From Gammaproteobacteria bacterium (GTDB taxonomy: Bacteria; Pseudomonadota; Gammaproteobacteria; GRL18), in NCBI GenBank assembly GCA_016744995.1, contig JADGDG010000001.1:412011-476010 (forward strand): a stretch of 64,000 nucleotides of DNA, read 5' to 3'. A program made the position numbers and the translations under genes. Under the pieces are notes generated by a model. That model was not told the DNA's origin. It searched no databases and saw only the letters and a list, made by a program, of their open reading frames with translations. Of the stretch, positions 1 through 64,000 are shown one piece after another (positions within the stretch are counted from its first letter, which is position 1; each line of letters opens with the position of its first letter).

Positions 1-1223
1 AGGTTGAAGATATCCCTGTAGAAAAGGTCATTCAGTATATTAAAGGCACCGCTGATAAAATAGGGATGTCCTTCAGCACACAAAACCTGTCAAGCAACGA
101 TATTGTGGGACTTAAAAAAACCACCGTCGATGGCCAGCCTGCCGCTAAAGCCACCAGTCACATTCGGCTGTTTACCATCACTGATGAGGCGTACTCCTAT
201 AAATCAGCCACGCTGGGAGATGCACGTCCCAACCCCTTTGGCGGCTATGCTTCTGGAGCCGTATCGGTGTTTGTACTGCATTTAACATTTTTGAATCTGC
301 ACAGTGCGCTTACAACATTTGATAGAAATGAGTTTCAAGAATCAACTTCAAATATAGGTGCCGCCCTTATGGCCATAGGCAGTGCCACAAATGGCTTGCT
401 CATGGCACTAAAATCGGCAGCGCCGGTATTTTACCGCAAGATCACCGCATATATGATTGTTAATCGACTTGCCCGCACTTCTGCCCTGAGAGTCTTTGGC
501 TATCTCGGTGCCATTTTATCCGGACTCACCGATGCCATCCGCTCCAATAAACGCTTTACCGCTGGCGACGCTGATGCCGGCAGCTATTATGCCTTATCCG
601 CCGCGACCGTGCTGGCCGGCGGTTCTGCAATGACTCATGGGGCCGTACTCTTAGTTACCGGCGCTGGTGCTGCCATACCGGTTATCGGCTGGCTGGTTCT
701 GGGCATAAGCCTGGTCGGTGTCAGTATCTGGGCTACAACAGAAGCTCTTGACAGTACCGACGGCCCGCTGGAACTGTGGCTGGACGCCTGCATTTTCGGG
801 CGAAAGCAATTACCCAATAATCCGCCATACAGTAATCTAATAGAAGAGCAACAGGCCTATATTAAAAAAATGCTGCAGCCGCAGCTAATAAGCAAAGAGC
901 TAAGCCGCTCCGACACTTTCTGGCAGGCAAAGGAATACACCGCCGCTCTGGAATTGTATCTGCCCTCCTATGCTAATAGCAGCAAACTCTCGGTCTCTTA
1001 TGATTTTGAACAGACCAATAGCGCCATAGCAGGGATACGCACCGCAGAGCAGCCTATGCCGTCACCTGAACTCAGTGCTCATCTGCAGGGGGTCAAGGCC
1101 CTGTATGAAGTAACTATTGCGTTGCGCCCCCTCAGTGAAATCCATTTCACCGTCAACTATCAGGCCAGCCCGAATTCCGGTGAAGCCATACAGCAAACCT
1201 ATACCGCCCTGGCGCAGCAATAG
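1..1223 (+). CDS. VasX-like T6SS effector, C-terminal part (partial)
   Basis: The reading frame is open from the window edge (in-frame codons from base 3), so the ATG at 66 is internal and the true start lies upstream. The visible ~407 residues contain several hydrophobic segments: one at about residues 57-80 counted from the internal Met, one near 140-155, and a long glycine/alanine-rich stretch at about 175-225 ending in IPVIGWLVLG. This layout resembles the colicin-like pore-forming C-terminal region of VasX / BTH_I2691-type type VI effectors (family recognition from memory). It is followed after 12 bases by a membrane protein that looks like a cognate immunity protein. The last ~130 residues are duplicated downstream at 2302-2680. 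The toxin assignment is inference; the N-terminal region is not visible. Confidence 0.55.
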   Translation, partial: VEDIPVEKVIQYIKGTADKIGMSFSTQNLSSNDIVGLKKTTVDGQPAAKATSHIRLFTITDEAYSYKSATLGDARPNPFGGYASGAVSVFVLHLTFLNLHSALTTFDRNEFQESTSNIGAALMAIGSATNGLLMALKSAAPVFYRKITAYMIVNRLARTSALRVFGYLGAILSGLTDAIRSNKRFTAGDADAGSYYALSAATVLAGGSAMTHGAVLLVTGAGAAIPVIGWLVLGISLVGVSIWATTEALDSTDGPLELWLDACIFGRKQLPNNPPYSNLIEEQQAYIKKMLQPQLISKELSRSDTFWQAKEYTAALELYLPSYANSSKLSVSYDFEQTNSAIAGIRTAEQPMPSPELSAHLQGVKALYEVTIALRPLSEIHFTVNYQASPNSGEAIQQTYTALAQQ

Positions 1224-2284
1224 CAGAGAAACTTTATGGCAAAAGCAAAACTTTATTTAAACCCTCGTCTGCCATCAGGTGCAGAGCCCTGCGCCGATCT
1301 CAATGCCGATAAAGCCGGCGATTGCTGTCTTGATGTGCACCTTAAGAATTATTCAGGCTTAATCGGCAGAGCTAGGTTTTCCTGGCTGGTTATCTGGGGG
1401 GGAGTTTTTGTTTTTCTTTTATATTTGGTCATAGGAGTCCTTATTGATGCAAGTATACGGGAATTTCTGGAATTACTGCATTGGGCATTAATTTGTGCTT
1501 TGTTACCCGCCGCACCCATCCTGTTTATTACCTATAGAGTCAGCAAAAATCAAAGCCCTTTACGTTTCTGCCGTAAAAACCGCAAGGTCTATCTTTACCT
1601 TAAAAAGAAATTCTATACCTTTAACTGGGACACGATCCACGCCTATACCCAGACCATTGCCATGATCACACCCACAGGCACACCCTATTCTGAGCCGCAT
1701 TTAATTATTGAACTGGATGATAATAAAGATTCGCCCACCTGGGTACTTATCTCAGGCTCTGAAACCTGTAAAAAACCGGTGCCGGCACATTTAGAGTCAT
1801 TAGCCATCTGGGAATACATCCGAGTTTTTATGGAATACGGCCCCGACCATCTGCCTGATCCCGATCCCGATAGCCCTTTGGTCAGCCTGGAAACATTAGT
1901 AGCAACATTACATAAAGAGATAAGCCCTTTTCCCATAGCAGGCAACGGCAATTGGTTCTGGCAAATAATGGCTACCCTGTTTTTCCCTGTGCGAGTGGTT
2001 TTGTTTATTGTCAGTTATCCCACTGACTTCATTTATTATTATTTCCATAAAAAATTCATTAAATCCTTTGTTTTTCCCGAAGAGTTTAAGGTCCCCTCAG
2101 TCAACAACTGTGGTCTGGAACAGGTGGAAGTCCCTCCCACACCATTGCAAAAAAGGCGTGAAGAACTCAAACAAATGGCCAAAGATGATCCCAATATGAC
2201 CTATATCAGCCATGAAACAACTGCCGAAGAACACAAAGAAAAAATTGATAAAGGCTGACAACCACAGGACAGAACATGACAATG
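834..2284 (+). repeat. Tandem duplication, unit 1 (effector tail + immunity gene)
   Basis: Unit 1 begins near TCTAATAGAAGAGC inside the effector gene and ends at CATGACAATG just after the first immunity stop. Unit 2 (2302-3727) begins and ends with the same words. The two units are about 1.45 kb each and lie head to tail. Confidence 0.85.
1236..2258 (+). CDS. Putative T6SS immunity protein, DUF6708-like (copy A)
   Basis: 340 residues starting 12 bases after the effector stop, so probably co-transcribed and translated with it. Two predicted membrane segments lie near residues 48-70 and 80-102, followed by a soluble domain with the conserved run RFCRKNRKVYLYLKKKFYTF and a tryptophan-rich segment. 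The order (membrane pair, then a basic beta-rich domain) matches what I recall of DUF6708 proteins found beside VasX-like effectors, so immunity is the best guess. No enzyme motif is seen. A second copy at 2693-3706 is nearly identical except in the membrane segments and around residues 210-235. That pattern, with divergence restricted to the membrane region, would be expected if it contacts the toxin. Confidence 0.5.
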   Translation: MAKAKLYLNPRLPSGAEPCADLNADKAGDCCLDVHLKNYSGLIGRARFSWLVIWGGVFVFLLYLVIGVLIDASIREFLELLHWALICALLPAAPILFITYRVSKNQSPLRFCRKNRKVYLYLKKKFYTFNWDTIHAYTQTIAMITPTGTPYSEPHLIIELDDNKDSPTWVLISGSETCKKPVPAHLESLAIWEYIRVFMEYGPDHLPDPDPDSPLVSLETLVATLHKEISPFPIAGNGNWFWQIMATLFFPVRVVLFIVSYPTDFIYYYFHKKFIKSFVFPEEFKVPSVNNCGLEQVEVPPTPLQKRREELKQMAKDDPNMTYISHETTAEEHKEKIDKG

Positions 2285-2301
2285 CAGACACCCGAACAAC
2301 C

Positions 2302-2680
2302 ATCTAATAGAAGAGCTACAGGACTCTATTAAAAAATGCTGCAGCCGCCGCGCTTATTAAATAAAGAGCTAAGCAAAGAGCTGAGCCGCTCCGACACTTT
2401 CTGGGAAGCACAGGAATACACCGCCGCTCTGGAATTGTATCTGCCCTCCTATGCCAATACCAGCAAACTCTCGGTTTCCTCCATAGCCGGAGCACGCACC
2501 GCAGAGCAGCCTATGCCGCCACCTGAACTCAGTGCTCATCTGCAGGGGATCAAAGCACTGTATGAAATGACTATTGCATTGCGCCCTCTTAGTAAAATCC
2601 ATTTTACGGTAAACTATCAGGCCAGCCCAAATTCCGGTGAAACCATACAGCAAACTTATAGCGCCCGTGCGCAGCAATAG
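2302..2680 (+). pseudogene. Truncated, frameshifted duplicate of the effector C-terminus
   Basis: This segment repeats the last part of the effector gene. An open frame of 114 codons starts at an ATG (2336) that corresponds to an internal Met of the full gene. Upstream of that ATG the similarity continues to about 2302, but the A-run is six bases (attaaaaaatgctg) where the parent has seven, so the upstream part is out of frame. Relative to the parent it has a small insertion (LLNKELSKELSRS against LISKELSRS) and lacks about eight residues (YDFEQTNS). It has no membrane domain, so it cannot be a pore former. It is best read as an effector remnant left beside a spare immunity gene. Whether the 114-residue frame is translated is unknown. 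Confidence 0.75.
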
Positions 2681-2692
2681 CAGGTAATCTTT

Positions 2693-3706
2693 ATGGCAAA
2701 GACAAAACTTTATTTAAACCCTCGTCTGCCATCAGGTGCAGAGCCCTGCGCTGATCTCAATGCCGATAAAGCCGGCAATTGCTGTCTTGATGTGCACCTT
2801 AAAAATTATTCAAGCTTAATCGGCAGAGGCAGGGGCTCCTGGCTGGTTATCTGGGGGAGTATGTTCATGTATGCACTCTATTTAAGCCTGGGGTTATCTA
2901 CAGGAGGAGGTGGTGGAATACTGAATTTACTATTAATGGCATCAGGCACTGCATTTTTATTATCTGCACCCATCCTGTTTATTACCTATAGAATCAGCAA
3001 AAATCAAAGCCCTTTACGTTTCTGCCGTAAAAACCGCACGCTCTATCTTTACCTTAAAAAGAAATTCTATACCTTTAACTGGGACACGATCCACGCCTAT
3101 ACCCAGACCATTGCCATGATCGCACCCACAGGCACACCCTATTCTGAGCCGCATTTAATTATTGAACTGGATGATGATAAAGATTCACCCACCTGGGTAC
3201 TTATCTCAGGCTCTGAAACCTGTAAAAAACCAGTGCCCGCACATTTAGAGTCATTAGCCATCTGGGAATATATCCGGGTTTTTATGGAGCACGGCCCTGA
3301 CTACCTGCCTGATCCCAATCCCAGAACCCCTTATCTCAGCCTGGAAGAAATAAAATCAGGTAAAAAATTAAATCCTTTTCCCATAGCAGGTGATGATAAT
3401 CTATTCTGGCAAATAATGACCACTCTGTTTTTCCCTGTGCGAGTGATCTTCTTTATTATCACTTACCCTACTGATTTCATTTACTACTATTTCCATAAAA
3501 AATTCATTAAACCCTTTGTCTTTCTCCAAGAGTTTAATGTCCCCTCAGCCAATGACTGTGGTCTGGAACAGGTGGAAGTCCCTCCCACAGCACTGCAAAA
3601 AAGGCGTGAAGAACTCAAACAAATGGCCAAAGATGATCCCAATATGACCTATATCAGCCATGAAACGACTGCCGAAGAACACAAAGAAAAAATTGATAAA
3701 GGCTGA
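2693..3706 (+). CDS. Putative T6SS immunity protein, DUF6708-like (copy B)
   Basis: 337 residues, 12 bases after the effector-tail remnant, exactly the spacing seen in copy A. The first 40 residues, the central soluble domain and the last 40 residues are almost identical to copy A. The differences cluster in the predicted membrane segments (about residues 50-95, with a GGGGG run here) and around residues 210-235. It probably protects against a variant of the same toxin, or is a duplicate with relaxed constraint. No catalytic motif is visible. Function is inferred only from context and similarity to copy A. Confidence 0.5.
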   Translation: MAKTKLYLNPRLPSGAEPCADLNADKAGNCCLDVHLKNYSSLIGRGRGSWLVIWGSMFMYALYLSLGLSTGGGGGILNLLLMASGTAFLLSAPILFITYRISKNQSPLRFCRKNRTLYLYLKKKFYTFNWDTIHAYTQTIAMIAPTGTPYSEPHLIIELDDDKDSPTWVLISGSETCKKPVPAHLESLAIWEYIRVFMEHGPDYLPDPNPRTPYLSLEEIKSGKKLNPFPIAGDDNLFWQIMTTLFFPVRVIFFIITYPTDFIYYYFHKKFIKPFVFLQEFNVPSANDCGLEQVEVPPTALQKRREELKQMAKDDPNMTYISHETTAEEHKEKIDKG

Positions 3707-3925
3707 TAACCACATGACATGACAATGGAAGAATGCACTTGAGTGTGTAGCTCAACCCGTATCTGCTATTTAATCTTATTGAGCTGGACGAACTACAGAA
3801 AGTGCCATTATTTTTAAAAAAGTCTGAATTTGCTAATTGATAAGATTTAGATGGCTTCACTGATTATTGCTATTGCAAAGACTTAATCCTTGTGAAAAGA
3901 AGGCCGGCTTTGCTAAAATCAAGCT

Positions 3926-4849
3926 ATGGCAAAAAACATCATTAATCAGTGGGATCCTGATTTTCTCGATAAATCCCTTATTTTTTCTGATCTCAGAATT
4001 CTGTTGAAAGACACACAATGGTCAGAGTGGCCTGGCTGTCAGGGCCTGCTGGCATTATTAGATCAACCTGTGATCCTTTCCAGTGGTCTGCAGCTGGATA
4101 TGCAAGTTCAGGATGAAACATTGCCTTTTCCTGAAATGGCTTATGAAGAAAGGATCTATAAAAAAGGAATCATCAGTACCCGTGAAAAGAACTGGCATGA
4201 TCTTTTTAATGCCTTCATCTGGCTGCTCTTTCCAAAAACAAAAATCCTTCTAAACGATTTACACATGCAAGAATTAGAACAACAGGCAGGGAAAAAGAGA
4301 ACCCCCTGCCGCGATGCCATTACTCATATTGATGAATCTGGAATTATTATTGCCAGCAGTGATGCTGCTCTTTTAAAGGCACTGAAAAATCATCAATGGC
4401 AGGAAGTTTTTTCCGACTCAAGAGAGCTATGGTTTATAAACGAGGGGTTTGTAAATGAAGGGCTTATAAATAAAGAGTTCGTAAGTGAAGGATTAGTAAA
4501 TAACAATTTAGTAGCTAACAATTTGGTAGCTAACAATGAAAAAACAATTGGTGCTTTTGTTTTTGGACATGGAATGTATGAAAAAGCCTTCAAACCATTT
4601 ATAGGCTTTACCGGAAAAGCCTATTGTATTGAGGTCGATAATAATTTTTATCAGCAAGATAAAATCACCCAATATCGCCAGCTGGATCAACTTTTAAGCA
4701 ATGATATTAAAGAAAAAAAATCACTTTCTGATTCAGGATACCTTTCTCCTCTGCCCATTTTAGGCATTCCCGGCTGGGCAGATGAAAACAGAGTTCCAGA
4801 TTTTTATGATAATAAAAATTATTTTCGTCCAAAGAGAAAAAGCACGTAG
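3926..4849 (+). CDS. DUF3025 family protein with internal pentapeptide repeat
   Basis: 307 residues. The family is recognised from the order of motifs: an early WPGCQGLLALLD block, a central FNAFIWLLFPKTK block, and a C-terminal LPILGIPGW followed by FYDN and YFRP, all typical of DUF3025 proteins, whose function is not known. No signal peptide or membrane segment is visible. Between about residues 170 and 204 there is an insertion made of seven five-residue units (FINEG, FVNEG, LINKE, FVSEG, LVNNN, LVANN, LVANN), encoded by 15-bp DNA repeats, which I would not expect in the family. The gene stands alone; a 0.4-kb gene-free region follows. Confidence 0.75.
   Translation: MAKNIINQWDPDFLDKSLIFSDLRILLKDTQWSEWPGCQGLLALLDQPVILSSGLQLDMQVQDETLPFPEMAYEERIYKKGIISTREKNWHDLFNAFIWLLFPKTKILLNDLHMQELEQQAGKKRTPCRDAITHIDESGIIIASSDAALLKALKNHQWQEVFSDSRELWFINEGFVNEGLINKEFVSEGLVNNNLVANNLVANNEKTIGAFVFGHGMYEKAFKPFIGFTGKAYCIEVDNNFYQQDKITQYRQLDQLLSNDIKEKKSLSDSGYLSPLPILGIPGWADENRVPDFYDNKNYFRPKRKST
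4433..4537 (+). repeat. Seven in-frame 15-bp tandem repeats
   Basis: Seven consecutive 15-bp units (from TTTATAAACGAGGGG to TTGGTAGCTAACAAT) inside the DUF3025 gene. The unit length keeps the frame. Units 6 and 7 are nearly identical and the first ones have drifted, so the array looks like stepwise slippage with the newest copies at the 3' side. Confidence 0.85.
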
Positions 4850-4881
4850 TCGCTATTTCACAGTACAAATCAAGTCTTAAT

Positions 4882-4910
4882 GTGATATTTCGTGTCTCAG
4901 GTGATATTTC
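4882..4910 (+). promoter_or_regulatory. Paired direct repeat, candidate activator site
   Basis: GTGATATTTC occurs at 4882-4891 and again at 4901-4910, separated by 9 bases. The second copy continues as GTGATATTTCAC, which is close to a palindrome. The pair lies about 110-138 bases upstream of the predicted start of the sigma-54 transcript at about 5019, which is where enhancer sites for sigma-54 activators normally sit. The regulator is unknown. Confidence 0.4.
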
Positions 4911-4992
4911 ACACCAAAATATTTTAATCAATTTTCATGCCAACAAATAGAATCCTACTGTTATTAAATGAAATATTAAACTTGAAAGTTTT

Positions 4993-5008
4993 TTGGCACA
5001 CTTAATGC
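4993..5008 (+). promoter_or_regulatory. Sigma-54 (-24/-12) promoter
   Basis: TTGGCAC-N5-ATGC: the GG (4995-4996) and GC (5007-5008) are exactly 10 bases apart as required by RpoN, and TGGCAC is the perfect -24 element; only the first T of the -12 TTGC differs. No gene starts on this strand for the next 7 kb (the next is at 12715), and a strong terminator follows at 5177-5207, so the product is probably a non-coding RNA. Confidence 0.6.
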
Positions 5009-5018
5009 TTTATATTAA

Positions 5019-5207
5019 TTAAGTAAAATTAAATAATATACATACTCTCCATATTGTTTAATGTGTTACTTAGAGATTTGAAGACTACGGACTCCTTACT
5101 CGTATTGTTTAAGACTCAAAGCATTAACTTAGCGTCTTGTACTTTAATGTGTTAGTACAGTACGCACAAAACTCTTAGCCCTGCTGGAAACAGTGGGGCT
5201 TTTTTTT
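5019..5207 (+). ncRNA. Candidate sigma-54-dependent small RNA, ~190 nt
   Basis: Bounded by the -24/-12 promoter at 4993-5008 (start expected about 12 bases after the GC) and by a 10-bp GAAA-tetraloop terminator ending in eight T. The interval has no open frame of convincing length on the plus strand. It contains a 12-base word, TTTAATGTGTTA, twice (5057-5068 and 5143-5154). I do not recognise an Rfam family. It could instead be a short untranslated leader or a small peptide gene, but the promoter-terminator pairing favours an sRNA. Confidence 0.45.
5177..5207 (+). terminator. Strong intrinsic terminator
   Basis: AGCCCTG-CTG-GAAA-CAG-TGGGGCT forms a 10-bp stem (two wobble pairs) closed by a GAAA tetraloop and followed by eight T on the plus strand. 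The nearest plus-strand gene ends 330 bases upstream, so it more likely ends the candidate sRNA than the DUF3025 gene. Confidence 0.8.
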
Positions 5208-5253
5208 GGCTAACGGCTTTTTTTGTTTTGGCTAATGGCTTTTTGACCAAAGC

Positions 5254-5691
5254 CTATTCCCACTCAAGGCAACTGAGCAACCATTCACCAGAAACTTTTT
5301 TCCAGCAACTATGCACTTGATAATGTCTGGCATTTTCAGGAATGATATTTTTTCCACCGGTTAAAACCACCTGAGACTGGGCATCAGCCCGAATGGATTG
5401 AACATTGATTGTTGTAGCACTCACATAAACAGAGATATCCTTGTAGCGAAGAAAAAATCCCATCAGCATACGTTGCAATGATCGTTGGTTATTATCCAGT
5501 TGATCCCGATACTGTTCATCAATCACATCCATAAACTTTCCCCGGTCATGGGTTTCAATTGCAGCCTGCAAGTGTTCAATCTGCAACTGAATCATGGCCT
5601 CATCAGTTTTTTCTTCTGTACATCCTGATAATATGATACTAATGAGACTCACCGACAAGAGTATAATAAAAGAGTGTTTTAGTGTGTGCAT
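5254..5691 (-). CDS. Small lipoprotein, NTF2/DUF4440-like domain
   Basis: 145 residues. The N-terminus is a lipoprotein signal with lipobox LSGC (Cys at about residue 23) followed by TEEK, so the mature protein is lipid-anchored in the envelope. The rest, with a helix (LQAAIETHDRGKFMDVIDEQYRD), then strand-rich sequence ending in a conserved W-x-L-x-C-L-E-W, resembles the small alpha+beta NTF2-like fold often seen in secreted proteins of unknown role. It is transcribed alone and converges on the candidate sRNA terminator. A MITE lies just upstream of its start and may carry or interrupt its promoter. No specific function can be assigned. Confidence 0.6.
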   Translation of the reverse strand: MHTLKHSFIILLSVSLISIILSGCTEEKTDEAMIQLQIEHLQAAIETHDRGKFMDVIDEQYRDQLDNNQRSLQRMLMGFFLRYKDISVYVSATTINVQSIRADAQSQVVLTGGKNIIPENARHYQVHSCWKKVSGEWLLSCLEWE

Positions 5692-5711
5692 ATTTTTTAT
5701 AAAACGTCCTT

Positions 5712-5855
5712 GTGTAACTACTCAGCGTGCTTAGATTTTGCCCGAGTTCAAGACATTTTCGCACGGAAAATATGAGCATATAAGTATATGTGACCATTTG
5801 AGTACGAAAATAACGCAGAAATCGGACAAAAGATGAGTACGCTGAGTAGTTACAC
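5712..5855. mobile_element. 144-bp MITE with 17-bp perfect terminal inverted repeats (copy 1)
   Basis: Ends GTGTAACTACTCAGCGT (5712-5728) and its exact reverse complement (5839-5855). The interior contains the palindrome ATTTTC-GCAC-GGAAAAT and no open frame. A closely related element of the same length lies at 52955-53098, and a solo end is at 44509-44523, so this is a dispersed non-autonomous element rather than a local hairpin. It lies 7 bases beyond the ggt stop codon and about 20 bases upstream of the lipoprotein start. Confidence 0.8.
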
Positions 5856-5862
5856 GTGCTTG

Positions 5863-7540
5863 TTAGTTTTTATTTCGTGATACATCAAATACCAGCGCCT
5901 GCCCTTCAACTCTGGGATCAGAGGCAGCCTGAACTCCCTGTGTATAATCCCACTGAATTGCCTGCATATTGCCATAAGATTTATCCTGCCCTTGTAAAAC
6001 ATGCCCCATTTGCTCTAATTGGGCAATCATATCGTCAGACAGTGCCTGCCGTTCATAAAAAATCTTATCCGGTAAATATTGATGGTGAAATCTGGGACGA
6101 CTCACCAGAGCAGAAGGCGAATGCCCTTTCTCCAGCTCAAGGATCCCCAGTAAGACCATGGTGATTATACGACTACCTCCCGGAGTACCCAGGATTGTTA
6201 CACCTTTTTTTGTGTCTACTATGGTCGGACTCATGCTGGATAAAGGTCTTTTTCCAGGCTCAATCGCGTTGGCTTCTGCCCCCACCAGCCCATAAACATT
6301 AGGGGTACCCGGTCGAGCAGAAAAATCATCCATTTCATCATTTAGCAACACCCCCGTTCCCTCTGCAGTAAATCCTGAACCAAAGGGATAATTGATGCTC
6401 ATGGTTGCAGAGACTATATTTCCCTGAGTATCCAATACTGAAAAATGAGTTGTATCCTGGCCTTCAGCCTCTGGTGTTACTACTTCAGCCAGAGTAGAGC
6501 TGGCTGAAGCATGATCAAAGCGAATACTTTCCCTGAGTCCATATGCATACCAGGCATTGGTTAAGCGGGCCACAGGCACCGGGGTAAAGTCACTATCACC
6601 TAAGAATTCTGCCCGATCCCGATAGGCTCGACGCATCGCTTCAACAATCAGATGGATCTGTTGTATTTCATCCAGAGACTGGAGATCAAAATTTTGCAGG
6701 ATTTGCAGTGTGGTTGCCAAAGCAATCCCTCCTGATGAAGGAAGGGGCCACGGAAGTAATGGTCATATCGCGATATTGAAACTGAATCGGCTCACGCTCT
6801 TTGATTGAGTAATTTTTTAAATCACTCAGTTGCCAGTTGCCCTTATTTGCTTTGACTGAATTAATCAGTCGCCTGGCAGTAAAGCCCGTATAAAAATCTT
6901 CATTTCCCGACTTTGCGATGGATTTTAATGTCTCCGCAAGCTCTTTTTGAACAATCAGATGGCCTAAAACCGGCACATTATTGTCCTGTAAAAAAATTCT
7001 GGCTGAGTCTTTATATTTTTGTAAAACAGATAAACGAAAGCGAACCATTTTCTGATAATGTTCTGTGACAGGAAAACCTTTCAGGGCCAGTTCGATGGCT
7101 GGTTGTAAAACCTGTGACAAGGGTAAAACACCATAGTTTTCTGATAAATGCACCATTGCCGCCACAGTACCGGGAATGCCTGCGGCAAGAGGCCCATTGA
7201 CTGAGCTATTGCTAATATAGTTGCCCATCTCATCCAGATACATATCACGCTGAGCAGCTGAAGGCGCCATTTCACGCCCGTCAATCATGGTGGTTTTATT
7301 ATTTTTATGCTCGCGGATCAGCCAGAAGCCACCGCCGCCCAAGCCGGAGCTATACGGCTCAACAACAGCCAGTACAGCAGTAATGGCAACAGCTGCATCA
7401 AAGGCATTACCACCATCAAGTAAAATCTGTTTACCAGCCTGCGTTGCCATGGGATGAGCTGTTGCAATAGCGGCCTGGGGCGGTGAGGCATTGGCAAACA
7501 AAGATGCACAACACATAAGAAAGACTAAAAATTGTTTCAT
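5863..7540 (-). pseudogene. ggt: Gamma-glutamyltransferase, split by a +1 frameshift
   Basis: Two overlapping frames (7540-6686 and 6720-5863) together give a full-length gamma-glutamyltranspeptidase of about 560 residues: signal peptide, GGNAFDAAVA and SSGLGGGGF motifs in the first part; the catalytic Thr in DTTHFSV, then GSGF, PLSSMSPT and GGSRI in the second. At about 6737-6747 the minus strand reads CCCCTTCCTTC where CCCCTCCTTC would restore SVAPPSSGGIALATT, so one extra T breaks the frame. The start is taken at the ATG at 7540, preceded by GAGGTG. GGT matures by autocleavage into two chains before the catalytic Thr; the shift lies well before that point, so the two frames are not simply the two natural subunits. 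Periplasmic enzyme of glutathione breakdown. Either a recent pseudogene or a sequencing error. Confidence 0.85.
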
Positions 7541-7676
7541 AAACACCTCAATTAATTAACCATAGGCTTATAGCATGGGAAATAAATCAAACAAAATCAA
7601 TCTTTATAAGTCTGTAAAATTGAATGAATGGCTCAGAACGATCACAATGATCATATACCGACAGTTTAAATTATCA

Positions 7677-9467
7677 TTACATGATATTACTTACTACTTC
7701 CCGCTTGCAGTAAATAGTGTGCTGGAAAGTCATTGATTCAGGGAAAGACTGGGCAATGATCCAGATTTGAGGTAAATCATCACTCAGTTCAGGTAAGACT
7801 GCTAAGGATCGCTCTGTGCGTTCTTCATCAAAGAAGGCAAAAGGTTCATCCAGGATCAGGAATTGTTTACTCTGCACTTTTCGACTGACCATTTCCTGTG
7901 ATAGAGCCAGACGTACGGCCAGCATGATCTGCCGTTGCGTACCGCTGGAGATTTCATCCAGATCCATAAAGTCATGCTTTTCATTTGAAAACACCCGCAC
8001 TGTCAGATCCTCATCAATCTGCAGGTGTTCATATCGATTATCAGTAAACAGAGGCAGCGTTTTCCCCACATGATCACGGATAATATGATTAAAACGTTTT
8101 GACAAGTGTCGGGTTGCACCAGTTAATAACTCAGAGGCTAATTCACGGCTCTGATTCCTTGATTCTTTATCATAAATCTGGCTTTGCAAATCATCAATTT
8201 TTTCCTGAAGCTCACCAGCACGTTTCACACGCTCACGTTCCATCACCAGTTCAGCAGACAGTTTACTAATATCATCAGCCTGACTTTCCTGTTGCCCGGT
8301 TAAACTCTTAAGATCAGCTTCAGTCACTTCAAGCAGCTCTTTTTCCTGCATCTGAGAGGCTGATATCAATGCAATCTGAAACTGCTGAGTTTCATCTGCA
8401 GACTCATTAAGCGCCGTAACCTTGTCTGCCAGCTCTTTTCCAGCAACGCCTAAGCGCTCGATATTGCCTCGGTGACTGATAATCGCCGCCCAATAGACAA
8501 GCAGCAAAAAAACAGCAGCAGCACCAATGTAGAGCAAATAAGGATAGTGCTCAGCCGTGATCTGGGGCAGATTGGCTTGCACAAAAGTGCTGATCTGCCC
8601 ATGTATTGCAGTCTCAGGCATTTTCATAAGTACCCACCACAAAGCAAAAGCACCGGCAGCAAGCATAAAATAAATGAAACGCCAGAAAGAACCACGCCCT
8701 TTTTTACTCAAGTAACCACTCAACTTAGGAGCAGTCTCGATGTATTTATCAATTGAAGCCTGATATTCAGTGCGTATATTATCTATCTGAGCCTTTTCCT
8801 CAAGGGCTTTATCATGTTGAGCCGAGAGTGCATCAAGGTGACCATCTTCCAGCCCCAGCTCTTCAATTTCTTCTTCAACCTGTATAATCCTGCTGTTCAG
8901 AGCTTCTGATGCTTCAATATCCTGTTGAATATCTTCATAGATACCGTCTTCACAATATTCCATAGTGGCAATGCCTGCCATAGTCTTAAGTGCATAACTA
9001 TGAGGATGTGGTGTAGTAATTTCTCTTTGAGCCAGATAGAAGGATTCAATAAATTCATCAAACTCAACTGAAGTAAGTTCAAACAGTGCTTCTTCTACTC
9101 GTTCAACGCCACGTGCAATAGGATGTTCTTCGTTATAAGCCTTATATAATTTTGCTGAATGATTACCATCACAATCCAGCATACGGGTAATGACATATTG
9201 CTCATCACTGGGACTGTCAGCTTTCTGATTGCTAAAACGAATGGTGACACTGCAGTCACTCTCACCCCAGCGAATAATTTTACCCAGATCATCTTCAACA
9301 ATAGAAAATGTTCGGCCAAATAAAGCAAAACAGATGGTTTCACCGATTGTACTTTTGCCTGACTCATTAAATCCACTGATGGCGATGACGCCTTGTTCCG
9401 GCAAATCCTGCAGCTCCAGAGTTTCATATTTAAGGATATTTTTTGCTTTGATACTATGAATAATCAT
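7677..9467 (-). CDS. Rad50/YhaN-like ATPase with a membrane hairpin
   Basis: 596 residues. Walker A GFNESGKST at 32-40, an ABC/SMC-like signature (SSGTQRQIM) near 500 and Walker B FLILDEPFAFFDEE at about 536-549, so the two halves of the nucleotide-binding head are split by a coiled-coil insert as in SbcC/Rad50/YhaN. Unusually, the middle of the insert carries two hydrophobic segments (about 261-281 and 311-331) where Rad50 proteins have a zinc hook, suggesting that the coiled coil is anchored in the membrane. The start overlaps the upstream small gene by four bases (ATGA), so the two are translationally coupled. No SbcD-type nuclease gene is next to it. Its role (DNA repair, chromosome or envelope process, defence) is not known. 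Confidence 0.7.
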   Translation of the reverse strand: MIIHSIKAKNILKYETLELQDLPEQGVIAISGFNESGKSTIGETICFALFGRTFSIVEDDLGKIIRWGESDCSVTIRFSNQKADSPSDEQYVITRMLDCDGNHSAKLYKAYNEEHPIARGVERVEEALFELTSVEFDEFIESFYLAQREITTPHPHSYALKTMAGIATMEYCEDGIYEDIQQDIEASEALNSRIIQVEEEIEELGLEDGHLDALSAQHDKALEEKAQIDNIRTEYQASIDKYIETAPKLSGYLSKKGRGSFWRFIYFMLAAGAFALWWVLMKMPETAIHGQISTFVQANLPQITAEHYPYLLYIGAAAVFLLLVYWAAIISHRGNIERLGVAGKELADKVTALNESADETQQFQIALISASQMQEKELLEVTEADLKSLTGQQESQADDISKLSAELVMERERVKRAGELQEKIDDLQSQIYDKESRNQSRELASELLTGATRHLSKRFNHIIRDHVGKTLPLFTDNRYEHLQIDEDLTVRVFSNEKHDFMDLDEISSGTQRQIMLAVRLALSQEMVSRKVQSKQFLILDEPFAFFDEERTERSLAVLPELSDDLPQIWIIAQSFPESMTFQHTIYCKREVVSNIM

Positions 9468-9661
9468 ACCCAGCCCTCATCTTCAAGGATCTGTAATTTG
9501 CGTAATGTCAGTTCTTTTGCCTGCTCAAAGGCATTTTCATCAAAACCTTCACCAGAGTTCATTCGGCGCTCTTTTTCTTCTTGACAGAAGTGAGAGAACT
9601 CTTCAATAGTTGACTTACGTTCCGCCATATTCAGAGGTTTGGAATTCACAGCACCCGACAT
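9464..9661 (-). CDS. Small acidic partner protein of the Rad50-like ATPase
   Basis: 65 residues from the ATG at 9661, chosen because AAGGAG stands seven bases upstream; a longer frame from 9742 would bury this ribosome site inside coding sequence. The protein is highly charged and mostly helical (KSTIEEFSHFCQEEKERR and ENAFEQAKELTLRKLQILEDE), with no signal peptide. Its stop overlaps the ATPase start in an ATGA junction, so the two products are probably made in matched amounts and may form a complex. I do not recognise the family. Confidence 0.55.
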   Translation of the reverse strand: MSGAVNSKPLNMAERKSTIEEFSHFCQEEKERRMNSGEGFDENAFEQAKELTLRKLQILEDEGWV

Positions 9662-10047
9662 GACAATCTCCTTTAAGAATTGTGTCAGTAAATTACGATC
9701 AAGCATAACGAGATCTTTTATAAGCATTTTAAGATACACCATAATTTACATCACTTACAATCAGTATTACATAAAAATTGTTTTTTCTTGACCAAAAGCA
9801 CTTATCTCTGCTTATCCAGAGTAAAAATATGCTGCTGTTATATTTAGTCAGCCAGCCAGGTAGTGCTTCCTGCCAACAGACTTAGGAACAATAAATAATC
9901 AGTTATCGTGATTTGTACCAATAAAAGTAAATTTTATTGGTAGTAGGAGGGGAGTTGAGATACTTGCTGGTGGGCCTGTGTTGAGCCCTTTGTTCAGGAA
10001 AGTCAGTTATTCAACAGTCATGCTGATACTGAACACTGGATTCAATC
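9662..10047. other. Gene-free stretch with one inverted repeat
   Basis: About 385 bases with no convincing gene on either strand. The only structure seen is ACCAATAAAA-N5-TTTTATTGGT at 9917-9941, a perfect 10-bp inverted repeat without a T-run, which could be an operator for the ATPase operon or an mRNA-end hairpin of the hslVU side. No promoter match strong enough to call. Confidence 0.4.
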
Positions 10048-10416
10048 TTAATTAAGCTGACGATCATGTCCAGCATCTTTGAGCTTTTGCAGATAGTCCT
10101 GCCACATTTTGTCCTGGTTCTGACCATATTCATAGAATAGATCCCACGAGAAGATACCGCTGTCATGGCCATCCGTAAAGACAATCTTAACTGCATAGTT
10201 ACCAACGGGCTCTAATGTCTTGATATTGACGTTTTCTTTACCAACCTGCAGTGTTTCTTCACCTGGAGCATGACCTCTGACTTCTGCCGAGGGGGAATGG
10301 ACCCTCAGGAATTCACTGGAAAAATGGAAGCGGCTGCCCTCATCAAAAGCAATTTCCAGCTCATGTGATTTCTGATGTAAGTTAATTTCTATTGGTGTTG
10401 GTTTTGGTTCTGACAT
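10048..10416 (-). CDS. DUF971 domain protein (GBBH N-terminal-like)
   Basis: 122 residues. The pattern PTPIEINLHQKSHELEIAFDEG, then LRVHSPSAEVRGH and FTDGHDSGIFSWDLFYEYG, is the DUF971 domain, also found at the N-terminus of gamma-butyrobetaine hydroxylase, where it holds a zinc or iron site. Stand-alone copies lie directly downstream of hslVU in many gammaproteobacteria, as here (50 bases after hslU). A role in Fe-S cluster carriage has been proposed for DUF971 proteins; nothing in the sequence proves it. Probably the third gene of the hslVU operon. Confidence 0.85.
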   Translation of the reverse strand: MSEPKPTPIEINLHQKSHELEIAFDEGSRFHFSSEFLRVHSPSAEVRGHAPGEETLQVGKENVNIKTLEPVGNYAVKIVFTDGHDSGIFSWDLFYEYGQNQDKMWQDYLQKLKDAGHDRQLN

Positions 10417-10466
10417 ATCTTAATTCTCTTATGTATGGGTATAGACTCTTAGCAAGGCTGAGGGCT

Positions 10467-11819
10467 CTATAAAATATAACGCGACAGATCTTCATTAACG
10501 GCCAGCTCACCTAATTGAGCGTCAACATATTCGCCGTCAATGACCAGACTCTCACCGCTTTTATCAGATGCTTCATAGGAAATCGATTCCAATAAGCGTT
10601 CCATCACTGTATGCAGGCGTCTTGCCCCAATATTTTCGGTTGACTCATTCACAGTAAAGGCCACTTCAGCAATACGCTCAATAGCACTCGTCTCAAATGT
10701 CAGTGTCACCTCTTCCGTTTTCATCAGAGCCGTATATTGCTCAGTCAAAGAGGCATCAGGCTCAACCAGAATACGGCTGAAGTCTTTAACATCCAGGGCA
10801 CTCAACTCAACTCGAATAGGCAGTCTTCCCTGCAGCTCAGGAATCAAGTCTGAAGGCTTGGACACATGAAAAGCACCGGAACATATAAACAGGATATGAT
10901 CTGTTTTTATCATACCGTGTTTGGTTGATACGGTACTGCCTTCAACTAATGGCAAAAGATCACGCTGTACTCCCTCACGAGAGACTTCCGGACCGCTGCC
11001 ACCGCCACTGCGAGTCGCAATTTTGTCAATTTCATCAAGAAAGACAATACCATTTTGCTCAACATTCGTGACGGCAAGTTGTTTGCTCTCTTCTTCATTG
11101 ATTAATTTTGCTGCTTCTTCTTCAGTCAGCAGTTTCATTGCATCTTTAATCAATGTTTTTCGTGTTTTTGTTTTACCGCTGCTGCCCAGATTCTGAAACA
11201 TACCCTGAAGCTGGCTGGTCATTTCTTCCATACCGGGAGGAGCCATAATCTCAACACCCACACTGGGTGCACTTACTTCTATTTCAATTTCTTTACTATC
11301 CAGCTTGCCTTCTCGCAGCATTTTGCGGAATTTCTGCCGGGTTGAATTATCTGCCGAGTCTGCAGAATTTGAATCACTGCCCCATTCATCGCTTTCACCA
11401 CGTGCCGGGGGTAATAAAATTTCTAATATACGTTCTTCTGCAGCATCCATGGCACGATTTTGAACCTTTTCCATAGCCTGCTCACGGGTCATTTTAATAG
11501 ACACATCAAGAAGATCACGAATAATTGATTCAACATCACGTCCAACATAACCAACTTCAGTAAACTTGGTTGCTTCGATTTTTATAAAGGGGGCATTAGC
11601 CAGACGTGCCAGGCGGCGAGCAATTTCTGTTTTGCCCACCCCCGTTGGACCAATCATAAGGATGTTTTTCGGCGTGATCTCACTACTCAGTGGTTCTACT
11701 ACCTGGCTCCTGCGCCAGCGATTACGCAATGCAATAGCAACTGCCCGCTTGGCATCTGCCTGACCGATAATATGTTTATCCAGTTCCTGAACAATTTCTC
11801 TGGGGGTCATTTGAGACAT
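10467..11819 (-). CDS. hslU: HslU, ATPase subunit of the HslVU protease
   Basis: 450 residues, close to the usual 443. The AAA+ motifs are complete: Walker A GPTGVGKT near residue 57, Walker [11 protein letters not shown], the [15 protein letters not shown] segment, the [14 protein letters not shown] sensor 2 region, and the C-terminal DLSRYIL that inserts into HslV to activate it. The acidic I-domain (residues ~110-240) is somewhat longer, with a serine/aspartate-rich run. It unfolds substrates and threads them into HslV in the cytoplasm. It lies 145 bases after hslV, and the space between is filled with short tandem repeats. Expression is expected from the heat-shock promoter upstream of hslV. 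Confidence 0.97.
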
Positions 11820-11872
11820 TGATTCTGTAAACTCCTGTTTATGGCTGCTGTTATTCTGTTGATAGTTTTCAT

Positions 11873-11985
11873 TCTAGCTGATGGCTCTTATTTACTAGCT
11901 GATGGCTCTTAATTTAGCTGATGGCTCTTAATTTAGCTGATGGCTCTTATTTAGCTAATGGCTCTCACTTAGCTAATGGCTCTTC
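11873..11985. repeat. Six degenerate repeats spreading from the hslV stop codon
   Basis: About six copies of a 15-20-bp unit (plus-strand TAGCTRATGGCTCTT with a short A/T-rich linker). The innermost copy encodes the last residues and stop of HslV (minus strand GAGCCATTAGCTAAG); the others extend into the hslV-hslU spacer. The copies nearest hslV read CATTAG and the distal ones CATCAG. This looks like slippage that copied the gene's own 3' end. Confidence 0.8.
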
Positions 11986-12531
11986 CAGATCATCTAAATC
12001 CAGAACTTCAATTGTGCGGTTATGGTTGGTATAAATACAAATATCGCCCGCAATGGCGAGTCCTTTTTCAACAATTTCCTGAGCGCTCAATTCGGTATTA
12101 TCTAATAATGCCCTAGCCGCTGATTGAGCATAAGGACCACCTGAGCCAATGGCAATTAAGCCTTCTTCAGGTTCAATCACATCACCATTTCCCGTAATTA
12201 TGAGAGAGGCATTTTGATCAGCCACGGCTAATAGTGCTTCTAATTTTCTCAGCGATTGCTCTGTACGCCAGTCTTTGGCCAGTTCAACTGCAGCACGAAC
12301 CAGTTGGCCTCGATGTTTTTCCAGCTTGGCTTCAAAACGCTCAAACAGTGTAAATGCGTCCGCCGTTCCACCAGCAAAACCAGCAATAACTTTATCATGA
12401 AAAAGGCGACGAACTTTACGCGCATTACCTTTCATTATGGTATTACCAAGGGATACCTGACCATCACCACCAATAACCACCTGATTACCACGACGTACTG
12501 AAAGAATGGTTGTTCCTCTGTATTGTTCCAA
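11965..12531 (-). CDS. hslV: HslV, peptidase subunit of the HslVU protease
   Basis: 188 residues of the proteasome-beta fold. The mature N-terminus is the catalytic threonine in [10 protein letters not shown], preceded by a six-residue propeptide (MEQYRG). Other landmarks are [11 protein letters not shown], the [16 protein letters not shown] segment, and [17 protein letters not shown]. The first codon is TTG at 12531; there is no in-frame ATG nearby and AGGAT precedes it by about eight bases. The C-terminal LEEPLAK is encoded by the first unit of a tandem repeat that continues into the spacer. A strong sigma-32-type promoter lies 138-167 bases upstream. Confidence 0.97.
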
Positions 12532-12668
12532 TGTCTTTATCCTGTTTGATCGTAAAGCCTCAGAAGTACCTGGGGCCAGTCCAAAAATAGAAAACCTGCT
12601 GCGGAAAACCTGTTCTCGGACAGGCTCCTTCTGGTCAGGCTATTTTTATGTTCTATACGAATTCTTTG

Positions 12669-12698
12669 AAATAGGGGTTATTTATACTAAAATCAAGG
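12669..12698 (-). promoter_or_regulatory. Sigma-32 (heat-shock) promoter of hslVU
   Basis: Reading the minus strand: CTTGATT, 13 bases, CCCCTATTT. This matches the RpoH consensus (CTTGAAA, 11-16 bases, CCCCATnT) closely and points at hslV. The cognate sigma factor, rpoH, is in this window at 57849. Confidence 0.75.
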
Positions 12699-12714
12699 TT
12701 CTGATGAATATTTA

Positions 12715-14259
12715 ATGAGACATTTTTCGTCTTTTTTACTTTATAGTGAAGCTTTTATGGAATCTATGCAAAAAGTTAGCTTTCCTTTTGCCTACAAGCT
12801 TGCCCTTTCTATGGTGCTGCTTATCACCGCAGGCATGTTGCTGTTAGGAGGGCTGATCATCCATGATCAAAACAAATTACTTGAAAAGCAAATGCATTCT
12901 TATGCCCATATTTTAATTCATCAACTGACTGCCTCATCAACCGATGGTTTTTTAACCTCTGATGCACTTGTTCTGGATGTTCTGGTTAATAATATCTCAC
13001 AATATCCTGAAATTCAGGGCATTGCTTTTTACTCTGAAGATCAACAGAAACGCACAAGCAAGGGTTTGATCCCACCGTCATTTAGCTTTCCTGATGATGT
13101 GACAAAAATTTCCACTCTCTCATGGCTTCCTGACTTACCTGACTCAACAAACTTCAATAATGCTTCCCAGTCATTATTTACCCTGCCATTTTTCTCTCAA
13201 TACAGGCCCTCTTACCTGACCTATATTGGTTTAATCAGTTACAAGAATATTACCATTGGTTATGCTCTGCTGACATTTGATCAAAGTCTGTTGCTACAAG
13301 CCAGAAATAAAACACTTTATACCATTGCATTGACCACAATTGTATTGATTATTTTCAGTATTTTCTTTGCTTTTTTTCTTGGTAAACTTCTTTCCAGACC
13401 TATTGAAGCATTAGTCAAAGCCAGTCATGCTATTTCAAAAGGTGATTATAATATTCACTTTGATGATCGAAGAAATGACGAGTTTGGCATCCTGATGCAT
13501 TCATTAAATCAAATGGCCGATGGTTTATTACACAAGGAATCAGTTGAAAAAGCTTTTTCACGATATCTTTCGCCCACTGTTGCTAAAGAGATTTTAGACA
13601 ATTTAGAGGGCATCAATTTAGGCGGCCAGCAAGTTGAGGCCAGTGTATTATTTGTTGATATTATTGGCTTTACTGAACTTTCACAGACAATGAATCCTGA
13701 AAAAACCAACCAGTTATTAAATGAATATTTTTCTTTAATTACTCAGGCGGCCAATATTAATGGCGGCCATGTTGATAAATTTATGGGGGATTGTGCCATG
13801 TTGGTGTTCGGTGTCCCCAGGCAGGATATTCATCATTCCTACCAGGCAATTTCATGTGCCCTGTTGATCCAGAAAATAATTAATAACTTGAATAAACAAC
13901 GTAAAGCGGTAAATAAAAACCCGATTAATTTTCATATCGCTGCCAATAGCGGCATCATGCTGGCAGGTAATATGGGATCAAAGCAAAGAATGGAATATAC
14001 TGTCATTGGTGATTCTGTTAACCTTGCAGCACGCATTGCCAGCCATGCCCACAATAACGAGGTCGTTATCCCTGACACTATGTTGGCCTGCAAGGGCATT
14101 AAAGAGAACTTTAAAATAGAAAAAAAAGGCTGTATAAATATCCGTGGCCACAAAAAACCCATTACGCTCTACAGGGTTTCTTCATGCGTTAATAAAAATC
14201 AAATCAACCTGACCAGGAATATGGACAAATTACTCAGCTATGATTTTAATGAAAAATAA
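12715..14259 (+). CDS. Membrane class III adenylate/guanylate cyclase with HAMP
   Basis: 514 residues. A membrane segment near residues 26-50, a periplasmic sensor region of about 150 residues, a second segment near 205-225, a HAMP linker (LLSRPIEALVKASHAISKGDYN), then a class III cyclase domain. The two metal-binding aspartates are present (VLFVDIIGFTELS and KFMGDCAMLVFG), as are IGDSVNLAARI and the NSGIMLAGNMGS segment. It makes cAMP or cGMP in response to an envelope signal; the substrate-selecting residues were not resolved. The start may be the ATG at 12757 (GAAG just upstream) instead of 12715. The next gene, a lipoprotein, overlaps its 3' end, suggesting a functional pair. Confidence 0.85.
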   Translation: MRHFSSFLLYSEAFMESMQKVSFPFAYKLALSMVLLITAGMLLLGGLIIHDQNKLLEKQMHSYAHILIHQLTASSTDGFLTSDALVLDVLVNNISQYPEIQGIAFYSEDQQKRTSKGLIPPSFSFPDDVTKISTLSWLPDLPDSTNFNNASQSLFTLPFFSQYRPSYLTYIGLISYKNITIGYALLTFDQSLLLQARNKTLYTIALTTIVLIIFSIFFAFFLGKLLSRPIEALVKASHAISKGDYNIHFDDRRNDEFGILMHSLNQMADGLLHKESVEKAFSRYLSPTVAKEILDNLEGINLGGQQVEASVLFVDIIGFTELSQTMNPEKTNQLLNEYFSLITQAANINGGHVDKFMGDCAMLVFGVPRQDIHHSYQAISCALLIQKIINNLNKQRKAVNKNPINFHIAANSGIMLAGNMGSKQRMEYTVIGDSVNLAARIASHAHNNEVVIPDTMLACKGIKENFKIEKKGCINIRGHKKPITLYRVSSCVNKNQINLTRNMDKLLSYDFNEK

Positions 14260-15358
14260 TCTGTTAACACAAGCATTCATCTTTACTTTATTTACAATAC
14301 TTTTTTTAAGCGGATGCGGCACCGCATTTGTGGCATCAAAGCAAGATGATCTAGCCACACAAATTGATGTCTGGTCAGCAGAAAATGAATTTGGAAAAGC
14401 ATTTTCTACATTAAGTTATGTCAAAAAATCTCATCCACAATATCAGCAATTACAAATGCAAAAAAAATCACTCTTAGTTGAGGCAGGTGAATATGAGCAG
14501 AAAATTGACACACAAATCAAAAAATATATTAAGCATAAAGAATGGACCAATGCCTTAGACTTATTGGATCAGGCAAAAAAAAAATATCCTTTGGATAAAC
14601 CAGAAAAAAGCAATCGACTCCTTGCTGAAACTGAAACAAATTTACTTAAGGCACAACAGATATTATTAACATCAATTAATCAAAAAATCATGTTTAAGCG
14701 CTCTCTCTGGATGATAGAGACACTGCCCATTTATGAAAATAAACTGAACACCGATCCGAGAAATGAATTTTTAAAAAAACAACTTAAAGAATTAAACAAG
14801 GAGGCCGGCGTTCTGGCAAAAAAACAAACGATATTATCTCAGCAAGCCCTTGAGGAAAAACACTATACCACTGCAAGAACACGGATCACCCAGGCTATTG
14901 CATTAGAACCCAGTAAGCAACGTGAAAAAATACTAACACAGCTAAAAAGTCGCTCAAACAAGAGCTATCATTATAAAAAACAAAAGAAAATAAAGTCTCA
15001 AAAAGAATTAAAAAACAAGCAATATAACACCTTGCTGCAAGACATTGAAAAAAGCTTTAGCGCCGGTAACTTTCTTAAAACCAGACAACTCATTTCACAA
15101 CTGGATGAAATCGATCAAAACAATATACAGCTGATACAACTCAAGCAAGAACTCGATCGCTCTATTCATTACACCATAAAACAACTCATGTCCAAAGCCA
15201 ATCAAAACTATACCGATGGACAATTTCATCAAGCCATCAGCCTGTGGGAACAAGTTTTATTGTATGAACCAGAAAATGTTTTGGCAAAGAAAAACAGACA
15301 ACGTGCTGAAAAAGTGATTGAAAAACTCAGCCGTTTACGAGAACAGCAGAATAATTAA
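14249..15358 (+). CDS. TPR-containing lipoprotein
   Basis: 369 residues from the second of two in-frame ATGs; the first, at 14240, gives three more residues. The signal ends in lipobox LSGC, so it is a lipid-anchored envelope protein. The body is lysine- and glutamine-rich helical repeats resembling tetratricopeptide units, the clearest being DGQFHQAISLWEQVLLYEPENVLAKKNRQRAEKV near the C-terminus and HYTTARTRITQAIALEPSKQ in the middle. Its start lies inside the end of the cyclase gene, so the two are translationally coupled; it may sense or scaffold for the cyclase periplasmic domain. That link is inference. Confidence 0.65.
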   Translation: MKNNLLTQAFIFTLFTILFLSGCGTAFVASKQDDLATQIDVWSAENEFGKAFSTLSYVKKSHPQYQQLQMQKKSLLVEAGEYEQKIDTQIKKYIKHKEWTNALDLLDQAKKKYPLDKPEKSNRLLAETETNLLKAQQILLTSINQKIMFKRSLWMIETLPIYENKLNTDPRNEFLKKQLKELNKEAGVLAKKQTILSQQALEEKHYTTARTRITQAIALEPSKQREKILTQLKSRSNKSYHYKKQKKIKSQKELKNKQYNTLLQDIEKSFSAGNFLKTRQLISQLDEIDQNNIQLIQLKQELDRSIHYTIKQLMSKANQNYTDGQFHQAISLWEQVLLYEPENVLAKKNRQRAEKVIEKLSRLREQQNN

Positions 15359-15391
15359 AATAGCAAATGAGCTATAAGTATTTAAATATTA

Positions 15392-17740
15392 TCAGGCTTC
15401 CACTAAGGCAGCCATATCATATATTTTGTTTTCAAGTTCAATCTTTTCAACTTCAACATAAACGCTGCTTTCTTTAAATGGGGATAATTGATTAATATCT
15501 TCAGCAGCAATGGTTAAATCCTGCCGGGTTAATATAACAAAATCATCGCCCTGATAGCGCATTATTAATGCGTTGGAATATTGATTTTTTAATAATTGAG
15601 CAACATTGATTAATAGTTGACTGCCATTGTCCCAGCCCTCCATGTGATTATATTTTGAAAAATCCCTTAGAAGAATAAAATTAACACAGTTATGTTCTCT
15701 CTCAGGGTTTGATAAGACAACTTGAAAATAACTTTCATTGTACAACTCAGTTAATGCATCCTGAAAAAAGTAGGAAAAACGTTTTCCTTCCAGATCTGAA
15801 TGGGGGATCTGGCTTGTTTGTTCTACTTCAACGCCTTTGAGAACATCACAGGCAACTCTGGCAACTTCTGGGTGAAATTGTGTACCCGACAGATTCCTTA
15901 TTTCATCTAAGGCTTCATCAATCTCTTTTCTTGGCTTATAAATTCGATTGGTTGTCATAGCATCAAAAGCATCAGCTAAAATCATAATATGTGAAACTAA
16001 TGGAATTTCATCTGGCGACTTTGTTTTAGGGTAGCCCTTGCCATCATATCTGGAATGATGATATTTGATGATCTCAGCCAGTCCTTTGTACATTTCAACT
16101 TTTGAAAGCATATTATAGCCTGCCTTTGAGTGTTGTTTAATCAGCTCATACTCAAGCAGGTTTAACTTTCCAGGCTTAAGCAAGACAGCATCCGGTGTAG
16201 CAACCTTTCCAATGTCATGCAAAATAGCAGCTTTTTCTAAACGATTCACCTCTTCAGGGGAGATCCCCATTGCAATGGCAATTTTCTTACAATATTGAGC
16301 GACTCGAATGGTATGACCTGCAGTATAAGTATCTCGTTGCTCAATGATGTCAACAAATGCCAGGATTGTTTCTTCATAGTTAGAAATTTTTTCATATTCC
16401 ATCTCCTTCAAGGTACTTTCTTGTTGACTGGCATGTAAAATCAGGCTTAAATCAGTTGCAAGGCTTTCCAGAACTTTAATTTCTTCAATTTCAAAACCGT
16501 CTTGCCTATCGATATAGACATTTAATACACCTAACAGATTATCATCATCATGGGTATTTAGAGGAATAGAAATGGTCCAGTGGATCTGGTAGTCATATTC
16601 TCGACGGGTTTGATTTGTTGTATCGGACGGCTTATTAAATTGTTCAATAATAGTCCTGTTAGTCTTAATTGCTTTTAAGGCAGTTAAATTTTTTAGTTTT
16701 TCATCACCCTCCAGGCTATAAACCAGTCCATCAATAATTTTTTTCTCATCCGTCGATTTGTATGCGACTTCAAGCAAATTATCATTAATAAGTCCTATCC
16801 AGATAAAACGGTAATTATGGTGTTGTGCAAGCCGCTCAACACTATCTTTGAGAATATTATTTAATGAAAAAGAAGTGAGTAATAAGGCATTGACATCAGA
16901 AACTGTTCTCAACACCTCCTTGATATATTGTTCTTGCTGAACCATTACTTTTAATGAATGGGTTCTCTGATCAACTTTTTTCTCAAGAGAAGCATTAACA
17001 CGTTCAATCTCCTGTTGATGTTTATAAAATAATTCAACAAACCAGATGAAGAGAATAATTGATGATAATGCTATTGCTATTATGCTGATATTAATAGTAA
17101 GAGTTTGTGAATTTAATACCGCCATCTCTTGCTTGAAAATATCACTTGGAATAGAAACTCGTATTCCACCCCGAACATCACCTTCCTGATAACCTTGTTT
17201 TTTATGACAGTTGAGACAAGTTTTTCCAACCAGCAAACTGCCCATAAAGTTAAAACTTTGTCCATTTTGGGTGAATTTATAAAAATACGATTGCTTCTTA
17301 TGATCCTCAAAATAAACTAAGGCTTCACGTTCAAATTCATCAGCTATATTGTCAGGATTTAGTGGATTCAAACTCGTGATCCGGTAGAAATATTTTCTTT
17401 TTTTATTGGAAATTTCTGATATCTGACGTGTCATCCAGGCAGGATTTATTTTTATTAATTGCACACCATCTGCAGTGAGTAAAGTATTATTTTTTAAGTG
17501 TGGATTCGGCTTAATTCCACCTTTTGGCTTAACGTAGACACCTCCGAACATAGCATTCCAGGCTCTGGTATCAACCATATTATCAAAATGAGCAATGGCT
17601 TCCTGGAGTAATTTTTGTTGTATTAATGCCGCTTGTTTTTGTTTAACTTCATGATTATTAAATAGCATCGCTGAGGCTATAATCAGGACAATAAGACTAA
17701 AAACAATTTTTACCTTATTTTTATTGATATTTATATTCAT
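15392..17740 (-). CDS. Haem-sensor HD-GYP c-di-GMP phosphodiesterase
   Basis: 782 residues. Membrane segment 10-28; a periplasmic DUF3365/Tll0287-like domain with one c-type haem motif CLNCH (Cys175-His179); second membrane segment ~214-236; a GAF domain (~270-435); and an HD-GYP domain with AAILHDIGK, then HHSRYDGKGYP (the usual HHExxDGxGYP has Glu where Ser stands here), and FDAMTTNR-Y. The last ~130 residues look like a GGDEF fold lacking the GGDEF motif. The likely activity is hydrolysis of cyclic di-GMP, gated by haem redox state or gas binding in the periplasm. It is monocistronic and converges on the cyclase-lipoprotein pair. Confidence 0.85.
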   Translation of the reverse strand: MNININKNKVKIVFSLIVLIIASAMLFNNHEVKQKQAALIQQKLLQEAIAHFDNMVDTRAWNAMFGGVYVKPKGGIKPNPHLKNNTLLTADGVQLIKINPAWMTRQISEISNKKRKYFYRITSLNPLNPDNIADEFEREALVYFEDHKKQSYFYKFTQNGQSFNFMGSLLVGKTCLNCHKKQGYQEGDVRGGIRVSIPSDIFKQEMAVLNSQTLTINISIIAIALSSIILFIWFVELFYKHQQEIERVNASLEKKVDQRTHSLKVMVQQEQYIKEVLRTVSDVNALLLTSFSLNNILKDSVERLAQHHNYRFIWIGLINDNLLEVAYKSTDEKKIIDGLVYSLEGDEKLKNLTALKAIKTNRTIIEQFNKPSDTTNQTRREYDYQIHWTISIPLNTHDDDNLLGVLNVYIDRQDGFEIEEIKVLESLATDLSLILHASQQESTLKEMEYEKISNYEETILAFVDIIEQRDTYTAGHTIRVAQYCKKIAIAMGISPEEVNRLEKAAILHDIGKVATPDAVLLKPGKLNLLEYELIKQHSKAGYNMLSKVEMYKGLAEIIKYHHSRYDGKGYPKTKSPDEIPLVSHIMILADAFDAMTTNRIYKPRKEIDEALDEIRNLSGTQFHPEVARVACDVLKGVEVEQTSQIPHSDLEGKRFSYFFQDALTELYNESYFQVVLSNPEREHNCVNFILLRDFSKYNHMEGWDNGSQLLINVAQLLKNQYSNALIMRYQGDDFVILTRQDLTIAAEDINQLSPFKESSVYVEVEKIELENKIYDMAALVEA

Positions 17741-17895
17741 AATTTATAACAGCAAGGTCAGTTAATTATTTATAGAATCTTATTTCGACTCTATTGGACT
17801 ATTAAATCCATTAAAAATGTAGTTGATTTATTATAAGTTGTTTGGCAAACCATGTTCAACATTAAAGCACTTATAAATATTTGAATTAGTGAAAA

Positions 17896-18810
17896 TTAGT
17901 GATTAGATTTTTTTCTGGCTCTGGGGTGTGCCTTGTCATAAACATCAGCCAGGTGCTGGAAATCGAGATGGGTATAGATTTGTGTGGTGGAAATATCTGC
18001 ATGGCCCAGTAACTCCTGTACAGCCCTTAAATTACCACTGGACTCCAATAAGTGACTGGCAAAAGCGTGGCGGAGCATGTGAGGATGCAGATGCACGGGC
18101 AGACCTTGATCAGTGGCCATTTTATTCAGACGCTGTTGTACACCTCGTGGAGTAATGCGCGTACCAAAGCGCGACACAAAGACCGCCTGCTCATCAGGCT
18201 TAGCCAGTTCGCCTCTCACTTTCAGCCATTCATTCAATGCCTGCACGGCTTTTTTCCCAATGGGTAACTCACGCTCTTTATTGCCCTTACCTAAGACTCT
18301 AAGCTGATGATCCTGTAGTTTAAGATCAAGCTTATCGATATTGGTTAATTCTGACAGGCGTAAACCGGAAGAGTAAAATAGCTCAAACATTGCCCTGTCT
18401 CGGATCAACAAAGGGTCATTATCACCTTTGTGAAGTAGTTGCTCAAGCTGCTCGATATCAGGCGCTCTGGGTAATTTTCGGCGGCTTTTGGGGGCAGTGA
18501 CACCATTGAGCGGATTATTTGCAGCAAGTTGTTCTTTTATCAGGTATTCATACAAACGCCGCAATGATGAAAGCTGCCGCTGAATGGTTTTTCCAGAGAG
18601 GTTTTTCCGATGCTGTCGAGCAACATAGGCACGATATTGGTGACTGTTGATTTGCTGCCAGGAGCTGATTTTCTTTCCGAGGTGTTGCTCATCTTGCGTA
18701 AAATATTCAATTGCCTGGTTCAAATCACGCTGATAACTGGATAAAGTATTAGTGGAGAGTTGACGCTCAATTTTCAGATAAAGAATAAATGCATCAACTG
18801 TTTTTTTCAT
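17896..18810 (-). CDS. xerC: XerC tyrosine recombinase
   Basis: 304 residues, usual length. N-terminal SAM-like core-binding domain (1-95), catalytic domain with Arg151 (SSGLRLSEL), HPHMLRHAFASHLLE (His244, Arg247), GHADISTTQIYTH (His270) and nucleophile Tyr279. With XerD it resolves chromosome dimers at dif. Third gene of the dapF-DUF484-xerC operon; its start overlaps the stop of the DUF484 gene by four bases. This conserved gene order is the main reason to call XerC rather than XerD. Confidence 0.95.
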   Translation of the reverse strand: MKKTVDAFILYLKIERQLSTNTLSSYQRDLNQAIEYFTQDEQHLGKKISSWQQINSHQYRAYVARQHRKNLSGKTIQRQLSSLRRLYEYLIKEQLAANNPLNGVTAPKSRRKLPRAPDIEQLEQLLHKGDNDPLLIRDRAMFELFYSSGLRLSELTNIDKLDLKLQDHQLRVLGKGNKERELPIGKKAVQALNEWLKVRGELAKPDEQAVFVSRFGTRITPRGVQQRLNKMATDQGLPVHLHPHMLRHAFASHLLESSGNLRAVQELLGHADISTTQIYTHLDFQHLADVYDKAHPRARKKSNH

Positions 18811-19559
18811 ATAAAAGCACTGAGTCTATGACTTAATGTTTCACCAAGACGTTCTAAAAATAGTGTCCCCATATCTGCATTAAAGCGTCGAACATTATGG
18901 CTGCCCAAGACTAAAGCACCAAAGCAATTATTTTTTTCAATGAAAAGAGGAATAATTGCTAAAGAAGTAATGGATGAAGATTGTTCATCAAATAATTCAT
19001 CCAATGGGATTTTTTTGAAAAAACCACACATCGGTTTACGGGTGTTGAGAAGTTTGTCTAACTCAGTCTCTAAAAGTGTTCCGCTTTGCATAAAAAGATG
19101 CTCAGGCTGATCGCTTTGTGGTTCAATCGATAATTTAAGTGCCACTGTATCCACAGAAAATTCATCACATAAGACTTCATTCAGGGCCACCTCACAGGCA
19201 TCAATCCCCGTACAGCCCATCAATGAAAGACTCAATTTATGCATTCTCAGGTTGGACTGCTCATTTTCTTTAGCAATAGCCACAAGCTCGGCCAGTTGAG
19301 ATTTGTGTTGAGAATTTTGTTCTCTGAGTATGCTCACCTGTCGTTCTATTAATGACACAGCATCACCACTGGCATGAGCAATTTCCAAAGAAGCTAAAAG
19401 TGCTGCATGCTGATCAAAAAAATCCGCATGTTCTGCTAAATACTCCACCGTAATTTGTTCTTTATTGATTTCTGGATCAGACGATCCTTCCGCTGCCAGT
19501 TGCTGTCCTTTTTCATCAGGGTTTACTGCTTGTTTTTCTAGTTCACTCGTTGAATTCAT
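18807..19559 (-). CDS. DUF484 family protein (GAF-like)
   Basis: 250 residues. An N-terminal extension rich in Glu/Gln, then VAEYLAEHADFFDQHAALL-type sequence, a coiled coil (SLIERQVSILREQNSQHKSQLAELVAIAKENE), and a GAF-like domain ending GALVLGSHNVRRFNADMGTLFLERLGE. DUF484 proteins sit between dapF and xerC in most gammaproteobacteria; their function is unsettled. Four-base overlaps with both neighbours indicate translational coupling across the operon. Confidence 0.9.
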   Translation of the reverse strand: MNSTSELEKQAVNPDEKGQQLAAEGSSDPEINKEQITVEYLAEHADFFDQHAALLASLEIAHASGDAVSLIERQVSILREQNSQHKSQLAELVAIAKENEQSNLRMHKLSLSLMGCTGIDACEVALNEVLCDEFSVDTVALKLSIEPQSDQPEHLFMQSGTLLETELDKLLNTRKPMCGFFKKIPLDELFDEQSSSITSLAIIPLFIEKNNCFGALVLGSHNVRRFNADMGTLFLERLGETLSHRLSAFI

Positions 19560-20419
19560 AATGTTATTTGACCTTCATAAACAAAACTGGCCGGACCAGT
19601 CATCATCAGGGAGTTTTTGCCCTGATGCCATTGTATGTGTAAATTTCCTGCCGGTAAAATGACCTCAACCTGCTCTGCAAGCCAGCCTCGTATCATACCA
19701 TTGGCCACAGCGGCACAGGCCCCCGTTCCACATGCCAGAGTCTCGCCTGAACCACGCTCATAAACTCTCAGCCGGATCTGTTCCCGGTTGATAATTTGCA
19801 TGAAACCGACATTAACCCGATTAGGGAAACTGGCATGTGACTCCAGTATTTTTCCAATCTGCTGCACAGGGTAGCAATCAATATCATCGACTTTTATCGT
19901 AATATGCGGATTACCCATAGAAACAGCGGAAAATTCGACCGATTCAATTCCGTTGCCTGTATCAACAGCAAGAGTATAACGATTATTACTCTGAGAATCA
20001 CCTGCTGCGGGGATAAAAGGCAGTTGTTCCGGCTTAAATTGCGGCTTGCCCATATCGACAGTGACTAGTCCCTGCTTATTGATTGTTAATTGAATAATGC
20101 CGCCATAAGTTTCAACAATAATTGTCTCTTTGCTGGTCAGTTTTTTTTCCCGGACAAAACGGGCAAAACAGCGTGCACCATTGCCGCACTGTTCAACTTC
20201 ACTGCCATCAGCATTAAATATGCGATATTTAAAGTCAATAATTTGTCTATCAGCCTGATCAGGTGCTTCAACGATAAGTAATTGATCGCAGCCCACACCA
20301 AAACGCCGATCGGCAATAAAGCGTACCTGCTCAGCAGTTAATTCAATCTGTTGTGAGACAGCATCAATGACCACAAAATCATTACCCAGGCCATGCATTT
20401 TGGTAAAACTGAGTTGCAT
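19556..20419 (-). CDS. dapF: Diaminopimelate epimerase
   Basis: 287 residues. Both catalytic cysteines are present in their motifs, EQCGNGARCFARF and ETLACGTGACAAV, with the MHGLGNDFVVID start and MGNPHITI in the middle. It converts LL- to meso-diaminopimelate for lysine and peptidoglycan synthesis. First gene of the dapF-DUF484-xerC operon, on the minus strand with dinB upstream. Confidence 0.97.
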   Translation of the reverse strand: MQLSFTKMHGLGNDFVVIDAVSQQIELTAEQVRFIADRRFGVGCDQLLIVEAPDQADRQIIDFKYRIFNADGSEVEQCGNGARCFARFVREKKLTSKETIIVETYGGIIQLTINKQGLVTVDMGKPQFKPEQLPFIPAAGDSQSNNRYTLAVDTGNGIESVEFSAVSMGNPHITIKVDDIDCYPVQQIGKILESHASFPNRVNVGFMQIINREQIRLRVYERGSGETLACGTGACAAVANGMIRGWLAEQVEVILPAGNLHIQWHQGKNSLMMTGPASFVYEGQITL

Positions 20420-20452
20420 CTATGTTCCATATTAATATTAAATATTTGATGA

Positions 20453-21571
20453 TTATAGCGGCGCTCTGGGTTTATTGGTGTGCAATAAATCCAGTTCCAG
20501 CTGCTGCATCACTAAATTTTCTACACCTGCTCCCTGAGAAGGCTCTGCAAAGGAAGATAAGCTGATACCCAGCAGGCGGACTTTTCTCTGACCCGCATCT
20601 GTTTTCATCAGTAACATTCTACACAGTGAATAGATGGTATCATAGTCATTTATTTTACGCTCAATGGTCTTGCTTCGGGTCACCTGTACAAAGTCATCGT
20701 ATTTGACTTTCAGGGTAATAGTTTTACCTTTTATTTTCTTTTTGAGTAAATCATCACTTACCTCCTTAGCCAGAGAAGACATTTGTTTTAATAGCTCATC
20801 CATATCTGAGAGATCATTTATAAATGTGGTTTCACTACCCAATGACTTTCTCTCCCGAAAAGCATTCACCTCTCTTTTATCAAGGCCTCGGGCTATCTGG
20901 TAATAAAAGGAACCAGCCTTACCAAAGTTTTGCAGTAAAAAATCCAAAGATTTTTCTTTTAAATGGGCACCATTTTCAATACCCAAAGCTCTCATCTTTC
21001 TTTCTGTTGCCTGGCCAACGCCATAAAAACGACCAATAGACAACTGTGCAACAAAAGCTTCCCCTTCTTCTGGTAAGACCACTTTAATGCCATCTGGTTT
21101 ATTAATATCAGAGGCAATTTTGGCAATAAATTTATTATAAGACACCCCTGCTGAAGCAGTCAGTCCTGTTTTCTGCTTGATCTGCTGGCGAATAGCCTGA
21201 GCAATACGAGTTGCAGAGGGGTTATTCACTTTATTCTCGGTTACATCAAGATAGGCTTCATCCAGGGACAAAGGTTCTATTAAATCTGTATACTGAGCAA
21301 AAATAGCATGTATTTGTTGTGAAACTTCACGATAGGCTGAAAACCTTGGTTTAACAAAAACAGCCTGAGGGCATTTTCGATAAGCCTGAGAGCAGGGCAT
21401 GGCAGAGTGAATGCCATATTGCCGGGCTTCATAGCTGGCTGCTGCCACAACACCCCGACTATCAGGCTTGCCGCCGACAACAACGGGTCGCTTTTGCAGC
21501 GCTGGATTGTCCCTTTGTTCTACCGAAGCAAAGAAGGCATCCATATCAATGTGGATAATTTTTTTTATCAT
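20453..21571 (-). CDS. dinB: DNA polymerase IV (Y-family)
   Basis: 372 residues, slightly longer than the usual ~350. Catalytic acidic residues in IIHIDMDAFFASVEQ and LSLDEAYLDVT, the helix-hairpin-helix region (YGVGQATERKMRALGI) and the little-finger domain starting near KSLGSETTF. A translesion polymerase, usually under LexA control; I did not find a convincing LexA box between it and the divergent hemW. The C-terminus lacks an obvious clamp-binding pentapeptide, though QLELDLL is close to one. Confidence 0.95.
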   Translation of the reverse strand: MIKKIIHIDMDAFFASVEQRDNPALQKRPVVVGGKPDSRGVVAAASYEARQYGIHSAMPCSQAYRKCPQAVFVKPRFSAYREVSQQIHAIFAQYTDLIEPLSLDEAYLDVTENKVNNPSATRIAQAIRQQIKQKTGLTASAGVSYNKFIAKIASDINKPDGIKVVLPEEGEAFVAQLSIGRFYGVGQATERKMRALGIENGAHLKEKSLDFLLQNFGKAGSFYYQIARGLDKREVNAFRERKSLGSETTFINDLSDMDELLKQMSSLAKEVSDDLLKKKIKGKTITLKVKYDDFVQVTRSKTIERKINDYDTIYSLCRMLLMKTDAGQRKVRLLGISLSSFAEPSQGAGVENLVMQQLELDLLHTNKPRAPL

Positions 21572-21605
21572 TTATGGTCAGCTGAGTCTGATCCCCGGAT
21601 AAATG

Positions 21606-21641
21606 TACCTGAATCTATACCTGAATCTATACCTGAATTTA
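21606..21641. repeat. Three 12-bp tandem repeats
   Basis: TACCTGAATCTA three times in a row (last copy with one change) in the short divergent space between dinB and hemW, ending 15 bases before the hemW start. It may contribute to the hemW leader; no known operator is recognised. Confidence 0.7.
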
Positions 21642-21656
21642 TAGTAGAATGAAGCA

Positions 21657-22820
21657 ATGCTAAACTTTACCACACTCCCCCCCTTATCACTCTATATTCA
21701 CTACCCCTGGTGTGCACAAAAATGTCCCTATTGTGATTTTAATTCTCATACAGCACCTGTGCAGAACAATAAACAACGTGATAAAAACTACGTTGAAGCT
21801 CTCATCAATGATCTGCATCAGGAGCTTCCCGATATTTGGGGCCGAACCATACAAAGTATCTTTATTGGCGGCGGTACACCCAGTTTAATTGAGCCTGAAT
21901 CCATGCAGCATTTATTAAGTCAGCTCAATGCTCACCTGAAAATCTCTCCTATGGCTGAAATTACCATGGAGGCCAATCCGGGCACAGTGGATCAAACAAA
22001 ATTTACAGAATTTCTTCAGGCTGGAATCAATCGCCTGTCCATGGGCATACAGAGCTTTGATGATCAACTATTACAAAAAATAGGTCGTATCCATGATAGC
22101 CGACAAGCCATACAGGCCATTGAACGGGCACAACAGGCCGGATTTGATAATATTAATCTTGACCTGATGTATGCCCTTCCCGGACAATCACTTAAAGGTG
22201 CCATTAATGATATACAACAGGGTGTTAATTTTAAAACAACACATCTTTCTCATTATCAATTAACCCTGGAGCCCAATACTCTGTTTGCTCATCAGCCACC
22301 CGTGTTACCTGATGATGATCTTAGTTTTGAAATGCAGACTCAATGCCAGCAGGTATTAGCGGATGCTGGTTTCCAGCATTACGAAATCTCTGCCTATGCC
22401 AAAGCTGGCAGAGAATGCCGTCATAACTTAAATTATTGGCAATTTGGAGATTATCTGGGAATTGGTGCCGGGGCTCATGGGAAAATCAGCAATGCCGCCC
22501 AACAAAGCATTACTCGCCGTTGGAAACTCAAGCATCCGCAAAGTTATTTGGAAAACAGTGCAACATCCGATATCATTGGGGGAGAAGAAAAACTTTCCCG
22601 TCATGATATCGGTTTTGAGTTTATGCTCAATGCCAGTCGTTTGACAGGTGGTTTTGATAGTGAACTGTTTTATAAACATACAGGTCTTCCTATCAGTCAA
22701 ATTAAGAGTGGACTGAATAAGGCGGTCAAACTGGGCTTAATAGACTGGCAACTACACCACATTAAACCCACAGAACGGGGGCTTCGTTATCTCAATGAAT
22801 TACAAGCAATCTTCTTATGA
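21657..22820 (+). CDS. hemW: HemW, radical SAM haem chaperone
   Basis: 387 residues. The radical-SAM cluster is Cys19-x3-Cys23-x2-Cys26 (CAQKCPYCDF), the HemW-type CxxxCxxC followed by Phe. Other marks are FIGGGTPSLIEP, LSMGIQSFDDQLLQKIGR and NLDLMYALPGQ. The sequence is HemN-like, but the size and the C-terminal domain fit HemW, the haem trafficking protein, rather than coproporphyrinogen dehydrogenase. The next gene, nnr, starts 26 bases before its stop. Confidence 0.92.
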   Translation: MLNFTTLPPLSLYIHYPWCAQKCPYCDFNSHTAPVQNNKQRDKNYVEALINDLHQELPDIWGRTIQSIFIGGGTPSLIEPESMQHLLSQLNAHLKISPMAEITMEANPGTVDQTKFTEFLQAGINRLSMGIQSFDDQLLQKIGRIHDSRQAIQAIERAQQAGFDNINLDLMYALPGQSLKGAINDIQQGVNFKTTHLSHYQLTLEPNTLFAHQPPVLPDDDLSFEMQTQCQQVLADAGFQHYEISAYAKAGRECRHNLNYWQFGDYLGIGAGAHGKISNAAQQSITRRWKLKHPQSYLENSATSDIIGGEEKLSRHDIGFEFMLNASRLTGGFDSELFYKHTGLPISQIKSGLNKAVKLGLIDWQLHHIKPTERGLRYLNELQAIFL

Positions 22821-24408
22821 CCCATCTTCAGAAAAAGATGATAATCAAGCTCTGGAGTCTGCCTCAACGGATAATCGCTTTGATTATGTCCACTACTGTT
22901 ATTCAGCCAAAGCAGTACGTGAAATTGACTATCTCATGGTCGATCAGGGCTATGTTGACACCAGCTATGAATTAATGAATCGCGCCGCACAATCCATGCT
23001 GGATTTTATCAGTCGGAGTTATTCACATATTCATCATATTACTATTGTCTGTGGCGCAGGTAATAATGCTGGAGATGGTTATGTTCTGGCACGACTGGCA
23101 AGCCAGGAAGACAACGAAGCCCATTTAAAAGTCCATCTTGTATCCATAATCGACCCTGAAAAGCTCTCAGGCGATGCTCATCATGCCTGTCAGGGCTGGC
23201 TTGAAAGCGGTGGCACTATTCATTCACTGGAAGAAACACATTTCACTGCAACTGATCTCATTGTCGACGCACTGATTGGCACAGGATTAAACCGGGCACT
23301 GGAAGACGAGTGGCATGATGCTGCCACCATGATCAATAACAGTTCAAAACCGGTGATTTCGGTTGATATACCATCAGGCTTAAGTGCCGATACAGGTTCA
23401 ACCCATGGGGTTGCTGTCAGAGCCACTCACACAATCACTTTTATAGCACAAAAAATGGGTATGTATACTGCTAAGGCACGCCATTATTGCGGAGAGATGC
23501 ACTTTGCTTCGCTGGGTGTTGCTGACAGTCTTTATACTGATATTAAACATAGTGCCACACTAATGGAGTGGAATGAGATTGCTCGACAACTTCCCTGCCG
23601 TAGTCCCACCAGTCATAAGGGTGACAATGGCCATCTGTTGATCATTGGTGGCGATTATGGCATGTCAGGAGCCTGTCGTATTGCCGGAGAAGCAGCTCTC
23701 AGAGCTGGCGCAGGACTGGTCAGCATCGCTACCCGAAAGGATAATATTAATGCCGTCAACAGTGCCCGCCCTGAGCTGATGGTACATGGTGTTGAAACAG
23801 CACAGGATCTTGAACCCCTGTTAAAAAAAGCAACCGCAATTGCTATTGGACCTGGATTGGGTACACAACAATGGGGTATGGCACTACTTGACCGGGTCAT
23901 AAAATTACTTAAGCATCAGTCTGAAAATAATGTAAAACAAGTAACTTGTGTCATTGACGCCGATGCCTTAAACATTATGGCCCGGCATAATTTTGTGATC
24001 CATGATCCTGAGATTATTTATACCCCTCACTTTGGTGAAGCTTCCCGCCTGCTGCATCACTCAACAGAATTCCCTTCGGTTGAGTCTGATCGCTTTCAGA
24101 TGATCCGAGCTCTCAAACAAAAATACCATGGCATATTTATCTTAAAAGGTGCCGGCACTCTGGTTAATCTGGATGATAATATTTCAATTTGTCCTTATGG
24201 CAATGAAGGCATGGCCAGTGCCGGCATGGGTGACTGTCTGACAGGAATTATCGGAGCATTACTGGCTCAGAAACTGCCCACATCTTATGCTGCACAGCTG
24301 GGTGTTTGCCTGCACGCAAAAGCAGGTGATCTGGCATCACTGGATGGTAAAAAAGGCATGATTGTCAGTGATCTCCTGCCAAAAATCCGACAGCTTACCA
24401 ATGATTAA
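22795..24408 (+). CDS. nnr: Bifunctional NAD(P)H-hydrate repair enzyme
   Basis: 537 residues. N-terminal YjeF epimerase domain (GAGNNAGDGYVLARL, DALIGTGLNR, SVDIPSGLSADTG), then the ADP/ATP-dependent dehydratase domain (HKGDNGHLLIIGGDYGMSGA, AIGPGLG, VIDADALN, LKGAGTLV and GNEGMASAGMGDCLTGIIGALLAQ). It repairs NADHX and NADPHX. About 45 extra residues precede the epimerase domain; a later start is possible, but the overlap with hemW is typical of coupled genes. The PqiA-like gene follows at once. Confidence 0.95.
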   Translation: MNYKQSSYDPSSEKDDNQALESASTDNRFDYVHYCYSAKAVREIDYLMVDQGYVDTSYELMNRAAQSMLDFISRSYSHIHHITIVCGAGNNAGDGYVLARLASQEDNEAHLKVHLVSIIDPEKLSGDAHHACQGWLESGGTIHSLEETHFTATDLIVDALIGTGLNRALEDEWHDAATMINNSSKPVISVDIPSGLSADTGSTHGVAVRATHTITFIAQKMGMYTAKARHYCGEMHFASLGVADSLYTDIKHSATLMEWNEIARQLPCRSPTSHKGDNGHLLIIGGDYGMSGACRIAGEAALRAGAGLVSIATRKDNINAVNSARPELMVHGVETAQDLEPLLKKATAIAIGPGLGTQQWGMALLDRVIKLLKHQSENNVKQVTCVIDADALNIMARHNFVIHDPEIIYTPHFGEASRLLHHSTEFPSVESDRFQMIRALKQKYHGIFILKGAGTLVNLDDNISICPYGNEGMASAGMGDCLTGIIGALLAQKLPTSYAAQLGVCLHAKAGDLASLDGKKGMIVSDLLPKIRQLTND

Positions 24409-24413
24409 GTGCT

Positions 24414-24947
24414 ATGTCTGACGATTATTTATCTGAACGCCCTCAGGCACAAATAACCAATTTTTCTAAACGCTTTCCCATTGCTCGCTGGATCATCAAT
24501 CTGACCAGCTTGTTCACCCTGGTATTATTTATCAGCAGTCTGTTTGCACCCTTATTTACCCTGGATAAATTTTATTTTTTTTCCAATACAATTTCACTGG
24601 TCTCCGCACTTTTCAGTTTATTAGAAGAGGGAAATGTGCTTTTATTTTTAATCATTTTTATTTTCAGCCTTTTATTTCCCCTGTTCAAACTCGGCATTAT
24701 CCTCTATATCTGGAATTCACAGGCAGGCACAACGGTACAACTATTATTAAAATGGATACACCATCTTGGAAAATGGTCAATGCTTGATGTCTTTGTAGTT
24801 GCTTTAATGGTGGTAAGTATTAAATTTGATAGTATTGCTGAAATGCAAATACATTATGGCTTGTATCTATTTTTTACTGCTGTTCTGTTAACCATGCTGA
24901 TCTCTGCAGTCTCAACCCGATTTCTTGAAAAGCATCATGCTTTTTAG
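24414..24947 (+). CDS. PqiA-like integral membrane protein
   Basis: 177 residues with four predicted membrane segments (about 28-48, 70-95, 120-140, 148-168). The sequence TLDKFYFFSNTISLVSALFSLLEEG...FPLFKLG and the HHLGKWSMLDVFVVALMVV helix match a single PqiA domain, known from paraquat-inducible and lipid-transport membrane proteins. It lacks the partner MCE-domain gene (PqiB/YebT) next door, so lipid transport is only a possibility. It lies 5 bases after nnr and ends the operon, facing the convergent peroxiredoxin gene. Confidence 0.75.
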   Translation: MSDDYLSERPQAQITNFSKRFPIARWIINLTSLFTLVLFISSLFAPLFTLDKFYFFSNTISLVSALFSLLEEGNVLLFLIIFIFSLLFPLFKLGIILYIWNSQAGTTVQLLLKWIHHLGKWSMLDVFVVALMVVSIKFDSIAEMQIHYGLYLFFTAVLLTMLISAVSTRFLEKHHAF

Positions 24948-24995
24948 ATATCCTGATGCTCCCTCCCTTTACCCAAATAAATTCTCAGGCTTAAA

Positions 24996-25020
24996 CATCC
25001 CCACACAGAGCATGGGGATG
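24996..25020. terminator. Hairpin between convergent genes
   Basis: CATCCCCA-N9-TGGGGATG, an 8-bp GC-rich stem between the convergent PqiA-like and peroxiredoxin genes. There is no good T-run on either side, so it may be a transcript-end or stability hairpin rather than a classical terminator. Confidence 0.4.
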
Positions 25021-25031
25021 AACGCATAAAA

Positions 25032-25757
25032 CTACTTAAAAAATGCTTCTAAATCATCTGCACCACCAATTAGTTTACCATCCATAAAAACCTGTGGCGT
25101 TGAGTGAGCACCGCTTAGAGCTGTTAATGAACGATTTGTAATACTCTGATTTAACTCTACTTCTTCAAAAGGCAAACCTTTTGCAGCCAAAAGTTCTTTA
25201 GCACGAGTACAATGCGGACAGCCCTTACGAGTTATAACGCTCACGGTGGGCAGTGCTTTAGCTTCTGGATTAATGTGTTTTAAAACCGTATCGGCATCAG
25301 ACACACCGAACGGATCACCATCAACCTCAGGCTCAATGAACATTTTTTCAATTTCACCATTATTAACAATCATTGCATAACGCCAGGAGCGATCACCAAA
25401 GCCCAGATTTTTCTTGTCTACCAGCATTCCCATGCCTTTTGAAAATTCGCCATTGCCATCAGGGAGCATAGTAATTTTCTCTGCACTTTGATCATCCTGC
25501 CAGGCATTCATAACAAAAGTATCGTTGACTGACAAACAGTAGATATCATCAATGCCATTGTCTTTAAAAACAGGGTACAATTCATTATATCTTGGTAAGT
25601 GACTTGAAGAGCAGGTGGGAGTAAATGCACCTGGAAGTGCGAACACAACGACTCTTTTATTATCAAACAAATCACTACTGGTGATGTCTGCCCATTCACT
25701 ATTTTGACGGGTTTTAAAAGTAACGGCTGGAACTCTTTGACCTTCACGATTTTCCAT
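25032..25757 (-). CDS. Peroxiredoxin-glutaredoxin fusion
   Basis: 241 residues. Residues 1-160 are a Prx5-type peroxiredoxin with peroxidatic Cys49 in PGAFTPTCSSSHLPRY; residues 170-241 are a glutaredoxin with CPHC (Cys180, Cys183), TPQVFMDG and the GGADDLEAF glutathione-binding end. The fused glutaredoxin lets the enzyme reduce peroxides directly with glutathione, as known for the Haemophilus/Chromatium type hybrid. Cytosolic, single gene. The gene-free 240 bases upstream are very A/T-rich; no OxyR site was recognised. Confidence 0.95.
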   Translation of the reverse strand: MENREGQRVPAVTFKTRQNSEWADITSSDLFDNKRVVVFALPGAFTPTCSSSHLPRYNELYPVFKDNGIDDIYCLSVNDTFVMNAWQDDQSAEKITMLPDGNGEFSKGMGMLVDKKNLGFGDRSWRYAMIVNNGEIEKMFIEPEVDGDPFGVSDADTVLKHINPEAKALPTVSVITRKGCPHCTRAKELLAAKGLPFEEVELNQSITNRSLTALSGAHSTPQVFMDGKLIGGADDLEAFFK

Positions 25758-26001
25758 TTTTTTCTCCAGTTAATTCAAAATTTATGTTGCTCTTTGCTGC
25801 AACTGATGGAAGCAGTTTAGTTAATTTTTTATGATTAATAAAATCAATTAATCTGAACTTTACATTCAATTTAATTGATTAACATTTAATTAAACTGCAT
25901 AGTTATTCAAAGTTGGGGGAATAGACGGCTCACCCACCTTTATTATTACCTTTTTATTAAAATATTAACATGGCTGGGCCATCCATGTCCTCAGGAATAT
26001 C

Positions 26002-28437
26002 ATGTCTGATTCTGAACACTTCATTGATGCATTTCTTTTGACCCGTCAGTGGCGTGATACCGCAAAAGGGATCATTCTGGATTTCTGGTTTATCAGCAGA
26101 TCAGGCCCGATTCATGTTTTAGTTGAAAATCAACAGGCTGTATTTTTCATCCGGCAGAATGACCTTAAAGTCGTTTCCAGTGCTTTGGCTTCATTCCCGG
26201 ACACCACTATAAAGCCCTTGCATTTAAAAGATTTTAATCATCAACCGGTTGCTGCAGTTTATTTCAATTCCCAACAAGCTTTATATCAGGCACGCGATCG
26301 ATTAAAGAAATTAGATTTGCAACATTACGAAGCCGATATCAGACCCGTTGAACGCTATTTAACAGAACGATTTCTAACCGGGCCAGTCAGGATATACTTA
26401 AAGGATCAAACTGCAACAAAGCACCTGACAGCACTTATTCTTAACCCAAAAATTAAGCCGCATCCTCATCCTGATAAATACCAGCCTCATTTAAAAATCA
26501 TTTCCCTTGATATCGAGACAGCCTATGATAGCCAGGAACTTTATTCTATTTCATTGCTGAGTGATAAGTGGCATGTCACATTAATGAAAGGTTGTGCAAA
26601 CGAAGGAAAAAACACACAAAATATTGAGTGTCTAGATACTGAAAAAGACTTAATGCTGCGTTTTATTGAACTCATTATACAGCAGGATCCGGATATAATA
26701 ATTGGCTGGAACGTCATTAACTTTGACTTCCGTTTTCTACAAAAAAAAGCCGATAGTCTTAACATTTCTCTGGCCATTGGCCGCTCAGAAAGTCTACCCG
26801 TGTGGCGTAAAGCACAGACGGAGCAAAGTCATTATTTTTTACTAATTCCCGGACGTGTTGTTTTAGATGGTATTGACACCTTAAAAAGTGCCACCTGGAA
26901 CTTTCGAAGCTTTTCACTTGAATCAGTAGGCAATGAATTATTGGGCAGGGGAAAGTTAATTAAAGCACAGAGTTCATCTGAAAAAATAAATTATGATCCG
27001 CTGAAAAATGCCAAAGAAATAAAACGCCTGTTTTATGAGGACAAGCTGGCGTTAGCGGCTTATAACCTTGAAGACTGTCAGCTTGTCCTGGATATTTTTC
27101 AACATACAGATTTGATTGCCTTTGCCATAGAACGAGCACGATTAACAGGGCTGGAGATGGATCGAACAGGGGGCTCAGTTGCTGCTTTTGACAACCAGTA
27201 TTTACCCCGACTGCACCGAAAAGGCTATGTTGCACCCAATATTTATGATCGAGAGGAGACACTTTCAGCACCCGGGGGTTATGTTATGAGTTCAAAACCA
27301 GGCTTGTATGATAGCGTCCTGGTGCTTGATTATAAAAGTCTGTACCCCAGTATTATTCGAACCTTTCAGGTCGATCCTTATGCCCGGGTTAAAGCAGAAG
27401 AAATAGATGAAACACAATGTATTCCTGGATTTAACGGTATTTGCTTTTCCCGTGAGGAGCCAATACTACCTGAAATTATTACATCATTATGGCAGGCCAG
27501 AGATCAGGCAAAGAAATCAAATAACACCGCACTGTCTCAGGCCATAAAAATTATTATGAATTCTTTTTATGGTGTACTTGGCACATCAGGTTGTCGACTC
27601 CATGATGCACGGCTCACCAGCTCAATCACATTAAGAGGTCATGAACTGATGATCAAAACAGCTGAGATCATTGAAACTGAAGGCTATGATGTTATTTATG
27701 GTGATACTGATTCAGTTTTTATTTCCTTGAATGGTGCAAAAGATAAAACTGAAGCAGATAACATCGGCCATGATCTGGTCAGTATCATTAACCAACATTG
27801 GCAAAAGGAGTTGCAAGACAAATATAGAATTGAATCATTTCTGGAAATGGAATATGAAACTCACTATATTCGATTTTTTATGCCTACCATGAGAGGATCA
27901 GACAAAGGCAGTAAAAAACGTTATGCGGGCATGCTTTCCAGCTCTGATAATAAAGAGGGAGGCAAGATTATATTTAAAGGTTTAGAAACGGTCAGAACAG
28001 ATTGGACTAGCCTGGCCAGAGAAGTACAGCAGAAAATCTACCAATGTATTTTTAATGACTTAGCCTATGAAAGCTACTTAAAAAATATTATTAACGATTT
28101 AAAACAGGGAAAACTGGATAATAAACTGGTTTATCGAAAACGATTAAGACAAAACTTATCCGATTATACTAAAAATTGTCCACCCCATGCTCAGGCAGCA
28201 AAAAAAGCTGAATTCTATGCACAGCAGCAAAATCAGCAAAGCTCACGTTACCAATACGGCGGCTGGATAGAGTATGTGATCACAATTAGTGGCCCGGAAC
28301 CCGTAGAATTTAATAAAAACCCTCTGGATTATGAGCATTATATTGAAAAGCAGATAGCCCCGGTTGTTGATGCACTATTAATGGTTTTTGACAACTCATT
28401 AGAAAAAATAATACAGGCACAGTATGAGTTGTTTTAG
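26002..28437 (+). CDS. polB: DNA polymerase II (family B)
   Basis: 811 residues, as expected for PolB. 3'-5' exonuclease motifs in ISLDIETAYD and IIGWNVINFDFRFL; polymerase motif A DYKSLYPSIIRTF, motif B KIIMNSFYGVLGT and motif C IYGDTDSVF, so all catalytic aspartates are present. It restarts stalled forks and extends past damage, often under LexA in relatives; no CTGT-N8-ACAG box was found upstream. The start follows AGGA by about 5 bases. A lone gene, convergent with the ABC importer. Confidence 0.95.
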   Translation: MSDSEHFIDAFLLTRQWRDTAKGIILDFWFISRSGPIHVLVENQQAVFFIRQNDLKVVSSALASFPDTTIKPLHLKDFNHQPVAAVYFNSQQALYQARDRLKKLDLQHYEADIRPVERYLTERFLTGPVRIYLKDQTATKHLTALILNPKIKPHPHPDKYQPHLKIISLDIETAYDSQELYSISLLSDKWHVTLMKGCANEGKNTQNIECLDTEKDLMLRFIELIIQQDPDIIIGWNVINFDFRFLQKKADSLNISLAIGRSESLPVWRKAQTEQSHYFLLIPGRVVLDGIDTLKSATWNFRSFSLESVGNELLGRGKLIKAQSSSEKINYDPLKNAKEIKRLFYEDKLALAAYNLEDCQLVLDIFQHTDLIAFAIERARLTGLEMDRTGGSVAAFDNQYLPRLHRKGYVAPNIYDREETLSAPGGYVMSSKPGLYDSVLVLDYKSLYPSIIRTFQVDPYARVKAEEIDETQCIPGFNGICFSREEPILPEIITSLWQARDQAKKSNNTALSQAIKIIMNSFYGVLGTSGCRLHDARLTSSITLRGHELMIKTAEIIETEGYDVIYGDTDSVFISLNGAKDKTEADNIGHDLVSIINQHWQKELQDKYRIESFLEMEYETHYIRFFMPTMRGSDKGSKKRYAGMLSSSDNKEGGKIIFKGLETVRTDWTSLAREVQQKIYQCIFNDLAYESYLKNIINDLKQGKLDNKLVYRKRLRQNLSDYTKNCPPHAQAAKKAEFYAQQQNQQSSRYQYGGWIEYVITISGPEPVEFNKNPLDYEHYIEKQIAPVVDALLMVFDNSLEKIIQAQYELF

Positions 28438-28545
28438 GAGCATCCAGAATCACATATTTACCCGAAGTCGGAACAAATACTATGGGATTCTGGAGATCTG
28501 AAAAATATTAACTGCAGCTTAAATCAATTAGACAGCCAATATTTA

Positions 28546-29307
28546 TTAAATTGCCAGATATTGCTGTCTTAAATCTTCATCATCCAAAACTTCTTGCGCC
28601 AGTCCATCAAACACAACATGACCCATATCGATAATAATCGCTCTATCGGCAAGGCGTAGTGCAGCAATTGCATTTTGTTCGACAATAATAGTAGTGATAC
28701 CCAGTTTTTTGATGCTGTCTAGAATTTTTTCAATCTCATGTACAATAACAGGCGCCAGACCTTCATAAGGTTCATCAAGAAGAAGTAACTTAATATCTCT
28801 TGCTAATGCTCGTGCAATGGCCAGCATCTGTTGTTCACCACCGGATAGAGTAACACCCATTTGATCGCGGCGTTCACCCAGCCTTGGAAAGTGTTCATAG
28901 ATACGCTCGATTGTCCAACCAATAGGCTCTGCAATTTGAGCCAGTTTTAAATTTTCTTCAACAGTTAGTCCTGCAATAATGCATCGATCTTCCTGCACCA
29001 GAGCAATGCCAAGCTGTGCAGCCTGATAAGATTTCATGCTGTGTATGGGTTTGTGATCCAGCCAGATCTCACCATGTTTGACCTGAGGTGATGATGCGCG
29101 AGCAATGGAACGTAATATTGATGTTTTGCCTGCGCCATTTCGGCCCAGCAGGGCAATAATTTCACCTTCACGTACATCAAAGTTAACGCCCTGAACAATA
29201 TAGCTTTCGCCATAATATGAATGCATATCCCAGACGGAGAAAAAAGCAGTTGCATTACCAGTGTTTGAAATTCTAGGCGCCACTGGAGCGTGGACATTAT
29301 TACTCAT
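28546..29307 (-). CDS. LivF-type ABC importer ATPase
   Basis: 253 residues. Walker A LLGRNGAGKTS, signature LSGGEQQMLAIARAL, Walker B LLLLDEPYEGLAP and the EQN switch region place it in the LivF/UrtE branch of the branched-chain amino acid/amide (HAAT) importers. A ~25-residue N-terminal extension precedes the usual start. It overlaps the LivG-type gene by four bases. Last gene of the five-gene operon that begins with the Tat-exported binding protein. The ligand is not known. Confidence 0.88.
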   Translation of the reverse strand: MSNNVHAPVAPRISNTGNATAFFSVWDMHSYYGESYIVQGVNFDVREGEIIALLGRNGAGKTSILRSIARASSPQVKHGEIWLDHKPIHSMKSYQAAQLGIALVQEDRCIIAGLTVEENLKLAQIAEPIGWTIERIYEHFPRLGERRDQMGVTLSGGEQQMLAIARALARDIKLLLLDEPYEGLAPVIVHEIEKILDSIKKLGITTIIVEQNAIAALRLADRAIIIDMGHVVFDGLAQEVLDDEDLRQQYLAI

Positions 29308-30065
29308 AAATGTGCTCCACCTAAATAGGCTTCCTGTACTTTTGGATTACCTCGAATTTCATCCGGGGTACCTGAGGCAATAATAGTTCCCTGTGCCAGC
29401 ACAGAAATATGATCGGCAACACTAAAGACAACATGCATATCATGCTCAATAATAATTTTAGTCATGCCGCCTTCTTTAATTTTCATTAATAAGTCAATTG
29501 TTTTATTGGTGTCATGACGTGCCATGCCTGCGGTAGGTTCATCAAGAAGCAGCAATTTGGGATGTTGCACCAGACACATCGCTAATTCAAGACGTCTTTT
29601 ATCACCGCGTGACAAGCTACCTGCAATTGAGTGTATCTGCTCAATAAGTCCAATATCTTCAAGGATTTGGCAGGCTTCATCCTGAATATTATTCTCATTG
29701 GATAAACTGCGAAAGATATTCATTTTGAACGCGCCTTCTTGCCTGGCAAAGGCTGGAATCATAACATTTTGCAATAAGCTTAAATCAGGAAAAATTTCAG
29801 GTGTCTGGAAAACTCTTGAGATGCCTGCCTGATTAATTTCATGAGGTGCTTTGCCAATCATGTTTTCACCATTAAAGGTGACCGTGCCGCTATCTGGCGC
29901 AAGCTGCCCAATGCAGACATTCAGCATGGTTGACTTACCTGCACCATTGGGACCAATAATAGCGTGTACTTTGCCTTCTTCTATCTTCAAGTTGAGATCA
30001 CTCAGAGCTTTAAGACCACCAAAGGATTTTTGCACATTATCAATTTCTAAAATAATATTACTCAT
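29304..30065 (-). CDS. LivG-type ABC importer ATPase
   Basis: 253 residues. Walker A IIGPNGAGKST, signature LSRGDKRRLELAMCL (Arg in place of the usual second Gly), Walker B LLLLDEPTAGMARHDT and the EHDMHVVFSVADHI switch. The sequence fits LivG/UrtD. It is coupled to the LivF gene by a four-base overlap and follows the LivM-type permease by 14 bases. Cytoplasmic face of the inner membrane. Confidence 0.88.
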   Translation of the reverse strand: MSNIILEIDNVQKSFGGLKALSDLNLKIEEGKVHAIIGPNGAGKSTMLNVCIGQLAPDSGTVTFNGENMIGKAPHEINQAGISRVFQTPEIFPDLSLLQNVMIPAFARQEGAFKMNIFRSLSNENNIQDEACQILEDIGLIEQIHSIAGSLSRGDKRRLELAMCLVQHPKLLLLDEPTAGMARHDTNKTIDLLMKIKEGGMTKIIIEHDMHVVFSVADHISVLAQGTIIASGTPDEIRGNPKVQEAYLGGAHL

Positions 30066-30079
30066 AATTTATTGTTCCC

Positions 30080-31234
30080 TTACTTTCCACTCTCAGGCGT
30101 CGTTTTTTTCTCTATAGGCTCAAAATCAGGTTCAGATGATTTTTTAGAAAAAAGTTTTTTAATCATGTCAATGCCTTCCATAATACCACCGGGTAAGAAA
30201 ACAACGATGAAGACAAATAATGCCCCCAATGTCAGGTGCCAGCCTTCGCCAACAAAAGGGGATGTCATTGGAACCAAAATATTAGACAACCAGTCAGGCA
30301 TAAAGGAATAGGCTTGATGTAATCCCTGTTCATTAAGTGCAGAGAAAATATTTTCAAAGTATTTAATAATACCCACACCAAGCATAGGCCCGATTAAAGT
30401 ACCCACACCACCTAATATAGTCATTAGAACCACTTCGCCAGATGCCGTCCATTGCATACGTTCTGCACCTGCAAGTGGATCGGTTGCAGCCATCAGTCCA
30501 CCTGCCAGTCCGGCATACATACCAGAAATAACAAAAGCAGTAAGAAGATAAGGTCTGGTGCTATAACCAGTATATTTCATTCGGGTCTGGTTAGATTTAA
30601 TCGCTCTGAGCTTGATTCCAAATGGCGAATGAAAAATTCGTTGCGAGATAAAAAAAGCAACAATGAGTATGATTGCACAAACATAAAACCCCGAGTAACC
30701 ACTCATGGCCAGACCAAAAAAGTCAGTAGATGGCAAGCCTTCACCTGCTTCAGAAAATAGCCGGTCAATAACTCGCGGATCAGTCCTTGCCAGTTGCAAG
30801 CCTGTTTCACCGTTAGTGATCGGGGTCAAAACTGAATAAGCCAGGTTGTAAAACATTTGTGCAAAAGCCAGGGTCAAAATCGAGAAATAAATACCCGAAC
30901 GACGTAAGGTAATAAAGCCAATTAACAAGGCAAATAAACCAGAGAGCAGAACACTGAATATAATAGCTGGAAATATATTCATTGTAAGCAGTTTAAATGA
31001 CCAGACTGCTGTATATGAACCCACACCCAAAAATGCGGCATGTCCAAAGGAGAGATAACCGGTCAATCCAAATAAAATATTGTAACCCACGGCAAAAATG
31101 CCGAAAATTGCAAATTTTTGCAGCAGATCAGGGTAGCTTGCACCCAGTGGTTCAAGCCAGATTGGCATACTTAATATTACTGCTGAGAAAATCAGCATAA
31201 CTAAAATGTCGTTTTTTATAGTAGGTGCTTTCAT
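30080..31234 (-). CDS. LivM-type ABC importer permease
   Basis: 384 residues, about ten membrane helices. Recognised by [21 protein letters not shown] and [29 protein letters not shown], typical of LivM/UrtC. The C-terminus has about 35 charged residues in the cytoplasm. It follows the LivH-type permease with a 2-base gap. Substrate unknown; LivM/LivH pairs carry hydrophobic amino acids, amides or urea. Confidence 0.88.
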
Positions 31235-31236
31235 AA

Positions 31237-32253
31237 TTAGTCCTCCATTACCCCTTCGCGTCCTAATAAACCTCGTGGTCTGACCAACAGGATAATAACG
31301 GCAACAAGATAAATAATGATTTGGTCAATACCAGGGAAAATGGATTTTATTTCATTCATTGAAGCAAATGACTGCAAAATTCCAAGTAAGAATCCGGCTG
31401 CAACTGCACCACCTAAGGAACCCATGCCTCCGACAACAACAACGACAAAAGAGAGCACCAGAAAGTCCATACCCATATGATAATCTGGCGGTAAAATTGG
31501 TGCATACATCACACCGGCTAAACCAGTTACCACGGCAGCGAGTCCAAAGACAACGGTAAATCGTCGTTCAACATCAATACCAAGCAGGCCGACAGTTTCT
31601 CTATCCATCATACCGGCTCGCACAACCATACCGTATGTCGTCATATTTAAGAAAGCAAAAACAGCAGCAATAACAATTCCAGAAAAAGCCAGATAAATCA
31701 GTCGCCACCAGGGATAAACAACGGATTCACCCAAACCAAATAAGGCGCCAATTGGTGCGCTGCCAGAGACAATTTCAGGTGGAGGCATTGGAATTGGATT
31801 GGCACCAAAGAAAGATTTAATCAATTCCTGAAGAACAATGGCAAGCCCAAAGGTTACTAGAATTTGTTCTGCATGAGTTCGTTTGTAAAAGTGACGAATC
31901 AAGCCTCGTTCCATAATTAAACCAATCAATAGCATGACAGGGATGGCAAAAAGTATGGAAAGTGGTACTGCATAATCAATAATTGCTGTGCCATAATCAC
32001 CGAACCATATTTCCAGGTAAGGTTGTTCTTTGAAGGCATCAAAAAAGGTAATACTTTCATCTTTTACCTGTTTTGAAAGAGTGAGTAATTTATAAAAGCT
32101 GACAGAACAAAATGCGCCCAGCATAAATAAAGCACCATGTGCAAAGTTAACGACCCCAAGCGTACCAAATACAAGGGTCAGGCCGAGTGCGATGAGTGCA
32201 TAGGCACCCCCTTTGTCAAGCCCATTGAGTATCTGGAGAAAGATTGCATCCAT
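31237..32253 (-). CDS. LivH-type ABC importer permease
   Basis: 338 residues with about eight membrane helices, including [34 protein letters not shown] at the start and [24 protein letters not shown] near the end, characteristic of LivH/UrtB. A ~45-residue loop ([20 protein letters not shown] and onward) between helices 1 and 2 is longer than in typical LivH. Transcribed after a hairpin that separates it from the binding-protein gene, so it is probably expressed at a lower level. Confidence 0.88.
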
Positions 32254-32345
32254 AGTTTACTGCTTCGCTATTGTTAAGGATTAAAAGTAGATTGCAAAAG
32301 TGTTTGCACATAAATATTCTTTGATAAAAAAATTTATGTGTAAAC

Positions 32346-32381
32346 ACTAAAAAGCAGTACATTGTGTACTGCTTTTTTAGT
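32346..32381 (-). terminator. Hairpin attenuating the permease genes
   Basis: ACTAAAAAGCAGTACA-TTG-TGTACTGCTTTTTTAGT lies between the binding-protein gene and the permease genes of the same operon. With T-runs in both directions it can act as a leaky terminator, giving more binding protein than membrane components. This arrangement is common for ABC importers. Confidence 0.75.
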
Positions 32382-32392
32382 GGGAAAAAGAG

Positions 32393-33748
32393 TTAAACCT
32401 TATAAGGGCCTAATTCACCGCCAAAGATTTTCGCATCATATTCGACCTGAGCACGTGGGACTTCCTGAACAATTTCAAGTAAGTCAAACTGACTGGTTGG
32501 ATTTTCATTACCGCGAACAACTAAGACATCTTTAAAGCACTGATGATCTTCTGCTCTGTATTCAGTTTTACCATTACCCATACCATCGAATTTGAAGCCT
32601 TCTAATTGCTTAATCACTTCAGGTGGGTAGAATGTGCCAGCCATTTCACAGGCATTTGCATATAAAAGAGTTTGTACATAACAGGTATGAGCTGCCTGTG
32701 ATGGTGGGAATCCATATTCACTACCGAATGATTTAACAAACGCTTGTGAACCGGCATCTTTCAGTGCCCAGTTCCAGTTAGTGGTACCTAAAATACCTCT
32801 CAGGTTTTTGCCAGCGCCCTGAGCCATCAAACGTGAGTATAAAGGCACAATAATTTCAAATGTTTTGCCGTTAACGTTCTTATCTTTCAAACCAAATTGA
32901 ATGGCCTGAGTCAGGGAGTTAATCATATCCTTACCATAGTGGTTAAGAATAAGAGTGTCAGCACCGGAGTTTAAGATAGGAGTAATATATTGCGAGAAGT
33001 CACCTGCACCAACAGGTGTTCTGACTGTTTTAACTGTTTTCCAGCCAAGACCTTCAGTGGTTTCTTTAATTGATTCTTCCTGTGTCCAGCCCCAGGTGTA
33101 ATCAGCAGTTAAGTGATAAGCGGCACGTTCTGTACCCATTTCTTTTTTCAATACAGGTCCAAGTGCTGCACCAGACATTTTTGCATTGAAGAAATGGCGG
33201 AAACCATAACGACGCTTGTCTTTACCGGTAGTATCATTTGAGTGAGTCAGGCCTGCCATGAAAATGACGCCCATTTCTTGTGCCAGCGATTGTACTGCAA
33301 TAGCAACACCAGAAGAAGAACCGCCTGAGAACATCAGTACACCATCTTTTTCAATCATACGTTTTGCAGAAGCACGAGCCGCATCTGATTTAGTTTGAGT
33401 ATCACCTGTTACATAAGTTACTTTCTTACCCAGAATACCATTACCTTTAAGGCTTAATGGCTTCATGGTGTTCATTAAACCACCATCACCTTCACCATTA
33501 AGATGTTTGACCGCCAGTTTGAATGCACGTAATTCATCAGCACCTTCATCAGCATAAGCACCTGTCTGAGGCACATTAAATCCCAATTTAACAGTGGCAG
33601 AATTACCCGGATCATTTCTAAAGCTCTCGGCTGCCCAGGCCCCACGACTGAAAAACATGGGCATTGTACCAGCGGCTGAAAATGCACCCGCAGCTTTCAT
33701 AATGTCACGGCGTGACCAACCTGCTGAATTTTTCTTATCACTCATCAT
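32393..33748 (-). CDS. Tat-exported HAAT-type substrate-binding protein
   Basis: 451 residues. The N-terminus is a twin-arginine signal (SRRDIMKAAG, residues 12-21) ending near AWA, so the protein is exported folded, which is unusual for this class. The mature part is a periplasmic type I binding protein of the LivJ/AmiC kind (VKLGFNVPQTGAYADEG, RMIEKDGVLMFSGGSSSGV, TADYTWGWTQEESI). It is longer than LivJ by about 80 residues and lacks clear urea- or amide-specific features, so I leave the ligand open. First gene of the importer operon, with a -24/-12 promoter and an upstream palindrome (33914-33928) that point to sigma-54 control. Confidence 0.85.
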   Translation of the reverse strand: MMSDKKNSAGWSRRDIMKAAGAFSAAGTMPMFFSRGAWAAESFRNDPGNSATVKLGFNVPQTGAYADEGADELRAFKLAVKHLNGEGDGGLMNTMKPLSLKGNGILGKKVTYVTGDTQTKSDAARASAKRMIEKDGVLMFSGGSSSGVAIAVQSLAQEMGVIFMAGLTHSNDTTGKDKRRYGFRHFFNAKMSGAALGPVLKKEMGTERAAYHLTADYTWGWTQEESIKETTEGLGWKTVKTVRTPVGAGDFSQYITPILNSGADTLILNHYGKDMINSLTQAIQFGLKDKNVNGKTFEIIVPLYSRLMAQGAGKNLRGILGTTNWNWALKDAGSQAFVKSFGSEYGFPPSQAAHTCYVQTLLYANACEMAGTFYPPEVIKQLEGFKFDGMGNGKTEYRAEDHQCFKDVLVVRGNENPTSQFDLLEIVQEVPRAQVEYDAKIFGGELGPYKV

Positions 33749-33836
33749 TCTTTCCTTTGTTTTGTTTTTCGACTTTAAGTTTCTCGAATAGCTGGCGATT
33801 TGATGTCGAATACCTCTTGCCTAGCTTTATATAAAA

Positions 33837-33851
33837 GCGATATCTGTGCCA
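33837..33851 (-). promoter_or_regulatory. Sigma-54 promoter of the ABC importer operon
   Basis: On the minus strand TGGCAC, 5 bases, TCGC: GG and GC are 10 bases apart, and only the second T of TTGC differs. It would start transcription near 33825, about 75 bases before the binding-protein start codon. Confidence 0.65.
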
Positions 33852-33913
33852 CATTGATTATATCTTTTAAAACAATAGCTTAGTTCAACTATCTTGATGT
33901 GGCATCCTATAAT

Positions 33914-33928
33914 GTTACTTAAAGTAAC
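33914..33928. promoter_or_regulatory. 15-bp palindrome, putative activator site for the importer
   Basis: GTTACTTAAAGTAAC, a perfect palindrome around a central A, about 90-100 bases upstream of the predicted sigma-54 start. The identical 15-mer recurs at 35286-35300 at the same distance from another -24/-12 promoter. A half site (AAGTAAC) follows at 33943. Confidence 0.65.
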
Positions 33929-33959
33929 AAATAACGTGTAAAAAAGTAACAAAATATTC

Positions 33960-34715
33960 CTATTGGCGTATTATCCGAAATCCCCAGTTGTTATGACTAA
34001 AATTAGGATATGAAATATTTCTTGCGCTGCTGGTCAGCCAATTCGCCTTGTTATACCAGCTCCCCCCGCAAAGAATATATTCATCTCCCTTAGTAGTTGC
34101 GGTCCATTCCCAGACATTGCCATGCATATCATAGAGATCCCATGGATTAGCTAAACGAGACCCGGGAGTCGGCATGGTCTTGCCCGTGCCCATCACCATC
34201 ATTCGAGGATCAGGCACACTGCCATACCAATAATCCGTATAGGTACCAGCACGACATGCATATTCCCATTGAGCCTCAGTTGGTATCCGACAATGCCAGC
34301 CAGTTTGTTCAGAGAGCCAGCGAGTATAAGTTAAAGCATCCTGATAATTAACATTGATAACAGGTCTGTTTTCACGACCCCAGCCATTATCACCTGGAGG
34401 TTGCTGGCCAGTAGCAACACAATAACGATCAAACATTTCAAACGTCACCGGTGTATTGAGCATTTTAAATGCTGAAATTATTTTCGTATTATTTCCCACA
34501 TGGTGCTTGCTTTCGGGTATTTCTGACCAGTTTGCTTCACATAATTTATAGCGGCTGAACAGTTCATTCTGCTCTGATGATTGCTTTATTTTTTTCTGAG
34601 CAGGAACTCCAAGACAATGGGTTAATTGTAATTTTGTCCGTTCTAGTTCTGACTCAAGATGCTCAAGTTTTTTTTGTAAGCGAATATTTTCTTCAGCGTA
34701 ATTAGTTTTTTCCAT
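33960..34715 (-). CDS. FGE/SUMF1-fold protein without the catalytic cysteines
   Basis: 251 residues. An N-terminal coiled coil (residues ~5-35), then a formylglycine-generating-enzyme-like (C-type lectin) domain: PVTFEMFDRYC, RPVINVNYQDALTYTRWLSEQTG, RIPTEAQWEYACRAGT, DLYDMHGNVWEWT, GGSWYN and the terminal NNWGFRIIR. In true FGE enzymes two cysteines follow the GGSW region; here it reads GGSWYNKANWLTSSARN with none, so oxidase activity is unlikely and a ligand-binding or scaffold role is more probable. It follows the cyclic-nucleotide-domain gene by 20 bases in a sigma-54-type operon. Confidence 0.75.
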   Translation of the reverse strand: MEKTNYAEENIRLQKKLEHLESELERTKLQLTHCLGVPAQKKIKQSSEQNELFSRYKLCEANWSEIPESKHHVGNNTKIISAFKMLNTPVTFEMFDRYCVATGQQPPGDNGWGRENRPVINVNYQDALTYTRWLSEQTGWHCRIPTEAQWEYACRAGTYTDYWYGSVPDPRMMVMGTGKTMPTPGSRLANPWDLYDMHGNVWEWTATTKGDEYILCGGSWYNKANWLTSSARNISYPNFSHNNWGFRIIRQ

Positions 34716-34735
34716 AATAATATCAACGATGTTCT

Positions 34736-35146
34736 TTATTGTATTTGCTGTGAAATATAATCATGAAAGATGTGGCTTTGCTGCATTAGATACTCAAAAT
34801 TTAATTGTGTCAGACGATAGCAAATAGTGGTTTTGATAGCCTGATAATGAATATTAACCGCTCTTTTGTTAACCAGCGCATCAATAGGAAAACAATGCCC
34901 CGGCTTTAATAATTTACGCTCTCTGGAAGCATCATCCATTTCACCGCTAACACTGCCACTTTTAACAATATACAAGGCCCCGACAACACCATCCTCAGGC
35001 AAAATAATGTTATTATTTTCAGCATAAAACAGCTGCTCAAGGTGCATTGCCAGATATTCCTGATGGGCAGGCAGCATCTGGCAAAATGGAACATGTTGTT
35101 GTAAAAAAGTAAGAGCGGGCTTTAATGCCCGAGTATTGTCAGTCAT
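34736..35146 (-). CDS. Stand-alone cyclic-nucleotide-binding-fold protein
   Basis: 136 residues forming one Crp-like sensor domain: LYIVKSGSVSGEMDD, then LLKPGHCFPIDAL and YQAIKTTICYRLTQLNFEYLMQ. There is no DNA-binding helix-turn-helix, so it is not a transcription factor itself. The sequence is closest in style to the N-terminal domain of DUF294/CBS nucleotidyltransferase proteins. It is coupled to the FGE-fold gene and preceded by a -24/-12 promoter and the same palindrome as the ABC importer. A signalling accessory is likely; whether it binds cAMP is unknown. Confidence 0.7.
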   Translation of the reverse strand: MTDNTRALKPALTFLQQHVPFCQMLPAHQEYLAMHLEQLFYAENNNIILPEDGVVGALYIVKSGSVSGEMDDASRERKLLKPGHCFPIDALVNKRAVNIHYQAIKTTICYRLTQLNFEYLMQQSHIFHDYISQQIQ

Positions 35147-35194
35147 TGGTCAATTATTAAATTTTTATTAATTAATTTTTCTTTTCATAGCAGA

Positions 35195-35208
35195 GCAATT
35201 TTAAGACC
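35195..35208 (-). promoter_or_regulatory. Sigma-54 promoter of the CNB-FGE gene pair
   Basis: On the minus strand TGG, 8 bases, TTGCT with GG-N10-GC spacing (GC at 35195-35196, CC at 35207-35208 on the plus strand). The -12 TTGC is perfect; the -24 element reads TGGTCT instead of TGGCAC. Start expected near 35183. Confidence 0.55.
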
Positions 35209-35285
35209 ACTTAATATAAAATTATTAAAAAACAAATAGATATATAAAACGTATAAAAAAAATAAAATACCTGAAATTTGAAATT

Positions 35286-35300
35286 GTTACTTAAAGTAAC
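35286..35300. promoter_or_regulatory. 15-bp palindrome, putative activator site for the CNB-FGE pair
   Basis: GTTACTTAAAGTAAC, identical to the site at 33914-33928 and about 100 bases upstream of the predicted sigma-54 start. It also lies 150 bases before the plus-strand gene at 35450, for which no -24/-12 promoter was seen. The surrounding 300 bases hold no gene. Confidence 0.65.
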
Positions 35301-35449
35301 ATTGAGCTTTGAACTATCTAAATGCTTTATTTCTTATTTTTGACAGCAGAATAACGACTACAGGATCCTTAACCAATGTCATGGTTAAATTGTGAGCATT
35401 ATGGTAGATTAGCATCTCACTTTTAGAACAACCACTGGAATACACTAAT

Positions 35450-35701
35450 ATGAATAATGATGTTATAAAAAAAGAACGTAGATTAGGTCAGAAAATCTCC
35501 TGGTTTTTTGCTATGTTCTGCTATGTCATGTCTTTAATCAGCGTAGTCTCTGCTGTTTATTGGAAAATGGAAAATGGTACACAGGATCCTATTTTTGCCA
35601 GTTTTCTTGCCTGCATTTTCTTTTTTGGCAGTTGTGGTTTTGTTCTTCAGTACATTGCAAATGCTAATCTACCTGATTTTAATTTATCTGAAAAATCTTA
35701 G
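35450..35701 (+). CDS. Small membrane protein, unknown
   Basis: 83 residues with two hydrophobic helices (about 17-38 and 50-70), an arginine/lysine-rich N-terminus and a short acidic tail. I do not recognise the family. It lies alone between the divergent CNB gene and the convergent CbrB-like regulator. Confidence 0.55.
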   Translation: MNNDVIKKERRLGQKISWFFAMFCYVMSLISVVSAVYWKMENGTQDPIFASFLACIFFFGSCGFVLQYIANANLPDFNLSEKS

Positions 35702-35769
35702 TAGCAAAGATGGGCGGGATGCTCATCCTCTCGGCAGAGAAAAAGAGCGCAATAACATTGATATAGAAA

Positions 35770-37134
35770 TTATTTAGCTTTTTTAGGTATATTCAGACGA
35801 TTTCTTTTTTCCCAGAGTGTTTTGCGACTAATCCCTAATTGCCTGGCCAATTCGGTTTCTGTTTTATGTGTATTTTCTTTGAGAAAATGGATAAGATACT
35901 CATCCAGGGAGAGATTATTTACAGCACTCACTGGCTCTAAGCTTGAATGGCTCCCCGCAGCTTCATACACCTCAAGACAATCTTCTTTAAATAATGAAAT
36001 ATGTTCAAGATTGATTTCATCATCATCGGTTAAAATAAGTGCACGCTCAATAATATTTTGCATTTCTCTGATATTTCCCGGCCAGCCATATTCCTGGAAT
36101 TTTTGTAAAACAACAGATGAAAAATTCACTGGTGAATGAGCCATTTTCTTAACCTGCTTAGTTAGAAAATAATTAGCCAGTTTACTGATATCACTGCCAC
36201 GTTTTTTCAATGGCGGCAAGATAATATCAAGCACATTAAGACGAAAATAAAGATCCTGACGAAATAATTTATCTTCAACCATTTTAGGCAGATTTTTATG
36301 CGTTGCAGCAATAAGTCGAATATCAACACAGCGGGTTTGAGTAGAGCCCACACGCCTGACTTCATTTTCCTGCAGCACTCGAAGTAATCGAGCCTGAACT
36401 TCAAGAGACAGCTCACCAATTTCATCAAGAAATAATGTACCGCCATCTGCCGCTTCAATAAGACCCGGATGCTCATGATCAGCTCCGGTAAATGCCCCTT
36501 TATTGTAGCCAAATAATTCTGATTCAATTAGATTTTCTGCAATAGAGGCACAGTTGATACAGATAAGAGCTGAGCTCTGACGCTCACTGAATTCATGGAT
36601 AGCTCTGGCGACCAACTCTTTACCCGTACCCGTTTCACCCAGAATTAAAACTGAAGTATTCATTGGTGCAACTTTATGGATCAGATTATTAATTTCCTGC
36701 ATGGCTGGACACTCACCAATCATACCGGAAATCGTGTAGTCTTTGGCCAGCTCCTTTTTCAGGGCTGAATTTTCCAGGGCTAATTTACGTTCTTTAATGA
36801 TCCTCTGAATCATTAAAATGAGTTCAGCATGATCAAATGGTTTAGCAATATAATCAATCGCTCCAAGCTTCATGGCATCCACAGCTGAACTGACACTGGC
36901 ATAGCTGGTCATAATAATAATAGGAATTTCAGGAAACTGCTCCAGCAGAGAAGTTCCTGAGGCACCCGGCAGCCTCAGATCACTTAAAATCAGATCAAAT
37001 GCCAGCTCCTTGATCAAGTAAATTGCTTCTTCGACGGTTTCAGCAATATTCACTTGATAGTTATTTTTTTCTAATAAGCGTTTTAAGGAGTCTCTGATCA
37101 GCTTCTCATCATCGATAACTAAAATGGTATTCAT
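35770..37134 (-). CDS. CbrB-like sigma-54 response regulator (NtrC family)
   Basis: 454 residues from the ATG at 37134, chosen because it overlaps the sensor stop as TAATG; a longer frame from 37149 is possible. Receiver domain (1-120) with phospho-acceptor Asp in LILSDLRLPG and Lys in IAKPF; AAA+ domain with LGETGTGKE, the sigma-54 contact loop GAFTGAD and GGTLFLDEIGEL; C-terminal Fis-type helix-turn-helix TETELARQLGISRKTLWEKR. With the GAFTGA loop it should activate RpoN promoters. The adjacent sensor has the symporter-kinase layout of CbrA, so this is a CbrB-like regulator of carbon/nitrogen source use. The palindromes at 33914 and 35286 are its likely targets. Confidence 0.9.
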   Translation of the reverse strand: MNTILVIDDEKLIRDSLKRLLEKNNYQVNIAETVEEAIYLIKELAFDLILSDLRLPGASGTSLLEQFPEIPIIIMTSYASVSSAVDAMKLGAIDYIAKPFDHAELILMIQRIIKERKLALENSALKKELAKDYTISGMIGECPAMQEINNLIHKVAPMNTSVLILGETGTGKELVARAIHEFSERQSSALICINCASIAENLIESELFGYNKGAFTGADHEHPGLIEAADGGTLFLDEIGELSLEVQARLLRVLQENEVRRVGSTQTRCVDIRLIAATHKNLPKMVEDKLFRQDLYFRLNVLDIILPPLKKRGSDISKLANYFLTKQVKKMAHSPVNFSSVVLQKFQEYGWPGNIREMQNIIERALILTDDDEINLEHISLFKEDCLEVYEAAGSHSSLEPVSAVNNLSLDEYLIHFLKENTHKTETELARQLGISRKTLWEKRNRLNIPKKAK

Positions 37135-40100
37135 TAATTCATCCTGCATTTAGGCAAGGTCACAAAAAAGATACTGCCTTTTTTTATGTTGTTTTGTATA
37201 TTATCAATTATTTTAATATCACCCCCATGATCCCGAACGATGTTATAAACAATGGATAAGCCCAGACCCATTCCTTCACCTGCTTCTTTGGTCGTAAAAA
37301 AAGGTTCGAACAAACGTTTTTTATTTTTTTCTGACACCCCTTTTCCGCAGTCAATAATTTTAATTGAAATCATTTCACTGGCATCTGAATTAAAACTATT
37401 ATCATGTGACTGAATAAAAATGGTTTGATTATTTTCAGAGGCATCACAGGCATTATTAAGGAGGTTAACAAACACCTGGACTAATTGCTGATGATCACCA
37501 CTGACAGTATGGTCTGTATCACAACCATTGCTGAAAGCCTGATGCCTGGCCTTGTGACTGAGAGTAACCAGATGGATGGCTTCATCAACGCACTGTCTGA
37601 CCGGTACCGGTTTCCTTGGTGGTGCGAGATAATTTCCACTGCGGGAAAAACTGGATAATGATTGTATAATGGTTGTAATACGCCGGGTTTGATTAAGAAT
37701 GTCCTCAAGATTTTGCGGCAGATGTGCCTGTAAATACTCAGTATCATCTTCTGCCATCAAGTTTTGTGTCACCGATGCAATACCAGTCACAGGATTACCA
37801 ATCTCATGGGCAACTCCAGCAGCCAGGCGGCCAATGGAAGCCAGACGTTCACTATGAGCCAGACGATTTTCCAGAGCTTGTAAATCACTCAAATCTTCAA
37901 CCAATAAAACCACCCCATTTGAATCTGCACTCTGATGGTGTTTATCAAGCAAGCCTCTGTCAAGATGAAGTGACCGGACTGAAGCACTGATCAATGATGA
38001 TTTGTGTAAATTTAATATGCATTTTTTGTGATCAAGTTGAATCTGTATTTTTCTCAACTGCTGTTCTTCACCCTGTATAAAGCTATAAAACAATTCACCT
38101 AACGGTGATGGCAGAGACTTGATCTGCTCTCCTAAAATTATTTCTGCGGAAATACCTGATAAAACTTCAATGGCTTTATTCCAGTTAAGAACTTCACCAT
38201 TAAGGCCAATAGAACATACTCCAAGAGGTAGATCTTGCAAAACCTGTCGATGATAACGACGCATATCATCCAGCTCACCCGCAACACCTTCAAGGCGTGT
38301 TTTTGAATCTTCCAGTTTATTTTCCATAAAGCGAAAGCTTTTGGCAAAAATGTCACGAGTATCATGATCAAGGATCAATTTTTCATTGATCACCAGTTTA
38401 GCTAAAAGAGGACCTATCAAACCTGATAAGTTTCGCTCTATACGTTCTCTTAACTGTCTTAGACGTACTGGATTGGTATCATCTTCACCCATTCCCTGAT
38501 CACTCAGTGCCCGCATAACTTCATGAGATGACATTTCCTGACCAATCATTGAAGCCAATTGTTCTCTGATTTTCTCAACTGAGCGCAGTTTCATCATTCC
38601 TCTGGGAGGTGATAGTGATTGTGCACAACAATTAATAGCATTTTCTGTTTCTGCATGGCTTGCTCTGGTCAACAAAGAAACCACTACAAAAAAAATAAAA
38701 TTAGCTGACAGCGACCAGAATGTTACTGTTCCCCATTTATCATTATTATTAATAAAATCAGAGAAAGGTGGAATTATCTCATAGACTCCATGAGCAATAA
38801 AATCAGAGTTCACCAGAAGCGGTAGAATCAGTGCATAAGCCCAGATAAAAGAGCCCGCAAGCAGACCTGTTAATAGTCCCTTTCTATTAGCTCCCTGCCA
38901 GAATAACAAACCAATTGTTCCCGGTAAAAACTGTGCAACAGCAACAAAAGAAATCAAGCCAAGCTCAGCCAGTCCTTCATGACCGGATAATAACCGATCA
39001 AATGCAAAACCTGCCATAATAATGATAGTAATCAGGATCCTTCGACCCTGTAATAACCACTTATAAATATTAATATCTCTGGAGATCTTATGAGGAAATG
39101 TCAGGGGCAGGACAAAATGATTCATCACCATAGCGGCCAGAGATAGAGTCGTGACAATCATCATGGCACTGGCTGCTGATAAGCCCCCGATAAATGTAAT
39201 CAGCGGTAACAAACTATTTTCACTATAGAGAGTGATGCCCAGCACATAAAAGTCAGCAGTGGTTTGAGTTTGCATGTACTGTCCGGCCCAGAGAATAACC
39301 GGAATGGGTAAATTCATTAATAATAATAAAAGGGGAAATGCCCAGCTGGCCGTTTGTACTGATTGCTCATTTAAATTCTCAGTGATCCCCATATGAAATT
39401 GTCTGGGCAGAAAAAGAGCTGCAGTAAATGATAAAAAAATCAGACTGTTCCACGAACCATCTAAAATTGGTGCCATTAATTCCTGTTGTTTCTGCGGGTG
39501 TTCCAGCAGCCATTGCTGCAATTCACCAAAACCACCAAAGATACTGAATAAGGCAAATAATCCCACACTGATTAAAGCAAATAATTTAACCAGAGATTCA
39601 AATGCAATAGCAACCACCAGACCTTCATGCGTCTCACGAGCAGAACTGTGTCGGGCACCAAATAAAATAGCAAACAAAATAAGCGTGATACAGAACCCCA
39701 AGGCAATCATTACCGGCGTTGCCTCATGAGTTAATACCTGCATGGATTCTGTGACTGCATGAATTTGCAGAGCGAGATAAGGCAGAGTGCCCATTAAGAT
39801 AAAAAGTGTGACCACAATTCCAACTAATTGGCTCTGATAGCGAAAGGCAAATAGATCAGCCAGTGAGCTTAATTGATGCTCTTTTGATAATTTTAAGATC
39901 GGTGAAAATAACAGGGGAGAAAGTAAATAGGCTAAGGTGACACCCAGATAAATGGTTAAAAAGCTATAACCCTGTCGCTCAGCCAGACCCACACTGCCAT
40001 AAAAACTCCAGGAAGTTGCGTAGACACCTAGTGATAATGAATAAGTCAGAGGGTTGTGAGCCAGACGACTATACCAGGGTTTATTATCAACCACCCAGGC

Positions 40101-40166
40101 AATAACAAACAATAGTCCCAGATAACCTACACTTGCAAGAAACAACTGCCATAACTCAAAACTCAT
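37134..40166 (-). CDS. CbrA-like sensor: Na+/solute symporter fused to histidine kinase
   Basis: 1010 residues. The first ~530 are a sodium/solute symporter (SSS) fold with about thirteen membrane helices, beginning NPLTYSLSLGVYATSWSFYGSVGLA and SLADLFAFRYQSQ, closely resembling CbrA of Pseudomonas. Then a linker helix, a PAS domain (~640-740), a DHp domain with phospho-acceptor His in GRLAAGVAHEIGNP, and an ATPase domain with NLLNNACDA, DCGKGV and GMGLGLSIVYNIV. It probably senses transport of an organic solute such as an amino acid and phosphorylates the downstream regulator. Translation is coupled to the small upstream membrane gene (3-base gap) and to the regulator (TAATG). Confidence 0.9.
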   Translation of the reverse strand: MSFELWQLFLASVGYLGLLFVIAWVVDNKPWYSRLAHNPLTYSLSLGVYATSWSFYGSVGLAERQGYSFLTIYLGVTLAYLLSPLLFSPILKLSKEHQLSSLADLFAFRYQSQLVGIVVTLFILMGTLPYLALQIHAVTESMQVLTHEATPVMIALGFCITLILFAILFGARHSSARETHEGLVVAIAFESLVKLFALISVGLFALFSIFGGFGELQQWLLEHPQKQQELMAPILDGSWNSLIFLSFTAALFLPRQFHMGITENLNEQSVQTASWAFPLLLLLMNLPIPVILWAGQYMQTQTTADFYVLGITLYSENSLLPLITFIGGLSAASAMMIVTTLSLAAMVMNHFVLPLTFPHKISRDINIYKWLLQGRRILITIIIMAGFAFDRLLSGHEGLAELGLISFVAVAQFLPGTIGLLFWQGANRKGLLTGLLAGSFIWAYALILPLLVNSDFIAHGVYEIIPPFSDFINNNDKWGTVTFWSLSANFIFFVVVSLLTRASHAETENAINCCAQSLSPPRGMMKLRSVEKIREQLASMIGQEMSSHEVMRALSDQGMGEDDTNPVRLRQLRERIERNLSGLIGPLLAKLVINEKLILDHDTRDIFAKSFRFMENKLEDSKTRLEGVAGELDDMRRYHRQVLQDLPLGVCSIGLNGEVLNWNKAIEVLSGISAEIILGEQIKSLPSPLGELFYSFIQGEEQQLRKIQIQLDHKKCILNLHKSSLISASVRSLHLDRGLLDKHHQSADSNGVVLLVEDLSDLQALENRLAHSERLASIGRLAAGVAHEIGNPVTGIASVTQNLMAEDDTEYLQAHLPQNLEDILNQTRRITTIIQSLSSFSRSGNYLAPPRKPVPVRQCVDEAIHLVTLSHKARHQAFSNGCDTDHTVSGDHQQLVQVFVNLLNNACDASENNQTIFIQSHDNSFNSDASEMISIKIIDCGKGVSEKNKKRLFEPFFTTKEAGEGMGLGLSIVYNIVRDHGGDIKIIDNIQNNIKKGSIFFVTLPKCRMN

Positions 40167-40169
40167 GGA

Positions 40170-40367
40170 TTAAAGCTCATTGCGCCTGAGCCACCGATAC
40201 AGAAACCAGGTGAGTATAATTAATAACACCCAGATAAAATAAGGCGTAAACCAGGGCAGTTGAGGAGAGGCCCAGAAAATCCGTGCCGGAGAACACAAAA
40301 GAAAAAGGCCTGCTATAAACAGCAGAATGACTCTGTCTCGAAAAAGTTTATGAACAGGTTGTTTCAT
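40170..40367 (-). CDS. CbrX-like small membrane protein
   Basis: 65 residues with two hydrophobic helices (about 13-30 and 42-58) and the SPARIFWASPQLPWFTPYFIW motif of DUF3311-type proteins. A similar short gene (cbrX) precedes cbrA in Pseudomonas and is translated together with it; here the gap to the sensor is 3 bases. It may assist folding or activity of the symporter domain. Confidence 0.8.
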   Translation of the reverse strand: MKQPVHKLFRDRVILLFIAGLFLLCSPARIFWASPQLPWFTPYFIWVLLIILTWFLYRWLRRNEL

Positions 40368-40479
40368 AGGTAAGCGCTCTCAGCCTAAGAAAATTAGTCA
40401 CTGTCACTTTGCAAACTAGAGTTAAATTGAAACTAAGACAGGGCTAAATTTTTATATTAGGCATGAGTATAGCCTAAAT

Positions 40480-40494
40480 GTTACGAAATGTAAC
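40480..40494. promoter_or_regulatory. Variant palindrome GTTAC-N5-GTAAC before the sensor operon
   Basis: GTTACGAAATGTAAC shares both arms and spacing with the sites at 33914 and 35286. It lies 113 bases upstream of the cbrX-like start. A weak GG-N10-GC match (minus strand, 40461-40474) is only 5 bases from it, too near for normal enhancer action, so here the site may serve autorepression rather than activation. Confidence 0.5.
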
Positions 40495-40550
40495 AATTTT
40501 AAGTGGATTATCCATTTTCAATAACAGGTGCTGAAATAAAATACTGGCCA

Positions 40551-42134
40551 CTACTTCCCGGCTGCATAAATACAATTACGTCCCTTCTCTTTTGCTCGAT
40601 ACATGGCCGAATCAGATGCTTCGAGGAGTTTGCCGTAATATTGCCCATGCTCAGGGTAGCACGAAATACCAATGCTGATGGTAAAACTCAGTGATATGTT
40701 ATTGAGTTCAAGATTTAGTTGAGATGCTTTAATGCGCAGTCGCTCAGCAAGCTCCTCAGCTTCATTGATTAAAGTTTCTGGTAAAATAACAACAAATTCT
40801 TCACCGCCATAGCGAGCAACATAGTCAGTGGTACGAATAGTTTCTTGTAGAAAATCAGCAAATTGTTTCAGGACATAATCACCGGATTGGTGTCCATGAA
40901 GATCATTTATCTGTTTAAAATGATCAATATCAATCATAAAGGTACAGAATTTATGCTTATATCGTTTAGCACGGACAATTTCTTCCTGAAAGCGTTTTTC
41001 TAATTCCGTACGATTGAATAGGTTGGTTAAAAAATCATGTTTTGCCTGATACTCTAATTTCTGCTCTATTGCTTTTCGATAACTAATGTCCTGGTGAGTA
41101 CCACAAAGGCGCAGAGGCACATGAGTTTTTAAGTCAGATTCAATTAAAGAGCCACATCCCTGGAGCCAGACCCAATGACCATCCTTATGTGCCATTCTGA
41201 AATCTATGGTATAAGGTTTTTGCTGTTTAATTGACTCTTCCACTATGGCCATCATAGTTTCTCGATCATCTGGATGAATCCGCTCAGACCAATCACTAAT
41301 ATCATCCTTAATATTACTCCTGCTTAAACCCAGCATTTCCAGCCAGCGTTTGTTCACTTCATAGTCTCCGGTTTGATAATTCCAGTCCCAATAGCCTAGT
41401 TCTGCTCCATTAATGACATTCTGCAAACGATTTTTAACTTCAATGATGGCTTGATTGCTTTGTTCAAGCTGCTCCGTTCTGGCTTTTATCAATGATTCAC
41501 GTTGTTCAACCTCTTCCCGAAGTTTCTCAATCAATTCCTGATTATGAGATGTCAATGCAATAGACTTCAGAAATTGCTGGTTGGCCGCCCGAGCAAATAT
41601 TGACAGCATGGTATAATAAACAATGATAATAAAGATAAATAAGTAATAGGATTCAACATCCAATTGGTAAAGAGAAATGATAAAACCAACAATAATGGGA
41701 AAAGTGTAAACAAAAAAAGCCCTTAAAAAAGCTGATAGAACTAAGACAGCTGAAGCAGTCACACCAAAAACAACCATGAGCAGCCCAAAATAAAGAGTCA
41801 CATCATGATTGATATAGGGAAAGAAAAAAATACTGCCCCAGCCAAGCCCGACAAATCCACTGGAAATTGTATAATACTTAGTCCATTGCTTTGCCGTATA
41901 TTGATTCGGTGTCTGTTTTCTTCGGTAACAAAGTAATAAGCGATATCCAGCGGTCATAAACATCAATGATGGCCAGGCAAAATGAGACAGTGGCTCAGTA
42001 TAAGCCTGTAGAAGAAAAAAGAAGTACAGCGAGGCAATGCATATAACTGTGATATTAGAAACAGTTGCATGAAGATAGAGCTGATCAGCTATTTTTTTAT
42101 TTATCTTTTGAGCATCATCAACATGTTCTGTCAT
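40551..42134 (-). CDS. Membrane PAS-GGDEF diguanylate cyclase
   Basis: 527 residues from the ATG at 42134; a longer frame begins with TTG at 42161. An N-terminal membrane region of about six helices (residues ~25-190), a coiled coil, a PAS domain with PAC motif (~235-360; GYWDWNYQTGDYEVNKRWLE, HWVWLQGCGS), and a GGDEF domain with DFLTNLFNRTELE, DIDHFKQIND and the active-site loop RYGGEEF. It makes cyclic di-GMP. An RxxD inhibitory site was not seen before GGEEF (TIRTTDYVARYGGEEF has R-T-T-D, which may be one). Monocistronic; its 3' end faces the regulatory region of the sensor operon. Confidence 0.9.
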   Translation of the reverse strand: MTEHVDDAQKINKKIADQLYLHATVSNITVICIASLYFFFLLQAYTEPLSHFAWPSLMFMTAGYRLLLCYRRKQTPNQYTAKQWTKYYTISSGFVGLGWGSIFFFPYINHDVTLYFGLLMVVFGVTASAVLVLSAFLRAFFVYTFPIIVGFIISLYQLDVESYYLFIFIIIVYYTMLSIFARAANQQFLKSIALTSHNQELIEKLREEVEQRESLIKARTEQLEQSNQAIIEVKNRLQNVINGAELGYWDWNYQTGDYEVNKRWLEMLGLSRSNIKDDISDWSERIHPDDRETMMAIVEESIKQQKPYTIDFRMAHKDGHWVWLQGCGSLIESDLKTHVPLRLCGTHQDISYRKAIEQKLEYQAKHDFLTNLFNRTELEKRFQEEIVRAKRYKHKFCTFMIDIDHFKQINDLHGHQSGDYVLKQFADFLQETIRTTDYVARYGGEEFVVILPETLINEAEELAERLRIKASQLNLELNNISLSFTISIGISCYPEHGQYYGKLLEASDSAMYRAKEKGRNCIYAAGK

Positions 42135-42223
42135 AACGGGCAAATTATAAACCTTCAGCAAAAAACATTATTACACTTTTTAAGTATAGTCTTTTTTTAG
42201 AAATTTGCGATGGTCACAGCACC

Positions 42224-43186
42224 TTATGGCTCTTGAACACAGATCTGCTTATCCATAATCGCATTGGATGTTTTAATGATTAACATACTAATAAACAGTG
42301 TTAAAATAGTAAGCAATACAATCCCAATACCCGAAAATAAGATATTCTGGGTTTTCTGATACATCACTAAACTTGCAATACTAATCGCCGCCATAGGAAA
42401 GGAATAAGCCCACCAGGACAAAAAGAACTTTAACTTAAAAAATCGACGCAGCTGAGTAAAAACCAGTAAGGTAAAAAATAATGCCGTAAAATAAAGAATT
42501 CGAGCAAAATTATCCAGTTCACCATTTAACTGAAGGTAAGAAATAAATCCCACCGCAGGCGGTGCAATTAAAATAAAAAAAGTCGGAACTAATTTTTCAG
42601 GCAAGGCCGGATGAAAAATAATTCGATAAAAAATAATCGTTAATAATATCGGCCAAAAAACCACACCAATACTAAAAAAGAACCAGGAGATATCGCTATA
42701 GCCCAGTGGTACACCTGCAATAGGTACCAGAATATTGCCTACAATAGGAATAAACCAGGCAGGATTCATGTGTTTTATATCAAAAAAGTCATGGTTAATC
42801 CATGCACTCATAACAAAAAGTGTAAACCCAAGATGAAAACTAGTACCCAACAGCCATAAAACTTCAGCAAATGGCCTGTTATTATGGAGCATACAAATCG
42901 ATAATAAGATTAAACTAATTGATATAGTCGGAAAAAAATTGAGCTTTACAGGATGATATAATTCTTTTATTACAGCCTGTTCGTGTTTGATTAACTTCAG
43001 CATATAAATGCCGGATAAAAACATAAAAAGCAATACACTTATCACTGACAATGCCAATGATACTCTCGGGTCAAGCCCATAAACTGATTCTGCTTTAGCA
43101 ATAGCAATACTAAAACCTGTCATCCCCATAACCGATGAAAAAAAAGACACTGGGAAATTGCTTAATCTTGATTGAATAGTCTGCAC
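42224..43186 (-). CDS. SLAC1/TehA-type (TDT family) membrane transporter
   Basis: 320 residues, ten predicted helices, GTG start (43186) with AGGAG nine bases upstream. The opening FPVSFFSSVMGMTGFSIAIAKAE, the NPAWFIPIVGNILVPIAG helix and the late FTQLRRFFKLKFFLSWWAYSFPMAA helix are typical of the tellurite-resistance/dicarboxylate and SLAC1 anion-channel family. Members move anions such as chloride, nitrate, sulfite or dicarboxylates; for a sulfur oxidiser sulfite export is an attractive but unproven role. No sign of co-transcription with neighbours. Confidence 0.85.
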   Translation of the reverse strand: MQTIQSRLSNFPVSFFSSVMGMTGFSIAIAKAESVYGLDPRVSLALSVISVLLFMFLSGIYMLKLIKHEQAVIKELYHPVKLNFFPTISISLILLSICMLHNNRPFAEVLWLLGTSFHLGFTLFVMSAWINHDFFDIKHMNPAWFIPIVGNILVPIAGVPLGYSDISWFFFSIGVVFWPILLTIIFYRIIFHPALPEKLVPTFFILIAPPAVGFISYLQLNGELDNFARILYFTALFFTLLVFTQLRRFFKLKFFLSWWAYSFPMAAISIASLVMYQKTQNILFSGIGIVLLTILTLFISMLIIKTSNAIMDKQICVQEP

Positions 43187-43268
43187 AATAATTTTCTCCT
43201 AAAAAACTTTAAGACAGATTAACCTGGGCACAACTATTTTTCAGTGACTTTATCACTTGATGATGACT

Positions 43269-44156
43269 TTATATGGATGTCACTTTATCGCAGCAGGTTC
43301 CCATTGCATGGGCTTTGCTAATATAACCGCTATGAAGAAAAACATTTAATAAATTATCATAACTTTTTTTGTTTATACTGATATCTTTTTTCCAGGTATC
43401 CAGCTTTTTATAGGCATCAATTGTATTCAGCAAAACATCTTTATCAATATCAGGTAAAAAGTCATGGATGAGTGCTGCAATTTTATTTGCCGGCATCTCA
43501 ATGGTATCTCTCATTGCCTGCTGATAAGCCATTAAAAAGGCTCCCGCCATATCTGTTTCCAGCCACTCACGAGTCGCACATAAGCTGCTGAAGGCAATGG
43601 GGCCTATTGCCTCACCAACAGAGGCAACCATATGCCCCTGTCCATCAGATTCTAATTGCTGAGGTGCTGGACCCTGTTGATGCACAAAAGCTCCTCGACC
43701 ATCACGAAAAGCTTGATCCATTTGTGCAACATTACCCGCATTGATAATTTTAATTTTATCAAAATCAGCACCATTCAAAAACATGGCATAGCGTAAGGTT
43801 GCATAGGGCTGAAACAGATGATCAACCAGAACTTCCTGTCCTTCCAGATCAGACCACTTAAAATGATTTTTGGCTTCACGAGCCGCCAGATAAAAACCAT
43901 CCCGGTTGTTAATTGATGCAAAATGAACAATATCAATCTCTTCACCATTTTCCAATGCTTTAAAGCTAACAGCTGGTGCAGACTGAGATAAATGAGCACT
44001 TCCTGCATGTAGATTTTTATCAATAGGGTTATCAGGAGTAGCAATAGTATAAACAGCCTCAAGACCCTGCCTTGCCAGATAGCCGCCTTTAATCGTCATT
44101 AAAAGAGGTGCATAAAAAGCACTATGGCGCAGTGCCATTATATTGATAATTGCCAT
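43269..44156 (-). CDS. NMT1/SsuA-like solute-binding protein without signal peptide
   Basis: 295 residues of the periplasmic-binding-protein type II fold (HSAFYAPLLMTIKGGYLARQGLEAVY, then QPYATLRYAMFLNGAD and SLCATREWLETD), as in NMT1/THI5 and nitrate/sulfonate-binding proteins. There is no signal peptide and no ABC permease or ATPase alongside, so it is probably cytoplasmic and may act as a pyrimidine-precursor or regulatory protein. The C-terminal segment has two adjacent cysteines (TCCDK). Function not determined. Confidence 0.7.
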   Translation of the reverse strand: MAIINIMALRHSAFYAPLLMTIKGGYLARQGLEAVYTIATPDNPIDKNLHAGSAHLSQSAPAVSFKALENGEEIDIVHFASINNRDGFYLAAREAKNHFKWSDLEGQEVLVDHLFQPYATLRYAMFLNGADFDKIKIINAGNVAQMDQAFRDGRGAFVHQQGPAPQQLESDGQGHMVASVGEAIGPIAFSSLCATREWLETDMAGAFLMAYQQAMRDTIEMPANKIAALIHDFLPDIDKDVLLNTIDAYKKLDTWKKDISINKKSYDNLLNVFLHSGYISKAHAMGTCCDKVTSI

Positions 44157-44273
44157 AGATAAAATCTCGAAAAAGTTAGGACACTAATTAATTTTTATGA
44201 ATTTTAAAAGGGAATAGCCACCCTTCATCCAAAAAAAACTTTATCAATAAAAGGATGGGGATAGGTATTAAAT

Positions 44274-44480
44274 CTATGATACTTCAGCTTCAAAGCCAGC
44301 ATCTTTAACTGCAGCAATTAAAGCAGAAGTCTCAGCAGTACCCACGACAATAGCTGTGCCTGCTTCTAAATTAACTTCTGTACTGTCAACACCCTCAATG
44401 CTCTCAAGTGCTTTTTTGGTATGCATTACACAATGATTACAGGTCATGCCAGTCACTTTTAATTGAGTTGTATTAGTCAT
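44274..44480 (-). CDS. copZ: CopZ-like copper chaperone
   Basis: 68 residues, one HMA domain with MTCNHC metal motif and the usual GVDSTEVNLEAGTAIV and AVKDAGFEAE segments. The start is placed at the ATG at 44480 because GGAGAAA precedes it; the upstream in-frame ATG overlaps that ribosome site. It may deliver Cu(I) to the CcoI-type ATPase at 59.8 kb for cbb3 oxidase assembly or to an exporter; that connection is inferred. Confidence 0.88.
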   Translation of the reverse strand: MTNTTQLKVTGMTCNHCVMHTKKALESIEGVDSTEVNLEAGTAIVVGTAETSALIAAVKDAGFEAEVS

Positions 44481-44508
44481 TATTTTCTCCATTGTATTAT
44501 GATAATTT

Positions 44509-44523
44509 GTAACTACTCAGCGT
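44509..44523. mobile_element. Solo end of the MITE (relic)
   Basis: GTAACTACTCAGCGT is identical to the terminal repeat of the element at 5712-5855, but nothing else of the element remains. It sits inside a 12-bp perfect inverted repeat (GATAATTTGTAA at 44501-44512, TTACAAATTATC at 44526-44537). Confidence 0.5.
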
Positions 44524-44537
44524 ATTTACAAATTATC

Positions 44538-44575
44538 AAAAAAGCCCCTTAATAATTAATTAAGGGGCTTTTTTA
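44538..44575 (-). terminator. Bidirectional terminator after the ferredoxin gene
   Basis: AAAAAAGCCCCTTAAT, a short loop, then ATTAAGGGGCTTTTTT: a long stem with A- and T-runs on both sides, between the ferredoxin and copZ genes, both on the minus strand. It ends the ferredoxin transcript and isolates copZ. Confidence 0.85.
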
Positions 44576-44624
44576 TTATAGTTTTCTCAATTGACTTAAG
44601 AAAGTGAAAATCAGGTAATCAGCC

Positions 44625-44918
<294 letters not shown>

Positions 44919-45029
44919 CTAACGATAGACTATAGTAGTCTAAAAGTCAGCATTCATTGCAATCCCCCGCCCCAGACAATCTGGCTCACGACTTGTTAAT
45001 TAGTGCACAAAGTCGAAATTAGCGGAATT

Positions 45030-46051
<1,022 letters not shown>

Positions 46052-46143
46052 ATTCTGGTGACCTGTTGTTAATATTAATAATTTTCTGGTCTTATTGTAC
46101 ACAGCAAGTGCATTACATACCAGAAAGAGTCAACAGACACAGA

Positions 46144-46761
46144 TTAGCCAACACGAACTAAATAATAAGCCAGCTGGCCTGCTTTTTTTTCTTTGCTCAG
46201 TGTCCAGCTATCGGGTAATTGAGGTAACCTGGTGTTTTTTTCAATTTCAATGTAGATAAGAGCCCCTTCAGATAAGCAATCTGACTGAACCAGTTGCTCA
46301 CAAAATATTGCCACCAGTTGTTGGTTAAAAGGTGGATCAAGAAACACGATATCAAATGATTGAGGGGAGGAGTTTGAATCTGCCAACTGTTGCAGATAAG
46401 CCAGAGCATCCATCTGTTTCAGTTGGGCATTTTCAGCATTAAGCAATTCAAGATTTTGGCGTATCGTTCGGATGGCCTGAGGATTTTTATCAACCATAAC
46501 CACTTCACCGGCATAGCGTGACAGTGCTTCCAGCCCTAAAGCACCGCTACCGCTGAATAAATCCAGACAGCGGGCACCAGCAATGTCGTTCTGCAGCCAG
46601 TTGAACAGTGTTTCACGCACTCTGTCCATGGTTGGGCGCAGACCTTCACCATCAGCAAAATTAAGCTTCCGCCCACGCCATTGACCAGCGATTATCCTGA
46701 GCTGGTTTTGCTTGCCCTTTGTTGAGCCTGACTTAGCCTTCCTTGTTACTTTTTTCAACAT
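46144..46761 (-). CDS. rsmD: 16S rRNA m2G966 methyltransferase
   Basis: 205 residues from the ATG at 46761 (an in-frame TTG lies 9 bases upstream). RsmD landmarks: LRIIAGQWRGRKL, RPTMDRVRETLFNWL, CLDLFSGSGALGLEALSR (SAM-binding) and catalytic FLDPPFNQQ. It overlaps the end of the M16 peptidase gene, consistent with the common order M16-M16-rsmD-coaD. Confidence 0.95.
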   Translation of the reverse strand: MLKKVTRKAKSGSTKGKQNQLRIIAGQWRGRKLNFADGEGLRPTMDRVRETLFNWLQNDIAGARCLDLFSGSGALGLEALSRYAGEVVMVDKNPQAIRTIRQNLELLNAENAQLKQMDALAYLQQLADSNSSPQSFDIVFLDPPFNQQLVAIFCEQLVQSDCLSEGALIYIEIEKNTRLPQLPDSWTLSKEKKAGQLAYYLVRVG

Positions 46762-48148
46762 CCGGCCCAATAATAATAGTCACCATTTTTTCTGGATGAA
46801 CACGGCGTTTATAAGCCGATTTAATTTGCTCTAAAGTCACCGCTTCAATATGAGCATTGTATTTTTCCAGATAATCCAGCGGCAGTTCATAGAAGCCGAT
46901 AACCGCCAGATTTTCGACAATATCTTTGTTGCTGGTCTGACGCAAAGGGAAGCTACCGGTGATATTTAATTTTGCATTGTCCAGCTCTTCCTGGGTGGGA
47001 CCATCTTCAATGAAACTTTGCAGATTCTCCTCTACCAGTTTAATCGCTTCATCGGTTGAACTTTGTTTGGTGGTAAAACTAAACTGATAAGGCCCCTGAG
47101 CATGCATGGGTACTAAATAACTGCCAATGCTATACGTTAAGCCCCTTTTCACTCTCACTTCTTTCATTAAGCGGGCACTGAAACCACTGCCACCCAGTAT
47201 ATGGTTGCCCACATAAAGTGGATATAAATCTTTATCGCCACGCTTTAAAACTGGTTGTCCCATGAGTACTGTGGTTTGTGTGGAAGGGTGATTTTCTCTG
47301 ATAACAATTGCCTCTGGATTCTGGCTGGCAGAAGGTAGTTGCGCCACTTTCTCACCCTCAGGCAGAGCACTGGAAATTTTCTCCGCATAAGCATGAGCCT
47401 GTGCCTCAGTTAAGTCACCAACTATCGCCAGCACCGTATTTTTTGCCACATAAAACTGTTGGTAATATGCCTGTAGATCCTGGCGCTGAATCAACTTCAA
47501 ACTATCCCGATTACCACTGGGAGGTGTGCCGTAGGGATGGCTCTTATATAAGGATTCATAGAAAAAGCGTGATGCTTTTTTAGATGGTGTTTGATCTTCA
47601 TAATCCAGTGACACCAGCATGCGTGCACTTTCACGTGCTAATGCTTCTTCGGGGAAGGCCGCCTGTGATAAAACCTGAGTCAATAATTCCAGAGCACTAT
47701 CTCGCTGCTGCTCATAACTCAAAGTACGTAGATTAACAATGGCCATATCACGATAGCTGCCAAGGCCATACTCAACTCCAAGAGAGGCAAATTGTTCCGC
47801 TATCTCATCCGCAGTTAAATTTTCAGTCCCCTCAAAAATCAAACCATTAGTTAATTTAGCCAGACCTGCCAGCACGATACCCTTATCAGACTTAAAATGG
47901 CCATCTCTTGCAGCACCAGCATCAAATATCAACCTGAAATCTATCATCGGTAAACTTTCTGCCTGCTGGTACAATACTTTCATACCATTGCTGGTAAACC
48001 ACTGGGTTATGTTACCGACTTTGACTTTTTCGCTATTAAGAGGTTCGTTAGCATTTACCGCTGAAAAACCAACAAGCATAATGCTGGCAGCCAAAAACAG
48101 GCCTATGATATTTGTTGGTCTTCTATTGTTCATCTTGATTTTATTCAT
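46733..48148 (-). CDS. M16 peptidase-like subunit lacking the zinc site
   Basis: 471 residues with a signal peptide, then the two-lobed M16 fold. The HxxEH zinc motif is missing: the equivalent segment reads GIVLAGLAKLTNG, so it is the non-catalytic partner. The glycine-rich HILGGSGFSARLMKEVRVKRGLTYSIGS segment that shapes the active chamber is retained. It lies 1 base after the catalytic subunit gene, and the two products should form a heterodimer like mitochondrial processing peptidase. Periplasmic. Confidence 0.93.
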   Translation of the reverse strand: MNKIKMNNRRPTNIIGLFLAASIMLVGFSAVNANEPLNSEKVKVGNITQWFTSNGMKVLYQQAESLPMIDFRLIFDAGAARDGHFKSDKGIVLAGLAKLTNGLIFEGTENLTADEIAEQFASLGVEYGLGSYRDMAIVNLRTLSYEQQRDSALELLTQVLSQAAFPEEALARESARMLVSLDYEDQTPSKKASRFFYESLYKSHPYGTPPSGNRDSLKLIQRQDLQAYYQQFYVAKNTVLAIVGDLTEAQAHAYAEKISSALPEGEKVAQLPSASQNPEAIVIRENHPSTQTTVLMGQPVLKRGDKDLYPLYVGNHILGGSGFSARLMKEVRVKRGLTYSIGSYLVPMHAQGPYQFSFTTKQSSTDEAIKLVEENLQSFIEDGPTQEELDNAKLNITGSFPLRQTSNKDIVENLAVIGFYELPLDYLEKYNAHIEAVTLEQIKSAYKRRVHPEKMVTIIIGPDVEKSNKEG

Positions 48149-48149
48149 C

Positions 48150-49601
48150 TTAATTCACTGACTCCGAAACCTGCTTTTTTTCTGCTTTATTGATAGGAAT
48201 AAGTGTCGCAACCGTTAAAGTCTCAGGGACAAAGTATTTAATGGCGACTTGCTGTATTTGTTGTGCCGTGACTGCTTTCACTTTATCGACATATTGACTG
48301 TCTTTTTCCCAACCAATACCAACTGTTTCTGCAATACCTATTTTCATTCCCTGATAAAACATTGAATCCTGTTCATAAACTGCTGAGGATATCACCTGCG
48401 CTTTGACTCGGTTTAATTCTTCATCACTCACAAGGTTATTTTTAATATCATCCAGTTCTTTTAATAAGGCTGTTTCTAACTGCATAGTGGTCATACCCGT
48501 CACCGGAATTCCATCCAGTAAAAACAGTGCCTGTATTCTGGAATCCATTGAATAACCCGCACCAGCAGAGGTGGCAATTTTTGTACCACGAACTAAATTC
48601 TTACTGAATCGGGCACTGTCACCACCATCAAGAATACCTGCCAGCAAATCCAAAGCATAAGGCTCCCATGCTTCTTCAGCGGTATTAATAACCGGTACTT
48701 TATAACCCATGATCATATAGGGTAGTTTTGCTTCCAGTTCCATTTTTATACGTTTAGTACCTTTTTGCCTGCGCTCAATTCTTGGCTTGGCTGCGGCAAT
48801 CTTAAAAGGTTTCAGGGAACCAAAATACTGTTTTGCCAGTTTGAAGACCGCTTCTGCTTCAACATCACCCACAACCACAACTGTGGCATTATTAGGTGCA
48901 TAATAACGTTGATACCAGAGATTCAGATCCTCAACAGTCATATTTATTAAGTCATCCATCCAGCCAACAATGGGACTATGATAGCCGCTATTATCAAACG
49001 CTGTAGCATAAAATTGCTCATAAGTCAGAGATTGCGGCTTATCATCCGTACGCCAGCGACGCTCTTCCATGACCACCATCAGTTCTTTTTCAAATTCATC
49101 TTCTGTCAGCAACAAACCTCTCATGCGATCCGCTTCCAGCTCAAAGCTCACTTTCAGCCGGGATTTTTCCAGCTTTTGATAATAAGCCGTGTAATCTTTG
49201 GAAGTAAAAGCATTGTCTTCACCGCCATTTCGAGAGATAATTTTATTAAATTCACCGGTAGGAAATTTTTCGGTGCCTTTAAACATCATATGCTCCAGTA
49301 TATGAGACACTCCGGTGGTGCCACCGGTTTCATAACTGGAACCCACTTTATACCAGACTTGCGAAATCACCACTGGAGCACGATGATCCGGCTTAACGAT
49401 AATTTTTAAACCATTTTCAAGTGTTTGTTCACTGATCTGGCTGTTATTTTTCTCAGATGCGATCTCATTATCAGCTGCAAACAGGGGTTGCATCACAGCA
49501 AATATAAGCAAACCACTGAGTAGGCCAGTATGAAAAATACCTCTAAAAACAGGGCTGTCTAAGCTATTAGATACTCCATTCATTGTTGTTTTTCCGATCA
49601 T
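48150..49601 (-). CDS. M16 zinc peptidase, catalytic subunit
   Basis: 483 residues with a signal peptide. Catalytic HILEHMMFKG (HxxEH) near residue 102 with the downstream Glu in FELEADRMRGL, and the VVVGDVEAEAVFKLAKQYFG transition typical of the pitrilysin/PqqL family. Divergently oriented from the ftsY relic-ftsEX operon, the standard arrangement in gammaproteobacteria. Periplasmic, substrate unknown. Confidence 0.94.
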   Translation of the reverse strand: MIGKTTMNGVSNSLDSPVFRGIFHTGLLSGLLIFAVMQPLFAADNEIASEKNNSQISEQTLENGLKIIVKPDHRAPVVISQVWYKVGSSYETGGTTGVSHILEHMMFKGTEKFPTGEFNKIISRNGGEDNAFTSKDYTAYYQKLEKSRLKVSFELEADRMRGLLLTEDEFEKELMVVMEERRWRTDDKPQSLTYEQFYATAFDNSGYHSPIVGWMDDLINMTVEDLNLWYQRYYAPNNATVVVVGDVEAEAVFKLAKQYFGSLKPFKIAAAKPRIERRQKGTKRIKMELEAKLPYMIMGYKVPVINTAEEAWEPYALDLLAGILDGGDSARFSKNLVRGTKIATSAGAGYSMDSRIQALFLLDGIPVTGMTTMQLETALLKELDDIKNNLVSDEELNRVKAQVISSAVYEQDSMFYQGMKIGIAETVGIGWEKDSQYVDKVKAVTAQQIQQVAIKYFVPETLTVATLIPINKAEKKQVSESVN

Positions 49602-49874
49602 TAAAGTTTTCTCTTCCTATAAACTTAAGGGGCGCTCTAAACATTAAAATTAATAATATCGTGTAAATATTATGTAGTTGTATAAAACTCAGGATAATTT
49701 GAGGCTCTTTTGAGGAATAAATCAAATTAATCAATTTCTCTATACATTATTATTTGTGTGATATAGTTGTCAATTGAGGTTGTATTCAAATGGCCATAAA
49801 ATACTCATATTAATACAATCGTATGATTATAAGCCATTTAACTCCAACTACTTCAAAAAAAGTATAACCATATC

Positions 49875-50099
49875 ATGTTTAGTTTTATAAAACGTAATAA
49901 AGAGACCAGCAAAAAGCAAAACAGTTCCTCTGACTTGTCTGGTTCTTCTGAAAAAAATACCCTTTCTGAACACGATAATACTCAGATGTCAGAAATTAGC
50001 CCTATTTAATGATGGCATCAGTAATGCCTGTTGGGCAATAAAGAAATTGATGACAGTTTACTCGAAGAGATTGTAACTGCTTTGTTAAGCCGGGATTAG
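49875..50099 (+). pseudogene. ftsY: ftsY relic
   Basis: The site directly upstream of ftsEX, where ftsY normally lies, holds only two short FtsY-like pieces. The first (49875-50009) reads MFSFIKRNKETSKKQ and a polar acidic stretch, like the FtsY N-terminus, and ends in a stop. The second (50028-50099, same frame after further stops) reads LLGNKEIDDSLLEEIVTALL and then a stop, matching the GKKxIDDxLxEELExxLLxAD start of the N domain. The whole GTPase domain is absent. FtsY is the signal recognition particle receptor and is normally essential, so a complete copy must exist elsewhere. Confidence 0.75.
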
Positions 50100-50157
50100 T
50101 TACCAATATAAACATCCCTATTTATAAACATAACAACCTACAAACATAATAATAACA

Positions 50158-50826
50158 ATGATTCAATTTGATCAGGTCAGTAAGCGATTTCAAGGGGGCA
50201 ATGAAGCCCTCAGTCAGGTCAATTTTCATTTGCATCCAGGTGAAATGGCTTTTTTAACCGGCCATTCCGGCGCTGGAAAAAGTACCTTACTTAAACTCAT
50301 TGCTCTGATTGAGCGAGCCTCAACCGGCAATGTCATTATTGGCGGCAAGAACCTGAACCGGGTCAGTCGGCATGCCATTCCTTATCTGCGCCGTAATATG
50401 GGCATTATTTTTCAGGATTATCAGCTGCTCTATGACCGCACGGTGTTTGACAATGTCGCCCTGCCTCTTATTATCAGTGGCTTTTCATCACGTGAAGTAA
50501 AAAAACGAGTTCACGCAGCACTCGATAAAGTCGGCTTATTGCGTTTTGAAAAGAAATATCCCATCACTCTTTCCGGCGGCGAGCAACAGCGTGTCAGTAT
50601 TGCCCGTGCAGTGGTGAATAAACCCGCCCTGCTGCTGGCCGACGAACCAACCGGCAACCTTGATCCAGATTTATCTCGTGAAATTATGGATTTATTTATG
50701 GCATTTAATCAGGTCGGTGTCACTGTGCTCATTGCCAGCCATGATATTCCTTTAATCAATCAACTCAATAAACGCATCATTCAACTGAGCCATGGCAAGT
50801 TATTAACCGCAGGTAACGGATCATGA
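50158..50826 (+). CDS. ftsE: FtsE, cell-division ABC ATPase
   Basis: 222 residues. Walker [10 protein letters not shown], signature [14 protein letters not shown], Walker [14 protein letters not shown]-loop ASHDIPLI. With FtsX it couples ATP hydrolysis to peptidoglycan hydrolase activation at the septum. Its stop overlaps the ftsX start (ATGA). The upstream 58 bases carry no clear ribosome site; translation may once have been coupled to ftsY, which is now a relic. Confidence 0.96.
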
Positions 50827-51827
50827 TTGAGAATAACTTTGCTAATAACAATTCAGGTGAATCCAGTTCTGTTCAGCTCAGACAATTAAAACCCAGCTTC
50901 TCATCTCGCTTTAAAGAATTTTTCATTCGTCATCTTCAGGTCTTTTTCTATTCCCTGGGATTACTCAGCCGAACACCATTTGCCACTCTGATGACCGCCT
51001 CTGCACTGGGCATTGCTCTGGCTTTACCCGCAGGTTTATTTGTTATTCTGGATCATGCCCGTCAACTCTCTGGTGATATAAACAGCATTAATCAAATCTC
51101 TCTGTTTATGAAAAAAGAGGTTTCTAAAAAAACCATTGATTCAATTCAGAAAAAATTAGAAAACTATCCGGAGATAGCTCAGGTTAAACACATTAGCCGA
51201 GATGTTGCATTACAGGAGTTTCAGAAAAATTCTGGCTTTGGCGATGCCCTTAAAGCTTTAAAAAATAATCCGCTGCCCGATCTATTAATTGTTTTTCCCA
51301 GCCTGACTCATAATGAACCTGAGCAAATTAATAATTTATTGACCGAATTAAAGAAAATTAAGCAGGTTGATCTAGTACAGCTGGATATTCAATGGTTACA
51401 ACGACTCTATGCCATTCTTCACATTGGCCAAAGAGGTGTATTGATCATCGGCAGTCTGTTGGCTCTGGGTGTATTACTTATTGTCGGCAATACCATTCGG
51501 CTGGCGATTGAAAACCGTCGCAGTGAAATTGTAGTTATGAAACTCATCGGTGGTACTGATAGTTTTATCCGCCGCCCGTTCCTGTACACTGGCTTCTGGT
51601 ATGGTTTATTAGGCAGTTTAATTGCAATACTGCTGGTTAATCTCTCACTGATCATTATCAATGATCCTCTGGCACATCTGTCTTCCCTCTATGACAGTCA
51701 CTTATTTTCTCTGGGCCTTATGGGAATTAATGTCAGTCTTATGCTACTCTTTTCTGGTTGTTTTTTAGGGCTCATGGGGGCAAGAATTGCAGTGGGTAAA
51801 CATTTTAAAGAGATTGAACCCAAGTAA
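50823..51827 (+). CDS. ftsX: FtsX, cell-division membrane protein
   Basis: 334 residues, four membrane helices (one at about 55-78, three in the last 140 residues), a periplasmic domain between the first two, and the FtsX-type VELVQLDIQWLQRLYAI and NRRSEIVVMKLIGGTDSFIRRPFLYTG segments. Long cytoplasmic N-terminus as in gammaproteobacterial FtsX. Ends 4 bases from the convergent AmrS-type gene, whereas rpoH would be expected to follow. Confidence 0.95.
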   Translation: MIENNFANNNSGESSSVQLRQLKPSFSSRFKEFFIRHLQVFFYSLGLLSRTPFATLMTASALGIALALPAGLFVILDHARQLSGDINSINQISLFMKKEVSKKTIDSIQKKLENYPEIAQVKHISRDVALQEFQKNSGFGDALKALKNNPLPDLLIVFPSLTHNEPEQINNLLTELKKIKQVDLVQLDIQWLQRLYAILHIGQRGVLIIGSLLALGVLLIVGNTIRLAIENRRSEIVVMKLIGGTDSFIRRPFLYTGFWYGLLGSLIAILLVNLSLIIINDPLAHLSSLYDSHLFSLGLMGINVSLMLLFSGCFLGLMGARIAVGKHFKEIEPK

Positions 51828-51831
51828 AGTA

Positions 51832-52926
51832 TCAATATGAGCTCAGATGAATAGGTTGACGCCTGGCGCCCCAATCTCCCGGAGCTTTATCAAATATGCC
51901 AGCACAGGCTGTGCCGCATTGACTGCATTGCCCTTGTTCATTCAGCCCCCACTGTGATAATTCATACCAGTCACGACCAATCAGACAATGACCGCAATGG
52001 TGACAGTAGGTACTTCCTCCAGCCTTATCATGCACATTGCCAACATAAGCATAGTGCACACCATTATCCAGAGCAATCTGGCGAGCTCGTATTAATGTTT
52101 TTCCCGGTGTCGGCGGAACATCCATCATTTTCCATTCAGGATGAAAAGCGGTGAAGTGCATAGGCACTTCAGGACCCAGATTTTCTACAACCCACCGGGT
52201 CATATTATTAATTTCTTCATCTGAATCATTTTTGCCAGGGATCAGCAGAGTTGTGGTTTCCACCCAGACATTGGTTCCATGTTTAAGATAAATCAGCGTA
52301 TCAAGTACCGTACTCAAATGTCCACCGGTTAACTGACGATAAAAATCTTCAGTAAATGCCTTTAAATCAACATTTGCTGCATCCATATAGCTGAAAAATT
52401 CCTTAGCTGGTTCTGCATTAATATAAGCTGCCGTGACAGCAACCGATTTAATATCAAATTTACGACAGGCTTTAGCAATATCAATGGCATATTCCATAAA
52501 GATCACTGGATCATTATAGGTATAGGCCACACTGCGACAACCCAACTCATGGGCAACACGGGCAATTTTTTCAGCTGAAGCCTGATCAGCCAGAATATCC
52601 ACTTCCCGTGACTTACTCATATCCCAGTTTTGGCAGAATTTACAAGTAAGATTACAACCTGCTGTACCAAAGGATAAAATAGCTGTCCCTGGTAAAAAAT
52701 GGTTTAATGGTTTTTTTTCAACAGGGTCAATACAAAAACCACTGGAGCGGCCATAGCTTGTTAAAACAATATTGCCATGATGATTAGCTCGAATAAAGCA
52801 TAAGCCTTGTTTGCCTTCTTTTAATTGACAAAAATGGGGGCACAAATCACATTGAACACGAGCATCATCCAACTTATGCCAATAGCTTGTGGGGAAAAAT
52901 TCCGGTGCTTCAGGCTTAGTATTCAT
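51832..52926 (-). CDS. amrS: AmrS-type radical SAM enzyme
   Basis: 364 residues from the ATG at 52926 (GTG one codon upstream). N-terminal CDLCPHFCQLKEGKQGLC motif, radical-SAM cluster CNLTCKFCQNWDMSK, VAYTYNDPVIFMEYA and TTLLIPGKNDS, and a C-terminal zinc-ribbon-like part with CHHCGHC and CSQCGTAC. This is the radical SAM component of the AmmeMemoRadiSam group. The partner genes amrA and amrB are not adjacent. Substrate unknown. Confidence 0.88.
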   Translation of the reverse strand: MNTKPEAPEFFPTSYWHKLDDARVQCDLCPHFCQLKEGKQGLCFIRANHHGNIVLTSYGRSSGFCIDPVEKKPLNHFLPGTAILSFGTAGCNLTCKFCQNWDMSKSREVDILADQASAEKIARVAHELGCRSVAYTYNDPVIFMEYAIDIAKACRKFDIKSVAVTAAYINAEPAKEFFSYMDAANVDLKAFTEDFYRQLTGGHLSTVLDTLIYLKHGTNVWVETTTLLIPGKNDSDEEINNMTRWVVENLGPEVPMHFTAFHPEWKMMDVPPTPGKTLIRARQIALDNGVHYAYVGNVHDKAGGSTYCHHCGHCLIGRDWYELSQWGLNEQGQCSQCGTACAGIFDKAPGDWGARRQPIHLSSY

Positions 52927-52954
52927 CACAGTTTTTCCTTATTACTAAAATTAC

Positions 52955-53098
52955 TTGTAACTATTCAGCGTGTTTAGATTTTGCCTGAGTTCAAGGCATT
53001 TTCGCACGGAAAATGTGAGCATATAGGTATATGTGACCATTTGAGTACGAAAATAACGTAGAAATCGGGTAAAAGATGAATATGCTGAGTAGTTACAA
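52955..53098. mobile_element. 144-bp MITE (copy 2)
   Basis: Same length and sequence as the element at 5712-5855 apart from scattered changes: ends TTGTAACTATTCAGCGT and ATGCTGAGTAGTTACAA, and the same internal ATTTTC-GCAC-GGAAAAT palindrome and CATATAGGTATATGTGACCA segment. The ends are inverted repeats with two mismatches. It lies between the divergent amrS and ABC-class ATPase genes. Confidence 0.8.
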
Positions 53099-53214
53099 TT
53101 ACTTTAATGATACTCTATTTTAAAGATAGCAGAATAAGTTATAATTTTCAGATAAGATATAACAACGTTCCATCAAGTTTAATCCTGATGATTAACATGG
53201 GGTAAATATCTCAC

Positions 53215-54954
53215 ATGGATCAAGTAAGTTTTGAAAAAAAGCTGCACAATATGGATCAGCAGCCCTATTATGCCTACAAAAACTTATCCGGCATCAGTGT
53301 TTCTTTCAACAATTTTTCTATCCTTTTTAAGCACATCCAGGGTAGTCCCGGTGCTAGTCCTGCCTCACTTTGTCAGCTTGTTATTCCTGCCAAGTACCTT
53401 AATCTACCCAACTGGAGCCAATCAACACAAGCACGAACTACTGCATCCGAAGATTATATCTTACGTATTTTTTATGATGCGGTAATTCATTGTGCTCAAC
53501 AGAACAGGGGGGATGAAGGCAGTGGTTCATTTCAAACAGTTAACATGCCGCAACAGGTGCTCAAACGTAATATTGTCCAGTTCTTTGAACATAGCTTGAG
53601 CATTAATTTCCGGATCAGTCTTCCTGGTTCTAAGAAAAAGACTACATTGTGTAAAGAAGCAGTAAAAATGTTTAGTTATGAGCTGCCGCTTATCATCAAG
53701 TTTATCATGCACACAATTTCTGAAAATAAGGCATTGAAACAACATTGTGACTGTGTTGAAGACATGTTGACGTTACAGAATAATTTAACTCAATATGGAC
53801 TGATAGCCTTTGTTGCAGACGGCTCACTACTAGCACGTGAATCCGGCATTTCCGATCGGCCGGCACCTAAAGATGCCATACCATTTAAAGTGCCTGATGA
53901 TCTTACTGTCGAAGTTGATTTACCTAATGCGGGAAAAGTACGAGGTCTTGGTCTGCGCGCAGGAATAAGCACCATAATCGGCGGTGGTTATCATGGTAAA
54001 TCAACTCTCCTGAATGCTCTTGTAAAAGCTATTTATCCCCATATCCCCGGAGACGGCAGAGAGCAGGTTGTGGTTAATAGAGAAGCTGTTTACATATATG
54101 CTGAGGAAGGACGCTGCGTCAGGGATCTGAATATTTCTGCTTTTTTTTATTCATTGCCACACTCCTCTGATCCACATCACTACAGCACAGATAATGCCAG
54201 TGGCAGCACTTCTGAGGCTTCTTCTGTCGTTGAATATGTGCAGGCTGGAGCCAAACTATTACTCATTGACGAAGATTCTTCTGCCGCAAATTTTCTTTAT
54301 CGTGATCCTGACCTGAGAGAATTAATACCAGAAGATCCTATCATTCCTTTCTTTGATCGTATACAAGAGTTATATAGCAAATACGGAGTCAGCACATTAA
54401 TCATTGCCAGCGGCAGTTCCCGTTATTTTTCTGTCTCTGATCAAATTATTGCTATGAAAAATTATTTACCCGTTGAAATGACTAAAAGAGCAAAAGCTCT
54501 AAAGGGCCGTTCAACACACTTAGCTGAATCATCACCTGAAGCTACACTGCCCATTACCGATAAAAGAATTCTCAGTCAGGATAACTTTAACCCTGAATAC
54601 ATTAATAAACGCTTAAAAAAAATAATTCCTATACGCATCAAGGCACTTCGAGGGCAGGAGCATGAGATCATTGAGTATGGCATGGATAAGATTGATATTC
54701 GTTATTTATCCAGCATTGTTGATGCCGATCAGATAATGACCATCGGATATCTTCTCCTGCTCAGCAGGCATTTAAAACTATACGAAGAGAAATGTTCACC
54801 CACACAATTAGCAAAAAAACTGCTGGCTCTGATACAGGAAAAAGATCTGGACATTTTACAAATCCCCGAAACGACTCCAGTGTTTTTTTCCCAGGTCACC
54901 GTGCTTGAATTAGTTGGAGCACTCAACCGCTTACGCAGTCTTAAAACTAAATAA
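53215..54954 (+). CDS. Predicted ABC-class ATPase (PF09818 type)
   Basis: 579 residues. Walker A GGGYHGKSTLLNAL near residue 262, a RCVRDLNISAFFYSLP segment, Walker B LLLIDEDSSAANFLYRD, and ASGSSRYFSVSDQII near the switch; these are hallmarks of the stand-alone ABC-like ATPases of COG3044. The N-terminal 240 residues form the family's own domain and the last 130 residues an extra helical part. No transport domains. Cytoplasmic; function unknown, possibly nucleic-acid related. Sits in the block inserted between ftsX and rpoH. Confidence 0.88.
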   Translation: MDQVSFEKKLHNMDQQPYYAYKNLSGISVSFNNFSILFKHIQGSPGASPASLCQLVIPAKYLNLPNWSQSTQARTTASEDYILRIFYDAVIHCAQQNRGDEGSGSFQTVNMPQQVLKRNIVQFFEHSLSINFRISLPGSKKKTTLCKEAVKMFSYELPLIIKFIMHTISENKALKQHCDCVEDMLTLQNNLTQYGLIAFVADGSLLARESGISDRPAPKDAIPFKVPDDLTVEVDLPNAGKVRGLGLRAGISTIIGGGYHGKSTLLNALVKAIYPHIPGDGREQVVVNREAVYIYAEEGRCVRDLNISAFFYSLPHSSDPHHYSTDNASGSTSEASSVVEYVQAGAKLLLIDEDSSAANFLYRDPDLRELIPEDPIIPFFDRIQELYSKYGVSTLIIASGSSRYFSVSDQIIAMKNYLPVEMTKRAKALKGRSTHLAESSPEATLPITDKRILSQDNFNPEYINKRLKKIIPIRIKALRGQEHEIIEYGMDKIDIRYLSSIVDADQIMTIGYLLLLSRHLKLYEEKCSPTQLAKKLLALIQEKDLDILQIPETTPVFFSQVTVLELVGALNRLRSLKTK

Positions 54955-54977
54955 TTACTTTCAGCATGAATAAAGAG

Positions 54978-56951
54978 TCATTTCTTGCCTCGATAAATTT
55001 CAAGCTCAGCTGCCCGTGTTTCATTAGTTGGACCTTCTACGACCAAAACATCATTCGCCAGTAAAATAGTCTGCAGCTCAGGGGCATCACAACGGATATT
55101 ATGCCTTATCAGGGCAATTACTATTGTATGTTTATTAAATTCAAATGATTCAATACGCTGACCAATTGCTGGAGATCCCGCTAATATTTCAATACTGTGC
55201 AGATGATGAAAATGTTCAGGATGTTCATAGTCTTCCTGGCTGTGAAAAAATGCCCTGATACGTGAGTAATGATCACAGCGTGCCTGATCAATCATATCAT
55301 CAACCATATTCTTATCCAGCCCGATAAGGGTCAACGCATGCCATGCCAGCATAATACTGGATTCAACGGTATCTGGAACCACTTCTGTAGCACCCATTTC
55401 CAATAATTCTTCCAGATGAAGATCATCACGAGTTCTGACAATAATAGGGATATCTTTATCCAGTTGATTTATTGTACGAGTAATATGATGACTAATATTA
55501 AAATCATGAAAGGTAATGACGATTGCCCTTGCATGATCAATGCCTGCATGCTGCAGCACTTCCGGATGACTGCTGTCGCCATAGTAAACCGGCTCACCAG
55601 CATCCCAGTTTTCATTGATCAATTCTGAATCCAGTTCCAATGCTATAAAGGGAATATTGACCTGCTTTAAGAACTGAGAAAGGTTTTGCCCGGTGCGGCC
55701 AAATCCACAAATTATAATATGATCACTAACATGATCAGCCGCCTGCTCAATATGAGTGTCATTTTGCTTTTGCTGTGCAAGGTAATCTGGACTTAATTTT
55801 TTTGCTATGCGGCCATTGTATCGAATAATCAAAGGTGATAATGTCATACTGAAAACAATAGCAGCAATAATAGGCTGGCTAACCTCCAAGGATAATAAAC
55901 CACTGCTTAATCCAACACCTAATAAGGCAAAACCAAATTCACTGCCCTGCCCTAGAGAAAGACCTGAACGAATGGAAACACCCGTTTCATTGCCTGATAG
56001 TTTTGCGATAAATGTCACTGCAAGACCTTTACCCAGCATCAGTAGTGTGGTCAGAAGAAATACCGCCAGAGGCTCCTTAACCAGCACCTGTAAGTCAAAC
56101 TGCGTGCCCACTGAGATAAAAAACAGACCCATTAAGACATCTTTAAAAGGACGTATTTCTGTTTGAACCTGGTGCTGAAACTCAGTTTCAGCCAGCATAA
56201 TGCCTGCCAGAAAAGCACCCATAGCCAGTGATAAACCCAACTGCCAGGTTAATGATGCCGCCAGCAATGTTATCAGAAGTATAAACAGGGTAAATAATTC
56301 AGATGAGCAAGTGGAAGAAACCCAGTGAGTAACTGGACGTATCAGGTAGGTACCAACCACATAGATCAATGCAAATGCAAAGGCTCCTTTGAGCAGCGCA
56401 ACACTGATAGGCACTACAAGACTGCCGCTTTCAGGAACGGCGAAAATTGGGATCAGAACAAGAAATGGTACTACAGCCAAATCCTGGAACAATAAAACCC
56501 CCAGAGCAATATGACCATGTCGGCTGTGTAATTCATGTTGTTCGGTAAGCTGTTTGACCACAATTGCCGTTGACGAGAGTGATAGCGCACCACCTACGGC
56601 AAAAGCTGCCTGCCAGGACATACCCAGCCAGATTGCCAAACCCATAGTGCTGAAGGTAGAAATAAGAACTTGGGCCAGACCAATGCCGAAAACGATGTGC
56701 TTCATTGACATCAGTTTTGGGATCGACACTTCCAGCCCGATAGTAAATAGTAAAAAGACCACGCCGATTTCGGCAATTTGTTCAATGGCAGCCGATTCAG
56801 ATATCAGACCTAGAGTATGATGACCGGCAACCATTCCAACAAGCAGGTAACCTAATACAGAGGGTAAATTAATTTTTCGAAACAGCGCTACACTCAATAC
56901 AGAGAAAGTTAACAGGATAAGGACCTGATTTAATTGTTCAAAATCATGCAT
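54978..56951 (-). CDS. CPA2 cation:proton antiporter with RCK domain (KefB/YbaL type)
   Basis: 657 residues. About twelve membrane helices with EQIAEIGVVFLLFTIGLEVS, GGALSLSSTAIVVKQL and LGQGSEFGFALLG, then a TrkA-N nucleotide-binding domain (ICGFGRTGQNLSQFL, residues ~415-525) and a TrkA-C domain (~575-655). Exchanges K+ or Na+ for H+ under ligand control. The KefB glutathione-gating residues could not be assessed. Monocistronic, converging on the ABC-class ATPase. Confidence 0.92.
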   Translation of the reverse strand: MHDFEQLNQVLILLTFSVLSVALFRKINLPSVLGYLLVGMVAGHHTLGLISESAAIEQIAEIGVVFLLFTIGLEVSIPKLMSMKHIVFGIGLAQVLISTFSTMGLAIWLGMSWQAAFAVGGALSLSSTAIVVKQLTEQHELHSRHGHIALGVLLFQDLAVVPFLVLIPIFAVPESGSLVVPISVALLKGAFAFALIYVVGTYLIRPVTHWVSSTCSSELFTLFILLITLLAASLTWQLGLSLAMGAFLAGIMLAETEFQHQVQTEIRPFKDVLMGLFFISVGTQFDLQVLVKEPLAVFLLTTLLMLGKGLAVTFIAKLSGNETGVSIRSGLSLGQGSEFGFALLGVGLSSGLLSLEVSQPIIAAIVFSMTLSPLIIRYNGRIAKKLSPDYLAQQKQNDTHIEQAADHVSDHIIICGFGRTGQNLSQFLKQVNIPFIALELDSELINENWDAGEPVYYGDSSHPEVLQHAGIDHARAIVITFHDFNISHHITRTINQLDKDIPIIVRTRDDLHLEELLEMGATEVVPDTVESSIMLAWHALTLIGLDKNMVDDMIDQARCDHYSRIRAFFHSQEDYEHPEHFHHLHSIEILAGSPAIGQRIESFEFNKHTIVIALIRHNIRCDAPELQTILLANDVLVVEGPTNETRAAELEIYRGKK

Positions 56952-57151
56952 TAAAAAAATCCGTGGTGATTACTTATTGTCTGGTACAAAATTATCCAGA
57001 ACTCATTTACACTATAATAATTTAGAGTGTAAATGAGTAAAATTTAAAGTGTCATTCTATTAAGATTATAACACTATGTTATGAATCACTCTTTTTTAAT
57101 GTGTTTTTCTATTACTGACAATTATCTCTTTACAAAGTAACCAATATTTTT

Positions 57152-57316
57152 TTATTCCTGCACCTTATTCTTTTCTTTTTTTTCCTGATTGCGTGAATAT
57201 AAATAAACAATCAAATTTTTTGATAAAAACATCACTGCCATAAAGCACAGACCTATCAAAAACCCCAGCCATGGTTTTTCCTGTAAAATAGTAATGAACC
57301 AGAGTGTATTTCCCAT
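57152..57316 (-). CDS. 54-residue membrane protein
   Basis: ATG at 57316 preceded by GGGGAT, ending with TAA at 57152. The product starts MGNTLWFITILQEKPWLG, has one hydrophobic helix (about residues 18-41) and a highly charged tail (SRNQEKKEKNKVQE). The classic single-span micro-protein layout and good ribosome site make it more credible than the overlapping 60-codon frame. Family unknown. Confidence 0.55.
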   Translation of the reverse strand: MGNTLWFITILQEKPWLGFLIGLCFMAVMFLSKNLIVYLYSRNQEKKEKNKVQE

Positions 57317-57413
57317 AGTGATCCCCTTTATATTTAGCCATAATCATTCATTATCGATTATATTATCACCACCACTGTATTTCCGTAATAATAATCACAT
57401 ATTGCCTAAATAA

Positions 57414-57695
57414 GCTGAAAACCATCAATTACTTGAAGATTTCAATAATCTTCAAGTTTCAACCGATAATCATGTCAACTGGAAAAACAATGTGTATCAG
57501 GCATTCATGCAGTATTCTAATAATGTTCTCTTGTAGTTTTTGAAGCCTGAGCAGCTCACTGCCTTATATCTACAATTAAATGCTTACCATGGTCGAGCTG
57601 CCCAGACTCCCAGCATTAATAATTTTTTCTATCTATTCTTGAGTATTTTACTTGGTTATGATTTTCTGCTATCCTCTTATCTCTCAAAATCATAA
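57414..57695 (+). pseudogene. Possible gene relic upstream of rpoH
   Basis: A 94-codon stretch of coding-like sequence without a start codon and with one internal TAG (57534). Before the stop it reads AENHQLLEDFNNLQVSTDN and on to NNVYQAFMQYSNNVLL; after it FLKPEQLTALYLQLNAYHG and a hydrophobic end. Composition looks like protein-coding sequence more than spacer, but I do not recognise the family. A perfect 10-bp hairpin (CTTGAAGATT-N5-AATCTTCAAG) lies inside at 57432-57456. Confidence 0.3.
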
Positions 57696-57717
57696 ATAAA
57701 TTGAACTTTATTCATAA

Positions 57718-57744
57718 TTAGCACTCTATTACAAAGAGTGCTAA
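57718..57744. promoter_or_regulatory. CIRCE operator (HrcA site) before rpoH
   Basis: TTAGCACTC, nine bases, GAGTGCTAA: a perfect match to the CIRCE element bound by the HrcA repressor. It lies 105 bases upstream of the rpoH start, overlapping a possible sigma-70 promoter (TTGAAC at 57701, TCTATT at 57725). It implies that rpoH is repressed by HrcA and released on heat shock. Confidence 0.85.
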
Positions 57745-57848
57745 AATGAGCACTGCAATACTAAAACACTCATATCCTGTTGTACATGAAGTGTATAGGA
57801 AGTGTTGTAAGTAAGATTGTAAAAACGTTGTAAGAAAGGAAGAATGAT

Positions 57849-58703
57849 ATGAATACAAAATCTTTAGCAATACCATTGGCGGTTCCGACTGGCAGTCTTG
57901 ATAGTTATATCAGTGCTTCTAACTCAATCCCTATGCTTACTGCTGAAGAAGAGTCCTCTTTGGCACAGCTGGTCAAAGACGAGGGCAATATAGACGCAGC
58001 TCAGCGCATGATTATGTCTCACTTGCGTTTTGTCGTGCACATTGCTCGCGGCTATCGTGGTTATGGCCTGCCTCAGGGTGATTTGATTCAGGAAGGCAAT
58101 ATCGGCCTGATGAAGGCGGTTAAACGCTTCGATCCTGATAAAAAAGTGCGCCTGGTATCTTTTGCTGTGCATTGGATTAAAGCTGAAATACATGAATATA
58201 TCCTGCGTAACTGGCGCATTGTAAAAATTGCCACAACCAAAGCGCAACGTAAATTATTTTTTAATCTGCGTCGTAAGAAAAAGCGTCTGGGCTGGTTTTC
58301 TGATGCGGAAGTCCATACCGTTGCTGAAGAGTTAGGCGTCACCACTAAAGATGTCTTACAAATGGAGGCACGACTGACTTATCAGGATAATGCCTTTGAT
58401 GGTTATGACGAAGAAGATAATGATAATGCTCCTGTTATTCCAGCCAATTATCTGGAATCTGCAGAGCCTTCACCTGAACAAAATTTAATGACCTCAAACA
58501 TTAAAAAAATTCAGTCTGAGTCGTTGCATACCGCTTTAGCCACACTGGATGATCGCAGCCGCGATATTGTCTCTCAGCGCTGGTTGAGTGATGATAAGCA
58601 AACGCTTCAGGTTCTTGCAGGCAAATATGATATTTCTGCTGAGCGTGTCAGACAACTGGAAAACAATGCCATGAAAAAGCTTAAGGCTTCCATGGTTGGG
58701 TAA
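57849..58703 (+). CDS. rpoH: RNA polymerase sigma-32 factor
   Basis: 284 residues. Region 2 with [20 protein letters not shown] and [20 protein letters not shown], the RpoH-specific box [15 protein letters not shown], and region 4 with [14 protein letters not shown] and [17 protein letters not shown]. Heat-shock sigma factor; the hslV promoter at 12669 fits its consensus. GAAG precedes the start. Normally rpoH follows ftsX directly, but here it is 6 kb away and behind a CIRCE operator. Confidence 0.97.
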
Positions 58704-58756
58704 AGATAGCTGGACAAAGGATCGTCGGGTTAAGCATAGTTAAAAAGCCAAAACAT

Positions 58757-58795
58757 AAAAAGGGCACTTTTCCATTGGAAAAGTGCCCTTTTTTT
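58757..58795 (+). terminator. rpoH terminator
   Basis: AAAAGGGCACTTTTCC-ATT-GGAAAAGTGCCCTTTTTTT, a long perfect stem with a T-run, 55 bases after the rpoH stop. It also works in reverse for the convergent sulfur-globule-like gene. Confidence 0.9.
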
Positions 58796-58812
58796 ATATC
58801 TGCAATTAAATC

Positions 58813-59394
58813 TTACTTTGCAGGTACTCGTTTTACTTCAATTTCAACGGGTAGATCCTGCTCCTGCTGACCTTGTGGATATTGCGGTGCTCCAGTGTCA
58901 TATGGATTACCGCCATATGGATTGCCGCCATACGGATCACCATAACCACCGCCATAAGGCATACCAGGAACGCCATGATAAGGGTTGTAATTATTATTGC
59001 CGCCCCAATTCCAGGGGACATTATTTCCGCCCCGGTTCCAGGGAGCATTATTTCCACCCCAGTTATTGCCATTGCTCCATGGGCCATTGCCCCATGAACC
59101 AGAATTCCATGGTGTGTTATTTCCACCCCAATTGTTTCCCCAACGATTTCCACGACTATTCCATGGACCGCTCATTGAGTTAGAGTTCCACGGGCCGCTC
59201 ATTGAATTAGAGTTCCATGGACCATCATTCCAGGGAGTGCTCCAGTTGTTATTACCACTACCCCAACTCCAGGGTGAATTATTTCCCCAGTTATTTCCAT
59301 AGCCATTATTACCATTGCCGAAACTGAATGCTGAAGCAGAAGCTGATGCTATCAGTAGCGATGAGCCAAGAATTAGTGCCGTCATTTTTTTCAT
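58813..59394 (-). CDS. Sulfur-globule-protein-like secreted protein
   Basis: 193 residues from the ATG at 59394, which has AGGAG seven bases upstream; the frame open further upstream includes that ribosome site. A signal peptide ending SASASA is followed by ~120 residues made almost entirely of Asn, Gly, Trp, Pro and Ser in repeats (WGNNSPWSWG, GPWNSNSMS twice, WGGNNAPWN), then a Gly/Tyr/Pro segment (GGNPYGGNPYD) and a short charged tail. This composition and size match sulfur globule envelope proteins of sulfur-oxidising bacteria. The function is therefore inferred from composition. Confidence 0.65.
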   Translation of the reverse strand: MKKMTALILGSSLLIASASASAFSFGNGNNGYGNNWGNNSPWSWGSGNNNWSTPWNDGPWNSNSMSGPWNSNSMSGPWNSRGNRWGNNWGGNNTPWNSGSWGNGPWSNGNNWGGNNAPWNRGGNNVPWNWGGNNNYNPYHGVPGMPYGGGYGDPYGGNPYGGNPYDTGAPQYPQGQQEQDLPVEIEVKRVPAK

Positions 59395-59566
59395 ATAATC
59401 TCCTTTTCGCATATCATTTTGGTGAGTGGGTTCAAATAGCCTGAACTCATATTACTTTATTAAATTGAGTACCCTATGCCATTGACCCCAACTCCTGAAG
59501 ACAACGGTTAATCATTAATACATGTAACTATTATCACTGAAATTAAATCTACTCAATAAGTATATA

Positions 59567-59767
59567 CTAGTTAACTTCTTTGTCTTCCTTATCTGGATTT
59601 TTTTCACTTTTTTTCTTTTGCGGAGTCAGATCTTCATCCATGAGTATTCTCGATGCATCACCTTCCAAATCATCAAACTGCCCTGTCTTAATTGCCCAAA
59701 ACAGGATCACAACCAGAACAATACCAATAATGATCATACTCGGGATTAAACCGTATATTACTTCCAT
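59567..59767 (-). CDS. ccoS: CcoS, cbb3 oxidase maturation protein
   Basis: 66 residues, one N-terminal membrane helix (IPSMIIIGIVLVVILFWAI) followed by KTGQFDDLEGDASRILMDED, the CcoS signature. Required for cofactor insertion into cbb3 cytochrome c oxidase. Last gene of the ccoG-ccoH-ccoI-ccoS block, 33 bases after ccoI. Confidence 0.92.
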   Translation of the reverse strand: MEVIYGLIPSMIIIGIVLVVILFWAIKTGQFDDLEGDASRILMDEDLTPQKKKSEKNPDKEDKEVN

Positions 59768-59799
59768 TTTTTAACTCCAGGTTCTTTCAGGCGCATTGT

Positions 59800-62358
59800 T
59801 TACTTGTTTTTAGCAAAACGCCATCTTAAACGGGCAGCGTTGCCAATCACTAGAAGTGAGCTCAATGGCATCGATATGGCTGCCACCAGAGGTGTTATCA
59901 TTGCAGCCATTGCCAGAGGCACCATTATAATATTATATAAAATTGAGATGCCAATATTTTGTTTAATTGTACTTAGCGTAGCCTGTGATAATTCAGCTGC
60001 AAGTGGGATTTTCTCTAATTCACCATTAACTAAAATAATATCTGCACTATCAATTGAAACATCTGTCCCGGAGCCCATTGCAATTCCGACATCTGCTCTG
60101 ACCAGAGCAGGTGCATCATTGATACCGTCACCAACCATAGCAATTCGGTTTCCCTGCTGTTGCTTCTGTTGAATCACTGCATCTTTTTCATCCGGCATCA
60201 CTTCGGCAATAACTTCTTCAATACCCAGTTTTTCAGCCATATAATCCGCCACTTCTCTCTTATCACCACTAAGTAGTGTCAGCTGAAATTCTTGTGCATG
60301 CATTTGACTGATGATATCTGCAGCATTTTTTCTTAACTTATCTTCAATAACAAAGGCACAGATTGATTCATTTTGTAACCAGCCATAAACCACTGTACTG
60401 CCTGACAGATGATAGTCACTTGCCAGTTTTTCAATGTTCCGCCATTCGCTTTGTTCAGATAAATCTGAAAATTGCCTGATCCATGAAAGTGATCCCACGG
60501 CAATAATCTGTCCCTGACAGCTCGCATGAATACCAGAGCCTGAAACCACTTTTATGTTTTCTAGTTCAACTTCACTTCCTGGTTTGTTTTTATCCAGACC
60601 GGAGAGCTGCCCTAAATTAACAATCGCTTTAGCAATCATATGCTCTGATTGAGTTTCCAGGTAATAGACAAGGCTTAATAACCTTTTTTCTCCCTGATCT
60701 AAACCACTGAGTAAGTCTTCTCCCGGCATAATTTTATTAACATCTTTCTCACCTTCGGTATGCTCTTGCAGCGACTTATAAAACAAGGTACTCACCAGCA
60801 TTTTTCCCTGTGTGAGGGTACCGGTTTTATCAAAAACAAAATGACGTATTGAGGATAGTATTTCAAGTACCGCGCCATGTTTAACTAACACACCCATTCT
60901 TGCACCAACACCGGTCGCTACGGCAATAGCCATTGGCGTTGCTAGTCCAAAGGCACATGGACAGGTGATAATAAGTACTGAGGTTGCCGCCATTAAGGCA
61001 AGCTCTATACCATCACTCAGCCAATACAGAAAAGTCACAGTGGCAAGCAGCAGTGTTATTGAGACAAACCAGGGGATGATCCTGTCCGCAGTGCATTGAA
61101 TGGGAGCCTTGGTCGACTGGGCTTCATCAACCAGATGAATAATTTTTCCTAAAGCTGTATTCTTGAGTGTCTGAGTCACTATAACAGTTAAAACACCATC
61201 TTTATTCGTTGTACCTGCTGAAACCTTATCCCCGGTAAATTTTGCCACCGGTACAAATTCTCCGGTCAACATTGATTCATCAACAATACTTTCACCTTTA
61301 ATGATCACTCCATCAACAGGAATTTTTTCTCCTGCTTTGACTAAAACATGATCATCTTTTTGCAGTGCTCTGACTGGAACTATTTTTGTTTCACCCTCTG
61401 TGATCAGGGTAGAAATCTTAGGCTGTAAATCCAGCAAACGCTGTGTGGACTGGACAGCCAGTCTTTTTGACATTGCTTCAAGGTAACGTCCGGTTAATAT
61501 AACAAAGATAAAATTAACCACAGTATCAAAGTACACATGGGCGATCTCAGAGCCGCTGATAACCACATAACAGGAATACAGATAAGTGACGATAGCACCG
61601 ATCGCAACGGGCAGATCCATGGTCAGATGTCGGTTCATCAATCCGGTAAATGCCCCCCGGTAAAAAGGGTATCCAGAGTAGAGAAGTGTCGGTGTTGCAA
61701 GCCCAAGGCTGATCCAATAGAACAAATCCTTAAATTTGCCATCATCTGCACCGGTATACAAAGCAATTGAAATCCACATCAGATTCATTGCTGCAAAACC
61801 GGCAAAAGAAAGTCGAAACAGTAGTGCTCGATTTTGTTTTTTTATTTGCCCTTCAGCCGCTTCAGGATCATAGGGTACAGAGGCATATCCGATTTGCCCA
61901 AGGATCTGCATAACTCTGGATAATTTTATTACACGATTATCCCACTTTAAATGCAGTTTTTTAGCACTGAGGTTGACATTAGCCTTGAGGATACCGTCCT
62001 CAATACCTAATCGACGTTCAATCAGCCACAGACAGGCAGCGCAGTGAATACCCTCTACCAGCAGATGCATTTCCCGTATATCACCCAGTTCATTGACAAA
62101 CTCCCGCTGCACATCATCTAAATCATAGATTTCTAACTCAGAATCAATCTCTGGCGGCGGCTCTAAGGTCTCTCCCTCAAGGGTTCTGCGATAAAAACCA
62201 TCCATCCCCGCACCGTAGATGGTCTCACAGACAGTTTTGCAGCCATAGCAGCAGAAGTGCATTTCCTGATCATTAATAGTGGCAGTGATATCTTCATCTG
62301 CTGGAAGCGGCAAATGGCAGTGGTCGCACTCGCCGTGATGTGTCTTACTTACTGACAT
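59800..62358 (-). CDS. ccoI: CcoI-type copper-translocating P-type ATPase
   Basis: 852 residues from the ATG at 62358; a TTG at 62436 would add 26. N-terminal metal-binding part CDHCHLPLP and CCYGCKTVC, an HMA domain with HCAACLW, eight membrane helices with the CPC copper site (ITCPCAFGLATP), the A-domain LTGEFVPV, phosphorylation site DKTGTLTQGK and hinge GDGINDAPAL. It supplies copper for the CuB centre of cbb3 oxidase. Co-transcribed with ccoG, ccoH and ccoS. Confidence 0.93.
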   Translation of the reverse strand: MSVSKTHHGECDHCHLPLPADEDITATINDQEMHFCCYGCKTVCETIYGAGMDGFYRRTLEGETLEPPPEIDSELEIYDLDDVQREFVNELGDIREMHLLVEGIHCAACLWLIERRLGIEDGILKANVNLSAKKLHLKWDNRVIKLSRVMQILGQIGYASVPYDPEAAEGQIKKQNRALLFRLSFAGFAAMNLMWISIALYTGADDGKFKDLFYWISLGLATPTLLYSGYPFYRGAFTGLMNRHLTMDLPVAIGAIVTYLYSCYVVISGSEIAHVYFDTVVNFIFVILTGRYLEAMSKRLAVQSTQRLLDLQPKISTLITEGETKIVPVRALQKDDHVLVKAGEKIPVDGVIIKGESIVDESMLTGEFVPVAKFTGDKVSAGTTNKDGVLTVIVTQTLKNTALGKIIHLVDEAQSTKAPIQCTADRIIPWFVSITLLLATVTFLYWLSDGIELALMAATSVLIITCPCAFGLATPMAIAVATGVGARMGVLVKHGAVLEILSSIRHFVFDKTGTLTQGKMLVSTLFYKSLQEHTEGEKDVNKIMPGEDLLSGLDQGEKRLLSLVYYLETQSEHMIAKAIVNLGQLSGLDKNKPGSEVELENIKVVSGSGIHASCQGQIIAVGSLSWIRQFSDLSEQSEWRNIEKLASDYHLSGSTVVYGWLQNESICAFVIEDKLRKNAADIISQMHAQEFQLTLLSGDKREVADYMAEKLGIEEVIAEVMPDEKDAVIQQKQQQGNRIAMVGDGINDAPALVRADVGIAMGSGTDVSIDSADIILVNGELEKIPLAAELSQATLSTIKQNIGISILYNIIMVPLAMAAMITPLVAAISMPLSSLLVIGNAARLRWRFAKNK

Positions 62359-62507
62359 TGCAGACTGACTGGAATCGTTCACGATGTTAATTTTTTCAAA
62401 GGGCGGTTGAGAGGGGGTTAAATTTTTTGTTTGCAACCCCTTCTGTCCCCCTTCTGAAGATAGGGGAGATTAAAAACAGAGAAAGCTGATGGCAGCTAAC
62501 CAGACAA

Positions 62508-63032
62508 CTAATCTTTAACAAATATGCTTTGTGCATAATTTACTTCAACACCATTTATTTTCATGCTGGCTAAAAGATCCCATTTCCCTTTTGCATCAAA
62601 GCTCATAGTCGCTTGATAAGCCCCTTTTTTAGCCATACCCTCTTTAACTATCAATGCCATAGGAACATTAAAATCTTTTGTTGAATTGGCAGGACGGTAG
62701 GCAAAAAGAGTGACTTCATCAGGTGTAGCAGGTGCTCCGCTACTATCAACAAATACGATTTTTATTGTTGTGCTCTGATTCAGAAAAATTTCATCAATAT
62801 CAAAAATAGTATTCCATTTATTATTGTTATCCAATTTTTTTTGAATATTTTCTTCATAATCCTGACCTCGCTCATAGAAGTCATCAACGACTAATCCAGG
62901 GAAGCCGCTATTTGCCTGTATTACCATAAAAATAGTACCCGCCATTGCGGCAAGAACCAGGAATAACCAACCTAATAATAAGGGGCTTTTATACCATGAG
63001 TGGCTGTTTGGATTAATATTAACTTCGGACAC
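62508..63032 (-). CDS. ccoH: CcoH/FixH assembly protein
   Basis: 174 residues with a GTG start (AGGTT just upstream). One membrane helix (about 18-40) followed by SGFPGLVVDDFYERGQDYEENI, the FixH hallmark, and an Ig-like periplasmic domain. Needed for cbb3 oxidase assembly. Between ccoG and ccoI. Confidence 0.9.
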   Translation of the reverse strand: MSEVNINPNSHSWYKSPLLLGWLFLVLAAMAGTIFMVIQANSGFPGLVVDDFYERGQDYEENIQKKLDNNNKWNTIFDIDEIFLNQSTTIKIVFVDSSGAPATPDEVTLFAYRPANSTKDFNVPMALIVKEGMAKKGAYQATMSFDAKGKWDLLASMKINGVEVNYAQSIFVKD

Positions 63033-63131
63033 AGATTTAACCTACTAAAAAATTAACTTGGGATATTACAATTAAAGGAAATACCACCCTCAGATACCCC
63101 CCCTTCCAGAGAAGGAGGAAACTATTATACT

Positions 63132-64000
63132 CTACCGCTTGGGTCCGATAAAGACACTCTCACGATTACTCTTATACTCATTTCCGTCAGAATCCTTACC
63201 TTTAACAGTAAACAAAATGGGTTGAGATTTTTCTGTCAGATTCTTTTTAGGGACTTTTACAAAGATAGTCACCGGAGTCACCGTGCCATGTACTGCCACG
63301 ACTTCCTTCTCCGCACCTAACAATTTTAAACCTTTAAACTCGCTTTTATCCACCGAAATGATTACATTCATATCTGCATTCATTTTATTAAGAACCTTTA
63401 GAGTATAACGGTTCTGAATCGTGCCATCAGACTGTAACACAAATAAGGGTTGTCTGGCATGGAGCACTTTCAGCTCTAAAGATTCCATACCGCTGAGACC
63501 TAAAGTCACACCTATCACTGAAACCATTAGAATAGCACTATAAACCCAGACTCTTGGGCGTTTAAGCAAAGGAAGTTCTTCCTTACCCATAATGCCATCC
63601 CATGATGCATATTTAATCAGCCCCGTTGGTTTATTAATTTTTTCCATAACTGCGTCACAGGCATCGAGACACAAACCACACATAATACAACCTTCCTGCT
63701 GACCACCACGAATATCAACACCGGTAGGACAGACAGCAACACACTGATTACAATCAACGCAGTCGCCCTGATCTTCAGGGGCAGGCTTATTCTTCAGGAT
63801 GCGTCCACGCTTCTCACCCCGTTTCACATCATAACTGGGGACAATAGTGGTATCATCAATCATAACCGCCTGAATTCGCGCATAAGGACACAGCCAGAAA
63901 CAGGTTTGCTCACGTAAGATACCCGCTAAAAAGAAAGTACCGACAACAAACATTGAGACAGTGATATAAACAGTCGAAGCGGCGTTCAGAATAAAGAAAT
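63132..64000 (-). CDS. ccoG: CcoG, ferredoxin-like cbb3 assembly protein (5' end beyond window)
   Basis: The frame stays open to the window edge, so the start is missing; the ATG at 63953 is internal. Visible: membrane segment and ERxxCFWLCPYARIQAVM-type motif, two [4Fe-4S] ferredoxin motifs (CVDCNQCVAVCPTGVDIRGG and CIMCGLCLDACDAVM), another membrane helix and a C-terminal Ig-like domain. CcoG is a cupric reductase that feeds copper into cbb3 oxidase assembly. First gene of the ccoGHIS block in this window. Confidence 0.95.
   Translation of the reverse strand, partial: FFILNAASTVYITVSMFVVGTFFLAGILREQTCFWLCPYARIQAVMIDDTTIVPSYDVKRGEKRGRILKNKPAPEDQGDCVDCNQCVAVCPTGVDIRGGQQEGCIMCGLCLDACDAVMEKINKPTGLIKYASWDGIMGKEELPLLKRPRVWVYSAILMVSVIGVTLGLSGMESLELKVLHARQPLFVLQSDGTIQNRYTLKVLNKMNADMNVIISVDKSEFKGLKLLGAEKEVVAVHGTVTPVTIFVKVPKKNLTEKSQPILFTVKGKDSDGNEYKSNRESVFIGPKR

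Follow-up and report, generated by a model that had tools for sequence, protein, structure and literature searches.

A free-standing gene for a small RNA (sRNA) of about 187 nt is predicted in an intergenic region of a gammaproteobacterial genome, within the 64 kb stretch of DNA analysed here (called the window below). Computation shows the unit of promoter, RNA and terminator with its conservation and its structure, and a complementarity of the RNA to sulfur globule protein (SGP)-like genes at two sites. We consider it likely that the sRNA is controlled by sigma-54 and an enhancer-binding protein and that it pairs with the Shine-Dalgarno regions of SGP-like genes, repressing the synthesis of the sulfur-globule coat. 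We class the sRNA as a new family of a type already known, with a new predicted regulon; its host group is a family of marine sulfur oxidisers, animal symbionts among them.

Many sulfur oxidisers, among them symbionts of marine animals, store energy in sulfur globules. In the open-access full-text literature, which mostly does not cover subscription journals, no paper was found in which sulfur globule proteins are connected with an sRNA. We lean towards the view that this is the first dedicated riboregulator of sulfur storage, a single sigma-54 sRNA that would silence all paralogues of the sulfur-globule envelope through two pairing loops, coupling globule formation to a presumably physiological signal acting through an enhancer-binding protein. 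The defined promoter and the two defined pairing sites make the control of sulfur storage testable, also in uncultured bacteria, and a sigma-54-driven sRNA family is added to the cases from Vibrio, enterobacteria, Pseudomonas and rhizobia.

Layout of the locus

The original prediction, made from the sequence of the window, placed a regulated sRNA gene in a gap of 400 bases after a DUF3025 gene. The gap measures 404 nt, from the stop of the DUF3025 gene (4849), which was confirmed by Pfam PF11227 and has the same orientation as the predicted sRNA, to a convergent gene (5254). The first credible plus-strand gene beyond it begins at 12715, in agreement with the statement that no gene follows on this strand for 7 kb. 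The elements of the locus are listed in Table 1.

Table 1. Elements of the predicted sRNA locus (positions within the window)
Feature	Position	Strand	Evidence or remark
Weak third enhancer-like site TCGCTATTTCAC	4850-4861	+	matrix score 12.2; conserved in part
Enhancer-like site 1, GTGATATTTCGT	4882-4893	+	conservation, shuffle test, matrix
Enhancer-like site 2, GTGATATTTCAC, near-palindrome	4901-4912	+	conservation, shuffle test, matrix
Sigma-54-like element TTGGCATGAAAATTGAT, GG-N10-GA	4927-4943	-	conservation; 2-mismatch sigma-54 match
Sigma-54 promoter TTGGCACACTTAATGCT, GG-N10-GC	4993-5009	+	motif scan, conservation
Predicted sRNA, about 187 nt	5020-5206	+	fold z -4.5, covariation, covariance model matches
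Stem-loop 1 (SL1), loop UACUCUCCA at 5043-5051	5023-5072	+	complementary to Shine-Dalgarno region of SGP-like genes
Stem-loop 2 (SL2), loop CUCCUUACUC near 5092-5101	5073-5117	+	absent from two family members
Stem-loop 3 (SL3), loop UUUAAUGUGUU at 5143-5153	5132-5165	+	many SGP-like leaders contain a second, complementary site
Intrinsic terminator, GAAA loop and T tract	5177-5207	+	terminator scan, conservation

The near-perfect RpoN promoter with exact GG-N10-GC spacing that had been described is present. It is the single match to TTGGCAC-N6-TGCT without mismatches in the window, with no further match at one mismatch; matches with up to two mismatches occurred at chance level (25 observed vs. 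22.9 expected). The start of the sRNA, at about 5020, was set 12 nt past the GC of the -12 element. Relative to this start, the enhancer-like sites are located at about -114, -133 and -165, the last being the weak third site, scored with a matrix built from the two main sites. The tandem repeat claimed at enhancer distance was likewise recovered: GTGATATTTC occurs at 4882 and 4901, 19 nt from start to start, and this pair was absent from every shuffled sequence, even with three mismatches allowed.

Between the enhancer-like sites and the promoter, the reverse strand carries TTGGCAT-N8-TGAT, with GA in place of the -12 GC. The element is kept by most members of the genus and may act as a divergent sigma-54 site or as a decoy, or may include a site for a bending protein.

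The strong terminator with a GAAA loop, expected about 190 bases downstream of the promoter, was found at this distance. Its hairpin (5177-5200) has 10 pairs and is followed by the T tract. Since one terminator in 4500-5900 compares with 0.8 expected by chance, its weight rests on its conservation.

Several features were observed in the flanking DNA. Downstream, a gamma-glutamyltranspeptidase gene (ggt; 5863-7546, minus strand) is broken up into two frames that overlap (5863-6720 and 6686-7546), while both parts are in one frame in a close relative (L126); the split points to a frameshift that would be either a pseudogene or an assembly error. Between this gene and the convergent, lipoprotein-like gene there is an inverted repeat (5712-5855) with 38-nt arms, 84% complementary and 68 nt apart, which is MITE- or REP-like. 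On the other side of the locus, a gene pair is duplicated in tandem (66-3706). The second gene of the pair matches DUF6708, and the upstream gene is longer in the first copy than in the second.

Conservation and structure of the predicted RNA

Relatives of the region were first found by BLAST, and the presence of the sRNA was then determined by a covariance model search, a check suggested along with the original prediction, in 24 genomes of the same family. In 18 of these 24 genomes, all parts of the unit, from the enhancer sites through promoter and RNA to the terminator, are conserved jointly as a single-copy locus, with one copy in the source genome; the promoter-terminator pair, the absence of which from relatives would have spoken against an sRNA gene, is thus retained. 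In G007 there were two covariance matches, each at the end of a different contig, which looks like a single locus split by the assembly.

Preserved in the alignment are the enhancer tandem, with sites of the pattern GYGATATTTCRY, the sigma-54 promoter, the RNA with its invariant loops and the terminator. The mean information per column was about 0.5-0.7 bits in the spacers, 1.3 in the enhancer pair, 1.45 in the promoter, 1.3-1.5 in the stem-loops and 1.97 in the SL3 loop. In most members the neighbourhood is retained as well, with DUF3025 upstream and the convergent lipoprotein-like and gamma-glutamyltranspeptidase genes downstream.

The expected RNA (about 5018-5210) folds with -52.3 kcal/mol, compared to -35.7 ± 3.7 for shuffled sequences (z -4.5). 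The predicted architecture consists of three hairpins followed by the terminator, with the SL1 and SL3 loops both unpaired. When this structure was fitted to 16 sequences, 88% of the cells were paired, a generous figure because the structure was derived partly from the same 16 sequences. Sixteen pairs changed on both sides, giving a covariation score of 0.218 vs. 0.159 ± 0.008 in shuffled and 0.06-0.14 in slid controls. Together with the joint conservation, these base pairs kept through double changes support the regulated sRNA gene architecture that had been proposed. Any single promoter-, repeat- or terminator-like element can arise by chance in AT-rich DNA, but a functionless chance assembly is refuted in practice by elements that are conserved jointly and with covariation in 18 genomes while the spacers drift.

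The locus might also be read as a small mRNA that encodes a short peptide, or as the leader or 3' extension of a gene next to it, since it lies behind the DUF3025 gene in the same orientation and contains short ORFs in single members. No reading frame is common to the family members at this locus, the unit is bounded by a conserved promoter and terminator of its own, and the gene that comes next is convergent, so that we regard such an origin as very improbable.

Some copies deviate from the common architecture. SL2 is missing from L018 (G001:C8) and L019 (G006:C4), and in L016 (G005:C22) the promoter is separated from SL1 by an additional stretch of ~60 nt or more. The 12-nt word TTTAATGTGTTA is present twice in the RNA of the source genome, in the 3' arm of SL1 (5057-5068) and in the SL3 loop (5143-5154), possibly reflecting a duplication or a structural switch.

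The family of the RNA was not recognised in the original prediction, and this holds: no Rfam family reached its gathering score in the window. Sub-threshold Rfam matches to ncS54, NsiR1 and Phe_leader were set aside; all of them cover the terminator-containing 3' part. The covariance model was also run on 369 genomes sampled across the class, where it gave no convincing match outside the family; two out-of-family matches of 35 bits (L062 and L063) were rejected as resting mainly on the terminator.

The named relatives are gammaproteobacterial metagenome-assembled genomes (MAGs), one of them from the lucinid clam Bathyaustriella thionipta (isolate L181_T1). The symbiont of this clam was placed in the order Thiohalomonadales, family SZUA-152 (PMC9938160). 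As the specimen gave two MAGs (PMC9938160), the assignment of the relative to Thiohalomonadales and SZUA-152 is probable.

Complementarity to SGP-like genes

The invariance of the loops suggested base pairing. The stretch immediately before ATG was screened for complements of the SL1 and SL2 loops in all 24 family genomes, and SGP-like genes emerged as predicted targets, of which the original prediction had named none. The SL1 complement TGGAGAGTA yielded 119 matches before ATG vs. 28 for the reversed pattern (hand-summed over the 24 genomes). Among 99 distinct matches, 59 belonged to SGP-like genes, 7 to ZapA-like genes and 13 to others, and 20 lacked a real ORF. The dominant kind of target is an exported, Gly/Asn-rich protein. 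In four target proteins that were scanned, the sole Pfam match was Sulphur globule protein (PF17228) with 14.0-25.9 bits (E 1.8e-5 to 0.097), below the gathering score of 26.7, and the targets are therefore called SGP-like and not SGP.

In these genes, the sequence complementary to loop 1, UGGAGAGUA, serves as the ribosome-binding site. The source genome has five of them (L204-L208), all with a perfect 9-nt SL1 site. The computed binding energy of the SL1 loop to their leaders was -15.3 to -15.5 kcal/mol, better than in 215 of 216 control genes of this genome, and not even a 7-mer of the SL1 site occurred in any of the 216. Because the SGP-like genes were gathered by the SL1 pattern, SL1 matching is circular for this set, and SGP genes lacking the pattern fall outside it; moreover, a Shine-Dalgarno sequence shared by paralogues can be the result of common inheritance. 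Each of the 18 sRNA-bearing genomes has one or more site-bearing SGP-like genes. Of the six genomes in which the sRNA was not detected, three had no site-bearing SGP-like genes in the search and three had them, namely the fragmented assemblies G003, G015 and G017.

The second site is free of this circularity, as SL3 complementarity played no part in the selection of the genes. Of 56 SGP-like 5' regions, 29 had a 9-mer (CAACACATTAAAA) that can pair with the SL3 loop, compared to 2.0 ± 1.3 in dinucleotide shuffles; in the same regions the reversed SL3 motif occurred once and the SL2 complement not at all. After single-linkage clustering at 75% identity, the site was found in 14 of 31 clusters vs. 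1.0 ± 1.0 (at 65%, the leaders formed one single cluster). Its distance to the start codon varies among leaders, and in several it lies close behind a TATACT -10-like box, near the expected 5' end of the mRNA. In the source genome, a clear SL3 match is present in only some of the five SGP-like leaders.

These data bear on the possibility that a real sigma-54-dependent sRNA has its main role elsewhere, for example through the SL2 loop CUCCUUACUC on other mRNAs, while the match to SGP-like genes is an inherited strong Shine-Dalgarno sequence. The SL2 loop is conserved wherever SL2 is present and resembles an anti-Shine-Dalgarno sequence, the SGP-like paralogues are of common ancestry, and three genomes have the site with no sRNA detected. 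Such a role is nevertheless rather unlikely: SL2 complements were not enriched before ATG in the 24 genomes and fell on unrelated genes, two members have no SL2, and the very same leaders show a strong enrichment of SL3 complementarity, located at varying positions. SL2 may be either accessory or intended for other targets.

For the favoured regulation of SGP-like genes, we propose that sigma-54 RNA polymerase would transcribe the trans-acting RNA of ~187 nt when an enhancer-binding protein occupies the tandem sites at -114 and -133. The SL1 loop UACUCUCCA would pair over 9-10 continuous bases with UGGAGAGUA(U) in the Shine-Dalgarno region of SGP-like mRNAs, and the SL3 loop UUUAAUGUGUU would pair with the second site in the 5' leader of many of them. 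Ribosome binding would be blocked, lowering synthesis across the entire SGP-like paralogue family at once, with Hfq probably assisting the pairing. We infer repression rather than activation because of the pairing position in the Shine-Dalgarno region. Alternatively, in a reverse titration, abundant sgp mRNAs could soak up the sRNA.

In several genomes a ZapA-like gene (L178, L183, L189, L190 and L193) starts with TGGAGAGTAACGGATG or TGGAGAGTAATGGATG, and these sequences too are complementary to SL1. At the ZapA-like loci the SL1 site overlaps an apparent upstream coding sequence; the match may be coincidental or mark a second target.

Relation to known sRNAs and candidate regulators

With its own promoter, an intrinsic terminator with a T tract and Hfq encoded in the genome, the predicted RNA shares features of the Hfq-dependent trans-acting class, and it is probably Hfq-dependent. 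Its complementarity to mRNAs suggests that it may regulate them by pairing. Of the 24 family genomes, 21 yielded RpoN and 22 Hfq, the source genome being among them in both cases.

The Qrr sRNAs of the Vibrionaceae, activated by LuxO and SypG, are the nearest model for how the predicted RNA would act; they are Hfq-dependent and pair with mRNAs. In Vibrio, they are preceded by tandem LuxO sites and a sigma-54 promoter, the LuxO motif being TTGCAWWWTGCAA (PMC10162802). The locus described here resembles them in its sigma-54 promoter, tandem upstream enhancer sites, free-standing gene and chain of hairpins leading to an intrinsic terminator, but the predicted sRNA has about 187 nt vs. about 100 in Qrr, and its loops and predicted targets differ. 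Qrr was absent from the Rfam matches in the window, even from permissive lists, and the LuxO site does not occur upstream of the sRNA, where 4850-4992 contains neither TTGCA nor TGCAA. As both the sequence and the enhancer tests failed, the sRNA is not a Qrr.

GlmY and GlmZ of enterobacteria are sigma-54-dependent and activated by GlrR. They are similar in length and in the use of sigma-54 with an enhancer-binding protein, whereas the targets predicted here are SGP-like genes and not glmS; there was no Rfam match to them in the window and no GlrR site (TGTC-N10-GACA) in 4850-4992. Rhizobial CUCC-loop sRNAs such as NfeR1 block Shine-Dalgarno sequences with CU-rich loops, and the exposed UCUCC/CUCCUU loops found here are likewise fit for such pairing. 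Lineage and sequence are different, the pairing extends here over 9-10 nt to one paralogue family, and a second loop matches the same leaders.

CrcZ of Pseudomonas is a sigma-54-dependent decoy RNA, and decoys carry repeated A-rich or GGA motifs for protein binding. Like CrcZ and RsmY/RsmZ of Pseudomonas, the predicted sRNA is a free-standing regulatory RNA, and the existence of sigma-54-dependent decoys, together with the sigma-54 promoter and hairpin chain present here, would be compatible with the sequestration of CsrA or Hfq/Crc, as in RsmZ or CrcZ. Such a function appears highly unlikely: loops 1 to 3 are C/U-rich or UUUAAUGUG instead of repeated GGA or A-rich motifs, conserved GGA is confined to the terminator loop, and the conserved loops are specifically complementary to mRNAs.

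The source genome encodes 22 full enhancer-binding proteins. Family scans of 20 of them named NifA-, NtrC-, GlrR- and LuxO-like proteins, and the 20 enhancer-binding protein regions scanned contained no convincing repeat of the sRNA enhancer motif. Tandemly arranged GYGATATTTCRY sites, at 0-1 mismatches, were found only upstream of this sRNA, which fits a dedicated regulator. As a separate observation, L082 (G000:C35, about 640 kb) is a LuxO-like enhancer-binding protein in a non-Vibrio sulfur oxidiser. Its score against the LuxO model of Vibrio, 673 bits with a cut-off of 800, exceeds those of the other enhancer-binding proteins by far, and with a LuxO-site-like TTGCATTATGCGAA upstream of its gene, a Qrr-type circuit is possible.
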